Shown here: one piece after another, positions 1 to 48,003 of the stretch
Position numbering within the stretch: the stretch's first letter is position 1
How the letters are laid out: every line of letters starts with the position of its first letter
NCBI GenBank assembly: GCA_022451235.1
Contig: JAKUOA010000002.1
Span: 76,229-124,231, forward strand
DNA from: Candidatus Thalassarchaeum sp.
GTDB lineage: Archaea > Thermoplasmatota > Poseidoniia > Poseidoniales > Thalassarchaeaceae
Length of the DNA stretch: 48,003 nt
Reading direction: 5' to 3'
The notes under the pieces: model-generated
Told to the model about the DNA's origin: nothing
The model's database searches: none
What the model saw: only the letters and a program-made list of their open reading frames with translations
Position numbers and translations under genes: made by a program

Positions 1-2
1 AA

Positions 3-878
3 GCGGTTGTAGAGCTTGGAGGTTGGGGGGAATCTGAAAATTTACAGCATGGATTGTTAATGCGACATTCAGTTCGCCCAGTTCATCTTCTTCTAATCGA
101 AAAGTTACATATTCATGCTGATGGTATTGATTTAATTCATGAAAAAGAGACAGCTGAGTCTGTCGAGGAAGTCCTAGTTCTTTCTCGTCACGCGGCAAAG
201 AGTGGAATTCCCTCACTTACCGTTCACGCAATAGGTATCCCAGGTGAAGTCCCTCACGGAGAGGTTGGGTTTGCTGGGGGGGAAAAGGGGTTAGCAGTAC
301 CCCCTTCCCCCCGATTTTCTGCTATTTATTCAACCCTAAGAGATGAAGTCTGTAAATCAGATATGGCAAATGAATTTGAGGTTAGTTTAGAGACAACTCA
401 TCATGGTCCAGTTCTAACTAAACCGACCCTCTACCTAGAGATTGGTTCAAAAGAATCCGAGTGGATTCGCAAAGATGCCTCAAGTCTGTGGGCGGTTGTA
501 ATCTCAAGGGTTCTAGGTTTTTCAGATAATTTAGCCGAAGGTGAGTGGCTTGGTGAAGGGCATGTTATGGTTGGTTTTGGAGGAGGACATTATGCTCCTC
601 GCCATTCGGATGTTGCAATCCGTAGTGGTATACCATTCGGTCACTTAATTGCAAATTATGCCTTAATTTTTGATGATCAGAATACTGAATCGCCATCTGG
701 CCCATGGAGACATAGTTTGCATGAAGCCATCGAAAAAACTCGTATTGCATTTCCAGGTGGAACTATCTTTGCACATTTAGATCGTAAATCATTCAAAGGT
801 TGGCAACGAAATGCAATCATTGCAGAATTATCCTCTCTTGGGGTTGAAGTTCGTCGAGGCAAGGAGATTATTCCTTGA
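3..878 (+). CDS. dtdA: D-aminoacyl-tRNA deacylase (DtdA/GEK1 type), 5' truncated by window edge
   Basis: Hydrolyses D-amino acids from mischarged tRNAs in the cytoplasm, a translation proofreading step. The reading frame is open from base 3, so the true N-terminus lies upstream of the window; 291 residues are visible. Seen: an HHGP motif in the TTHHGP stretch followed by TKPTLYLEIGS, and the conserved GFGGGHYAPRHSD block near the C-terminal third, both hallmarks of the archaeal/plant DTD2 family and absent from bacterial DTD1. The TTG/ATG codons at 54-62 are internal, because the coding sequence before them (ELGGWGESENLQHG) reads as normal protein. Proline dehydrogenase follows 37 bases downstream on the same strand and may be co-transcribed. 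Family assignment is firm; only the 5' end is unknown. Confidence 0.9.
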   Translation, partial: AVVELGGWGESENLQHGLLMRHSVRPVHLLLIEKLHIHADGIDLIHEKETAESVEEVLVLSRHAAKSGIPSLTVHAIGIPGEVPHGEVGFAGGEKGLAVPPSPRFSAIYSTLRDEVCKSDMANEFEVSLETTHHGPVLTKPTLYLEIGSKESEWIRKDASSLWAVVISRVLGFSDNLAEGEWLGEGHVMVGFGGGHYAPRHSDVAIRSGIPFGHLIANYALIFDDQNTESPSGPWRHSLHEAIEKTRIAFPGGTIFAHLDRKSFKGWQRNAIIAELSSLGVEVRRGKEIIP

Positions 879-915
879 GCAATCGTGAAAGTGCTCCTGC
901 TACACGACCGTCAAT

Positions 916-1890
916 ATGGGGGTCATGGGCCGTCTCATCATGATGATGATGCCAGTCACTCCAAAATTCATTGTAGGTTGGGTTGCAAAGAGATATGTTG
1001 CTGGCACTGATTTAGAGAGTGCAATGCGAGTGATGCGTTCAATGAAATCTCAAGATGCTTGTTTTACTCTGGATGTATTGGGTGAAGAAATTACAAATCT
1101 AGAAGAAGCAGATTTTTTCGTTGATGAATATTATCGAGCCTTGAATGCAATCGTTGCTGAAGGAATGGATGCCAATATATCCGTCAAACCAACCGCCGTT
1201 GGCTTACTAATTGATGAAAAGAAAGCATTAGAAAACATAGAAAATATAACCTCCATTGCAGCAAAAAACAATATTTTCGTCAGATTAGATATGGAGGATC
1301 ATCGAGTCACCCAGTCCACAATTGACATTGTTACCGAGATGCATGATAGAGGATTAACCAACATCGGAACTGTACTTCAATCTCGGTTGTTTAGAACCAG
1401 TGATGATATATCCTCACTCGCATCTAAACTGAATGGCAATTCCGATGTTCGAATTTGTAAGGGGATTTACCTTGAATCCGAAGACATTGCGCACACTAAG
1501 TATCATGACATTGTCGTAGCAACAAACAAGGCGGTTGACGAATTACTAGATTCTGGAGCATACACTGCAATTGCCTCTCACGACCTACCAGTAATCAATC
1601 ACGCAATTGCGGCGTTAGATGAAAGGGGAATGGGCCCTAAAATCGCTGACCCTAGAGAAAATGCAGGACCTGAAAGAATCGGTAAAGGACCAGGATATGA
1701 ATTTCAAATGCTTCTTGGTGTCAGAGGAAATATACGACGAAAGTTGGCCAAAGATGGACATCGAACCCGCGTATACCTCCCCTATGGTAGTAGGTGGTAC
1801 GAGTATAGTATGCGTCGCTTGAGAGAAAACCCTGATGTTGCATGGCATGTAGCAAAGAGTATCATTATGCCTTGGACAAATAGACGGTAA
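916..1890 (+). CDS. putA: Proline dehydrogenase (FAD-dependent)
   Basis: Oxidises L-proline to pyrroline-5-carboxylate with electrons passing to FAD and then the respiratory chain. Length 324 residues matches the monofunctional PutA/PRODH barrel. Seen: the TIM-barrel signatures NISVKPTAVGL, FVRLDMEDHRVT, RICKGIYLE, AIASHDLPVI, EFQMLLGVRG and the C-terminal RVYLPYGSRWYEYSMRRL block, whose paired Arg residues bind the proline carboxylate in this family. An in-frame stop lies just upstream at 886, so ATG 916 is the first ATG; the downstream ATG at 925 is also possible. There is no adjacent pyrroline-5-carboxylate dehydrogenase, so the second step must be encoded elsewhere. It follows dtdA with a short gap. 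It suggests use of proline as carbon, nitrogen and energy source. Confidence 0.87.
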   Translation: MGVMGRLIMMMMPVTPKFIVGWVAKRYVAGTDLESAMRVMRSMKSQDACFTLDVLGEEITNLEEADFFVDEYYRALNAIVAEGMDANISVKPTAVGLLIDEKKALENIENITSIAAKNNIFVRLDMEDHRVTQSTIDIVTEMHDRGLTNIGTVLQSRLFRTSDDISSLASKLNGNSDVRICKGIYLESEDIAHTKYHDIVVATNKAVDELLDSGAYTAIASHDLPVINHAIAALDERGMGPKIADPRENAGPERIGKGPGYEFQMLLGVRGNIRRKLAKDGHRTRVYLPYGSRWYEYSMRRLRENPDVAWHVAKSIIMPWTNRR

Positions 1891-2523
1891 TCATCGCCTA
1901 TACGGTCTTCTATCTTCGTCTCTATTGTACGGAGGATGAAGGTAAATTCGTCGAAGGTCGATTGCTGCTCGCTTACCTCGGAGTGTTCTACCCTTCCCTG
2001 TATGTAGCGCTCGTATCCTCCATCGTACTCCTTCTATTTCCATAATTGAACCACAAGAAAACACCTTATCTGGAGAGCATTCAATAGAAGTTGAACTACT
2101 TTCTTCTCCATCCGTCATTGTCAAACGAACTATGCATTTATCACACCGAACCGCCCAAAGAGTTGAGATGTCACTAGCAACCATACTTCGTTGAGATCTT
2201 GTATCCGAATCATCTATCCGAGTCACCCTGTAAAGGATTCCACTATGGTCGAATACATCATCTACAGAAATTAATTCGTCGTCATCCGACTCTACAGTCT
2301 GAGTTTGACTTTCGGCCCCATCAGAAAGTATCGAAGTAATCTTGATTGGCTTACCGGGTCTCAAATGAAGAGTCTGTACCTCATTACATTCTAGACATTG
2401 GATTAGCAAATCCTCTCCATCTCCCTTCTTTACTCTTCGGAGTACATTGTGCTCTGTGAAATCTTCACAGTTTGAACATTGAGAGACATCTATCGCCTCT
2501 TCGTCATCTAGACTGTCGTTCAC
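1891..2523 (-). CDS. HVO_0476-type zinc finger protein
   Basis: Conserved archaeal protein of unknown function, 210 residues with a GTG start. The N-terminal part carries a four-cysteine zinc ribbon (C16-x2-C19 and C43-x2-C46); a further CDKC pair lies near residue 128. The rest is a beta-rich module ending in a KRAAIDLRRIYLHPP segment. The order of zinc ribbon, acidic linker and beta domain with a terminal Lys/Arg-rich strand is the pattern I know from haloarchaeal HVO_0476 proteins. Its stop codon meets the stop of proline dehydrogenase tail to tail. It diverges from the methyltransferase-like gene, with a strong hairpin between them. Role likely nucleic-acid or protein binding in the cytoplasm; that is inference. 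Confidence 0.7.
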   Translation of the reverse strand: MNDSLDDEEAIDVSQCSNCEDFTEHNVLRRVKKGDGEDLLIQCLECNEVQTLHLRPGKPIKITSILSDGAESQTQTVESDDDELISVDDVFDHSGILYRVTRIDDSDTRSQRSMVASDISTLWAVRCDKCIVRLTMTDGEESSSTSIECSPDKVFSCGSIMEIEGVRWRIRALHTGKGRTLRGKRAAIDLRRIYLHPPYNRDEDRRPYRR

Positions 2524-2545
2524 ATCTGCGCGGCTGACCTACTGT

Positions 2546-2579
2546 TCTTGAAGCCATCCGCGAGTGGGATGGTTCAAGA
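2546..2579. promoter_or_regulatory. 13-bp inverted repeat (one bulged G) between divergent genes
   Basis: TCTTGAA, a bulged G at 2553, then CCATCC (2546-2559) pairs perfectly with GGATGG TTCAAGA (2567-2579) around the 7-base loop GCGAGTG. It lies in the short gap between the HVO_0476-type gene and the methyltransferase-like gene. It could be an operator for a dimeric regulator of both genes, or a 5' UTR hairpin. It occupies the region an upstream TTG start at 2548 would use, which argues that this start is not real. Confidence 0.6.
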
Positions 2580-2601
2580 GAGAGTCACTAGAGGCGGTAA
2601 T

Positions 2602-3396
2602 ATGGCCGATATAGGGGGTGGAATAGGGCTTCCAACTATGTCCCAAAAGGAGATGTTCGAGCAACTTCTTGGAGACGACGAGTCTAGGAGTGATTCTGAA
2701 CCAGAAATCGCTGCCGCAATTGGTGAACAAATGATTCACATGGACTTGAGACCTTTACCACGTTCTATCCGAAAAAGGCTTCGCGACATAACGGGCCGAA
2801 TTCCGGCTAGAAATGTCGTAATTATCGGTGGTGGTATAGGACATCTAACCGCTTGGATGATGGATCTATGGTGTGGTGATCCTGCTATTGATGAATCAGA
2901 GGGTAGTAATCGTCCGGAGACGCTTCGAGTCATAGAAGAAGGTGGTAAATTTGGAGTGATTATTGATCGATTACTTCGCCGATATAACGCTTCAAGTTGG
3001 GCACAGGTAATTTCAGATCCTTGGAGCGCAATCGCTGCTGAGACAGAATCTTGGAATGCAGCGAATGCAACCCTCCCAGATGTCGCTAGAAGTGCTCCAT
3101 TACCTCAGCCAATTGATTTGGTAATCATTGATTTACCAGAGATAGAAAGAGTTCGCGCAGCGACTCTGGCCTTCAATCTATTAGCGCCTGGTGGAGTGGT
3201 GATAGCCTTAGAACCACAAGTACCTACCGGGGATGTTGGTGAACCTGAACAGGGGGTTGAAATGACTCCTGCACAACAGGTTGTTGCATCCTTCAATCAA
3301 TGGATAGAGTTCGTTCAGTCAGTTAACTCAAACCACTCAGCGGCTTTCGTTGAGCTCGCAGGAGGAACAATAGGTGTTTTCCTTCGTTCTGCCTGA
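2602..3396 (+). CDS. Putative class I SAM-dependent methyltransferase-like protein
   Basis: Rossmann-fold protein of unknown substrate, 264 residues from ATG 2602. The first nucleotide-binding loop is visible as NVVIIGGGIGHLTAWMM (about residues 72-88), and a later strand-turn PIDLVIIDLPE followed by FNLLAPGGVVIALEP resembles motifs IV and V of class I methyltransferases. The N-terminal 60 residues are acidic and Met/Gln-rich. I chose ATG 2602 because GAGGCGGT sits 3 bases upstream, while TTG 2548 and ATG 2569 fall inside the intergenic hairpin. Its last 82 bases overlap the 3' end of the subtilase gene on the other strand. The fold is moderately supported; enzyme activity is inference, and a non-catalytic Rossmann protein is possible. 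Confidence 0.6.
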   Translation: MADIGGGIGLPTMSQKEMFEQLLGDDESRSDSEPEIAAAIGEQMIHMDLRPLPRSIRKRLRDITGRIPARNVVIIGGGIGHLTAWMMDLWCGDPAIDESEGSNRPETLRVIEEGGKFGVIIDRLLRRYNASSWAQVISDPWSAIAAETESWNAANATLPDVARSAPLPQPIDLVIIDLPEIERVRAATLAFNLLAPGGVVIALEPQVPTGDVGEPEQGVEMTPAQQVVASFNQWIEFVQSVNSNHSAAFVELAGGTIGVFLRSA

Positions 3397-4829
3397 TTCG
3401 AGCCGCTGTTAATGTCGCTATGTTGTAATTTCATCACAGAGTATTCAGTCTCTTCTTCCGAACTGGAATTGCTCAATGAATCAAGCATCAAATCGATTCT
3501 AAAGATCCCGTATCCAAATCGTTCATCATGTTCCGATTGTCCATCGTCCATTTGTGAATTATCACTTAATTTAGTTTTGATGAATTCAATTGCATTAGGC
3601 CCTCCCGAAGCCCCCTCTCTTTGTAATTCGGGATGTGCTTCGAGTATTATCGCTAACCCACCAGATACCCAAGCAGTGGCGGCTGAAGTCCCACTCGCCC
3701 AACCCCACCATGAACCATCTCCACTACCTCCAGCGAATAGGATGGGTACTTCTGCGCCAGGTCCCAAAACTTCCGGTTTCATGTCGGGGTCGGAACGAGG
3801 CAGCATAGGAGGCCAGAGTCTTCCATCATTATCTCCCTCTGAACTTCCACTCCATACATTACCCAATCTAGTCGCTCCACCAACACAAATAACATCCTCG
3901 ACTGAACCAGGGGAAGAAACGTCTCCATCATCGTCTTGACCACCATCATTTCCCGCAGCCGCGACTACAAAGATTCCTTGTTCTAAGGCATCTTGTACAG
4001 CATTTTCCAATTGATCGGTTGTAATTCCTCCAATGCTTATTCCGCCTTCTCCTCCGAGACTTAATGAGATAATATCGGCCTGATTATCTGCACACCAATC
4101 CACAGCTTCAGCAATTCCTGTATCAGTACCCTCTCCATTGGAGTCAATTGCTTTTGCAACTAATAGATCGACACCTTGTGCATTTCCACTAAGACCATTT
4201 TTCGCAACTATAATTCCCGCCATTGCGGTCCCATGGCCCTCGTCATCATAGGGTTCATTTTGACCGTTAATCACATCAAACCATCCAGTGAGAGTTAGAT
4301 GTTTCAAATCGGGATGACTCATTTCGATACCAGAATCTACTACACAAACTACAACACCACTTCCATCCAAACCAGAGACTTCGTCAAATCCAGTTAATTC
4401 TTGATACGATTGCTCCCAGCCAGTCAAGGTTGGTGGAGGCCCTCCAATCAATATCTCATCAGCCACTGATCTAAGCCAAAGGAAAATCACTGAAGCCACT
4501 AGGATAAATGCTAATGTAGAAACTGAGCCAATCAACCATGGCAAGGCGCTATTATTTTTTTTCTGTTCGACAACTTCATTTGAATCTTCATTCGTGATAA
4601 TGGTTTCACCACTTATCGAATTATGAAAAAATGTCACCAAGCCTACAAGAACTAGTAGAATCCCGATTAGTAAGGCGATAACCTCTAAGAAATCATCATC
4701 AATCATTGAATACGAAATGATAAACAAAGCACCAATTGTTAACAAAATTACAGCTAAGATTTTCCGTATTTTGGACGGAATAATATCTAGAAAATCGTCA
4801 TAAAATAATAGTATAAAATCTAGAAACAT
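3315..4829 (-). CDS. Membrane-anchored subtilisin-like serine protease (S8 family)
   Basis: Endopeptidase of the subtilase family. From the ATG at 4829 (504 residues) the protein begins with two hydrophobic segments (about 23-40 and 48-68) and a third at about 96-120, then the catalytic domain. Catalytic residues seen: Asp165 in VVDSGIEMSHPDL, His199 in DDEGHGTAMAG, oxyanion Asn294 in AAAGNDGG and Ser382 in ASGTSAATAW. The C-terminal 60 residues are polar and Ser/Glu-rich. ATG 4829 is preferred over 4862 because GAGGAC lies 5 bases before it. It follows the membrane zinc-ribbon gene by 22 bases, so the two are probably one operon. With three membrane segments the protease domain should face the outside or the membrane surface; topology is inferred. 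No classical inhibitor propeptide is evident. Confidence 0.88.
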   Translation of the reverse strand: MFLDFILLFYDDFLDIIPSKIRKILAVILLTIGALFIISYSMIDDDFLEVIALLIGILLVLVGLVTFFHNSISGETIITNEDSNEVVEQKKNNSALPWLIGSVSTLAFILVASVIFLWLRSVADEILIGGPPPTLTGWEQSYQELTGFDEVSGLDGSGVVVCVVDSGIEMSHPDLKHLTLTGWFDVINGQNEPYDDEGHGTAMAGIIVAKNGLSGNAQGVDLLVAKAIDSNGEGTDTGIAEAVDWCADNQADIISLSLGGEGGISIGGITTDQLENAVQDALEQGIFVVAAAGNDGGQDDDGDVSSPGSVEDVICVGGATRLGNVWSGSSEGDNDGRLWPPMLPRSDPDMKPEVLGPGAEVPILFAGGSGDGSWWGWASGTSAATAWVSGGLAIILEAHPELQREGASGGPNAIEFIKTKLSDNSQMDDGQSEHDERFGYGIFRIDLMLDSLSNSSSEEETEYSVMKLQHSDINSGSNQAERRKTPIVPPASSTKAAEWFELTD

Positions 4830-4851
4830 TCTATGTCCTCTGACTTTGAAA

Positions 4852-6006
4852 CTACCATGCATCGGACCGTGAAAAATGACTTATTACAGTAGTGCTTGAA
4901 CCACATTCTCTACAAGAGATTCTTGCGGGAATTATTATGTTACATTCGGAACAAACCGCACCAGGTGTGCCATTTCCATCACATTGCGAGCAAGGCACCA
5001 GAATACTCCCATCTTGATTTTTTACAGCAACCGAGTCGGCCCCACAAATCGGGCAAGATCCTTGCCTGCGGGTGGACTTTTCTGGAACAAATTCACCAGC
5101 AACTTCCCTTGCTCGAACAGATTGAATTCTATCTCCTGCAGCACCTAGCATAAATTGTGGATACCACAATATATGGGCTAACAAAGCCATAGAAAGGATT
5201 CCAAATAATGCATAAATTACTACGTATAGAGTCATATCATTCTCAATAGGGGGGCGAGGAGAAACCGCATGGGCTCCAGCCCAAGATGAAATATTTAGAA
5301 AAATCATCCAAGTCCCTAAATTCATACTCCATGCTTTCAAACTATGATCGCGCCATGCCTTCTCAACAACGCGGGGATCAGGATGAGAGTGACGCTCTTC
5401 AACGTGTATATCTCTAGTTTCGATTACAGCTCTGTGTACAACAATCACTGAAAGGAAAATCAGGACAAGGTTACCAATTGCAAAACCTATCCAATCGCCA
5501 ATTTCTGCGGCAAATGGGAAGTCGCTTGCTGACGAGTGACTGATTACAAATCCAAGTTGGACTGCAAATGTTGCAGTTGTCAACCAAATGAGATTTTCCC
5601 TCATTAATGGAAATCTAGTCCAAAGTAAAGCAAAGAATCCAATCCATGCAATCAGCGAAAGTAAAGCCAACATTAGTGAGAAATCATTGATGTGAAGGAA
5701 TCCGGCTTCGTCCCCGAAAAGACCCCATCTTTTGTAATCCCCTCCAGATGAAATTTCACCTATACCCAAATCCCACGCGCCTAAGATTATCGATAGGGAA
5801 CCGATGCTAATAATCATCGCTTCAGTGAATCCCCATTGTTGAGAAATCATCTTACCGTGAAATGTGTATTCTTGGATAAGCGAGTCCAATGGAGCCAATC
5901 TGGAATTTCGGTCTTCTAGCTTGTAAGGGACTTCTACATCACTCAATCGAACTTGGGTTGCCTCAGCCCAATCTTCGTCGATTGAATCGACCTCTCCTTC
6001 ATCCAC
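4852..6006 (-). CDS. Multi-pass membrane protein with C-terminal double zinc ribbon
   Basis: Unrecognised 384-residue protein with GTG start; GGTGTGA lies 3 bases upstream. About the first 60 residues are charged. Six hydrophobic segments follow, roughly at 64-82, 105-128, 137-157, 170-193, 228-250 and 263-285. A cytoplasmic-looking tail carries four CxxC knuckles between about 317 and 368 (CPICG, CSQC, CSEC, CRECG), spaced like two treble-clef or DnaJ-type zinc clusters. The last residues are SHFSRSDAW. It lies directly upstream of the membrane subtilase, so the pair may work together in membrane protein quality control or signalling; that is inference from context only. Confidence 0.7.
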   Translation of the reverse strand: MDEGEVDSIDEDWAEATQVRLSDVEVPYKLEDRNSRLAPLDSLIQEYTFHGKMISQQWGFTEAMIISIGSLSIILGAWDLGIGEISSGGDYKRWGLFGDEAGFLHINDFSLMLALLSLIAWIGFFALLWTRFPLMRENLIWLTTATFAVQLGFVISHSSASDFPFAAEIGDWIGFAIGNLVLIFLSVIVVHRAVIETRDIHVEERHSHPDPRVVEKAWRDHSLKAWSMNLGTWMIFLNISSWAGAHAVSPRPPIENDMTLYVVIYALFGILSMALLAHILWYPQFMLGAAGDRIQSVRAREVAGEFVPEKSTRRQGSCPICGADSVAVKNQDGSILVPCSQCDGNGTPGAVCSECNIIIPARISCRECGSSTTVISHFSRSDAW

Positions 6007-6101
6007 GTGTCACACCGCGTCGAATCAACCATAAGAAACAAACTTGAATTTGGGGTTGATAAATGGAAAACCGAACCCTTTCGAATCGGATTGAGTTTTA
6101 G

Positions 6102-6187
6102 TGGCGCCGAGAGGGAGATTTGAACTCCCGAGGGTAGAACCCACATGATTTCCAGTCATGCGCAATACCAGGCTATGCGACCTCGGC
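6102..6187 (-). tRNA. tRNA-Ser (anticodon GGA)
   Basis: Read on the minus strand: acceptor GCCGAGG (6187-6181) pairs with TCTCGGC (6112-6106). The anticodon stem CATGA/TCATG encloses loop CTGGAAA, giving anticodon GGA (serine, UCC/UCU codons). A long variable arm GGGT-TCT-ACCC marks a class II tRNA, and the T-arm is GGGAG-TTCAAAT-CTCCC. Discriminator G at 6105 is followed by an encoded CCA (6104-6102). No intron. Confidence 0.95.
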
Positions 6188-6314
6188 TTATCCCTCTCCG
6201 AACTAAGACCTTAACTTGAGTCTGACGCAGTATTTCTTTGCAACCTAGACTGACCTGTAATGGCATAGCCCAACCCGCAGTGGTTAAATCGGAACTTCGG
6301 GTGGCACGCTCACT

Positions 6315-6389
6315 GCCACTGTGGCTTAGGGGTATAGCGTCGCCTTGGTAAGGCGAAGGTCGGGAGTTCAAATCTCCCCAGTGGCTCCA
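6315..6389 (+). tRNA. tRNA-Thr (anticodon GGT)
   Basis: Acceptor GCCACTG pairs with CAGTGGC. The anticodon stem TCGCC/GGCGA encloses loop TTGGTAA, giving anticodon GGT (threonine, ACC/ACU codons). T-arm GGGAG-TTCAAAT-CTCCC, discriminator T at 6386, and encoded CCA at 6387-6389. It is transcribed away from tRNA-Ser; the 127-base gap between them must hold both promoters. Confidence 0.95.
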
Positions 6390-6397
6390 AAAATATG

Positions 6398-6406
6398 TTT
6401 TTTTTT
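6398..6406 (+). terminator. Oligo-T terminator after tRNA-Thr
   Basis: Nine consecutive T residues begin 9 bases after the tRNA CCA end. This is the usual form of an intrinsic archaeal terminator, which needs no hairpin. Confidence 0.6.
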
Positions 6407-6452
6407 CGCAAATAGACTGCCAAGATTCCAAGTAATTTCTCCTCTCCATTTA

Positions 6453-6471
6453 CCCTGTTCGTAGAACAGGG
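6453..6471. promoter_or_regulatory. Perfect 8-bp inverted repeat, GTA loop, upstream of giant surface protein
   Basis: CCCTGTTC-GTA-GAACAGGG, a perfect palindrome with a 3-base centre. It lies 39 bases before the giant surface-protein start and just upstream of a TATA-like element, a suitable place for an operator. As DNA it suits a dimeric regulator; as RNA it would be a tight hairpin. Confidence 0.5.
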
Positions 6472-6477
6472 ACCGAG

Positions 6478-6487
6478 TATTCTATAA
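6478..6487 (+). promoter_or_regulatory. Possible TATA box for the giant surface protein
   Basis: TATTCTATAA centred about 27 bases before ATG 6510. Archaeal transcription starts about 25 bases after the TATA centre, so this would give a leaderless or nearly leaderless mRNA. By-eye assignment. Confidence 0.3.
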
Positions 6488-6509
6488 TCTCCCCATACTT
6501 GTAAGGGCT

Positions 6510-9500
6510 ATGACCGCCAGCCGCCGAAGACTAGCAACCGCCCTTGTAATGCTAATGATATTCGCTCCATTTGCCAGTGCAGGAGTTACAAATTGGAGCA
6601 TTTCAACTCCGATTAACCCTGATGATGATGGAGTGACTACAAACGCGTTTAGCGTTCCCAGTAACGAAACCATTGTCGATGGTTGGATATCAGTCAATAG
6701 TAACCCCATGGCTTCTTCTATGATGGATTCGATTTCAATAAGCGGTGATGATTTCGATAACGGTACATACGACGGTGCTACTGATTCAATCTTGGATGGT
6801 AACCTAACAATGTTTGATGATGGTTCCACATCGTCAGTTTGGAATTTTGATGATAATGGCAATTTCTCAATTGCTATGGCGGATGATTATCAATCAGGTC
6901 CAGGTGCTCATCTATGGCTCTTAGAGAACCCTGTTTCCCCTTCCAATGAATGTGGAGATTTATTCCTGTATAACCTAACTTCTGGATTCGATCTTGACTT
7001 TGATGGCACTCTTGATGACGATGAGGTTACGTCTGTAGAAAATCTCTGTCAAACAAATGCGACAATAGAAAATGGAACTGGTTTGCCTCCTGCTGGCGAT
7101 GTGAATGGCACAGTTCAGAATAGTACTGTTGTCGTAGAGAGTACAACACTACAGACAGGCAACTCAACATGCCCATATGGAGGTACATACATCCAGTGGG
7201 GTAATGATTATTCGATGTATTACGATAAGGTTAGTTCCCTCAATTCATCTGAAATTGAGGGAGAATTCTATTTCTGTGACGGACAGGAAATTTGGTTTGC
7301 TACACTACTTGATTTAGGAGGGACTATCTCTGGGGGCCAACAACAATTAGCTCACGGTGTGGTTCCATCCTCTCCATCTGAAGGAGAAGTAGTAGTAGGT
7401 ACTCTGCCCGGCCAAGTACTAAATCCTGGAACAGATGCATGGCTACTTCTTCCAGCGTCTGATATTCCTGCCAATCCGGCTACGCATGTGAATTACTCGT
7501 TCTCTTTCGATCATTGGCATGACTTGGAATCTGGTGATGGCGCTTGGGTAGAACACAGGTTGAGAAATGGTTCATCTGGTTGGGGTAGTTGGACTTGGAC
7601 GGATTTAGAGTCTGGTTACTCACACACAATTTCTATGGGCGATATTGATGTTTCAGGAACACCAGATTCCAGCACAATTCCAGTTTTCGGCGGAGATGCA
7701 GTAAGTGGCTGGGTTTCTTCTTTCACAAACGTATCTAATATTTCTGATATTACCACCTATACCGAAATTCAATTCAGATTCAGAATTGTAACTTCAGCAA
7801 GCTCTACGGGCTCTGCAGGCTGGTTCCTTGATAACATAAACTATCACAATGATGGAGATAGTAGTGGTGCTTGGCATCACGGTTGTGACATTGCTGGATA
7901 TGCTTACTTGAATTACAATACCTATTGTTACTACGCTAACAACCAACTGAGTTACCTTACATATTCTGGCTTAGATCTCACAGGAGCTACCGACATAGAG
8001 TTTGATATCCATTGGGATTTAGAAGGCTCACTATGGGATAATGCTTGTATTGAATTATCAAATAATAATGGAGGTACTTGGATAGATATTACTTCAACAA
8101 GTAGTAGCACTTCAACTCAATGCCGTTCTCGTTCGGGATCAATTCCAAGTTATGGATATACAGATATGGATGGCACAACCTACACAGACGATAGTGGAGG
8201 CATGGTCACGATTCTTAGCGATGTGCCCACTGCCTATCAGGTCGCCAATGTAGACATTCGATTTGTCGTACAAACCGATAGTAGCGTGGGTTATGGGTCA
8301 CCTTTTGGAGCTGACACCGATGGGCGAGAAGGCTTGACAGTATACGGATTCAGACCTGTAGACTCATCCGGTGCAACTCTCTCCAGTATCTATCTCGATG
8401 GAAATACACCTACAACACCATCTGGAAATGAATGGCGTTTCCTTTCTCTGAATTCGGGTTATATCGATAACCAGCATGGATTTGAAGATTCAGCAGTAAC
8501 TGAGCCTCTAGTTGACGATGTTGATGGATTTACAAGAACGAATACAAAGACCTGCTCTAATTCTTACACATGTGGCTGGGATTTGACTCCGATTGTTTCA
8601 GATGATTATGGTCCCTCAGAAGCGGCTTCGTTCCCTTACCTATACTCCATTGGTGCCGGAGGTTCATTCTCAGGCAGTGTACAAGAAGCAAGTTTAGTAT
8701 CACCTGCAATTTCTGTTCCTGAATCTGGAATTTCCTTCTTCACATTTGAGATGTGGATGTGCTGGGACTACAACAATTTCCAAGGTAACATGCACGGCGG
8801 GGCCCTGATGGTAGAGGTCGATGGCGGCGCTTGGGAACTTGTGAACCCTGGCTGGTATTCAGAAACTATGTCGAGCTATGTATCATTCTCCTATGTCCTG
8901 ACTAATCTAGACGGCATGCCTATTTGGACAGATGAGAGTTGCGGTGATAATGACTTCACCTCATATGAGGTGTCGATGGCCGAATGGGCAGGTAGTGATG
9001 TCAGATTCAAATTCATTGCTGCCGACAAGTATGGTTATTCATACTCAGGTCAACAAGCATGGTTCATTGACAATGTGGGAGTTAGGCAAGGGCATTTCAG
9101 CAGCCCTGGAGATTGGATTAGTCAACCAATTGAATTGAACGGCTTAGATTCTTTCAATATGGGAATAGTCGAAATAGAAGGTAAAATTGACGATAATTCA
9201 ACGGTAACAGGGTCAATTATTGATGCCGTTACCGAAGAGCCAATTATTGGTTATGAATCACTTGATTTCCCAATCAATCTGGCTGGATTAGATTCTGAAT
9301 CTCATCCAACTGTAAACGTAAGATTGGAATTATCTTCATCGAGTACAATATCCACTCCAATTATCCGACATGTTGAAGTTGGAGGCCCAAGAATTCTCTC
9401 CGCAGAATTATTCGACTTCAATGGTTGGAATATTCCATCCGGAGTTGAGGTAATCGATGATTTGCTAAATGCAACAGCCATTACAAGCACAATTACCTCG

Positions 9501-12500
9501 GATTATATTGATTCTATTAGACCGATAAAGAGGATTAATTTCCTCGGTAATTCCTCGAGCAATGTAATCGTTCAGGTTTTGGACGCTGATGGAAATAATC
9601 TAGCAAATACTACTCATGGAGGATATGTTTCATTCGCGAATCCAATCAATGGATATTCAATTGAAGTCACCTTGCCTCCAAATGGATATATCGATGAGAT
9701 GCTGATCACGCCGATTTATGCAGAACCGGCTAGAGACGTTGCTCTTGACGTTGCGGAAGATGGCTCAGACGATTGGTATTTCCCGTATTCACAAGGGCGC
9801 GGACATCTTGGTTGGCAAACTACAATGTTGGCAGAAGAAGCAAGTTCCAACCCTAACCAAATGGGCTCCACATCTCTAGAAGTAGCGCTCACATCGGGCG
9901 TTCAAGAGAGTTTGACTATCCTAATCCCTGATGGCGCAATTGCACACTCTGGATTGCTCGCCATTACTTCTGATTCAGATGGCTTTGATAGTTCAATAAA
10001 TATTGGAGTTAATGGGTATCAAAAATACACATCCTCATCAGACCAATATATGTCCTACTTTTCATTCTCTCCGAATCAGGTTGCTTCGATATCAGCCATG
10101 AGCAGCTCATGGACGGATACAAGTGCAAACTCAAGGGACTGGAAAGAAGTAGAGGTCACATTAGATAGTTCTACAACACAAACAATAACACTTTCTCGAT
10201 TAGCTGTATCTTATTCATTATACGAGACAGTCTCAGATCTGACAACCTCTCTCGCAAACTATCACGCTACGGCAGCCGCAGAGGACCCTTCTGCAGTCAA
10301 TATCAATATACCAACAAACATTACTGCACCGGCAGGACAGGTTTTGATAAATGGACAAATAACTCATGAATTGATGATTACCAACAAGGGTTTCTCAGTT
10401 CCACAGGTTTTCTATCCTGACGGTAATATGTATGAAATAGTTACAAGTCACAGACATCTGTATGATAATTCTGATTTGGAATCAATTTCACTAGTTGGGC
10501 ATGCTTCAGATGGTGAAACCATCTCTTTTGACGTAAGCAATTCTCCTGATAATTCGTGGGGTGTGGATTCTGGCTCAGTCACTTTCTATCAGACATCCGG
10601 ATCTCAGTTAATGTCTCTTGATACCTCCTCTAGTGAGGTATCGGTCGTTGATGGAGGAGACGGTTGGATGGATGTTCAAGTAACTTGGAAATTTGATGTT
10701 TCATGGAACTGGAACGATTTAGACCGGATTAATTGGATTGCTCAGGCAATCGATGGAGACGGGGTATCGATTTGGCCTGCTAATTCCGTTAGTGGCGCTA
10801 CTGGAAATGCAGTTGAGAATGACTTACAAATCGACTCATTTGAAATTCGCGACCAGTATAACCGCCTAATTTCGAATCAATTCTCAACCTTCTATCCGTT
10901 CCCAATTTTGGAAGGTAGTGAAATTAATGTTACTGGATCAGTTAGATTCCAGAACTCCCTTGATACAAGGCCAATGGGTTCTGATTTCCAAGTCCGACTA
11001 AATCTATCAGGTTCCCTACTTCTGTTGGACTCCTATGATGATGGGCAGTTCTCCGGAACCTTCAGTACACCAACTGGTATATCGGAAATCGTGGCATCTC
11101 CCGAGTTATTCAGAATAGGGCCATTGTCCGGTTCTATAGGTGGCGAAGACGTATCAGGTCAACCGCCTATCGTCGCAATGGTGAATGACTTCACTGCCCC
11201 AACAGCGGGACCACTTCAGGTAATGACTCCATCTGGTTTACAGAATGCTAACGGTAAGGTTTGGGACCCATCTCAACCACTCACCATGTTTGTGACAATA
11301 GAAGAGCCACAAGCTAGAGGTGAAACACTAACCATGCATTATTGGAGAGCTGATTCGGATGATGCCAATTTTAACGGTATTGCTGAAGAAGAAGAGTATC
11401 TTTCCCAAGTACAACCACTTTCCGCAGGAATGACTGGTGAACAACAGGTGACTTTTGCAGGAATTGATGTTACTGGACAATCTTTCAATAGTCCGGTTCA
11501 CATTTATCTTGAAGGAACAGATTGGGCTGGCTTGACCTATCAAGAAGGCGGAACAGGCGGAGGTCCTGGTGCTGACAACTCTTGGGCGAGTGTAATCATC
11601 GCTACCGATGAGCCTACTACAATCGTCAACAATGCATTCAACTTGGACAGATCTACTGGTTATCTTTTGGCTGGTGTCACTCATACATTTACAATGCAGA
11701 TAAATGAACCCAACGGTTTGCAAACTTTAGACAATATCACCATAATGCTATGTGGGGATAACCTCGACAATATTGGAAAGGTATCCTACAACCCTGTTAC
11801 TGGTGAGTTGTGGACAGCAGATGACTCTATGGTGTCGCCACTAACTGTACAGACTCAGCAAATCACACCAGCGGTTATTGAACTTGCAATGATGTTTGAA
11901 CTATCATGGAATTACCCGTGGGAAGAAGGTCAATTTGGCTGTAAGCCAAGTGTCAGCATCATAGATGAAATTACAGAAGTTGCTTATGCAAATAACATAG
12001 GTGAGTTGACTTGGGTATTGGATAACTCGCTTGTAGCAGTCGCTTCTGGAATGTCTGATTTGACTCCTCCGATAGTACTCACTGAAGATGCTCATCTCTA
12101 CCTAAGGCAGGGTGATGAATTCGAGATGACTGGTGGAGTTTTCTATGCCGGCTCTGGCGAAGTCTTTACCGAAGTGCCTGATGATTTACAGGTTGAGATG
12201 ACTTTAGTCTATGGAACAGAAGTTCTTACTTCTCTTGCAGATGTTAGTGATGAGGGTGAATGGTTCGCTTCAATGACATTACCTATGCGGGCACCATTTA
12301 ACCCAACCATGAATGTAACTACAACTGTACTAAATGTCCCAGGACTTGGAACTACTTCTTCGAATACAGACGGTAAAGTAACTGTAGATAGTAAATCCCC
12401 TACTGTATTGTTCGACCAAATGAGTTATCCTGATTCATCTCTAACGGTATTGGAATCTGATTTACTAGAAGAAGTTCTAGTATCCTTGACGATTGTGGAT

Positions 12501-13304
12501 GAAATCGGTATGTCTGATGAGGATCTCGAAGTTGCTTGGATCTACCTAAGAGACAACCAACCGGTAGCGGGTACCGAAGACACAGGAACTCTAGGTATAC
12601 TGTTGGAGGAAGAAGGAAGTCAAGTCTTCCAAGGTCGACTTGATTTCACACCTAATCTTGAAGGATTTACCATTGAAAATGGTGACAGAATCATGTTTTG
12701 GGTGACTTCATCCGATAAAGCCGGAAATGAAATTCAAGGATTGGGTAGTGAGCAATCACCAAGAGCAGTCGCTTTGAGAGTGATGGAGTTTAATCCATCT
12801 CTGGATAACGTAGTGGTTACACCAAAGGACCCTCTCCAAGACACTACCGTTGTTATTGAGACATATTGGTCCAATACCGGAAAGAGAGATGGTACAATAG
12901 AAATCAACTTGTATGAACTAAAAAGCGATGGAAGATGGGTCGCTGAAACAGGTAGTATAGACCTAGATTTGTCTGCTGAGACCTCATCGGTCTATGCAAG
13001 GTTTGAATGGATAGCAGGTGACCCAGGTCAGCCAGTATTGTACATCATTGTCGATGATGACTTTGACAATCCTGCACATCCTGTAAGTGGCATAGTTGTG
13101 CAAGCCCCAATCACCGACGAAGGTAGTGGTGGAGACACAATGGTATACGCTATCATGGGAGGGGTATTCCTTGTCGCAGTTGCAATGGTAGGATTCTTTG
13201 TTAGCAGATCTAGGAGTGGTGATGATGATTATTACTACGACGATGATGATTCATATTACGAAGATGATTACGAATACGATGATGATGATTCTGAAAGCGA
13301 ATGA
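6510..13304 (+). CDS. Giant secreted, C-terminally membrane-anchored surface protein
   Basis: 2264 residues, probably a cell-envelope or adhesion protein. A Sec signal peptide is clear (MTASRRRLATALVMLMIFAPF, cleavage after ASA near residue 24). The ectodomain is Ser/Thr/Asp/Gly-rich with many N-x-S/T sites. At least three jelly-roll-like modules end in the WFLDN or WFIDN signature typical of MAM/immune-inhibitor-A type domains (about 323-440, 447-613, 671-855). Beta-sandwich stretches follow, including an Ig-like segment near 1690-1790. One membrane helix lies at about 2209-2231, followed by a short SRSRS stop-transfer and a cytoplasmic tail made almost only of Asp, Glu, Tyr and Ser. Several Cys occur in the first 900 residues, suggesting disulfides. 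It stands alone between tRNA-Thr and a small gene. Binding or enzymatic role is unknown. Confidence 0.85.
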   Translation: MTASRRRLATALVMLMIFAPFASAGVTNWSISTPINPDDDGVTTNAFSVPSNETIVDGWISVNSNPMASSMMDSISISGDDFDNGTYDGATDSILDGNLTMFDDGSTSSVWNFDDNGNFSIAMADDYQSGPGAHLWLLENPVSPSNECGDLFLYNLTSGFDLDFDGTLDDDEVTSVENLCQTNATIENGTGLPPAGDVNGTVQNSTVVVESTTLQTGNSTCPYGGTYIQWGNDYSMYYDKVSSLNSSEIEGEFYFCDGQEIWFATLLDLGGTISGGQQQLAHGVVPSSPSEGEVVVGTLPGQVLNPGTDAWLLLPASDIPANPATHVNYSFSFDHWHDLESGDGAWVEHRLRNGSSGWGSWTWTDLESGYSHTISMGDIDVSGTPDSSTIPVFGGDAVSGWVSSFTNVSNISDITTYTEIQFRFRIVTSASSTGSAGWFLDNINYHNDGDSSGAWHHGCDIAGYAYLNYNTYCYYANNQLSYLTYSGLDLTGATDIEFDIHWDLEGSLWDNACIELSNNNGGTWIDITSTSSSTSTQCRSRSGSIPSYGYTDMDGTTYTDDSGGMVTILSDVPTAYQVANVDIRFVVQTDSSVGYGSPFGADTDGREGLTVYGFRPVDSSGATLSSIYLDGNTPTTPSGNEWRFLSLNSGYIDNQHGFEDSAVTEPLVDDVDGFTRTNTKTCSNSYTCGWDLTPIVSDDYGPSEAASFPYLYSIGAGGSFSGSVQEASLVSPAISVPESGISFFTFEMWMCWDYNNFQGNMHGGALMVEVDGGAWELVNPGWYSETMSSYVSFSYVLTNLDGMPIWTDESCGDNDFTSYEVSMAEWAGSDVRFKFIAADKYGYSYSGQQAWFIDNVGVRQGHFSSPGDWISQPIELNGLDSFNMGIVEIEGKIDDNSTVTGSIIDAVTEEPIIGYESLDFPINLAGLDSESHPTVNVRLELSSSSTISTPIIRHVEVGGPRILSAELFDFNGWNIPSGVEVIDDLLNATAITSTITSDYIDSIRPIKRINFLGNSSSNVIVQVLDADGNNLANTTHGGYVSFANPINGYSIEVTLPPNGYIDEMLITPIYAEPARDVALDVAEDGSDDWYFPYSQGRGHLGWQTTMLAEEASSNPNQMGSTSLEVALTSGVQESLTILIPDGAIAHSGLLAITSDSDGFDSSINIGVNGYQKYTSSSDQYMSYFSFSPNQVASISAMSSSWTDTSANSRDWKEVEVTLDSSTTQTITLSRLAVSYSLYETVSDLTTSLANYHATAAAEDPSAVNINIPTNITAPAGQVLINGQITHELMITNKGFSVPQVFYPDGNMYEIVTSHRHLYDNSDLESISLVGHASDGETISFDVSNSPDNSWGVDSGSVTFYQTSGSQLMSLDTSSSEVSVVDGGDGWMDVQVTWKFDVSWNWNDLDRINWIAQAIDGDGVSIWPANSVSGATGNAVENDLQIDSFEIRDQYNRLISNQFSTFYPFPILEGSEINVTGSVRFQNSLDTRPMGSDFQVRLNLSGSLLLLDSYDDGQFSGTFSTPTGISEIVASPELFRIGPLSGSIGGEDVSGQPPIVAMVNDFTAPTAGPLQVMTPSGLQNANGKVWDPSQPLTMFVTIEEPQARGETLTMHYWRADSDDANFNGIAEEEEYLSQVQPLSAGMTGEQQVTFAGIDVTGQSFNSPVHIYLEGTDWAGLTYQEGGTGGGPGADNSWASVIIATDEPTTIVNNAFNLDRSTGYLLAGVTHTFTMQINEPNGLQTLDNITIMLCGDNLDNIGKVSYNPVTGELWTADDSMVSPLTVQTQQITPAVIELAMMFELSWNYPWEEGQFGCKPSVSIIDEITEVAYANNIGELTWVLDNSLVAVASGMSDLTPPIVLTEDAHLYLRQGDEFEMTGGVFYAGSGEVFTEVPDDLQVEMTLVYGTEVLTSLADVSDEGEWFASMTLPMRAPFNPTMNVTTTVLNVPGLGTTSSNTDGKVTVDSKSPTVLFDQMSYPDSSLTVLESDLLEEVLVSLTIVDEIGMSDEDLEVAWIYLRDNQPVAGTEDTGTLGILLEEEGSQVFQGRLDFTPNLEGFTIENGDRIMFWVTSSDKAGNEIQGLGSEQSPRAVALRVMEFNPSLDNVVVTPKDPLQDTTVVIETYWSNTGKRDGTIEINLYELKSDGRWVAETGSIDLDLSAETSSVYARFEWIAGDPGQPVLYIIVDDDFDNPAHPVSGIVVQAPITDEGSGGDTMVYAIMGGVFLVAVAMVGFFVSRSRSGDDDYYYDDDDSYYEDDYEYDDDDSESE

Positions 13305-13364
13305 TATTTTGCAATTTTCATAGCTTCGAAAAACATCTGAACCATGCGCTAAACACAATATAGC

Positions 13365-13382
13365 CGGCAGGCTAACCTGTCG
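13365..13382. promoter_or_regulatory. 7-bp inverted repeat (one G-T) in the gap after the giant gene
   Basis: CGGCAGG-CTAA-CCTGTCG pairs over 7 positions with one G-T wobble. It lies 60 bases after the giant gene's stop and 55 before the next start. It could help end transcription or serve the downstream gene. There is no T-run directly after it. Confidence 0.3.
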
Positions 13383-13436
13383 AGTTTATAGACCCCAGAA
13401 TGACGAAGTTTTTCTTGAGGGAATTGATTTCTCTCG

Positions 13437-13622
13437 ATGGGGGATGGGGAATTGGACCAGCATAGCGATGAGGTTACTGTAGAAGAATTAAGAGGAGAAC
13501 TAGAGGATTTGAGGACACTTGTCCATACTCTTCTTACGATAATTATGGAAGAAGCGGATGGAGTTCAATCAGGGAATACACCTCAGATACCGAATCAACC
13601 GAAACGCGGATACTCGATGTAA
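13437..13622 (+). CDS. Small acidic hypothetical protein
   Basis: 61 residues. The first half is acidic with a heptad-like Leu/Val pattern (VEELRGELEDLRTLVHTLLTI) that could form a short coiled coil or helical hairpin; the C-terminal 20 residues are Pro/Asn-rich and unstructured. No known family recognised. GAGGG lies 14 bases before the ATG, which is weak support. The gene ends 1 base before the stop of the convergent glycosylase gene, a tight packing that argues for a real gene. It could be an oligomerisation or adaptor peptide; function unknown. Confidence 0.45.
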   Translation: MGDGELDQHSDEVTVEELRGELEDLRTLVHTLLTIIMEEADGVQSGNTPQIPNQPKRGYSM

Positions 13623-13623
13623 T

Positions 13624-14253
13624 TCAATATTCCACGGGTTCGGGATCTATTGTTCTCCAAATATACCAAACACCCATTGTGCGGTATGGTTTCCAGTTTT
13701 CGGAAATCTCATACAACTCTGATTTTTCCAACGTATTTTCTGAATTATACAATTTTTCCATACCTCTGATTAGTCCAATATCATCAATTGGAAATACATC
13801 CTGCCGTAACAATGCGAAGATAAGTAGCATTTGCACTGTCCAGCGCCCCACTCCTCGTAATTTTATGAGTTCCTCAATTACTTCTTCATCGCTCATTAAA
13901 TCCCAATTAATTTCATCATATCCGTCTTGCCAAGCCTCGGCTATTCCAACGATATATTCCACTTTTCTGTGGGACAACCCTACCTCTTTGAGTTCTTGAT
14001 GAGATTTGGCTAGTATCGATTCTTCATTCACTTCGCCTACACAATCACAGAATCTAGACCAAACTGCAGAGGCTGCGATTACCGAAATTTGTTGTCCAAC
14101 AATTGATTTGATTAATGTTGCAAACAAGTCGCCTCTACTACTCAATGAAGGCTCTTCAAAATCCTCAATAACATCCTTTAGCAAAACATCGGAGGTTGAA
14201 ATTACTTGTTTTGCTGGTCCCCACCATTCAGGTGTTGCACCTGCTTCGACCAT
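13624..14253 (-). CDS. alkA: DNA-3-methyladenine glycosylase II-like (AlkA, HhH-GPD)
   Basis: Base-excision-repair glycosylase that removes alkylated purines. 209 residues, a compact version of the family. Seen: SIVGQQISVIAASAVWSR (about 50-67), the first helical region typical of AlkA/MAG; the helix-hairpin-helix LIKLRGVGRWTVQMLL (about 129-144); and the catalytic aspartate in DVFPIDDIGL (Asp158, second of the pair). No iron-sulfur cluster cysteines are present at the C-terminus, which separates it from EndoIII/MutY. It faces the small acidic gene tail to tail and diverges from the exported His-motif protein. Substrate range cannot be told from sequence. Confidence 0.87.
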   Translation of the reverse strand: MVEAGATPEWWGPAKQVISTSDVLLKDVIEDFEEPSLSSRGDLFATLIKSIVGQQISVIAASAVWSRFCDCVGEVNEESILAKSHQELKEVGLSHRKVEYIVGIAEAWQDGYDEINWDLMSDEEVIEELIKLRGVGRWTVQMLLIFALLRQDVFPIDDIGLIRGMEKLYNSENTLEKSELYEISENWKPYRTMGVWYIWRTIDPEPVEY

Positions 14254-14301
14254 GAACTTCTCAGGATATCATTCATTATCGTCTGACCGGTCCCAGGCTT
14301 C

Positions 14302-14799
14302 ATGGATCAAGCGCAGGTTTTTCTTGCAGCAGGCCTAATCTGCACCATTGCATTCGCAGGTTTTGTATTGTTAGATTCTGATTCTAAGACTGATGGATTG
14401 CCGGATTGGGAGGTATTAGATGTGTGTCTCGCAGACCATAGTGGTAGCATTTCTCACATACACGCAACTCTGTCAGTAACTATTAATGGAAATAATATCC
14501 TAATTCCCGATGCTGTTGGCCTTACCGATGAAGTCTGCCCAGATGGAATGCGTGGAATCCACACTCATGATGATACTGGAAGACTTCACATAGAAACACC
14601 TGGAGCTATGGATGCTCCCATAGGTGCCTTTTTCCTAATATGGGGGGAGCAGTTTGATGACACCCACATATTGAACAAAGTCGCTAATGATGATAATGAA
14701 GTCGTCATGTTTGTGAATGGTCAACAAAATTTTGATTACGAAGATTATGTTATGAAAGATGGTGATGTAATCGAAATAGAATACCGAGCTCGACAATGA
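14302..14799 (+). CDS. Exported or membrane-anchored protein with HIH and HTHD motifs
   Basis: 165 residues of no named function. N-terminal hydrophobic segment at 6-24 (signal or anchor), then a soluble beta domain. Conserved-looking motifs: SHIHATLSVTINGN (about 52-65), an IP-DAVG-turn, GIHTHDDTGRLHIETPG (about 94-110), FFLIWGEQF and a C-terminal VMKDGDVIEIEY strand. I recall the combination of a His-x-His strand, an HTHD-x-G-x-x-HIE loop and a terminal DGD strand in uncharacterised exported bacterial and archaeal proteins; the His cluster looks suited to metal or heme binding. Two Cys (42 and 79) could form a disulfide outside the cell. It ends 13 bases before the stop of rtcB, which is convergent. 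Metal binding is inference. Confidence 0.6.
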   Translation: MDQAQVFLAAGLICTIAFAGFVLLDSDSKTDGLPDWEVLDVCLADHSGSISHIHATLSVTINGNNILIPDAVGLTDEVCPDGMRGIHTHDDTGRLHIETPGAMDAPIGAFFLIWGEQFDDTHILNKVANDDNEVVMFVNGQQNFDYEDYVMKDGDVIEIEYRARQ

Positions 14800-14812
14800 C
14801 TCGCTACCAAGC

Positions 14813-16285
14813 CTATCCTTTGATTACAGCGAATGGCCGTAGTCTAGCAACGGGTCTTGCTAGATTTGCCGCCTCGGTGAGAGCAATTACCTCATCCACA
14901 TCTTTGTATGCCTCAGGAGCCTCTTCGGCTAGCACATTCGGGGTTTTCGCTCTAACATGAATTCCAGATTCCTCAAGTCTTTTTATGAGGGCAGAAGAAT
15001 CTACAGATTTTCTTGCTGCAGTTCTAGACATTTGCCTTCCAGCACCGTGACAAGAAGAAGAAAATGCGTCATTTGCTCCTGTTTTTGGCCCCGCTAATAC
15101 CCAAGAAGCAGTACCCATATCTCCTGGCACCAAAACAGGCTGTCCAACACTTGAGAATTTGTTTGCAAGTTCTGGATGATCTCCACCAAGTGCGCGAGTT
15201 GCCCCCTTCCTATGGACACAACATTTGCAAGATTTACCATGGATAACATGGTCTTCGACTTTGGCTATATTGTGGCTAACATCGTATACAACATCTAGTT
15301 CTCCATCAACTCCGAGTTTGTTTCTAAGAACATTTCTCAATCTTTGTGTTAGTGCAGAACGGTTTGCAAAGGCATAATTTCCAGCAGCTCGCATCGCATC
15401 GAGATAGGCTGCTCCTTCTCTACTGAAAATCGGTGCTGCTGCAAGTTGTCTATCCCGTAAACGATAATCCCAATCTGGAGCGACCCAATGATCTCCATCC
15501 CGTTGATATTTTCTTTCTATTTTCGCCACATGTTCACTACATACCTGATGTCCAAGCCCTCTTGACCCAGTATGAATCATCGCAGTGACTTGTCCTTCTC
15601 TTAATCCGTAAGCCTTTGCTGCAAGAGGATCTTCAATCCTATCCACTATCTGTAATTCAAGGAAATGATTACCCGAACCCAATGTTCCAAGAGCCTTCAT
15701 CCCCCGCTTCTGTGCTCTTTCACCTACATTTATTTCCGAACTATCCAATAATCCATTGGATTCTATTGCGAGCAAATCCTCGGATTCACCCCATCCGATG
15801 TCTATTGCCGCTTTGGCACCCTCTGAAAGAACAGAAGCCATCGTCGTATCATCTAGTTGTACACCTCCCTTACTCGTTGCACCAGCAGGGATTTGGCTTG
15901 CAAGAGCACCGACTAGAGATTTTGGCTCAATATCTGAAATCTCGACATCTAGTGAACACAACCGGACTCCGCAATTAATGTCGAAACCCACACCACCAGG
16001 GGAAATTCCCCCTCCTAATTCTCCAGCGTTAACATCTGTGGCCACAACTCCTCCAATTGGAAAACCATAGCCAAAGTGCCAGTCCGCCATAGCCCAAGCA
16101 TCACCGACAATTCCAGGCATCGCAGCAGTATTGCAGAGTTGTTCCGGAGACCGGTCATCACTATGCGATTTCATATGTTTTTCATCTGAAATCAATACCG
16201 CATCAGTAAGCATAGAACCATGTTTGGAGATACGCATTCTTCCTTCTCCATCGCTATGAAGATGCTCACGCCAAGCAGCGCTCAT
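14813..16285 (-). CDS. rtcB: tRNA-splicing RNA ligase RtcB
   Basis: GTP- and Mn-dependent ligase joining 2',3'-cyclic phosphate or 3'-phosphate ends to 5'-OH RNA, used in tRNA splicing. From ATG 16285 it has 490 residues, normal for the family. Seen: GVGFDINCGVR (metal-binding Cys), GTLGSGNHFLE, MIHTGSRGLGHQ, VYDVSHNIAK, HRKGATRA, and SSSCHGAGRQMSR with the guanylylated histidine at about 413. All expected metal ligands appear present and there is no intein. The longer frame starts at TTG 16336, but nothing supports that start. It diverges from alaS. Its activator archease is encoded 8 kb away in this window. Confident assignment. Confidence 0.95.
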   Translation of the reverse strand: MSAAWREHLHSDGEGRMRISKHGSMLTDAVLISDEKHMKSHSDDRSPEQLCNTAAMPGIVGDAWAMADWHFGYGFPIGGVVATDVNAGELGGGISPGGVGFDINCGVRLCSLDVEISDIEPKSLVGALASQIPAGATSKGGVQLDDTTMASVLSEGAKAAIDIGWGESEDLLAIESNGLLDSSEINVGERAQKRGMKALGTLGSGNHFLELQIVDRIEDPLAAKAYGLREGQVTAMIHTGSRGLGHQVCSEHVAKIERKYQRDGDHWVAPDWDYRLRDRQLAAAPIFSREGAAYLDAMRAAGNYAFANRSALTQRLRNVLRNKLGVDGELDVVYDVSHNIAKVEDHVIHGKSCKCCVHRKGATRALGGDHPELANKFSSVGQPVLVPGDMGTASWVLAGPKTGANDAFSSSCHGAGRQMSRTAARKSVDSSALIKRLEESGIHVRAKTPNVLAEEAPEAYKDVDEVIALTEAANLARPVARLRPFAVIKG

Positions 16286-16386
16286 GGCAACTCGTGAAGC
16301 ACTCTTGATTTCAACGCGCCGCAGCAGGATGAACAATTGCTTTCAAGACGACTTGTTCGATGGGTAGGGTGTAAGGAGGGGCAGAG

Positions 16387-19245
16387 ATGGCATTCGGAGA
16401 GACCAATATTCCATTTTGGCAAGAGTCCGGGCATTCCTGTAGAGAATGTACAGTAACAGGACTTAGGTTCTGGTCTAGAGACCCTTCCCGCACTACCTCA
16501 GGAGATACAGTGGAAGATTCCTACACCTTCATTGGAAACCCGATAATCGAAGGATTCCCTATGCGTGGAAAGCCATTGAAAGATGCCATGCGTGAGACAT
16601 TCCTCGATTACTTTGAGCAGAGAGGCCATGCTAGAATAGATCCATATCCCATATTGGCAAGATGGCGAGACGATATTCACTTGACCATTGCCTCAATTGC
16701 TGATTTTCAGCCACATGTAACAAGTGGATTGGTCCCCCCTCCTGCAAATCCCTTGGGAATAAGTCAACCGTGTATTCGATTAACCGATGTAGCTGCAGTG
16801 GGCCGTTCCGGGCGCCATTTAACTACATTCGAAATGATGGCACACCACGCCTTCAATCGGCCAGATGATGGTGATGTGATTTACTGGATTGACCAATGCG
16901 TCCGATATTGTGATGATATGTTAGTAAATACATTCGGAATTACACCTGAGGAGATCACTTACATCGAAAACCCATGGTCCGGAGGTGGAAATGCGGGGCC
17001 TGCTCTAGAAGTAATCGTCGGTGGACTTGAGTTAGCTACTCTAGTATTCATGAATCTAGAGGAGCATGAACATGGAGATATCGAAATCAAAGGGCTTCGT
17101 TACCGAGAAATGCCTCTGCAGATTATCGATACCGGCTATGGTTTGGAGAGGTTTTGTTGGGCAGCGGCAGGAACGTCTACAATTTACGAAGCGATATATC
17201 CAGAGTCGGTGGATTGGTTGAAGAAAATCGCTGGCTTTGATTCGATGGTTGAAGGGTTAGGATTAGGAGTAGATACTAATGATTTACTTGCTGAATTATC
17301 CCAACTTGCCGGTATTCTGAATATAGATGTTGGAACCGATGTTGATTCATTGTATCAAAGACTTGTTGAGAGATTAGGTGACGGAGGTGTGGAGATTTCC
17401 GTTTCCAATCTAAAACGTCTTACTGAACCGCTTTCATCGATTTATGCAATCCCTGATCATATGCATGCTATTTGCAATATGTTAGGTGATGGTTTAGTCC
17501 CTAGTAATACAAAAGGTGGCTATCTTGCTCGAATGATGGCTCGTAGAGTTTGTAGAATGAAAGGTGATTTAGGTATCGAAATATCGTTGTCTGAATTGGC
17601 TGCACATCATATCGATAATCACCTCGATATTGCTGGATTTGTTCAGAGCAGGGAAGGGATTCTAACTATACTGGCTCTAGAAGAGGCACGTTATCATGAG
17701 ATGTTGAGAAAGGGAGAGGCTGCGGTTAGAACAGCACTTAGACAACTCCCTCAAGATGCAAAGGAAGCCCCAGATGAGATATTATTTCGTTTAGCAGAAG
17801 AAAGAGGTTTGAATCCTGAAATGGTAGTTTCCATTGCAACAAAACTAGGTTGGAAAGATATCTCTGTTAGAGTGGGCTTTGCAGCCGATATGGCGGCTAG
17901 AAATGCAGAGAGAACAAAGACCGCTGCAAAGGCTAAATCGAAAGGAGAAATTTTCCATTCCGATTACCCCCCTACTCAGCAAGATTACTATTCCGATACT
18001 AGTCAAACCGAATTTAGTGCAACTGTTCTTGATTGTACCTCTCTTTCTCAAATACAAATCGAATCTCTAGATCTATCACCTGAGGTCGTAGTTACACCCA
18101 CACATTCAGTCGTGCTCGACAGGACTCTATTCTATCCTGAAGGGGGCGGGCAACTCGGAGATCAAGGGACTTTAGGGGAAGCAAAAGTTGTCGATACTCG
18201 TATTGAGAAGGGGGTAATTTATCACCTAACTAATTGCTCCGTCGACGAAGGAGAAATTTCTGGTAAAATCGATTGGGAAAGAAGACGACAATTGATGGAT
18301 CATCACACTGCGGTCCACATAGTAGGTGGGAGCGCCCGTACTATACTAGGCCCTCATATTTGGCAAGCGGGTTCAAACAAGGGTGAGCGATATGCAAGAA
18401 TTGACTTAACTCACTACTCGCGACTTTCACGAGACGATTTAGATAAAATTGAAGATCATGCTAATGAGATTATTGCAAAAAATCCAGTTGTAGAAAAATT
18501 GATTCTCGATCGAGCCGAAGCAGATATGCAATTTGGATTTGAATTATACCAGGGAGGACCGCCAAAACATACTCAGATTCGGATAATAAAAATCGGCGAA
18601 CACGATGTTCAGGCCTGTGGCGGAACGCACCACGACAATACCGGAGAAGTTGCTGAGCTTCGCATCATTCGCTCTAGTCAAGTCCAAGACGGGGTCGAGC
18701 GTCTGCAAATCGTGGCAGGGGAGACGGCTCGCGAGCACGCCCGAGTTCAGGAACGCCTCTTGAACGAGTCTAGTGAGGTTCTCGGAGTATCTCCTGAGGA
18801 CCTTCCAAGTGCAGTCTCACGTTTCTTTGATGAGTGGAAATCTCAGCAGAAGAAAATCGAATCTTTGGAAGCAGAAATCGTAAGGCTGCGGACCAGTGGA
18901 GGGGGTGATGGCGCAATAGAAAAAGACGGTATTCGCTACGCCGTTATGGAGGTTGATGGCGACATGAAAGCCGTGATGTCTATGCTCAGCCAATTAACAC
19001 GAGATCCTCAGAACCCGACTCTAGCGATTCTTGGAACTAGAGATGGCGGAGGTAAACTAATCGTTGCCAGCACTGAAGGAACCATTGCCGCCGAGAAACA
19101 TGATGCTAATGAGATTCTAGGAGCCATCGCCGGTCACATCAATGGTGGCGGCGGAGGCCGCCCGACGATGGCCCAAGGCGGCGGGTCAAACCCCGATGGA
19201 ATTCCCGAGGCGTTGGAAGCCGCTCGAAATCTACTCGGGTTGTGA
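16387..19245 (+). CDS. alaS: Alanyl-tRNA synthetase, archaeal type
   Basis: Charges tRNA-Ala; 952 residues, with the N-terminal zinc-ribbon-like extension typical of archaeal AlaRS. AAGGAGGGG 5 bases before the ATG fixes the start. Domains in order: N-terminal extension (about 1-60), class II catalytic core (RWRDDIHLTIASIADFQP, TTFEMMAHHAFN, about 95-290), tRNA-recognition helices, editing domain with the HxxxH metal motif in HHTAVH and the CGGTHH motif, coiled-coil segment (about 820-845), and C-Ala with a glycine-rich HINGGGGGRP-x-MAQGGG loop. In the extension only one CxxC pair is seen (CREC at 18-21); the second expected pair is replaced in RTTSGDTVEDSYTFIG. The 3' part (from about 18600) looks clearly richer in G+C than the rest. 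The aminotransferase start follows directly. Confidence 0.96.
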   Translation: MAFGETNIPFWQESGHSCRECTVTGLRFWSRDPSRTTSGDTVEDSYTFIGNPIIEGFPMRGKPLKDAMRETFLDYFEQRGHARIDPYPILARWRDDIHLTIASIADFQPHVTSGLVPPPANPLGISQPCIRLTDVAAVGRSGRHLTTFEMMAHHAFNRPDDGDVIYWIDQCVRYCDDMLVNTFGITPEEITYIENPWSGGGNAGPALEVIVGGLELATLVFMNLEEHEHGDIEIKGLRYREMPLQIIDTGYGLERFCWAAAGTSTIYEAIYPESVDWLKKIAGFDSMVEGLGLGVDTNDLLAELSQLAGILNIDVGTDVDSLYQRLVERLGDGGVEISVSNLKRLTEPLSSIYAIPDHMHAICNMLGDGLVPSNTKGGYLARMMARRVCRMKGDLGIEISLSELAAHHIDNHLDIAGFVQSREGILTILALEEARYHEMLRKGEAAVRTALRQLPQDAKEAPDEILFRLAEERGLNPEMVVSIATKLGWKDISVRVGFAADMAARNAERTKTAAKAKSKGEIFHSDYPPTQQDYYSDTSQTEFSATVLDCTSLSQIQIESLDLSPEVVVTPTHSVVLDRTLFYPEGGGQLGDQGTLGEAKVVDTRIEKGVIYHLTNCSVDEGEISGKIDWERRRQLMDHHTAVHIVGGSARTILGPHIWQAGSNKGERYARIDLTHYSRLSRDDLDKIEDHANEIIAKNPVVEKLILDRAEADMQFGFELYQGGPPKHTQIRIIKIGEHDVQACGGTHHDNTGEVAELRIIRSSQVQDGVERLQIVAGETAREHARVQERLLNESSEVLGVSPEDLPSAVSRFFDEWKSQQKKIESLEAEIVRLRTSGGGDGAIEKDGIRYAVMEVDGDMKAVMSMLSQLTRDPQNPTLAILGTRDGGGKLIVASTEGTIAAEKHDANEILGAIAGHINGGGGGRPTMAQGGGSNPDGIPEALEAARNLLGL

Positions 19246-19250
19246 GAATA

Positions 19251-20450
19251 ATGGTGGAATACGTCGATGTTTCTCAGCGAGCCGCTGCTATCGAATACGC
19301 GATAAGAGATGTTGTCGTTCCAGCTATTGAGTTGGAGAAGCAAGGGAATGAAATAATCCGACTAAACATTGGAGATCCATTGGCTTACGAAGGTTTACCA
19401 ACACCCGAACACATGATTACAGCATACAAGCGAGCATTGGATTCGCAAGATAATGGCTACGGCCCTTCGTACGGAATTCCTTCACTCAGACAGGCTATTG
19501 CCAAAGCTGAATCCGGCAAAGGTTGGGATTGTTCAGAAGATGATGTATATGTTACGCACGGAGTAACCGAAGCACTGCAAATTATCTTCGCTGCGTTCCT
19601 AGAAGAGGGGACAAAAATTCTCGCTCCAGGCCCTCACTATCCCCCATACATGGCTTATCCTCAGATGTTTGGTGCTAATACTATCGAATATCGACTCGAT
19701 CCAAATGATGGCTGGCGAATCGACCTTGAAGACATCAAAGCCAAGATGGATGATAGTGTACGTCTCTTAGTACTCATAAACCCAAATAACCCTACTGGAA
19801 ATGTCCTAACTTCTTCTGAAATAGATTCATTGCTAGAAATTACCAGAGAATATCCTAATTGTACAATCGTTGCTGATGAAATATACGATGCACTTGACTT
19901 CACAGGTCAACTTTGCTCAATCGCCTCAAGGTCGAAAACGTCACCAGTTATTGTTCTAAATGGGGTTTCTAAGGTGTACTTTGCTCCGGGTTGGCGCATC
20001 GGCTACATGGCTTGGCACGATCCCGATGGTCGCCTTAAGTTGGTTCGAGATGGAGTTGAGAGACTATTGAGAAGCCGTTTGTGCGCTTCTACCCCTGCTC
20101 AGTATGGGTATTTGGCTGGATTAATTGATGAACACGATTGGCTAGAAGGACATCGCTCCCTCGTAAAACAAAGACTTGATTATTGTATAAGTAGAATTGC
20201 AGAAATAGACGGCTTAGAATGCGAAGCACCAGGTGGCGCGTTCTATCTCTTTGTTAGGATAACAGACGAGTCTATCACTTCCGACAAGCAATGGGTTCTA
20301 GATCTCCTTCACCAACAACATGTATTGGTTGTGCATGGCTCTGGATTCTCTCCAGAATTTGGTTCTGGGCATTTTCGGATGGTATGTTTACCCCCTGTTC
20401 AAGTATTATCAACAGCCTTCGAACGAATTGATAAATTCATCAACGGATGA
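19251..20450 (+). CDS. Class I/II PLP aminotransferase, alanine/aspartate type
   Basis: PLP-dependent transaminase, 399 residues from ATG 19251. Seen: the N-terminal LNIGDPLAYEGLPTPEHM substrate loop, GYGPSYGIPSLRQAIA, VTHGVTEALQ, LINPNNPTGNVL (cofactor loop), VADEIYDALDF (Asp binding the pyridine nitrogen), the Schiff-base lysine in LNGVSKVYFAPGWRIGY, and the carboxylate-binding Arg in SGHFRMVCLPP. The profile resembles alanine-forming AlaA/AlaT enzymes. A GTG at 19242 overlaps the alaS stop; ATG 19251, preceded by GTGA, is more likely. Tight coupling with alaS is consistent with an alanine-supply role, but aspartate or branched-chain substrates cannot be excluded. Confidence 0.9.
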   Translation: MVEYVDVSQRAAAIEYAIRDVVVPAIELEKQGNEIIRLNIGDPLAYEGLPTPEHMITAYKRALDSQDNGYGPSYGIPSLRQAIAKAESGKGWDCSEDDVYVTHGVTEALQIIFAAFLEEGTKILAPGPHYPPYMAYPQMFGANTIEYRLDPNDGWRIDLEDIKAKMDDSVRLLVLINPNNPTGNVLTSSEIDSLLEITREYPNCTIVADEIYDALDFTGQLCSIASRSKTSPVIVLNGVSKVYFAPGWRIGYMAWHDPDGRLKLVRDGVERLLRSRLCASTPAQYGYLAGLIDEHDWLEGHRSLVKQRLDYCISRIAEIDGLECEAPGGAFYLFVRITDESITSDKQWVLDLLHQQHVLVVHGSGFSPEFGSGHFRMVCLPPVQVLSTAFERIDKFING

Positions 20451-20454
20451 TAGC

Positions 20455-21561
20455 ATGGGGTTGTTTGATTTCTTTAATCGAGAAAAATCTCCGTCTGACC
20501 CTAAGGATAGGCTAAAACAACGATGGTTGTACCTTTCTGATGGTTTGATTAAGGATAATAATTCAGCAAAAGTAAACCATTATGTTACTAGATTCTCTAC
20601 AAATGCTTTCGAAACTTGGTTCTTGGGTTTAGAGCAAAGGTTAGGTCAGAGTTTAGGTCGTAGATTAGCCCATGCGGCTTTAGAACATCAGGAATATTTC
20701 TTGAATAATTCTAGCGCCACATCACCTTCCAACAGAGACCCAAAATCTTGGTCGTACAATTTTCTAGACTGGCAAACACGGGGCCTGGGTGTATATAGTA
20801 AATTAGATGATGATGAGGAGGTTAGATTGCTTATTGAACATCCAGCTTCCGCCCCGGTATGTTCAGGCTTACTGACTTCTACATGGGAAAAGGCAACTAG
20901 GAAACGTCATCGTTTTGTTTGGTCTCAGAGTTCTCAAGACGGGCTAATTGTGACCCTGACATTAGATCATAAAGACTTACCAAATCCTTCGCAGCAAATA
21001 CCGGTATGGCCAAATTCAGATAACAATTCTGTAAATTACGATTTGACCGAAGAATCTTGGGAAGATCTTAGGGTGGAATCTTATGGGATTTGGTCGATAA
21101 TGAATGAAAGAAAAATGATCATCCATAGAGACCTTATATTACGATTCGAAGAGTTCTGTCTTCCGTACATATCTTCCATTGAATCCGGAAGGCAGGATAT
21201 TGAATGGCCGCTTGAAGATAGTCAGCGGAGGCTATGGTGGACGGCCGCGGCGGATTCAATGAGGCAAACGCATTTTGATTCAGGTTTGCATGTACTAGTT
21301 TCAAGTCCCGATGATTGGATTGGAATAGGGCGCAGACATCTGTCGATGAACGGCCTAGGAGGTGTGCAATCAGCAGAGGCATTTGATGCCCATGGTGGTG
21401 TAAAAATCACCCTAGAAAACACATTCCACCCTGCGCTTACAGGAGGTGTATTATTGGCTTGCTGGGAACGTGCTCATGGAAGACGCGGAAAACTAAAGTG
21501 TAGTTTTAACAGCGGCTCAGTAATATTGTTTTTATCCTCCTCGGTTGAAATTGCAAACTAA
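20455..21561 (+). CDS. Hypothetical protein with two-fold internal repeat
   Basis: Unrecognised 368-residue soluble protein. ATG 20455 lies 4 bases after the aminotransferase stop, so it is probably co-transcribed; the longer frame inside the aminotransferase is a shadow. Two similar motifs suggest a duplicated domain: about residues 131-160 (PVCSGLLTSTWEKATRKRH then a beta strand) and about 327-355 (ALTGGVLLACWERAHGRRG then a beta strand ending VILFLSS). The pattern G-x-L-x-x-x-W-E-(K/R)-A followed by a hydrophobic strand recalls V4R/heme-NO-binding-like or roadblock-like small domains, but I cannot assign it. N-terminal MGLFDFFNREK could be a short amphipathic helix. No membrane segment or zinc motif. 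Confidence 0.6.
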   Translation: MGLFDFFNREKSPSDPKDRLKQRWLYLSDGLIKDNNSAKVNHYVTRFSTNAFETWFLGLEQRLGQSLGRRLAHAALEHQEYFLNNSSATSPSNRDPKSWSYNFLDWQTRGLGVYSKLDDDEEVRLLIEHPASAPVCSGLLTSTWEKATRKRHRFVWSQSSQDGLIVTLTLDHKDLPNPSQQIPVWPNSDNNSVNYDLTEESWEDLRVESYGIWSIMNERKMIIHRDLILRFEEFCLPYISSIESGRQDIEWPLEDSQRRLWWTAAADSMRQTHFDSGLHVLVSSPDDWIGIGRRHLSMNGLGGVQSAEAFDAHGGVKITLENTFHPALTGGVLLACWERAHGRRGKLKCSFNSGSVILFLSSSVEIAN

Positions 21562-21587
21562 TGTTTGAGATGCGTTATCGCTGAAAC

Positions 21588-21596
21588 ATTATATCC
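21588..21596 (+). promoter_or_regulatory. Possible TATA box for the Ca-repeat protein
   Basis: ATTATATCC in the gap after the preceding gene. Initiation about 25 bases on would fall at about 21615, at the base of the hairpin described next. Confidence 0.35.
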
Positions 21597-21615
21597 ATGA
21601 CTTAGGTCAACAGGG

Positions 21616-21633
21616 CAACCCCGTTAGGGGTTG
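21616..21633 (+). promoter_or_regulatory. Perfect 7-bp hairpin in the 5' leader, abutting the ribosome binding site
   Basis: CAACCCC-GTTA-GGGGTTG, a perfect stem with a 4-base loop, ends at 21633. GGTGA (21634-21638), the ribosome binding site, follows directly. If the predicted promoter is right the mRNA begins at this stem, which could protect the 5' end or control ribosome access. Confidence 0.45.
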
Positions 21634-21643
21634 GGTGAATATT

Positions 21644-24600
21644 TTGGCCTTGAATCACAATCAATACGCAGTCGCGGCCGTTGCCGTGACCCTATGTTTA
21701 GCAGGGTTCTACACGATAATTGATGCAGGGCTTTCGACCACTGAATCTGGTGGGTTCGACTCCGCAGGTTCCGATGTCATAATCACCGATGATGAAGTTC
21801 AGCAGGCAGGTAGGGACTCCGATGGTGATGGCCTTCCAGATCGAATGGAACAGACTCTGTACGGCACGGATGAAAATAATCCCGACACGGATGGTGATGG
21901 ATTAGAAGACGGATGGGAAGTTGCAAATGGATTGGATCCGTTGGATAGTGGAGAACCCGATGATCAAGAAATCGAAAACACGAATGCCGATGGAGAGGAG
22001 GCTGGAGAACAAAACGAAACTTTCCCTGACCCTGACAATGGTCCTTACGGAGACCCAGATAGAGATGGCTTGACCAATGAACAGGAAGCCGCCATAGGAA
22101 CAAATCCTACTGCTAGCGATAGTGACGGTGACGGTCTCAATGATCGTTGGGAATCACTCTACACCGAAACAGTACAAACCCCTCAAGGGTCAGTAACTCT
22201 ACTAGATCCACTTAATCCAAACTGGGGATGTCCTTTGCTTACTCCTCAAGTTGAGGCTGAAATGAAAATAATCATTGGAACCAGTACATGGAATTCACTT
22301 CCTGTTGGTCCAAACGGAGATCATTCTTGTGATTCTGTTCTAGACATCGACAAACAAGGTCCTGATTCCCTACCGAATTATCTTGAGGAAATTTACGACA
22401 CAAACCCACTCGAAGAAGATAGTGATGGTGATTTAATCCCTGATAGAATAGAGGTCGGTTATGGTTCTCAAGATTTACAAGTTCACTGTGGTGTACCTCA
22501 ATTCGGAACAATACGCTTGGATGCTCCATACACTGAATTGATGAGTGGAATTGGAGATTTAACTTGGTTCAATGAAGACATGGATGGCGACGGTCGCCTA
22601 AATGGACCGGGTGATTGGGATACCGATGGCGATGGGATGCCTGATGGGTTCGAGTATTGCTACAATACTTTGCTAAACCCTGCAAACTCCACCGACGCTT
22701 ACGGCGACGGTGATGAAGATGGCTTGAACAATGTCGAAGAATATGAGGTGGCATATACTTGGGGGGCTGTCAATTTCACTAGTCCATTAATCGCCGATAC
22801 CGACCAGGATGGAATGCCTGACGGTTGGGAGTACCATAGTGGAATTCACCCTAATGATGGCAGCAATGCGGAGGAAGACCCTGATTTCGATGGCTACGAT
22901 GCCGATGGAGATGGAGCTATTCGCTACACTGATTTGGTAGGGATATCCACTGTACACAACATAGTTGTCGAGATTGGAGACTTCGTACAAGTAAACAGAA
23001 CTATACTGTGGGTTAGAACAGTTCAGGACAGCCAATATGTCAACATCCCAGTGAAAACACCGACAGAAGGATACGTCTACGCAATCAATGTAGAAGTTGG
23101 TCAAGAAGTTACCAGCCGGCTCCAAGATTTAGCAATCGTTGTTGAAGACCATGAGAGATTTACCAACCTTGACGAATACAACGCTAGAGATAGAGACGGT
23201 GATGGAATAGTCGATGGGCGCTCTACAGATCCTCTAGTCCAAGACACAGACAATGATGGGCTAATCGATGGCATCGAAGTAATCGGCTGGACTATTAGAG
23301 TGGTTGAGGTTGGAGTTCGAGATGTCCTCGTTCGGTCAGACCCCGGTGTTTATGATACTGATAGAGATGGTTTGTCTGACGCCACAGAATATTACGAAAC
23401 TTTCACTAACGCTACAGATAGAGATACCGATAGCGATGGATTAGAAGACTTCACTGAGGCAGTTGACGGATTTATTTGGAATGGTTCGGTTTACTTCACT
23501 AACGCTTCAATGTTTGACACCGACAATGATGGATTGAATGACGGAGAAGAGGTAATTGATGGCCAAGATCAGTATATCACTCATGCAAATAATGCAGATA
23601 CCGATAATGATGGGCTTTCAGATGGTGGAGAAGTACTCTACATTCCTCGGCCTTGGCAATCTGCCACCAATCCTTTGGACAACGACACGGATGATGACGG
23701 CCAACCAGATGGTTGGGAGATGCAGGTATTTTCTGTCCAGCATAATACAAATTCCCATAGTCTCTGGATATCCACCCAGAATTGGTTACCTATTGGTTGT
23801 ACAAGTATGGTAGAATGCGGACTTGGCCCTGGTGGATGGGTTTGGGATAGTTATCTCAAGGGTTTCCAAACATCTGGTGATCGTAATGGTGATGGGATTC
23901 TTGACCCGAAGTATTTCATTCATGAAATGAATTTGACAGGATTTACAATTCCAAGTCAGGGGAGATGGGCTCTAGACCCATCTTTTGGCTCTATGCCCGA
24001 CTCAAATTTTGATATTGATAATGACACCCTTCTCAATGCTTTAGAAGCTCCAGATAGATGGGACACTAATCCTGTTGACGATGACACAGATGGAGATTTA
24101 CTGGCTGATGGTTGGGAAGTATCTGCATCCGAGAGAGCAATCAGTCTAGGTTTAGTCGACAATAACACGCTTGATGCTCTTGGTGCAAGAGGACCAATGG
24201 ATCCGAGAATGCCAGATTCAGACTTAGACGGTATTGATGACGGTTCAGAAGATTTCGATGATGATGGTCTGAATCGGTCCCACCTACTAAATCGCTATTG
24301 TCCGGGTTGGGATAATCCACAGAATGCTGAATGTCACATCGACCCGACTACCGATAAGGGCGAACGTTTCTATGACGATTTAGAGAATTATACAAATTAC
24401 GAAGAATTCCAAAACAAGACCGACCCCGTATTATCCGATACTGATGGTGATGGATGGGCTGATGGCTCAGAGGTATATCATCAAGATCATGACAACGATG
24501 GAATGTGGTCTGGATGGGAATTCTACTTTGATTTCGACCCATTTGATGCCGCTGATGCATTTGTTGATTCCGATGGTGATGGGTACAATAACAAGTGTGA

Positions 24601-24673
24601 AAATAAATGGAATACCAATCCAAAAGATCCTACTAGCTTCCCCAGCCAAGGAGAATTATGTACAAACGACTAG
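21644..24673 (+). CDS. Secreted Ca-binding repeat protein (thrombospondin type 3-like)
   Basis: 1009 residues from TTG 21644, placed by GGTGA 5 bases upstream; a GTG at 21635 overlaps that site and is less likely. An N-terminal hydrophobic segment (AVAAVAVTLCLAGFYTIIDAG) is a signal peptide or anchor; there is no C-terminal membrane helix. About 25 copies of a D-x-D-x-D-G-x-x-D loop follow, the thrombospondin type 3 / EF-hand-like calcium motif. Spacer segments of 20-80 residues interrupt them. One segment (nucleotides 23251-23420) has DNDGLIDGIEVIGWTI followed by DPGVYDTDRDGLSD, reminiscent of the Ca-binding N-terminal part of binary-toxin B components such as anthrax protective antigen. It is likely a rigid extracellular stalk or scaffold. 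No catalytic domain recognised. Confidence 0.85.
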   Translation: MALNHNQYAVAAVAVTLCLAGFYTIIDAGLSTTESGGFDSAGSDVIITDDEVQQAGRDSDGDGLPDRMEQTLYGTDENNPDTDGDGLEDGWEVANGLDPLDSGEPDDQEIENTNADGEEAGEQNETFPDPDNGPYGDPDRDGLTNEQEAAIGTNPTASDSDGDGLNDRWESLYTETVQTPQGSVTLLDPLNPNWGCPLLTPQVEAEMKIIIGTSTWNSLPVGPNGDHSCDSVLDIDKQGPDSLPNYLEEIYDTNPLEEDSDGDLIPDRIEVGYGSQDLQVHCGVPQFGTIRLDAPYTELMSGIGDLTWFNEDMDGDGRLNGPGDWDTDGDGMPDGFEYCYNTLLNPANSTDAYGDGDEDGLNNVEEYEVAYTWGAVNFTSPLIADTDQDGMPDGWEYHSGIHPNDGSNAEEDPDFDGYDADGDGAIRYTDLVGISTVHNIVVEIGDFVQVNRTILWVRTVQDSQYVNIPVKTPTEGYVYAINVEVGQEVTSRLQDLAIVVEDHERFTNLDEYNARDRDGDGIVDGRSTDPLVQDTDNDGLIDGIEVIGWTIRVVEVGVRDVLVRSDPGVYDTDRDGLSDATEYYETFTNATDRDTDSDGLEDFTEAVDGFIWNGSVYFTNASMFDTDNDGLNDGEEVIDGQDQYITHANNADTDNDGLSDGGEVLYIPRPWQSATNPLDNDTDDDGQPDGWEMQVFSVQHNTNSHSLWISTQNWLPIGCTSMVECGLGPGGWVWDSYLKGFQTSGDRNGDGILDPKYFIHEMNLTGFTIPSQGRWALDPSFGSMPDSNFDIDNDTLLNALEAPDRWDTNPVDDDTDGDLLADGWEVSASERAISLGLVDNNTLDALGARGPMDPRMPDSDLDGIDDGSEDFDDDGLNRSHLLNRYCPGWDNPQNAECHIDPTTDKGERFYDDLENYTNYEEFQNKTDPVLSDTDGDGWADGSEVYHQDHDNDGMWSGWEFYFDFDPFDAADAFVDSDGDGYNNKCENKWNTNPKDPTSFPSQGELCTND

Positions 24674-24719
24674 TTTGTTTCCCTTAGGTTTCATCACATA
24701 ATGTCCTTTCCGAGGTTTT

Positions 24720-24724
24720 GGTGA
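24720..24724 (+). promoter_or_regulatory. Ribosome binding site of archease
   Basis: GGTGA, four bases (TAAT), then ATG 24729. It has the same geometry as the sites before cmk, cbf5 and truD and fixes the archease start. Confidence 0.6.
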
Positions 24725-24728
24725 TAAT

Positions 24729-25202
24729 ATGTCCTGGTGGGTAATGCCAACTACTGCAGATATTGGATTTCGTGCATTCTCCGATAGTCCAATTGGCATA
24801 CTTAGGGAATCAGCTCTTGCATTACAGGGTATACAACTTTCCGATAGAGGGATGGAATATCTAGATGGACACATACGCCACGTCGCTGAATGGAGTATAC
24901 CGTTTGGTAGTTCAGATATTGAAAGAACTCTCGTCAGGTGGTTGGAAGAAGTTCTCTTCAATTCCTACGTTGAAGATAAATGGCTGGTAGAATCAGAATT
25001 TTCACTTGACGAAGAATATCTCAGAGCACAAGTCTTGTGGGTTGATTCTAGAGATGTAGAGCTAGAAATAGAGGTCAAGGCAGTAACTCTTCACGATCTT
25101 GTTGTGAGGCAAGTAGGCGTGGGAGAGATAGTCGATGGGGTTGAGGGTGTTCCTTCGTTTGAAGGTCCTGGCTGGATGGCACAAGTAGTATTGGACATTT
25201 GA
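24729..25202 (+). CDS. Archease, activator of RtcB
   Basis: Small protein that speeds guanylylation and turnover of the RNA ligase RtcB. 157 residues. Seen: TTADIGFRAFSDS at the N-terminus (metal-binding Asp11 in TADI), AEWSIPF, the VRWLEEVLFNSYVEDKWLVESEF helix-strand, VKAVTLHDLVV (conserved AVT-x-HDL, residues 118-124), and the C-terminal VVLDI with metal ligand Asp156. Differences from typical archeases: the leader is very short, the usual EHTADI reads PTTADI, and the protein is longer than the common size of about 140 residues. It lies 56 bases after the Ca-repeat gene with its own GGTGA site. Its partner rtcB is in the same window on the opposite strand. Confidence 0.87.
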   Translation: MSWWVMPTTADIGFRAFSDSPIGILRESALALQGIQLSDRGMEYLDGHIRHVAEWSIPFGSSDIERTLVRWLEEVLFNSYVEDKWLVESEFSLDEEYLRAQVLWVDSRDVELEIEVKAVTLHDLVVRQVGVGEIVDGVEGVPSFEGPGWMAQVVLDI

Positions 25203-25207
25203 AGGAA

Positions 25208-25939
25208 TCAATTAGTAGCTTCCCAAATATAGAATACCCCACTGGCGACAATTCCAATCATTACACCATTGTGAATCCATGCGGATTTCAAAGATTTCAA
25301 CCATCTCTTTCCAGCCTTAACTCCTATGATTGCCGAGACGACTAGAACTAGAGTGATTTGTACGTGAGATAGAATTTCATCTGGCTTAAAGTAAAGATAA
25401 ACTGGAATTCGTGAAAGGTCTACGCATAGAGCGAGAATACTCGCAGTCGCAGCATAGGCCATCTTGTCTGGTAGTCTACGAGTTAGAAACATAGCCCGTA
25501 AAGCCCCTTGATGACCTGATAAGCCACCCATAAACCCAGAAGAGAATCCGCCGAGTCGGTCATTTGCTTCTGGTATTCTATATCCGGTCCAATTTTCTGA
25601 TAGTGTCAGAATTGGTAAAATAATCAAGAATGATCCAATGATTACCAATAAGGGTTCTTGAGGCACTTCATTTTGAAGAATGGCACCCAATACTGCCCCA
25701 ATTACTAACCAAACACCATAATGTCGGAAAGCCGTAAGGTCTACCGAATCCCACATACTCCAGCATTTTGCGGCGTTGTGTGCTCCATGCACTACTGCAA
25801 CTACTGCCACAGCTTCGTGTGGTGGCATTAGGAGCAATGCGAATGGAGTTAGCATTGTAGATAGTCCAAAACCTGCAGGCACGGTTAATGCAGCAGCAAA
25901 GAACGCTCCTAATGCAGCGATTACGAGGATTTCTTCCAT
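25208..25939 (-). CDS. TauE/SafE family membrane permease
   Basis: Predicted multi-pass anion exporter; family members move sulfite, sulfoacetate and related organosulfonates. 243 residues from ATG 25939, chosen because GAGGGA lies 4 bases upstream. Seen: a glycine-rich first half (AALTVPAGFGLSTMLTPFALLLMPPHEAVAV, given here in part as GFGLSTMLTPF), then LGGFSSGFMGGLSGHQGALRA at the start of the second repeat, the classic GxxxGxxxGxxG pattern of this family. About seven to eight hydrophobic segments. It converges with archease and lies 75 bases before the 3' end-proximal GMP reductase stop region. Substrate cannot be inferred from context. Confidence 0.85.
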   Translation of the reverse strand: MEEILVIAALGAFFAAALTVPAGFGLSTMLTPFALLLMPPHEAVAVVAVVHGAHNAAKCWSMWDSVDLTAFRHYGVWLVIGAVLGAILQNEVPQEPLLVIIGSFLIILPILTLSENWTGYRIPEANDRLGGFSSGFMGGLSGHQGALRAMFLTRRLPDKMAYAATASILALCVDLSRIPVYLYFKPDEILSHVQITLVLVVSAIIGVKAGKRWLKSLKSAWIHNGVMIGIVASGVFYIWEATN

Positions 25940-26001
25940 ATGCTCCCTCGTTATCAATAGTGAATGTAGGTCTTTTCCCAATAACAAACCGTAGTTATTG
26001 A

Positions 26002-27054
26002 TTATTCTTCAACATTAAATCTCTGATAAACCTCATTCGTAGTTTGAGTTACTCGAATGAAGGTGGTACATTTTGGTAAGTCTTTGATTCGACGAGCTCC
26101 TACATATGAACACGCAGAGCGAACTCCTCCAAGTATCGCTTGAACAGTAATTTCTAGGGGTCCTCGGTATGGGACTCGAACCTCCTTGCCTTCTGGAGCT
26201 CGATGCTTGGCAACCTCTCCATAGTGAGTTTCCATCGCCTTTGCACTAGACATTCCGTAGAATGACTTGTACTGCTTTCCATTGTCAGCCGTAACAAGTT
26301 CCCCACCTGATTCATCATGTCCGGCAAACATACCTCCGAGCATGACGAAATCAGATCCTGCGGCAAAGGCTTTCGCTACATCACCTGGGCTAGAACAACC
26401 ACCGTCAGCCATGACGTGGCCGGCCAATCCATGTGCCGCGTCTGCACATTCTGCAATTGCAGAGAGTTGAGGATACCCCACACCTGCTACTTTGCGAGTT
26501 GTACAGACTGAACCAGGCCCAATTCCAACCTTGACAATGTCTGCTCCGGCTAGGATTAACGCTTCAGTCATTTCTCGAGTTGCGACGTTGCCGGCGATAA
26601 TTATGGAAGATGAAAATTCCTTTCTTACCCTCTTCACAAAATCCAAAAACACTTCACGATATCCATTTGCGACATCAATACAAATTAATTTGGTTCCTGA
26701 ATTAGTATCCATTTTGCGCTTTAGTAAATCGAAAGAATTCTCTGTTGACCCACAGGTAACGGCGACAAATTCAGGATTTATGCCCTCATTCCAAGCCTCA
26801 GCATACTCTCGGGTAGAGTAAAATTTTTGCATACAGGTCATCATTTGGTGCTTTTGTAATTCTGCAGCTATGGAGAATAATCCTGTGGTGTCCATATTCG
26901 CAGCCACAATTGGCACACCAGTCCAGGTTACATCAGAGTGTCGAAATTTAAATTCTCGAACTAAAGTAACGTCGGACCGTGAAACCAGCGTACTACGTTT
27001 TGGTCTAATCAATACATCATCAAAAGTTAGCTTCACATCGTGGTCAACACGCAT
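26002..27054 (-). CDS. guaC: GMP reductase
   Basis: NADPH-dependent conversion of GMP to IMP and ammonia in purine salvage. 350 residues from ATG 27054, aligning with the usual start of the family ([19 protein letters not shown]); an ATG at 27084 adds ten residues. Seen: [41 protein letters not shown] with catalytic Cys184, [43 protein letters not shown] and [12 protein letters not shown]. The close match to animal/bacterial GuaC patterns, the absence of CBS domains and the ESGGE and MSS loops separate it from IMP dehydrogenase. GMP reductase is uncommon in archaea, so transfer from bacteria or eukaryotes is likely. tRNA-Glu lies upstream on the same strand. Confidence 0.92.
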
Positions 27055-27134
27055 CTGAACCTTACTACTCCAACGAAGGTCCATTTAAGACGGTTCTGAC
27101 CGAGTCTATCTGAATAGAATCTCTAATTTTTTGT

Positions 27135-27212
27135 TGGTGCTCGTGCCGGGATTTGAACCCGGGTCGACGGATCGAGAGTCCGTCATGATGGACCGAACTA
27201 CACTACACGAGC
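27135..27212 (-). tRNA. tRNA-Glu (anticodon CTC)
   Basis: On the minus strand the acceptor GCTCGTG (27212-27206) pairs with CACGAGC. The anticodon stem ACGGA/TCCGT encloses loop CTCTCGA, giving anticodon CTC (glutamate, GAG). T-arm CCGGG-TTCAAAT-CCCGG. Discriminator A at 27138, and encoded CCA at 27137-27135. No intron. It is oriented towards guaC. Confidence 0.95.
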
Positions 27213-27274
27213 GAGTAGTACGACGACTGAGGCTCTGTATTTGAAAACGATGGATAGATATTTTTCACTCACAC

Positions 27275-27299
27275 CTTCACTTTCACTTTCACTTTCCAC
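27275..27299 (+). repeat. Short tandem repeat of TTTCAC
   Basis: Three to four copies of the hexamer TTTCAC (first and last imperfect) lie in the leader of the small gene pair, ending about 18 bases before ATG 27318. The run is purine-poor on the + strand. It could vary in copy number by slippage and change promoter spacing; otherwise no function is visible. Confidence 0.5.
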
Positions 27300-27317
27300 T
27301 CTTCTGTCTTTATTGAT

Positions 27318-27617
27318 ATGCTGACCGACCGACATCAGGCCATGAACCGAAGCCCAAACAACGACATCCGAAGAGTCTACAGGAAGAGACCAGAACCAGT
27401 CCGTATAGTCTCCTTTTCTAGTCTAAACAAGACCACTGCTAATCGAAAAACGAATAATCCAGAATTTTTAGTTAACTCCTCTAATGCAAATGCTATAGAT
27501 GGTCAGTGGCAACCAATGCCAAGACCTGCGATAGAGGTTAATGTCAGTCCTTCTAGCTGGAGTGGCTTGCATTCCCGGGTTCTAGCATCCCGAAAAATTT
27601 CCGTGGAGGCTTTCTGA
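27318..27617 (+). CDS. Small basic hypothetical protein
   Basis: 99 residues, Arg/Lys/Asn/Ser-rich and low in hydrophobic residues, probably disordered (RRVYRKRPEPVRIVSFSS near the N-terminus). No family recognised. Support for it being real: its stop overlaps the ATG of the winged-helix gene (TGATG), and that gene's GGAGG site lies within its last codons. ATG 27342 is an alternative start. A nucleic-acid-binding accessory to its partner is possible but inferred only from charge and pairing. Confidence 0.45.
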   Translation: MLTDRHQAMNRSPNNDIRRVYRKRPEPVRIVSFSSLNKTTANRKTNNPEFLVNSSNANAIDGQWQPMPRPAIEVNVSPSSWSGLHSRVLASRKISVEAF

Positions 27618-27871
27618 TGTCCCGTACACGAAGATTACGAGAAGCGGTATTGGTACTACTTGAGGAAAAAGGAACAGCTAATACAGTAGAGGTATTTGAT
27701 CACTTAAATGAAAGATTTCGATGGGGGGCAACCATGAACCAAGTAGGAAATATTCTTGCTAAGGATCGTCGTTTTTCTAAAGTAGGCCATCAAAGGGGAC
27801 AATTTAGGGGCAGTGTATACACAGTCTGTGTTTGGTCACTATCAACCGAACCACTAATTCCAGCAGTTTAA
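27617..27871 (+). CDS. Winged-helix-like small protein
   Basis: 84 residues. The first 50 read as helix-turn-helix (LREAVLVLLEEKGTANTVEV, then FDHLNERF, then a recognition-helix-like TMNQVGNILAKDRRFSKVG), followed by a beta-wing (FRGSVYTVCVWSL). This is the order of a winged-helix DNA-binding domain, similar to archaeal transcription-factor or replication-associated wHTH modules. GGAGG 8 bases before the ATG, plus one-base stop/start overlap with the preceding gene, support the start. Target unknown; it could regulate its own operon or neighbouring genes. Confidence 0.65.
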   Translation: MSRTRRLREAVLVLLEEKGTANTVEVFDHLNERFRWGATMNQVGNILAKDRRFSKVGHQRGQFRGSVYTVCVWSLSTEPLIPAV

Positions 27872-27911
27872 CCGTGCAAGGAATGAAGACTGAAAGAGCC
27901 TTCCGTAGAGT

Positions 27912-28802
27912 GTGGGAACCGTTCGAGATTGGCTTGTTTTGTTCCGTGCTGGAAATTGTATTACCGGATTTGTAGGTGTATTCCTAGGGGCGATTCTTAC
28001 TCTAGAGGAGTTGCCATCTGGTAATAATCTCAATATTACTACTCTTCTGGCATTGTCGGTATATTCTTTCATGGCATCATGGAATGCTCTGAATGATTAT
28101 CTCGATCTCGAAATAGACAAAATTAATCGACCAGATAGGCCTCTTCCTTCTGGCCGAATAAATAAGACTGTAGCCATGATAGCGATTATCTCGGGCTGTA
28201 TTATTTCCTTTGGTTCCCTATTCTTAGCAGGCCAAATAGCTAACGATTTGACCGACAATTTTGAAGATTGGTATCCTACAATCGCAATCTGGTTTCTAGC
28301 ATTAGCCCTACTGCTAAATTACGAAGATGACCGTGTATTATTAGGGTTAAAAAACAGGGGTTTACCCGGTAACCTTGCAATTTCTATTTCCGTAGGCTTA
28401 GTGGTTTTATTCGGTGCTGCAGGCATATTTGATCCACTCAACCAAAGAGCAGTCTCCCTATTTGTCATTGGGACGCTTTACAATTTTTCTCGTGAAATCA
28501 TAAAAGATGTCGAGGATATGGATGGCGATAAGGGAAGAAATACCTACGCAATGAGGGTAGGTGCTGATAAGGCTAGGTTAACATCTTGGGTTATTTTATT
28601 AATCACCTTAGTAGCTTTACTTACTCCATTTGCCATGGGTATTTTCGAGTTAATACACATAGTTTTCCTAGCACCTGGTCTATTTACTCTTATGAGTGTG
28701 AAGAAACACATCTATTTGGCGGAAGATACAGCGGCCTCGAGGATGATTAAAATCTCAATGACTTTTACTATGATTGGGCTAATTTTGGCCGCAATATGGT
28801 GA
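27912..28802 (+). CDS. UbiA-family prenyltransferase, probably digeranylgeranylglyceryl phosphate synthase
   Basis: Membrane enzyme that likely adds the second geranylgeranyl chain to geranylgeranylglyceryl phosphate in archaeal ether-lipid synthesis. 296 residues with GTG start. Seen: the first Asp-rich motif NDYLDLEID at 61-69, followed by KINRPDRPLPSG; the second motif REIIKDVEDMDGDKG at 194-208, followed by RNTYAMRVG. Eight to nine hydrophobic segments. The pair of motifs, with KDVEDMDGD rather than the DID of quinone enzymes, matches archaeal DGGGP synthases. A role in menaquinone or heme-type prenylation is the main alternative. Its stop abuts the argF stop on the other strand. Confidence 0.82.
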   Translation: MGTVRDWLVLFRAGNCITGFVGVFLGAILTLEELPSGNNLNITTLLALSVYSFMASWNALNDYLDLEIDKINRPDRPLPSGRINKTVAMIAIISGCIISFGSLFLAGQIANDLTDNFEDWYPTIAIWFLALALLLNYEDDRVLLGLKNRGLPGNLAISISVGLVVLFGAAGIFDPLNQRAVSLFVIGTLYNFSREIIKDVEDMDGDKGRNTYAMRVGADKARLTSWVILLITLVALLTPFAMGIFELIHIVFLAPGLFTLMSVKKHIYLAEDTAASRMIKISMTFTMIGLILAAIW

Positions 28803-29753
28803 TTACATTTCGTTATATGCGTGCCAAGCTTCGTTATTGCAAAGATAGGTAAGAAGAGACATTTGAGCCCACATTCTATTTTCTGCCTGGTCCAAAACTA
28901 TGCTATTGCGGGAGTCAATAACCGCATCGGTTACTTCCTCTCCTCTATGGGCGGGTAAACAATGCATGAATACATAATCAGGTTGAGCGTGTGCTACTAG
29001 TTCCTCATTAACTTGAAATCCTTCGAATGCGGAAAACTTGTCTGCCATATGTTCTTCTCCCATGGAAACGAAAATATCAGTATAGATGACTGAAGCATTT
29101 CTAACTGCCTCGACTGGGTCATTTGTTCCAATTATTTTGGCTCCAGTCTTGGAGGCTATACCTTCACATCGTGAAAGTATATTTGCATCAGGCTCCATAC
29201 CAACGGGGGTTGCGTATTTGATATCATAACCTAGAGCAAGGGCTGCTAATGCAAGGTCATGGAATACGTTGTTACCATCTCCAACCCAAGCGATATGGCC
29301 CTCCGAATTCGCAAGTTCACGAATTGCCATTAAATCGGCTGCCGACTGACAAGGATGGTGGAGATCAGATAGGGCATTGATAACTGGAACCGTAGCCGTT
29401 CTCGCTAGTTCCTCCACATCTGCATGACCGAAACATCGGTATGTTATACCATCTAAAAAGCGAGATAAAACTGCAGCAGTATCCCCAATTGATTCAGATT
29501 TACCTAGTTGAATGTCATTGGCAAGTAGGGTCAATGGCTGCCCGCCGAGACGACTCACACCCACTTCAAAGGAAACTCTTGTTCGTGTTGATGGCTTTTC
29601 GTAAATCGAACCTATCGACATACCATCTAGAGGTTTGAAATCTTGGTGAATAGATACATCGTTCTTGTAGCGAATTGCCCAATTGATAATGTCATCTAAG
29701 TCATCGACTAAATCATCAATGGCTAGTAAGTTCTTTTTCTCAGTGTTGCTCAT
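28803..29753 (-). CDS. argF: Ornithine carbamoyltransferase
   Basis: Makes citrulline from ornithine and carbamoyl phosphate in arginine synthesis. 316 residues from ATG 29753, chosen because GGAGA lies 8 bases upstream; ATG 29777 is possible. Seen: carbamoyl-phosphate loop STRTR at 55-59, HPCQSAADL, the ornithine-side loop around VSMGEE, and HCLPAHRGEEV with the catalytic Cys. The STRTR and HCLPA motifs separate it from aspartate carbamoyltransferase. Its 5' end overlaps the 3' end of the GPN-loop GTPase by 14 bases, so the two are probably translationally linked. No other arginine gene is nearby. Confidence 0.95.
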   Translation of the reverse strand: MSNTEKKNLLAIDDLVDDLDDIINWAIRYKNDVSIHQDFKPLDGMSIGSIYEKPSTRTRVSFEVGVSRLGGQPLTLLANDIQLGKSESIGDTAAVLSRFLDGITYRCFGHADVEELARTATVPVINALSDLHHPCQSAADLMAIRELANSEGHIAWVGDGNNVFHDLALAALALGYDIKYATPVGMEPDANILSRCEGIASKTGAKIIGTNDPVEAVRNASVIYTDIFVSMGEEHMADKFSAFEGFQVNEELVAHAQPDYVFMHCLPAHRGEEVTDAVIDSRNSIVLDQAENRMWAQMSLLTYLCNNEAWHAYNEM

Positions 29754-30585
29754 GTTCAATATCTCCTGCGAATCCATCCCTCATATCAGCCATTCCGCCA
29801 AAAATTGTCTGAGCAAATGTTAGCATATCTGCCAAACCTTCCTCTTCCTCACTGGATAGGGGAACAAGTCCTGGTTGAATAGCAGCATGTTGCATCATTC
29901 TAAGTTGCCCTATGGCAAATTCGGCTCTCGAGGTACTGGAATTTTGATCCATTGATTCTGCAGCAGATTCTTCGTAAAGTGCGGCTTCTAAAACATCTAG
30001 GTTTTCACCCCATTCGAGAATTTTGTCTAATACTTCAGGCTCTAACAAATCTGCTTTGGAAAGAAAGTTAGCTGTTGGAAGGCCAAGTCTAAAGTGAACT
30101 ATTGAGGAAAGTAGCATCTGTGATACAAATCCACTGGGTGTTTGGGACAACATAGGGTCGAATAGGAAGGCTAGACATGCTCTACCTTGACCTAATACTT
30201 CGACCAAATGGCTGCTGGCCTCACGAAATGCGAATAACTCGACTTGCCCCGGTGTATCAATAACCAGAATGTCACCGGAAAGTCCTTCAATCTCATCGAA
30301 GACATCTATAGCCTGTGAGGCGACTAAGTCGGCTGCAAGAATCTGAGCGCCATTTGGTCCAAGATCGTACTCATCCATGACATCAGATAAAGAAACTAAA
30401 TCTCTTACATCGAATTCAGGGTCATAATGTACTCTTTCAGCCCCGGGGTCTAGATTAATTGTCAATACATCTACCTGCAAAAATCTCGCCCAACGTTGGA
30501 ATGCAGTGACTAAACTACTCTTTCCAGCACCTGCTGTGCCTACAACGAAGATTACTGGCGGGGTGGTTCCGTCTTGATTGCTCAT
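29740..30585 (-). CDS. GPN-loop GTPase
   Basis: Member of the Gpn/XAB1 family of self-activating dimeric GTPases; the eukaryotic members help assemble RNA polymerase. 281 residues from ATG 30585. Seen: Walker A GTAGAGKSS at 16-24, LDPGAERVHYDP, the diagnostic Gly-Pro-Asn loop in YDLGPNGAQIL, DTPGQVELF (G3) and the LSKADLL (G4-like NxxD variant). The long upstream extension (to 30675) is unlikely because it runs into the divergent promoter region. Downstream argF overlaps. Archaeal role unproven; by analogy it may chaperone a large complex. Confidence 0.9.
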   Translation of the reverse strand: MSNQDGTTPPVIFVVGTAGAGKSSLVTAFQRWARFLQVDVLTINLDPGAERVHYDPEFDVRDLVSLSDVMDEYDLGPNGAQILAADLVASQAIDVFDEIEGLSGDILVIDTPGQVELFAFREASSHLVEVLGQGRACLAFLFDPMLSQTPSGFVSQMLLSSIVHFRLGLPTANFLSKADLLEPEVLDKILEWGENLDVLEAALYEESAAESMDQNSSTSRAEFAIGQLRMMQHAAIQPGLVPLSSEEEEGLADMLTFAQTIFGGMADMRDGFAGDIEHEQH

Positions 30586-30632
30586 AAAGGGCTGCTGGGA
30601 GGAGCAGTAATTCAACCATTCGTGTTTGGAAT

Positions 30633-30647
30633 CAGTCCGTAGGACTG
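30633..30647. promoter_or_regulatory. Perfect 6-bp inverted repeat, GTA loop, between divergent genes
   Basis: CAGTCC-GTA-GGACTG sits in the 126-base gap between the GPN GTPase (minus) and the polyproline protein (plus), where one regulator could act on both. The same arrangement with a GTA or TAC centre occurs at 6453 and 33412. Confidence 0.4.
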
Positions 30648-30711
30648 TGGGCGAGCAATGGTTAAACCAATCCAATGCACGTCAAGACCTACCCTTGAGG
30701 GTGCATCCGCC

Positions 30712-33408
30712 ATGTCCGATACTCCACCCCCTCCTCCGGGAATGCCTCCCATACCCCCTCCACCGCCTCCGCCTGGCTTCGACAAAGGTAACGAGGAGGA
30801 TGAGGTTAAAATTGCAATAGACAATGAAGGCGATGATGGTTCTGAGATGAATAATATCCACCAATTAGTCGATGAATTACCCTCTTTGGCAGATATGGAA
30901 AGCCCTCCGCCACCGCCTCCTGGATTGGATACACCTCCGCCACTTCCACCAGATTTTGACACTCCTCCTCCCCCTCCACCAGGATTAGATGCAATCGAAG
31001 AGGAAGGAAATTGGGATGTCGATGAACTAGAAATTCAATCATTCGATGATACACTTTCATCTCTAGAGCAGATGAATGAAGAAGAGGTTGTTGAAGAAAT
31101 AAGTGTAGATTCAGACGAAGCAACTCAGGATTGGAATGCCGCTCTGGATCAAGTATTTTCAGAGGAGGGGGATAAACAACCGGAATCCGATGGAGAAGAA
31201 GTTCCTCAATTACCTCTATCTAGTAATCTTCGACCTTCAGCCGAAGTAGATTCTATTCCTGGTGACAAATTATACGTCACTTTGAAGGAGACCGAAGAAT
31301 CAGTACTAAATCCAGATGGCACAGTCCGACAACAATCCATTGATGGTGAATTAATTCTAAGAAATTCAAGTCGAAAAGATCGTGCATGGGATATTGAAGT
31401 AATGCTTCAAAATACTGCTTCGACAGATATAGGTGGTGGCGCAATAACTGTCCGTGAGTTAGACGCAACCCAAACTAGCAACCTTCCATACACAGCATCA
31501 GGCCCTAGAATGATGATTCTCAAAGAGCATATCGACACAGAACCTGAACGGCCACAGGAGTCTAGTCTTTCAATGATATATTCCGAACATGCACAGGAGG
31601 TCCTTATTCGTCTTAGTGTTGAAAATATAGCACCAGTAAGTTTGAATGATGTTGTGGTTAGAAGGGCACTTCCTGAAAATTTTGAATTGTCGGAAGGTCC
31701 CGAATATGACATAAATGACGGTGAATTAATTTGGCACATTGGCCGACTTCCTGTCGGAGAGAGCGCTTCGTTAGAGATACTCCCAAGAGTGACTACTAGG
31801 ACGATTCAGCGCTTCGCTACTGGCGCAGTTAATGCTGCATATTCTTGTGAGGCGACGGTCTCAAGAGCACAATTTGATTCGGTAAAATCTCGAGCTCGTC
31901 AATTTGGTTATGTTTCACCTAAGGAAGATGACCGACCTGACATATTCCACTGTAAGTTGGTAGTCGAAAATCGTTCTTCATTCGTTGTCAGTCTATCAGC
32001 TGCAACTGTTTGGTTAGCGGGTCGCAGTGAGCCTTTTTTGGAGGTGGAAGATATTCGTGAAGATATCCCTCCCGAAGGTCTTTGGGACTCAATCGAGAAG
32101 AGAATTGAAGCAATTGATAAACCAAATTTCACCCATGAAATCAATTATTCAATTTTGCCTAGGGTAAATGTCGAATCCAATGGTATTTTGGAGTTAAAGG
32201 AAAGAAGTTTCAAAGTACTGGATGCGGAGGTAAACAAACAGTACAGTATTTCCCGAATACGTTCCTATGTGGAATCAGATTTAGAATGCATATCTGTAGT
32301 TGAAAATACCGGTTCTGCACCAATTAACGTAATGCGTTTACTCGATGATATTCCGGGTATTTTCAACCCACCCGCAATTAATCAAGTACGAATTGAAATG
32401 GAAGGCTCTGATCTAAACGATGACCAGTACAGAATAGAGGTCGTAGATGGAACTCAACTAGAGGAGCAATTGATATCACCAGATTCACAAGGTCATGCTC
32501 TAAGAATTACTGTAGGCACATCTGCGCCTCTCGGATTGCAACCTGGAAAATCATTGACCATAACTTATCCACTCCATGCCGCCGATCCTTCTCCTCAAAA
32601 TAACAAACTCGCAGCCCCAATTCGTGCTGATTTCAGTATGGAAAGATTCGGCCCCGTTGCTACGCGCCATTGCAATCGTGCGCCACTAATTCGTGTGGTC
32701 CATCGCCGTAGAAGATTCTCAACTGGAAAAGAAGTATTCCCAGCTGCTGGTCCAGGCCGCTATGAAATCCTCTTAATGTTCCAAAATGACTCGGATAGTG
32801 CTCTAGAGGATTTGTCACTTCACGATGTAGTTCCCGGTACATTCAACATCGAGAAATCCACGGTTCGTTCAAATCAATCTGGCGAGAGAGTTGTTGATTA
32901 TAGTAAGGAATCTGCTAGAGAGGGGACTCATGTGACATGGCCAATTGGTAGAATCGAAAAGGATGAACGAATAGAAGTTGTTTTTGAAATTCAAGGAGAT
33001 TCAGAGAGCGAATACAAGGTAGCGGATGCTCAAGATTACCACGGAGCCACTTTCGGAGACGAAGTAGATGAAGAACCGAACTTACCTGAATGGGCTGATG
33101 AAGCTAGTAGAATCACTTTAGAAGCCGCTGATGTAGAACCTGAAATAGATCTCGACCCTCAACTTGAGGATAAAGGGGGAGAAGAAAACGGCTCAAATAC
33201 AGATATTGGTGTCGACTTATCTACACCCCAGGTGCTGAATGTTGAAGCGAGAACTGAGGAAAATGAGGAGAATATTGACGAATCCAATGTCGATGAAGGA
33301 GAGGTACAGAAACCAACAATAGTTACTCCGGATGTTTGCCCTGTTTGCGGCACAGAGGCTTCAGTTGGTGCATCGTCCTGCGAAACTTGTAGCTTCCAAT
33401 TCAGTTAA
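30712..33408 (+). CDS. Large cytoplasmic-looking protein: polyproline N-terminus, DUF11-like domains, zinc ribbon
   Basis: 898 residues from ATG 30712 (MSDTPPPPPG). Residues 1-110 hold several PPPPPG and PPPPPPG runs separated by acidic segments; about 110-190 is acidic linker. Then a run of beta-sandwich units resembling DUF11/conserved-repeat domains, for example LPENFELSEGPEYDINDG with ELIWHIGRLPVGES and, later, VVPGTFNIEKSTV with HVTWPIGRIEKDERIEV. An acidic linker follows, and a C-terminal zinc ribbon CPVCG with CETC ends the protein. No signal peptide or membrane helix is seen, although DUF11-like units usually sit outside the cell. The proline runs would demand aIF5A for translation. 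Function unknown; a multivalent scaffold is my best guess. Confidence 0.7.
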   Translation: MSDTPPPPPGMPPIPPPPPPPGFDKGNEEDEVKIAIDNEGDDGSEMNNIHQLVDELPSLADMESPPPPPPGLDTPPPLPPDFDTPPPPPPGLDAIEEEGNWDVDELEIQSFDDTLSSLEQMNEEEVVEEISVDSDEATQDWNAALDQVFSEEGDKQPESDGEEVPQLPLSSNLRPSAEVDSIPGDKLYVTLKETEESVLNPDGTVRQQSIDGELILRNSSRKDRAWDIEVMLQNTASTDIGGGAITVRELDATQTSNLPYTASGPRMMILKEHIDTEPERPQESSLSMIYSEHAQEVLIRLSVENIAPVSLNDVVVRRALPENFELSEGPEYDINDGELIWHIGRLPVGESASLEILPRVTTRTIQRFATGAVNAAYSCEATVSRAQFDSVKSRARQFGYVSPKEDDRPDIFHCKLVVENRSSFVVSLSAATVWLAGRSEPFLEVEDIREDIPPEGLWDSIEKRIEAIDKPNFTHEINYSILPRVNVESNGILELKERSFKVLDAEVNKQYSISRIRSYVESDLECISVVENTGSAPINVMRLLDDIPGIFNPPAINQVRIEMEGSDLNDDQYRIEVVDGTQLEEQLISPDSQGHALRITVGTSAPLGLQPGKSLTITYPLHAADPSPQNNKLAAPIRADFSMERFGPVATRHCNRAPLIRVVHRRRRFSTGKEVFPAAGPGRYEILLMFQNDSDSALEDLSLHDVVPGTFNIEKSTVRSNQSGERVVDYSKESAREGTHVTWPIGRIEKDERIEVVFEIQGDSESEYKVADAQDYHGATFGDEVDEEPNLPEWADEASRITLEAADVEPEIDLDPQLEDKGGEENGSNTDIGVDLSTPQVLNVEARTEENEENIDESNVDEGEVQKPTIVTPDVCPVCGTEASVGASSCETCSFQFS

Positions 33409-33411
33409 TTT

Positions 33412-33434
33412 CGGCTCACATTACATGTGAGCCG
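33412..33434. promoter_or_regulatory. Perfect 10-bp inverted repeat, TAC loop, before the DUF106 operon
   Basis: CGGCTCACAT-TAC-ATGTGAGCCG, starting 4 bases after the preceding stop and 40 bases before the DUF106 start. It may be an operator, a processing hairpin or a barrier between transcripts. No T-run follows, which argues against a plain terminator. Confidence 0.6.
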
Positions 33435-33474
33435 CGCCGAATCCTTCAATTGAGAGCCTTAGAGACGAAGTCAC

Positions 33475-34389
33475 ATGGCGGAGCCTGCAGGACAAGGCGA
33501 TGCTCAAAGTCAGGCGGCGTTGGGCATGATGGGTCCTATGTTCGTTTTACTTGCTGTCATGTTATTACTAACCTTCAATCCTGGACTGCGGTCATTAATG
33601 GCGGATTCAGCGGCAACAGTTATCGAGCCGACTATACCATTCCACTCAGAATATTTCGTACCCACTGTTTTCATCATTGGGTCTTCAATTATGATTGTCA
33701 ATACTGTAATTCGTGGATTTTTTATGGATCCTATGACCCAAGTTCACATCGGCCATAGAAATAAACAGATTTCCAAACAATTGAGAGAGGCGCAAGGCGA
33801 AAGAGATACTGCAAGAGCCGACAAGATGCGTCGTCTGCAAATGGAGTTAATGCCAGACCAGATGGCTATGCAATCTTCTATGATGAAACCAATGATGTTT
33901 ACAATCATCTTCATTATCGGTATTTTTAGTTGGATGGCTGAATCAGCCGCAGACTTCAGGGTTGGTTACGTAAGTCTTCCATGGCAACCAATGTGGGGAA
34001 TGATGGATACGATTTGTTGGATTTTTCCTGCTTGGGTAGTCACCTATATTGCAATGAGCGCTCCACTAGGTAGAATTATTGATCGTCATATCAAAATAAT
34101 TCGCTTTGGAAGGCACCCATTGGTTTTGGAAGGTCTGCCAATTCCCGAGCCTCTATTACATTTATTAAAGGATGAAGAAAAGAAACCATCGGCCACAACT
34201 CGTCGGGGTCAGAGACGTTCACGTGATGGACCTCGGAAAAAAGGAAATGCAGAATCTAGGCGTGGAGGTAATCTACATGCTGCTCCTCCGAAAATCGGCA
34301 CCGCCTGTCCAGAATGTTCCTCGACAATGGTAAATCGAACTAGTTCAGGTCGATTACGTTGCAGTGTCTGCCGTTATGAGTGGAGGTGA
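33475..34389 (+). CDS. DUF106 membrane protein (archaeal Oxa1/EMC3/TMCO1-like insertase)
   Basis: Predicted membrane-protein insertase of the YidC/Oxa1 superfamily. 304 residues. Hydrophobic segments at about 17-34, 60-80, 141-160 and 180-198; between the second and third is a charged coiled coil (QISKQLREAQGERDTARADK) followed by a Met-rich MAMQSSMMKPMMF stretch, the usual order for DUF106. The C-terminal extension is basic and ends in a zinc ribbon (CPECSSTMVNRTSSGRLRCS then VCRYEW), an addition to the basic fold. Position next to cmk and cbf5 is the known euryarchaeal arrangement (secY-adk-DUF106-cmk-cbf5), here without secY and adk. Its stop codon lies inside the cmk ribosome binding site. 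Confidence 0.88.
   Translation: MAEPAGQGDAQSQAALGMMGPMFVLLAVMLLLTFNPGLRSLMADSAATVIEPTIPFHSEYFVPTVFIIGSSIMIVNTVIRGFFMDPMTQVHIGHRNKQISKQLREAQGERDTARADKMRRLQMELMPDQMAMQSSMMKPMMFTIIFIIGIFSWMAESAADFRVGYVSLPWQPMWGMMDTICWIFPAWVVTYIAMSAPLGRIIDRHIKIIRFGRHPLVLEGLPIPEPLLHLLKDEEKKPSATTRRGQRRSRDGPRKKGNAESRRGGNLHAAPPKIGTACPECSSTMVNRTSSGRLRCSVCRYEWR
34382..34389 (+). promoter_or_regulatory. Ribosome binding site of cmk, overlapping the DUF106 stop
   Basis: GGAGGTGA, four bases, then TTG 34394. It matches the expected anti-Shine-Dalgarno (TCACCTCC) fully. Its last three bases are the DUF106 stop, so translation should be coupled. Confidence 0.8.
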
Positions 34390-34393
34390 GGTA

Positions 34394-34933
34394 TTGCTTA
34401 GAATCACAATAAGTGGTGCGCCAGGTAGTGGAACGTCGACATTAGTTCGTAAAATTCACCATACCACTGGTTGGAGTGCCCTAAACGGTGGGGAGGTTTT
34501 TCGAACAGAAGCCAAACGTCGAAATCTTACCGTTGGTGAATTTAGTGAATTATGCAAGCAAGATTTGGATGTTGATCGTTCACTGGACAGACTGCTAAAA
34601 GATGCTATGACTAAAACAGATGGTCCTGAAATCATCGAAAGCAGATTGGCTGGTTGGTGGGCAAACGAGCTTGCAATTGATTGCCTCAGGGTATGGATCA
34701 ATACATCGGATGAAGAAAGGGCACGTCGAGTCCAAAATAGAGAAGGTGGAAGCTTTGATCAAAGACTGGCCGAATCAACTGCTAGACAAAGTGCAGACAA
34801 GGAAAGGTATCGTGCTCTATATGATATTGATCTTGATGAAATGACGCCATACAATCTAGTTGTAAACGCAGATAATCTCACTGCTGACGAAGTTTTTTCC
34901 CTTGTAAAATCAGCAATCAATGGAGGTGATTAA
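34394..34933 (+). CDS. cmk: Cytidylate kinase, archaeal type
   Basis: Phosphorylates CMP/dCMP to the diphosphates. 179 residues from TTG 34394. The start is set by a full-match GGAGGTGA 4 bases before it and by the family's usual opening, a strand leading straight into the P-loop (LLRITISGAPGSGTSTL, P-loop at about 8-15); the ATG at 34364 lies upstream of this site. Other marks: NGGEVFRTEAKRRN, DRSLDRLLKD, IIESRLAGWW and the ARRVQNREG lid region with paired Arg. It lies between DUF106 and cbf5 in a tightly packed operon; its stop TAA touches the TTG of cbf5. Confidence 0.92.
   Translation: MLRITISGAPGSGTSTLVRKIHHTTGWSALNGGEVFRTEAKRRNLTVGEFSELCKQDLDVDRSLDRLLKDAMTKTDGPEIIESRLAGWWANELAIDCLRVWINTSDEERARRVQNREGGSFDQRLAESTARQSADKERYRALYDIDLDEMTPYNLVVNADNLTADEVFSLVKSAINGGD
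34922..34929 (+). promoter_or_regulatory. Ribosome binding site of cbf5
   Basis: GGAGGTGA, four bases (TTAA), then TTG 34934. The motif, spacing and first two codons (TTGCTT) are the same as at the cmk start. Confidence 0.8.
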
Positions 34934-35899
34934 TTGCTTATCCTAGATGATTCAGCCAAGACCGATGTAAAATATGGGTGTAAACCAACAGAAAGAAGTC
35001 TTGAGACTCTATTGGATGCTGGTGTTATCCTTGTCGACAAACCCAGAGGGCCATCAAGTCACCAATTAACCGCTTGGGCCAGAGAAATGTTAGGAATTCA
35101 CAGATTGGGACATGGTGGTACTTTGGACCCTTTTGCTACAGGCTTGCTCACCATGCTATGCGGTAAAGCAACTAGGTTAACTGAAATGGTATTGACTGGG
35201 GATAAGAAATACATCGCGGTGCTGAAGTTTGGAAGAGAGGTAGATTCATCTGAATTAGAGAATTTACTTAATTCTCTGAATGGAGAGATATACAACGTTC
35301 CTCCATTAGAGTCAGCAGTTAAAGTTCAAGTAAGAACTAGAATAATTCATGAAATGAGGATTATTGAAGACGATTCCGAGTCTAATTTAGTGGCATTAAC
35401 AATTTTCTGCAACGCGGGGACTTATATCAGGACTCTAGCAAGAGATATCGGACTTCTTCTAAATACTAAATGTGAACTTACTGAGTTACATAGAGACAAA
35501 ACAGGAGCCTTTTCTCAATCTAATGCCTGCACTATGCAACAATTAACTGATGCAGTATTTCTTTGGAAAGAACATGAGGATGACAGAGCCCTACGCAAGC
35601 TCATTGCACCAGTTGAATCGATACTAGGGCATTTCCCTCGAATCATTGTAAAGGATGGGGCTGCTGCTGCAATTGCTCATGGGGCGGCTCTTGCAAGACC
35701 AGGGGTGGTGAGTATTGATGAAGAAATAAAGCGAGGGGAATTAGTAGTTATTGAGACACTCAAAGGAGAGGCTGTAGCTATTGCAGAAACCAATTCAGGT
35801 GTAACTAAAATTCAATCTATGGAGCATGGCGAAGTTGCTAGACCTAAGGTAGTTCTAATGCAGGCCGGGATATATCCTCAAACATGGCAGAAGGGCTGA
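34934..35899 (+). CDS. cbf5: tRNA/rRNA pseudouridine synthase Cbf5/TruB family
   Basis: Catalytic subunit of archaeal H/ACA RNPs, also able to make psi55 in tRNA. 321 residues with TTG start. Seen: VILVDKPRGPSSHQLTAW, catalytic GHGGTLDPFATG with Asp65, KKYIAVLKFGREVDS, the PPLESAVKVQVRTR block (family pattern PP-x-x-SAVKR-x-x-R, here the Lys/Arg pair is slightly altered), GTYIRTLARDIG and ELHRDKTGAF. The C-terminal PUA domain spans about 235-315 (FPRIIVKDGAAAAIAHGAA, with a hydrophobic core). Last gene of the DUF106-cmk-cbf5 operon. Confidence 0.93.
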   Translation: MLILDDSAKTDVKYGCKPTERSLETLLDAGVILVDKPRGPSSHQLTAWAREMLGIHRLGHGGTLDPFATGLLTMLCGKATRLTEMVLTGDKKYIAVLKFGREVDSSELENLLNSLNGEIYNVPPLESAVKVQVRTRIIHEMRIIEDDSESNLVALTIFCNAGTYIRTLARDIGLLLNTKCELTELHRDKTGAFSQSNACTMQQLTDAVFLWKEHEDDRALRKLIAPVESILGHFPRIIVKDGAAAAIAHGAALARPGVVSIDEEIKRGELVVIETLKGEAVAIAETNSGVTKIQSMEHGEVARPKVVLMQAGIYPQTWQKG

Positions 35900-35901
35900 G
35901 A

Positions 35902-36087
35902 TCAATTCATCTCGTGCTCTTCGTAAACCCACTCATCAGTCTCTATTCTGACCTTTAGCTTCATCATCGCAAACACACACCACCGACCCGCTAGGCGAGC
36001 GCGGTAGGCTGAATTGCTCGTCCATCTGGGTATAACTATTCCCCGTTTTTCAACGATTATCAGCCGTACGGAGGTCTTCAGACCCAA
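35902..36087 (-). other. 220-base gap: possible 61-residue basic ORF or small RNA
   Basis: The gap 35900-36119 between cbf5 and the CARDB gene contains a minus-strand frame of 61 codons from TTG (LIIVEKRGIVIPRWTSNS, a C-terminal KVRIETDEWVYEEHEMN). Its stop lies 3 bases from the cbf5 stop, which fits tight gene packing. There is no ATG before codon 40 and no convincing ribosome site. The same DNA also folds: ACCG, three unpaired bases, CGCT pairs with AGCG CGGT around AGGCG (about 35981-36005). Either a small protein or a structured RNA fits; I cannot choose. Confidence 0.3.
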
Positions 36088-36119
36088 GACTTCGGATGTT
36101 TTTGGTATATCTTGGAAAA

Positions 36120-38492
36120 CTATCTCTTTCGGTATGGTTTCCGAATACGACCAGGTCCTAATTGTAATGCTGCTATTGAAATAGCGATTAATCCAATTGA
36201 CGCGATAACAATTGCAGGACCTCTGTCTATGGAATCATCTCCATTCCCTTTATCTCGACCTTCTGATTCAACTAAAATTAGTATCTCATTGTTCATTTCA
36301 TTCGACTCTTCTATTGAGGCTGTACCATCTACTAAACCTCTGATTCCGATTTCCCCCGAGGTGAAAATCTGCGTATCACATGTAGCAACAGATAGGCCGC
36401 CGGGTGCTACACTTTCGACGATAGTTGAGCCGACTAACATACCATCAACCCAACATCGAACATCCACAGTATTGGCAACACCTCTTCCTTCATTTCGAAC
36501 GTATAACTTGAGTTGTACTACATCACCTTCCTCAACTGTGTCAACGACAATATTACCTTTCCAAATTTCTAAATTTTCTATCGTTAAGTCTGGTTGTGCT
36601 GTAACAATTATTTCCAAATCTTGTACTTCTGTGTATGTTCCATCACTAACTGTGATTTCGACAATGTGGGTTCCTGGCTCTACGGGTGTTAAAATTAAAT
36701 CTCCAGAAGAATCGATATTTGCCCAAGACCTAGAGGTAGAAATTGATAATTCAGAGGAATCCGGGTCACTGATTTCAATATCAATTACTTTACTTTCTCC
36801 AAGATTGATATAGGTTAATACCGGCAATCCATCTATACTTGGAGGGTCTTCAACTTCAAGTACATTTACGTTGAATCCTCCATTCCATGTATTGCCTGAT
36901 TCGTCGATAACTTCGACATCTACCCACGTCTCACCGCTCGCATCTGTCCGAGGTTGAATCCTAATGTCTCCAGATAATGTAGATACAGAAAGAAGTTCAG
37001 TATCATCTGTCCAAGCCATCACTTGAAGATCCTGCCAATCTGTGAGATCATCTTCACACCTGCTTGCCATTGCGATTAGTATTCCTCCTTCGTCTTCAAT
37101 CAGTTCTTGGCGAGAAGGAGAGGAACAGGTTACATCTCGATCCCAGACCAAATTATACCCTCCTTCGATTGAAATTGAGTTAATGTGAACCACTGTTGTT
37201 TCTGCGACCCCGTTTGAAGACCATTGGAATCTTGAAGCAATACCAAACTCCAATCCGCTTCCATCAACAGGTAAGGCATAGCCAATAGGCACCTCAAATG
37301 AAAATACACCAAGCTCAATCTGTACCTCATTGAGAAGTTGGTTTCCAATTGCAAATCTAATTGTGCTATATTCTTGAACTAAGCCCTGAACCGAACCAGC
37401 AATTGAACCAACTACGACTAGTTTCGGGTCATTGACATCTATCCTAGCAGAACTAATGCAACCATCAAAAATAGTGATTCTGACGGAATTAGTCTCATAT
37501 CTATGTTGAAGTAAATCTCCATTTGAATAGGTTTCATAATCTTCCATAGATGTTTGACCTTGGCTCATTGTTTCAATTGTATAATTCCCCTCGCCAAAGA
37601 TATGGATTCTTCCTAATTCTTGGTCATAAGGAACTTCAACATCGAAAGTCCAAACGCCCTGTGTGCCTTCCTCTGGAGTCAGACCACAACTTTCAGTTAC
37701 TAATCCTGAGATTTGGCCGTCATAAGGTCCAAAGTCGAGTACGGGCATATTTTGTTCTGAAATTTCATGAGTCACTTTCACTGTTTCAAATGAATACCAT
37801 GGTTGATGAAATTTCACTCGAATCCCTACTGCATCTACTCTGATTTCAGAATCGTCAGGAGCCCCATCTGAAACATAGTCAATGGTCACAGATGCATCTT
37901 CTAAATCACCCCAACTCCATTCTTGTAAATCTACTATATTTTCTATAAATGGAGTCGTCATTCGATTAACTGGTCCAAACGTTCTTGCAATTGTTTTGAC
38001 TAATTTCTCTGGACCATTTGCCTCTATTGTGATACGTATTTCATCCGAAGGGAGTGAATCTGGTATTGAGATGTGCAGAACCATTGAAACATTGGCCAGG
38101 ACTCGACTTTCGAGACCACTGAATGAATAACCCGTCAGAATAATATCTGGGCCTGTTGACCATGTATAGGAACCATCCGGATTTCCTAGTGAAAAGTTTG
38201 AATCAGTGGGGCTATAGGTGGCCCAAGCGGTGTAAGTTTGGAAATTATCTGGGCGATTGTGAGTAAATGACAACTCTCCATCTGCTATCATACCGACACT
38301 ATGGTCGGCTGGGTCATCGGAAAAGGCAGCTTTAGTGGAAATACTCCATTCACTAGGGTCATCAAAAGAACCGGCTTCTAAAAGCTCAATTCTTTGGGAT
38401 TCGATGACGGTGTCTCCTGCAGTCATAGGGGCTAAAATTGCAATTAAAGCTAGGGTAGTCAAACCCAAACTCAGACCGACGCCCCGACTCAT
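36120..38492 (-). CDS. Secreted, membrane-anchored CARDB-domain surface protein
   Basis: 790 residues from ATG 38492. Sec signal peptide (GVGLSLGLTTLALIAILAPM, cleavage near TAG-DT). The ectodomain is beta-rich. About 500-630 holds cadherin/Ig-like units (EVEDPPSIDGLPVLTYINLG, GTHIVEITVSDG); about 633-745 is a CARDB adhesion-type domain (QPDLTIENLEIW, YVRNEGRGVANTVDVRCWVD, SIEESNEMNNEI). A short linker leads to one membrane helix at about 760-778 and a very basic tail ending GRIRKPYRKR. Likely cell-surface binding or S-layer-associated. The basic tail contrasts with the acidic tail of the giant protein at 6510. It diverges from tRNA-His. Confidence 0.8.
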   Translation of the reverse strand: MSRGVGLSLGLTTLALIAILAPMTAGDTVIESQRIELLEAGSFDDPSEWSISTKAAFSDDPADHSVGMIADGELSFTHNRPDNFQTYTAWATYSPTDSNFSLGNPDGSYTWSTGPDIILTGYSFSGLESRVLANVSMVLHISIPDSLPSDEIRITIEANGPEKLVKTIARTFGPVNRMTTPFIENIVDLQEWSWGDLEDASVTIDYVSDGAPDDSEIRVDAVGIRVKFHQPWYSFETVKVTHEISEQNMPVLDFGPYDGQISGLVTESCGLTPEEGTQGVWTFDVEVPYDQELGRIHIFGEGNYTIETMSQGQTSMEDYETYSNGDLLQHRYETNSVRITIFDGCISSARIDVNDPKLVVVGSIAGSVQGLVQEYSTIRFAIGNQLLNEVQIELGVFSFEVPIGYALPVDGSGLEFGIASRFQWSSNGVAETTVVHINSISIEGGYNLVWDRDVTCSSPSRQELIEDEGGILIAMASRCEDDLTDWQDLQVMAWTDDTELLSVSTLSGDIRIQPRTDASGETWVDVEVIDESGNTWNGGFNVNVLEVEDPPSIDGLPVLTYINLGESKVIDIEISDPDSSELSISTSRSWANIDSSGDLILTPVEPGTHIVEITVSDGTYTEVQDLEIIVTAQPDLTIENLEIWKGNIVVDTVEEGDVVQLKLYVRNEGRGVANTVDVRCWVDGMLVGSTIVESVAPGGLSVATCDTQIFTSGEIGIRGLVDGTASIEESNEMNNEILILVESEGRDKGNGDDSIDRGPAIVIASIGLIAISIAALQLGPGRIRKPYRKR

Positions 38493-38599
38493 CAATTAGT
38501 AACGGTAGAGAATGACGCTTCAATCCGTTGGTCTCTAGAGTCTGTGTCTCTCTACGCGGAACTCTTGAAATATGGTCTGTCGGTCGAATGGCTACATAC

Positions 38600-38675
38600 G
38601 GCTGTGGTAGTGTAGCGGTTAGCACGGTGGGTTGTGGTCCCGCCGGCCCGGGTTCAAGTCCCGGCCACGGCCCCA
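38600..38675 (+). tRNA. tRNA-His (anticodon GTG) with encoded G-1 and CCA
   Basis: Acceptor GCTGTGG (38601-38607) pairs with CCACGGC (38665-38671). The anticodon stem GTGGG/CCCGC encloses loop TTGTGGT, giving anticodon GTG (histidine). Discriminator C73 at 38672 pairs with an encoded G at 38600 (G-1), the histidine identity element. Encoded CCA at 38673-38675. A possible TATA element (GAAATATGG) lies about 30 bases upstream. Confidence 0.95.
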
Positions 38676-38709
38676 AAAATTACTCTCAGGGTATTTCCTG
38701 TAATTTCTT

Positions 38710-39348
38710 TTAGGACTCAAAATGATCATCTGAAATTGAGTGACCCATTCTTTCGACCTTCGTAGAAAGGTAATCTCGATTATCTTCGTTTACCCCCGCG
38801 ACAAGTGGCATTCTTTCAACCACCTCAACGTTGAGATTTTGTAATTGACTTACTTTATCCGGATTATTCGTTAACAGGCAGACTCTTTCTATATTGACTT
38901 CTTCTAGTATCTTTGCAGCAATCCGATAATCTCTAGCGTCAGCTGGATGACCTAGCAGTAAATTAGCATCGAGAGTGTCAGCTCCCTTATCTTGTAAGTT
39001 ATAAGCCTGAATTTTAGCATGTAGGCCAATACCTCTGCCTTCTTGTCGGAGATATACCAAACAACCCCAACCGATTTCTTGGATACGCTGTAAAGCGGTA
39101 TCAAGTTGTGGTCCGCAGTCACAACGTAGACTTCCAAATGCATCACCGGTTAGACACTCTGAATGAACCCTAACCAAAACAGCGTCTGGACCACTCATAT
39201 CCCCAAGTGTCAAGGCAACATGATCGAGGCCCGTGGCGTCTTCGTGGAATACACGAATTCGAAAGTTACCATGTTCGGTTGGTAATCTGGCATCGGCAGG
39301 AACATCAAGTAATTCTTTGAGGTCCACAGGCCTATTTGGCACCGTCAT
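38710..39348 (-). CDS. ribA: GTP cyclohydrolase II
   Basis: First step of riboflavin synthesis: GTP to the 2,5-diamino-pyrimidinone, formate and pyrophosphate. 212 residues, stand-alone RibA size, without a DHBP synthase domain. Seen: zinc ligands Cys65, Cys76 and Cys78 in HSECLTGDAFGSLRCDCG; the GTP-binding LRQEGRGIGL; AYNLQDKGADTLDANLLLG; and LLTNNPDKVSQL. All catalytic positions appear kept. Most archaea use the unrelated GTP cyclohydrolase III, so this is a bacterial-type enzyme probably gained by transfer. It is followed on the opposite side by tRNA-His, and the TusA gene lies upstream, 47 bases away. Confidence 0.95.
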   Translation of the reverse strand: MTVPNRPVDLKELLDVPADARLPTEHGNFRIRVFHEDATGLDHVALTLGDMSGPDAVLVRVHSECLTGDAFGSLRCDCGPQLDTALQRIQEIGWGCLVYLRQEGRGIGLHAKIQAYNLQDKGADTLDANLLLGHPADARDYRIAAKILEEVNIERVCLLTNNPDKVSQLQNLNVEVVERMPLVAGVNEDNRDYLSTKVERMGHSISDDHFES

Positions 39349-39395
39349 TGATTACACGACCTATTCAACCGTCAAGAACCATCCGATTGGAATAT

Positions 39396-39632
39396 TCATT
39401 TTCTAATCAGAAATCTATACTCTCCAAATGCTTCTTCAACGTTGAGTAATTCCACTCCGATTCTGTCACAGAGAGTAGGCAAATCATGAAGAGTTTCTGG
39501 GTCGTCTCCGAGGACTTCGAGAAGTTCTCCCTCTTGCATTTCACTAAGTGCTTTCCTAGTTTCATGAACAGGGACAGGGCAAAAGAACCCCAACAGGTCT
39601 AGACGCCGTTTTGGCGTCTCTTCTTGCTCCAT
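39396..39632 (-). CDS. TusA/SirA-type sulfur carrier protein
   Basis: 78-residue sulfur-relay protein; TusA proteins carry a persulfide to tRNA thiolation or other sulfur pathways. Seen: the first strand DLLGFFCPVP with the CPxP motif (Cys18), HETRKALSEMQEGELLEVLGDD, then the second helix and a final strand FGEYRFLIRK. GAGGT precedes the ATG by 8 bases. It lies 10 bases after the DEAD-box helicase on the same strand, so it probably shares that transcript. Whether it serves tRNA thiolation or molybdenum cofactor work is open. Confidence 0.88.
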   Translation of the reverse strand: MEQEETPKRRLDLLGFFCPVPVHETRKALSEMQEGELLEVLGDDPETLHDLPTLCDRIGVELLNVEEAFGEYRFLIRK

Positions 39633-39642
39633 AAATAGAACC

Positions 39643-41067
39643 TCATAATTCTACTATTGATGGCTTTAATGAAACTCCAACAAATTCTCTTTTCTTGATA
39701 ACATCGATGACATATGATGCCTTTTCAACATGGATTTGAACAGTTGAAGAAGTTTCGTTCATCTGGATTTCACCCAATGCTATTTCGGGGATTCTGGCTT
39801 CACTCACTATCCAATCCGCTAATGAACGCTTAGTTACGGTGGCACTACCAATCTTTAGAGACACGCTGACCATTCCAAATGGATCGGTTACCTCGTCCCA
39901 ATCCTCTCTCTTTCTAACCGGATCTCTTTCCATTCCTTCTGGTAATTGAGGGGCGTCGACATATGGGATCTCTAAATTCCAAGTGTTTGCAATCTTCTCA
40001 AGAGCGCCTATGTCTTGCTTTGATACAAGTGACCATGCTTGCCCTGAGCGCCCCATTCTTCCGGTTCTACCTATTCTATGGACGTATGATTCAGTATCAT
40101 CTGGCAAATCATAATTGACAACATAGGTGATTCCGTCAACGTCAATTCCGCGTGCAGCTACGTCGGTTGCGACAACAATCTTTGTTTTGCCTTCTTTTAG
40201 TGAATCGAGAATTTTCTCTCTCCGGTTCTGGGCTTTGTCACCGTGCATTCCAGTAGCCCTCATTCCGAATTTCCCTAACCTATCTTCTAGTAACTCTACC
40301 ATACGCTTTGTATTGGTAAAAATTAGCATTTGATCATCTTCACTCATGTTAACGATTAGTCTTCCAAGAACCCATAATTTATTCGAACGCCCAATTCTAA
40401 CTGCGAACTGATCGATTTCAGGAACCTCTACTTCGAGGTCATCGCTCATCACATATACTGGTTCATTCATGAATTCCTCAGCAGCATCTAGAACCTCTTG
40501 TGGGAATGTAGCGCTAAATAGTAAGGTCTGCTGTCTTGCAGGCATTTGCTCAAAGATCCAAAGCACGTCTGGGAAGAACCCCATATCGAGCATCCTATCT
40601 GCTTCATCTAAGCAAAAATGAGAGATATCTGAGAGGTTCAAATGCCCTCGCTTGGACATATCAATAACTCGACCGGGAGTTCCAACAATTATGTCACATC
40701 CTGATTCCAATTCTTTTGCTTGTTTTTCGATATCGGTTCCACCGTAAACAGTCTGTATTGATAGTGCACTATCACCTTTTAGCCAAGTCAATTCCTCTGC
40801 TACCTGAACTGCTAATTCTCTGGTAGGGCAGAGAATAATTGCTTGAGGTTTCCCTGAAGGATTTGCGGCTTCGATAATTGGTATTCCAAAGGCTGCAGTT
40901 TTACCACTTCCAGTACGCGCCTGACCTACTACATCGCGACCTTGGCGAGCAACTGGAATTGACTGAACTTGGATTTCAGTCGGATTTTTCCAGCCTTTAC
41001 TGGATATTGCTTCTGCAACTGCTGAATCAAGATTCCAGTCAGAAAATGCCTTAGCGGCGGGGCTCAT
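39643..41067 (-). CDS. DEAD-box RNA helicase with C-terminal RNA-binding domain
   Basis: ATP-dependent RNA unwinding enzyme, 474 residues. Motifs seen in order: Q motif (GWKNPTEIQVQSIP), I ARTGSGKT (50-57), Ia PTRELAVQV, TPGRVID, II DEAD (154-157), III SAT (185-187), IV LIFTNTKR, V VATDVAARGID and VI HRIGRTGRMGRSG. The C-terminal 80 residues (from about 395) have an RRM-like pattern, VSVSLKIGSATVTKRSLADW and TVQIHVEKASYVIDVI, similar to the DbpA RNA-binding domain. GAGGCGA, four bases, then ATG fixes the start. It lies between the small basic gene and TusA. A ribosome-assembly or cold-response role is inferred from the domain. Confidence 0.93.
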   Translation of the reverse strand: MSPAAKAFSDWNLDSAVAEAISSKGWKNPTEIQVQSIPVARQGRDVVGQARTGSGKTAAFGIPIIEAANPSGKPQAIILCPTRELAVQVAEELTWLKGDSALSIQTVYGGTDIEKQAKELESGCDIIVGTPGRVIDMSKRGHLNLSDISHFCLDEADRMLDMGFFPDVLWIFEQMPARQQTLLFSATFPQEVLDAAEEFMNEPVYVMSDDLEVEVPEIDQFAVRIGRSNKLWVLGRLIVNMSEDDQMLIFTNTKRMVELLEDRLGKFGMRATGMHGDKAQNRREKILDSLKEGKTKIVVATDVAARGIDVDGITYVVNYDLPDDTESYVHRIGRTGRMGRSGQAWSLVSKQDIGALEKIANTWNLEIPYVDAPQLPEGMERDPVRKREDWDEVTDPFGMVSVSLKIGSATVTKRSLADWIVSEARIPEIALGEIQMNETSSTVQIHVEKASYVIDVIKKREFVGVSLKPSIVEL

Positions 41068-41076
41068 TTAATCGCC

Positions 41077-41361
41077 TCAGAAGGATTCGGATTCGCTAAT
41101 CTCCTTCTGAAGTTCTCCCATCCAGTACTTGCGGCAGTTCTCCTTGGTGAGAAACTGATCCTTACTCGAGAAGCTGTGGTTGTAATGCCCCTTATCAGCA
41201 CTCGAGAATTGTTCCTTTCGCCTCTTGTGGTACTTCTGTAGTACGTGTTGGCGCATGTACTGGCGGAACTTTAGGGACTTGGTACGGTTAATCCCCTTCG
41301 GCGTTACGCCGTCCCAGAGTCGCTCGAATTGTTCGAGCTTCTCATCAAAAGTCTCGCTCAT
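41077..41361 (-). CDS. Small, highly charged protein with strong codon bias
   Basis: 94 residues from ATG 41361, with GAGGAAAC just upstream. Rich in Lys/Arg/Gln/Phe/Tyr (SLKFRQYMRQHVLQKYHKRR), then KEQFSSADKGHYNHSFSSKD, and a C-terminal ENCRKYWMGELQKEISESES. It looks helical and RNA- or DNA-binding. No known family recognised. Codons favour C or G in the third position (AAG, TTC, CTC, TAC, GAG) much more than the flanking genes, as does rpo11, a sign of high expression. Its start overlaps the end of the HEAT-repeat gene by 17 bases and it ends 10 bases before the helicase. A ribosome- or helicase-associated role is an inference from context. Confidence 0.7.
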   Translation of the reverse strand: MSETFDEKLEQFERLWDGVTPKGINRTKSLKFRQYMRQHVLQKYHKRRKEQFSSADKGHYNHSFSSKDQFLTKENCRKYWMGELQKEISESESF

Positions 41362-42649
41362 CTTGTTTCCTCGCGGCCCGCCGACCTGACTCTTGTTTAT
41401 GACCTTCACGGCTGGACTCTAGCTCACCACTACGTGGTGGAACAATATTATCTGTAGATGAAACGCCTTCTTTTGCGCCTATTTCTTTAGGAATGGGCTT
41501 CAATTCATCTATTTCTGTCGATTGCATCTCCGAGAATTCCTCCGGAACCTTATCAAGAGGCGCAAGAGCTCGATTTTTCTCCTCTTCTGTACCTTCCCAA
41601 TCAACGTCTCGGGAGAGCCTCTCAAGCCTAGTCCTAAGTTCCGGACGAGTTTCTTGCCGGAGTAATTCTGTCGCAACTTCTCGTAATTTATCTCCGGTTA
41701 GGATAATTGATAATTGGTTTATACAAGCCTTACGAAGTTCGGGGTCTCTGTCTCTGGCTCCATCTTGGATTAGTTGAGCGACCCTTGGACTTTCCATATC
41801 CAGTGTTTTCAATGTCTTAATCACATTCTTCTTTACCCCAGAATCTTCGTCAAACATTGATGATTCGACTAATATTGTAGCAACTCTAGATTCTACGTTT
41901 GCTAGGGTGGGGAGACATGCTGAAGCAGAACGTCTAACCTGTGCATCTTCATCCTGCAGTGACCAAGTGATTAGATCCCAACCTGTAGCACCAGCCTTTG
42001 CAGTAATTGTTCGTAGAATTTTCGCGCCTCTACGACGCAAATCTACATCCTCTTCTCGAATTAATTCATCTAGATGAAGACAGCCTGTTTCAACCCAATT
42101 TCGAGAAGTGTCTTTCAAAGTTGCAAAGGCATCGTTTCTATGTTGTTTAGTCTCGTGCCTTAATTCACGCCTTAGTATATCTTCACAACCAGAGGGGAAT
42201 ATAGGTGCTACCTTCCTCAGACAATCTCTAGCAGCCTTTCTTACCTGCTCATTTTCTTCTAGTAATCTATCTGAAAGATAGATGAATAGGTCGTCATGTT
42301 TTTTGATAGCAAATGAAGGCATAGCGATTAGCCCAGCGATACGGATAACACCTTCATCGTCATCCAAAGCCTCACATAAGGCTCTATGAGCATCGGTAAT
42401 CATTGCTGGAAGAACTCTATTTAGGGCTAGAATTCCATCTATACGCCTAGCCAAACCTCCACCTTCTGAACGAGGTATTTCTACCATCCTTACTTGACCG
42501 GATGCAAGCGAAACAATGTCTCTTCGGGGGATTCGATCCCACACACCAGGTGGAGGTAAAGTCGACCGGATATCTACTTGCTTTGTAGCACGACGCTGAT
42601 TGATTGGGCGGCCCGTTTTCGGGTCCCGGGCGATGTAGTCGCGTGCCAT
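41345..42649 (-). CDS. HEAT-repeat protein
   Basis: 434 residues from ATG 42649 (MARDYIARDPKTGRP). An N-terminal basic segment is followed by a solenoid of alpha-helical repeats from about 60 to 340, each with a D-(P/E)-x-V-R-(R/K)-x-A core: DDEGVIRIAGLIAMP, NEQVRKAARDCLRKV, EDVDLRRRGAKILRTI, EDAQVRRSASACLPTL, EDSGVKKNVIKTLKTL and RDPELRKACINQLSII. The last 90 residues are acidic, then basic and disordered. HEAT solenoids bind proteins; no catalytic residues of bilin lyases are evident. First gene of a minus-strand set that continues with the small basic protein, DEAD-box helicase and TusA. Confidence 0.85.
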   Translation of the reverse strand: MARDYIARDPKTGRPINQRRATKQVDIRSTLPPPGVWDRIPRRDIVSLASGQVRMVEIPRSEGGGLARRIDGILALNRVLPAMITDAHRALCEALDDDEGVIRIAGLIAMPSFAIKKHDDLFIYLSDRLLEENEQVRKAARDCLRKVAPIFPSGCEDILRRELRHETKQHRNDAFATLKDTSRNWVETGCLHLDELIREEDVDLRRRGAKILRTITAKAGATGWDLITWSLQDEDAQVRRSASACLPTLANVESRVATILVESSMFDEDSGVKKNVIKTLKTLDMESPRVAQLIQDGARDRDPELRKACINQLSIILTGDKLREVATELLRQETRPELRTRLERLSRDVDWEGTEEEKNRALAPLDKVPEEFSEMQSTEIDELKPIPKEIGAKEGVSSTDNIVPPRSGELESSREGHKQESGRRAARKQDERDF

Positions 42650-42768
42650 ATCGAAGGGCCCCGAGAGCACGGGGCTTCTTCAACCGAATGATTACAGGTT
42701 CTCACAATCGACTAAGGTCAATCGAGTAAGACTCAAGCGAGATAACTGCCGGAGAGCAGAAGAGGAGC

Positions 42769-43428
42769 ATGAGTGAGCAGAGCGACATCTCTCGTATACT
42801 CTTCACTATTTTTGATGGAATAGAAACCCTAGGAATTCCAAAAGCGGATGTTGTTCGTCTATGGTCTCTCGAGATGCAGTGGTTTTCTCCGGAAGAATCT
42901 GAGAGAGTCGTAAAGGCACTTACAGAAGCGGGTTGGATATTACTGGAGGAGGGGGCTTTACACCTAACTGAGGGGGTCGAATTAGAGATTCCGTCTTTGG
43001 GTTGGAGGCCAATGACTCGAAGGATGTTATTACCCCCCAAGTGCAACCTTTCAGCCAATGAAGAGAAACCAAGCACAAATTCTAAATTTTCTCAACCAAG
43101 AGTTAGTTTGCGAGAAGAAAACCTCGCCACTTCAATAAAAAAAGAAAGTTACTCACACCCTAAGGTCGGGAGAGAGGCTCAAGAAACATCCCTAGAATCT
43201 CGTAAATCATTCACTCTAGTCGATCGTGCCGAAGGAAGTATTCCAACTTTAATCGAAATAATCGCGTCGCAGTCTGGTTTAGATAACAAGGAAGTAGTTA
43301 GGCGCGCTCAACGAAAAAGAAGAGCATTGGGTCCCGTTACCCTTTGGATGGCTCTAGCCCTTGTTGCGAGAGAACAGGGTTTGGACATGCAGAGGGTTTC
43401 CTCAGCGATTGATAAAGCCGCAGAATGA
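42769..43428 (+). CDS. DUF2240 family protein
   Basis: Archaeal protein of unknown function, 219 residues. The N-terminal 70 residues resemble a winged helix (RILFTIFDGIETLGIPKADV, WFSPEESERVVKALTEAGWI, LLEEGALHLTEG), the disordered centre (about 90-150) is Ser/Lys/Glu-rich, and the C-terminal 65 residues (PTLIEIIASQSGLDNKEVVR, then RALGPVTLWMALALVAREQG) are helical. This two-part plan, with the VAREQGLD ending, matches DUF2240 as I know it from haloarchaea. GAGGAGC lies immediately before the ATG. It converges with the RND transporter, with 8 bases between the stops. DNA binding is likely but unproven. Confidence 0.7.
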   Translation: MSEQSDISRILFTIFDGIETLGIPKADVVRLWSLEMQWFSPEESERVVKALTEAGWILLEEGALHLTEGVELEIPSLGWRPMTRRMLLPPKCNLSANEEKPSTNSKFSQPRVSLREENLATSIKKESYSHPKVGREAQETSLESRKSFTLVDRAEGSIPTLIEIIASQSGLDNKEVVRRAQRKRRALGPVTLWMALALVAREQGLDMQRVSSAIDKAAE

Positions 43429-43436
43429 AATGTTCC

Positions 43437-45989
43437 TCATTCCGGATTCGATCTTCGAACTTCTGCGGCTAGTAGCCCTGGGAGAACCAATAAGGCAAGA
43501 ATTAATGAAAAGGCAACAGAAATTGAACTTACTAGGCCGAAATCCTTGATTACGGGTACTGGGGATAGAAGCAGAACCATGAATCCACAAATTGTGGTAC
43601 CAGCTGACATAATTAGGGCAGATCCGGTTGTAGCATACATGTCTCTCATAGATGCCCAAGTACCCATGCCGGATTCTCGATTCGCCTCAAATTTTCTCCA
43701 GACATGTATTGAATAATCAATACCCAATCCTATTGTTAGAGCGGTAATCATAACCGTCAATACATTCCAATTGATGTCTAGAATCGCCATCGCCCCAACA
43801 ACCCAAGTTCCGGCTAAACCAACGGGCAGAATTACCACCATTGAAGGACCGAATCTTCGTGTCAAGGCCACCAACACAAATAGAGAGACTGCTAAGCTGA
43901 AAGCGGTTGACTCTACTTGAGAGATTACTAGGCCAGATAGGACATTGTGTACAAGAATCAAGTCGCCGCTTAGATGGACTCTAGATCCTGTGGCTTCTTC
44001 CAAACTACTTTCAAACTCCTTGAATTGATTCGCTAATCCAGAAGATTCCTCACTATTTCCTGCGGTAACGTCAATCCGCATCTTGAGGTACCTAAGCGCA
44101 TTACCATCATCGGTTAATGCAACATATGTTTCCGTTCTTTCACCCCAAGTTTGACCGCGAATAGGATCGCCAATTGTATCGTTGGCCAAGAGATAACTCA
44201 CCGCCGAAGCAAGATCGCCTTCAGAAAACTCTCCAGTGACATCAACTGCACCATCGTAAACACCTAAATTATACATTTCTCCGAATTCTTCATCAGACTC
44301 TATTGCATCTCTTAGTATAGGGTATAAACCATCATAAGAAGGCCTAGATGTACCCTCTGGCGTTACTACGTTTGTTGTCCATGTTAAATCGTCATCAAGT
44401 CGATTTAACTCCTTGAGCAAATCTCTTTCACCAGTCAAAGCCTCCATTCCGGGAGATGGCTCAATAAGAATGTCAACTGATTTCAGGGCCTCCACTTCAT
44501 AGGAATCATACATTGAGTTCCTAACCTCGATAACCTCCATTTCTTCACCTAAAAAGTCAGTTAATTCGAATTTGGTATCTAACTGCCCGACTGAAACTAC
44601 AATCGATGAAAGAGTTAGTCCGGCTACAGCCAGAAGAATTAGTGCAGTGTGTCGTCTCTGAAATTCAGTAGCCAGGGTAGTGAAACCGGGTAATTCCATT
44701 GACCTACGCGTACTGATTCCAGTAGTTTTCTCAACCATTACATGCAAAGCTCCAACAGTTACTGTGCTAGCCACAAAAGCAGACACTACACCCAGCGCCA
44801 ATGTCAATCCAAAAGATTTCAGAGGTGGTAAAGGGGATAGGAAATTAGCTAGGAAAGCGAATGCAGTTGTAATCACTGATAGGGTAAGTGCCACCCTTAG
44901 AATAGAAAATGAACGAACCCAAGCCTGCGCTGGACTAAGGGCCGTTTCTCTAGCCTTCTCGTAGGCCCTCTGCAAGTGAATGGAATAATCGATACCTAAA
45001 CCCAATACAACAGGGGCCACAGCAACTTCAAGAATAGAAAATTCGGAGCCAGCAAGCGCTCTAATCCCGTAGGTCCATACCAAAGCCGCTGACAATCCAA
45101 GCAATGGAGCAGCCACCATCATGACTGATCGGAAGGCAAGTGCTAGAACTAAGACGACTACAACGATTGAGAGGATAAGTAACCAGAGGAGATTATCCAA
45201 AGTTGATTCGTTAATGTCATTGGTTACCAAGTCGTCCGAAACTATCCCGTAATCTAATGCGGAATCTTCTGATTGAGATTTCTTTTCCAACAAACCGCGG
45301 ACTTGCAGAGCTTTTTGCAACCGATCATCTACATTCAGGTCACCATCTATTTCGATTACCCACATGGTACTCGATGCAGAAGGTGTGGGGTCTCCTTCCT
45401 TTCCATTTGCTAACCAATTACAAATCGGTTCGTAGTCAAAATCGGAGTGAAGCATCACGGAACGGGCAAAAGAAGCAGTGGCAATTGCTCTTTCTTCACC
45501 TATTGCATCTGTACACTCTTCATCGGTTATGATCGCTTCAAGCAACTCTTCCCAATTATTTAATTCTGAGAGATTTCGTCCATCATCATCCCGTTCTTCT
45601 AGAGCTAATTGAAGAATTTGAGCCACATTGATATGTGAAGAGATGAAATCTCCATTGGAGGAAGATAGAGAGTTCACGGCCTCCAAATCAGTATGTAGTT
45701 GCTGAATAGCTCCAATTTCCAAAACATTAGCCCCTTCCTGTGTTGGTTCGATATGAACATAAATACGATGTGGAGATGGTGGCATCACCTCATCCATTCT
45801 TTCAACTGCTGCATCAGCATCGGAGTCTGGGGCAAATGCATCAAGATCGGTTTGAAACTCGGGCATAGGGCTCAAAGCCAAACCGCTTACGATAGTCAAT
45901 AAGATGCTGATTAAAATGATTGCAGGAGCCGATTTTTCAAATATCGCAGCCACACTATTTTCTAGTCCAGGCCCGCCAACCATTGGCAC
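43437..45989 (-). CDS. RND/MMPL-family membrane transporter
   Basis: Proton-driven exporter or lipid transporter of the RND superfamily, about 850 residues. Two repeats, each with one membrane helix, a large extracellular loop (about 50-260 and 480-690) and then five helices. GLGIDYSIH appears twice (with LQRAYEKARET and VWRKFEANRES after it), the mark of MMPL/HAE3 proteins. Its closest look is to archaeal HAE3-type proteins linked to hydrophobic or isoprenoid cargo. GGTGA lies 5 bases before GTG 45989; ATG 45983 is the alternative start. No membrane-fusion or outer-membrane partner is nearby, as expected for an archaeon. Cargo unknown. Confidence 0.87.
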   Translation of the reverse strand: MPMVGGPGLENSVAAIFEKSAPAIILISILLTIVSGLALSPMPEFQTDLDAFAPDSDADAAVERMDEVMPPSPHRIYVHIEPTQEGANVLEIGAIQQLHTDLEAVNSLSSSNGDFISSHINVAQILQLALEERDDDGRNLSELNNWEELLEAIITDEECTDAIGEERAIATASFARSVMLHSDFDYEPICNWLANGKEGDPTPSASSTMWVIEIDGDLNVDDRLQKALQVRGLLEKKSQSEDSALDYGIVSDDLVTNDINESTLDNLLWLLILSIVVVVLVLALAFRSVMMVAAPLLGLSAALVWTYGIRALAGSEFSILEVAVAPVVLGLGIDYSIHLQRAYEKARETALSPAQAWVRSFSILRVALTLSVITTAFAFLANFLSPLPPLKSFGLTLALGVVSAFVASTVTVGALHVMVEKTTGISTRRSMELPGFTTLATEFQRRHTALILLAVAGLTLSSIVVSVGQLDTKFELTDFLGEEMEVIEVRNSMYDSYEVEALKSVDILIEPSPGMEALTGERDLLKELNRLDDDLTWTTNVVTPEGTSRPSYDGLYPILRDAIESDEEFGEMYNLGVYDGAVDVTGEFSEGDLASAVSYLLANDTIGDPIRGQTWGERTETYVALTDDGNALRYLKMRIDVTAGNSEESSGLANQFKEFESSLEEATGSRVHLSGDLILVHNVLSGLVISQVESTAFSLAVSLFVLVALTRRFGPSMVVILPVGLAGTWVVGAMAILDINWNVLTVMITALTIGLGIDYSIHVWRKFEANRESGMGTWASMRDMYATTGSALIMSAGTTICGFMVLLLSPVPVIKDFGLVSSISVAFSLILALLVLPGLLAAEVRRSNPE

Positions 45990-46027
45990 TCCCATCACCA
46001 ACGGCTAAATAATTCAAGCAGTGAATT

Positions 46028-46042
46028 GGACCCCTTGGGTCC
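46028..46042. promoter_or_regulatory. 6-bp inverted repeat upstream of rpo11
   Basis: GGACCC-CTT-GGGTCC in the leader region of rpo11, 51 bases before its start and 39 bases beyond the divergent transporter start. It may be an operator or RNA stem for the rpo11-truD transcript. Confidence 0.3.
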
Positions 46043-46092
46043 AGCAATCTGATGAAAGGCCTCAAAAGGGAGGGTCCGGTGGCGCGCTCGTC

Positions 46093-46350
46093 ATGCCAGT
46101 GAAGGTACTCAAGAACGAAGGGTCCGAAATCCGACTACGTCTGATTGGTGAGGACCACTCTACACTGCAGTTGTTCAGGTCCCGCTTGAACGCTAATGAC
46201 AAGGTCGAGTATGCGAATTTCTTCACCGGACACCCTGACCTTGACGAACCAGAACTATATGTTCGCGTCAAGAAAGGAGCCAAGGCGGACAAGATTGTGA
46301 AGGATCTCTGTTCCGACATAGCGAAGGAGTTCGCCGACCTCAGCTTCTGA
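46093..46350 (+). CDS. rpoL: DNA-directed RNA polymerase subunit Rpo11 (L)
   Basis: Small subunit that pairs with Rpo3 to seed polymerase assembly, the counterpart of the bacterial alpha N-terminal domain. 85 residues from ATG 46093; the longer frame from 46021 covers the palindrome and is unlikely. Seen: MPVKVLKNEGSEIRLRLIGEDH, the conserved GEDHSTLQLFRSRL helix, FFTGHPDLDEPELYVRVK and a C-terminal helix. The usual H-T-x-x-N-x-L-R in GEDH is HSTLQLFR here. Codons are strongly biased to G or C in third positions, as expected for a highly expressed gene. Only 13 bases separate it from truD. Confidence 0.93.
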   Translation: MPVKVLKNEGSEIRLRLIGEDHSTLQLFRSRLNANDKVEYANFFTGHPDLDEPELYVRVKKGAKADKIVKDLCSDIAKEFADLSF

Positions 46351-46359
46351 GGACGGTGA
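46351..46359 (+). promoter_or_regulatory. Ribosome binding site of truD
   Basis: GGACGGTGA directly follows the rpo11 stop. After four bases (AATT) comes TTG 46364, the same arrangement as at cmk and cbf5. Confidence 0.65.
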
Positions 46360-46363
46360 AATT

Positions 46364-47785
46364 TTGGCTGAAGCCACATTTGATTTAGGAAACAATGAGG
46401 ATATTGAGAGGTATCTAGGTCTGGATGGCTGGGCACACGATAGCCCAGGTATCGGAGGCTTGCTTAAAGTTCGAATAGAGGACTTTAGAGTGGAGGAGGT
46501 TTCCAGCACTCCTGCCCTAGACAAGAAGGGTAGATTTACAGTTGTTAGAGCGACACTACACAACTGGGAAACCAATCGTTACTTGAGAAGATTAGCAGGT
46601 GCTTGTGGGATCAGTAGAAAGCGGATTTTCTCATCGGGACTCAAGGATAAAAGGGCGGTTACGACTCAATTATTGGTTATTGATGCACCTAGACATAAGA
46701 TTGAATCAGTCGAGATTCCCGATACTGAATTGGAAATCCTAGGACGTACACACCAGAAGGTTGGAATGAGTGACCATGATGGTAACCGTTTCACAATTAC
46801 AGTACGAGGGTGTTGTGACGTTGATGGCTCCCCCCTAGATGCCAAAGAAGCGATGAGAAGAGTTTTCGATATCAGAGAAGGTATGGCTGAACGTTTGGGT
46901 GATGATGCTTTTCCAAATTGGATAGGCCCGCAGAGATTTGGAGCAACTAGGCCTGTTACTCCTAAGGTTGGTCGGGCGGTTGTACAGGATGATTTTGAGA
47001 AGGCCGTAGATATGTATCTAGGTATGCCAGGGACTAGGATGACAGATGAGGTAAGCGCATTTCGAAAAATGTGGATGGATACCAAGGATGCTGAGGCATG
47101 TCTAGAGCAGGCGCCTGACCACTTGGGATACGAAAAGAGCATCCTACGAGCTTTAATTGAAAATCCAGAAAATCATGTAAAGGCATTTAGGGCATTACCA
47201 CCTTCATTGCAATTACTGACAATTCATTCCCTTCAATCATTGGCTTTCAATTATTCATTGGCCGGTCGTCTTGCTGCTGGTTTGGATCTTCTTGAACCTG
47301 AATTAGGAGATTTGGTTGCACCAATACAGGCAAGTGGTCGAGTCGATGTCTCCAAGCTGGCTTTGGTTACTGAAACCAATCTTGATAGATGTAAAAGAAA
47401 TTGTAGGCTCGGCAGGCTTGCGGTTACAGGACCATTGCCTGGAAGAGATGCAAGTTTAGCAGAGGGAAAACCCGGAGAAATTGAGACTAAGGCACTTCAA
47501 AGTACGGAATTAGATAATATCGACTGGCGCGTCAATAAAATTCCAAACCTCTCTACTAACGGAACCAGACGCCCTTTGAGTGTGGTATTCCAAGACTTCA
47601 ACGTAGAAGAGGCCACATTACTTTCTGATGATTCCTTTTCCAAGCGTTGGGAAGAAGGACCCAATGAGGGAGATAGGTGGCATTCCGATGGTGCAAATTT
47701 GAGACTTAGATTCACCTTGCCACCAGGGACATATGCCACCGTCTTAATGCGTGAATTTATGCGATCGCCACTGGACCACTACTAA
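46364..47785 (+). CDS. truD: tRNA pseudouridine(13) synthase TruD
   Basis: Forms pseudouridine at position 13 of tRNA. 473 residues with TTG start placed by the adjacent GGACGGTGA. Seen: GGLLKVRIEDFRVEEV, the NRYLRRLAGACGISRKRIFSS helix, catalytic SGLKDKRAVTTQ with Asp95, MSDHDGNRFTITVRG, FPNWIGPQRFGATRP (NxxGxQRFG motif) and the TRUD insertion domain in the middle. The C-terminal RPLSVVFQDFNVEEATLLSD and LRFTLPPGTYATVLMREFM blocks complete the fold. Archaeal members are often longer than bacterial ones, and this length fits. It shares the rpo11 transcript. The partial aEF-1beta gene converges 24 bases beyond it. Confidence 0.94.
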   Translation: MAEATFDLGNNEDIERYLGLDGWAHDSPGIGGLLKVRIEDFRVEEVSSTPALDKKGRFTVVRATLHNWETNRYLRRLAGACGISRKRIFSSGLKDKRAVTTQLLVIDAPRHKIESVEIPDTELEILGRTHQKVGMSDHDGNRFTITVRGCCDVDGSPLDAKEAMRRVFDIREGMAERLGDDAFPNWIGPQRFGATRPVTPKVGRAVVQDDFEKAVDMYLGMPGTRMTDEVSAFRKMWMDTKDAEACLEQAPDHLGYEKSILRALIENPENHVKAFRALPPSLQLLTIHSLQSLAFNYSLAGRLAAGLDLLEPELGDLVAPIQASGRVDVSKLALVTETNLDRCKRNCRLGRLAVTGPLPGRDASLAEGKPGEIETKALQSTELDNIDWRVNKIPNLSTNGTRRPLSVVFQDFNVEEATLLSDDSFSKRWEEGPNEGDRWHSDGANLRLRFTLPPGTYATVLMREFMRSPLDHY

Positions 47786-47808
47786 TCTCATATCGGTTTC
47801 GTAATCAA

Positions 47809-48003
47809 TCAGAGGCGGCCCATTTCTAGAGCCTCTATTTGTCCGACATTATCATCTATTTCACGTACTCTAGACTCAAATCCATCAACAATGCCTTCTC
47901 CTTCCCCGAGGACAGCTTGGACTTCAATGAACATCATACCAAATGCTAATGGTTTGATATCGCATGCTTGCACTTCTTCCATTGATGAAATAATGTTAGC
48001 TAT
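47809..48003 (-). CDS. Translation elongation factor aEF-1beta, 5' part beyond window
   Basis: GDP/GTP exchange factor for aEF-1alpha. The last 64 residues and stop are visible on the minus strand; the start lies beyond base 48003. Seen: the family core CDIKPLAFGMMFIEVQAVLG (archaeal members read x-x-x-PIAFGL-x-AL), the acidic GEGEG turn, then a helix and a final strand IEALEMGRL matching the family ending V-x-V-x-x-x-R-x-(I/M). About 25 residues at the N-terminus are missing, as expected for a protein of about 90 residues. It shares no strand with truD and converges on it. Confidence 0.85.
   Translation of the reverse strand: MANIISSMEEVQACDIKPLAFGMMFIEVQAVLGEGEGIVDGFESRVREIDDNVGQIEALEMGRL

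Follow-up and report, generated by a model that had tools for sequence, protein, structure and literature searches.

A proline-armed, zinc-ribbon DUF11 protein found in nearly all Poseidoniales may be a cytoplasmic adaptor

Proteins with DUF11 domains mostly occur at the cell surface. Amongst the described systems that involve proline-rich sequence, plant PSIG1 recognizes PPGF of SMG7 through its GYF domain, and mutation of the glycine abolishes this binding (PMC5657617), while a profilin and polyproline system has been described in Asgard archaea (PMC8410842). Polyproline motifs are also known to stall ribosomes, for which a regulatory role has been proposed in Escherichia coli (PMC5811046). 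Here, we analyzed a stretch of 48,003 nucleotides from Candidatus Thalassarchaeum sp. (hereafter the window), an archaeon of the order Poseidoniales, which encodes a protein that combines a DUF11-containing core with an acidic proline-rich arm and a C-terminal zinc ribbon (Table 1). As far as we found, the family to which this window protein belongs is apparently undescribed in the literature.

Table 1. Coordinates of the features of the window-protein gene and its downstream neighbor (positions within the window).
Feature	Position	Strand	Remarks
Whole gene	30712..33408	+	898 aa, ATG start
N-terminal arm, acidic and proline-rich, residues 1-168, presumed disordered	30712..31215	+	composition; prolines retained despite synonymous change
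PPPPPGM..PPPPPPPGF, first two PPG-hydrophobic motifs	30724..30777	+	sequence
PPPPPPGL motif	30904..30927	+	sequence
PPPLPPDF, degenerate unit	30934..30957	+	sequence
PPPPPPGL motif, further copy	30964..30987	+	sequence
Conserved core, residues ~178-785, with roughly five beta units that follow an Ig/DUF11-like pattern	31243..33066	+	alignment and hhalign
DUF11 domain PF01345	31594..31884	+	E 8.3e-9, above cut-off; pLDDT 70-85 in part of model
Acidic linker	33067..33336	+	lacks the EF-hand-like segment of many family f2 members
C-terminal zinc ribbon CPVC-x10-CETC	33337..33405	+	all four Cys retained in f1, f2 and g2; missing in f11/f31
Intergenic inverted repeat CGGCTCACAT-TAC-ATGTGAGCCG	33412..33434	+	kept in most genus-g1 loci
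EMC3/TMCO1-like (archaeal YidC) insertase, basic tail and C-terminal Zn ribbon	33475..34389	+	PF01956 E 9.2e-17

The initial annotation of this gene had described PPPPPG runs in acidic surroundings, DUF11-like beta units and a C-terminal zinc ribbon in a protein devoid of a secretion signal, an architecture it considered unusual, and each of these points is borne out. The protein opens with MSDTPPPPPGMPPIPPPPPPPGF and carries runs of five, seven, six, three and six prolines at residues 5, 15, 65, 75 and 85; its first 168 residues comprise 35 prolines, 46 acidic residues (D+E) and 3 basic residues (K+R). The start, MSD[T/E]PPPPPG, is conserved across the window's genus, and MSD, MSE or MTD starts recur in homologs of both Poseidoniales families. 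An in-frame upstream ATG at 30658 was considered as an alternative start and rejected, as it is conserved only in close relatives. A missed signal peptide or membrane segment had been named as a finding that would speak against the annotation; hydropathy analysis revealed none. The maximal 19-residue Kyte-Doolittle mean of the window protein is 1.13 and falls within the core, the means over the first 60 residues all lie below -0.39, and no family member tested contains a hydrophobic segment (top 19-residue mean 1.5).

The DUF11 match at residues 295-391 scores 36.2 bits against a curated Pfam cut-off of 24.6 and is found in 25 of 25 diverse family members, so that by this one domain, as judged from sequence, the window protein is a DUF11 member. 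The matching unit, D2, is related by profile to D5 (hhalign E 2.4e-6) and D4 (E 2e-4); the other pairs of core units are weak by hhalign, and D1 and D3, which show no detectable relation, are placed by pattern alone. In an alignment of 25 diverse members from two families the core, about 620 residues long, has a mean column identity of 58%, while the arm diverges. The ribbon cysteines (residues 876-893) recur in both families, the ribbon's Pfam zinc-ribbon matches lying below cut-off, and many family f2 members have, ahead of the ribbon, an additional EF-hand-like segment, DxDxNxYLKK, whose EF-hand matches likewise stay below cut-off.

AlphaFold models computed from 14 close sequences reached a pLDDT of 41 for the whole core and 60 for its last two units, and at this low confidence both are interpretable no further than as a beta fold, with no readable domain surface. 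Foldseek searches with these low-confidence models returned beta-sandwich proteins, including alpha-2-macroglobulin receptor-binding and adaptor mu-homology domains (E 5e-4 to 1e-2), and some family members gave sub-threshold Pfam matches to PF00928, PF02883 and PF17973 (E 1e-4 to 1e-2). We would read these matches, as far as the models allow, as a shared Ig-like fold and not as kinship; membership in an adaptor or coat family was considered and is left unproven, the signals being sub-threshold. PDB sequence searches with the window protein found nothing, and no relative was found amongst viral contigs.

Homologs were searched at several taxonomic levels. The order-wide search identified them in 219 of 293 Poseidoniales genomes, including 30 of the 35 with a completeness of 90% or more, and in 20 of 22 genera spanning both families; nearly all Poseidoniales thus have the gene, in one copy per genome. 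In a class-wide profile search 21 of 25 genera had it, the matches listed all falling inside Poseidoniales, and a phylum-wide search retrieved relatives from the Thermoplasmatota families f11 and f31 with E-values down to 1e-89. The same architecture, which the initial annotation had proposed to look for in other Poseidoniales, is present at about 50 loci in both families. Homologs lacking the proline region, which it had named as evidence against a scaffold, exist as well and weaken that reading: genus g2 (L085-L088), which shares its family with the window's genus, has core and ribbon and no arm, and the f11/f31 homologs (L089-L095, about 670-694 aa) consist of the core with a different N-terminus, without proline arm or ribbon. 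Because such arm-less homologs exist, we consider the core the functional heart of the protein and the arm an accessory. The core probably came first, with ribbon and arm added in Poseidoniales and the arm lost again in g2, an order proposed from comparison of these sequences. The arms of family f2 are longer, with APPAPPGM-type units, and in most of them prolines never stand three or more in a row, though PP and PPG are frequent. The strong aIF5A dependence that had been predicted therefore fits the window's genus but does not hold for the family.

Codon alignments of the arm, in which gap placement in low-complexity sequence somewhat favors proline-proline matching, retain 32 of 36 proline sites between the window and locus L007, 19 of them with another codon, as well as 72 of 131 non-proline sites; across the more diverged congeners as a set, 29-32 of 30-38 arm prolines are kept, about half to two thirds of these with a different codon, as are about 43-57% of the non-proline positions. 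Many synonymous changes have accumulated at kept prolines, and we therefore conclude that in the window's genus the arm is selected as protein, which is how the proposed multivalent proline arm is upheld.

The most regular feature of the arm is the residue after PPG. It is hydrophobic (F/L/M/I/V/Y) in 145 of 147 cases in 39 f1 members and in 107 of 110 cases in 18 f2 members (252/257 or 98% when pooled), against a background hydrophobic content of about 20% in the same arm regions and none of 23 PPGs in 310 neighboring proteins, whereby repeat duplication and shared ancestry make all these counts, the 23 controls included, non-independent. Within the window's genus the residue swaps between M, F, L, I and Y, and its hydrophobicity survives substitution and is shared by two families with differing flanking prolines. 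By sequence analogy, the motif matches the PPGF-type ligand class of eukaryotic GYF domains. The WW and SH3 ligand codes are essentially absent, with PPxY in 1 of 57 members and PxxP with basic flanks in 6 of 57, the arms containing 0.7-2% K+R. Amongst the polyproline-binding folds that the initial annotation had suggested searching for, WW gave no match above cut-off in the window's genome, the signal below cut-off having a stop inside it. Profilin was found in 0 of 20 genomes, with no control genome matching either, and GYF_2 (PF14237) in 0 of 20, with controls matching below cut-off only.

FtsY and the proteins of loci L067 and L073, all from the window's genome, likewise contain PPPPPG with F, L or M next. 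FtsY, the SRP receptor, has PPPPPPGF[EQ] within the N-terminal region throughout genus g1 (L068/L139-L149); in FtsY of family f2 this motif was not found. The L067 protein (1435-2220) is acidic, 262 residues long and without a Pfam match, with the motif and a proline-rich N-terminus, and it looks orthologous to a protein of the other family (L113, 1333-2364), the two, ~260-340 aa in length, being similar by eye. In L073 the motif, PPPPPG-hydrophobic, belongs to a membrane-protein tail, the protein being Ig/cadherin-like, and the C-terminal tails of the L073 and L105 membrane proteins both have PxGWTMEQWxYYG near the end. L121 (1456-2172) encodes a cationic polyproline-lysine protein with C-terminal cysteines.

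The gene occupies a fixed position in Poseidoniales: GPN, read in the opposite direction, is followed by the window-protein gene, EMC3/YidC, cmk and cbf5, all co-oriented. Synteny extends over the entire block between UbiA and cbf5, unrelated genes included, and with so many other genes keeping their places, adjacency argues only weakly for a common function. In 44 of 45 orthologs (L004-L103) the EMC3/YidC-like protein has a basic linker or tail, possibly a ribosome-binding tail, and a zinc ribbon at the C-terminus; the remaining one is cut by a contig end. Upstream of EMC3 lies a hairpin followed by CCGAATCCTTCA (33412-33448), possibly a terminator plus promoter; the CCGAA element is conserved in much of family f1, and g5 loci have a hairpin of different sequence at the same intergenic place. 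As a general promoter motif CCGAANNNTTCA was rejected, since the window shows no enrichment for it (17 matches, 14.5 expected). At several f11 loci (L089, L091-L094) the core homolog is divergent from an NFACT/RqcH-like gene, and at several it is convergent with a signal-peptidase-like gene, read by eye without Pfam support. None of the f11/f31 neighbors read is EMC3.

We tentatively favor, with somewhat less than even confidence, the interpretation that the window protein is a cytoplasmic adaptor or scaffold, in which the core is an ancient binding platform and the arm an accessory, multivalent display of PPG-hydrophobic motifs. Order-wide conservation at one genomic position, a core conserved over two families while the arm diverges, the lack of hydrophobic segments in members tested, protein-level selection on the arm prolines, and the PPG-hydrophobic counts of both families together with the same motif in FtsY, L067 and L073 all argue for it, as does the binding of PPGF by PSIG1, which makes this motif class a proven ligand in another setting. 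The missing arm in g2 and f11/f31, the missing GYF_2 in 20 genomes, WW matches confined to below cut-off, the f2 FtsY that lacks the motif, the origin of repeat units by duplication and the low confidence of the models count against it. An alternative, which we judge on the unlikely side, is that the arm is only an entropic spacer or solubility brush holding the core off surfaces, with no specific reader. Its quick change in length and sequence, low complexity, high acid content and absence from g2 all suit a spacer, which nevertheless leaves unexplained both the hydrophobic residue after PPG in two families and the synonymous change at kept prolines. That residue would equally not be needed if the early polyproline runs, the first two of which (P5 and P7) begin at codons 5 and 15, were a translational pause sensed via aIF5A that sets gene expression; polyproline stalling and the role proposed in E. 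coli make this conceivable, but runs of at least three prolines are missing from most f2 arms and g2 has no arm at all, and we consider it very improbable.

Two further explanations concern the place of action. The protein could be an accessory factor of membrane-protein insertion that works beside EMC3/YidC and FtsY and tethers ribosome, receptor and insertase. Of the Poseidoniales loci read that extend beyond the gene, almost all have EMC3/YidC adjacent on the same strand; g1 FtsY has PPPPPPGF genus-wide, several f11 core genes adjoin the signal-peptidase-like (by eye) and NFACT/RqcH genes, and the basic tail and ribbon of EMC3 face an acidic linker and ribbon in the window protein. The synteny of unrelated genes from UbiA to cbf5, however, lets adjacency say little, in part of f1 a hairpin and a conserved CCGAA-type element separate the two genes, which may therefore not be co-transcribed, and neither the motif in f2 FtsY nor EMC3 beside the f11/f31 genes was found, which leaves this explanation distinctly doubtful. 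Export to the surface by a non-classical route would agree with the usual location of DUF11 proteins, yet members tested have no signal or anchor, and the C-terminal Cys4 ribbon and acidic proline-rich arm fit it so poorly that it is scarcely tenable.

If the adaptor interpretation is correct, the core would perform the primary, ancient binding job, and the arm, added in Poseidoniales as a flexible display, would recruit a putative cytoplasmic reader, not necessarily a GYF domain. The ribbon might be a further small binding module, and the arm would tune avidity or reach while being dispensable, because genus g2 does without it. Of the multivalent cytoplasmic scaffold initially proposed, the missing signal and membrane segments and the maintained multivalent arm thus still stand, but the arm-less homologs reduce the arm to an accessory. 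A broader and unlikely extension is that Poseidoniales own a cytoplasmic short-motif network based on PPG-hydrophobic, in which a putative reader domain would link scaffold, SRP receptor and membrane-protein tails in the manner of eukaryotic GYF adaptors. The analysis defines a near-universal, uncharacterized gene in an archaeal group that ranks among the most abundant of the surface ocean. It locates DUF11/Ig-like repeats, as far as sequence shows, within the cell and supplies, with PPG-hydrophobic, a motif precise enough to be tested. Should a reader exist, this would constitute a proline-motif signaling or scaffolding system in non-Asgard archaea.

Compared with known systems, the window protein resembles PF01345 DUF11/TIGR01451 repeat proteins in one unit past the Pfam cut-off and two more by profile; those proteins are typically at the surface, whereas it has no signal or anchor and carries a zinc ribbon and proline arm. 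These two elements are probably Poseidoniales additions when set against the core-only f11/f31 homologs. The core may bear a weak, sub-threshold likeness to the beta-sandwich folds of adaptor mu-homology and alpha-2-macroglobulin receptor-binding domains (PF00928, PF02883, PF17973). With the Asgard profilin system the likeness would lie in archaeal polyproline recognition. The arm itself resembles the ligands of SMY2/PSIG1-type GYF domains in its repeated PPG-hydrophobic motif, PPGF included, but differs from those systems in being archaeal and in having relatives in which no GYF_2 domain was found.
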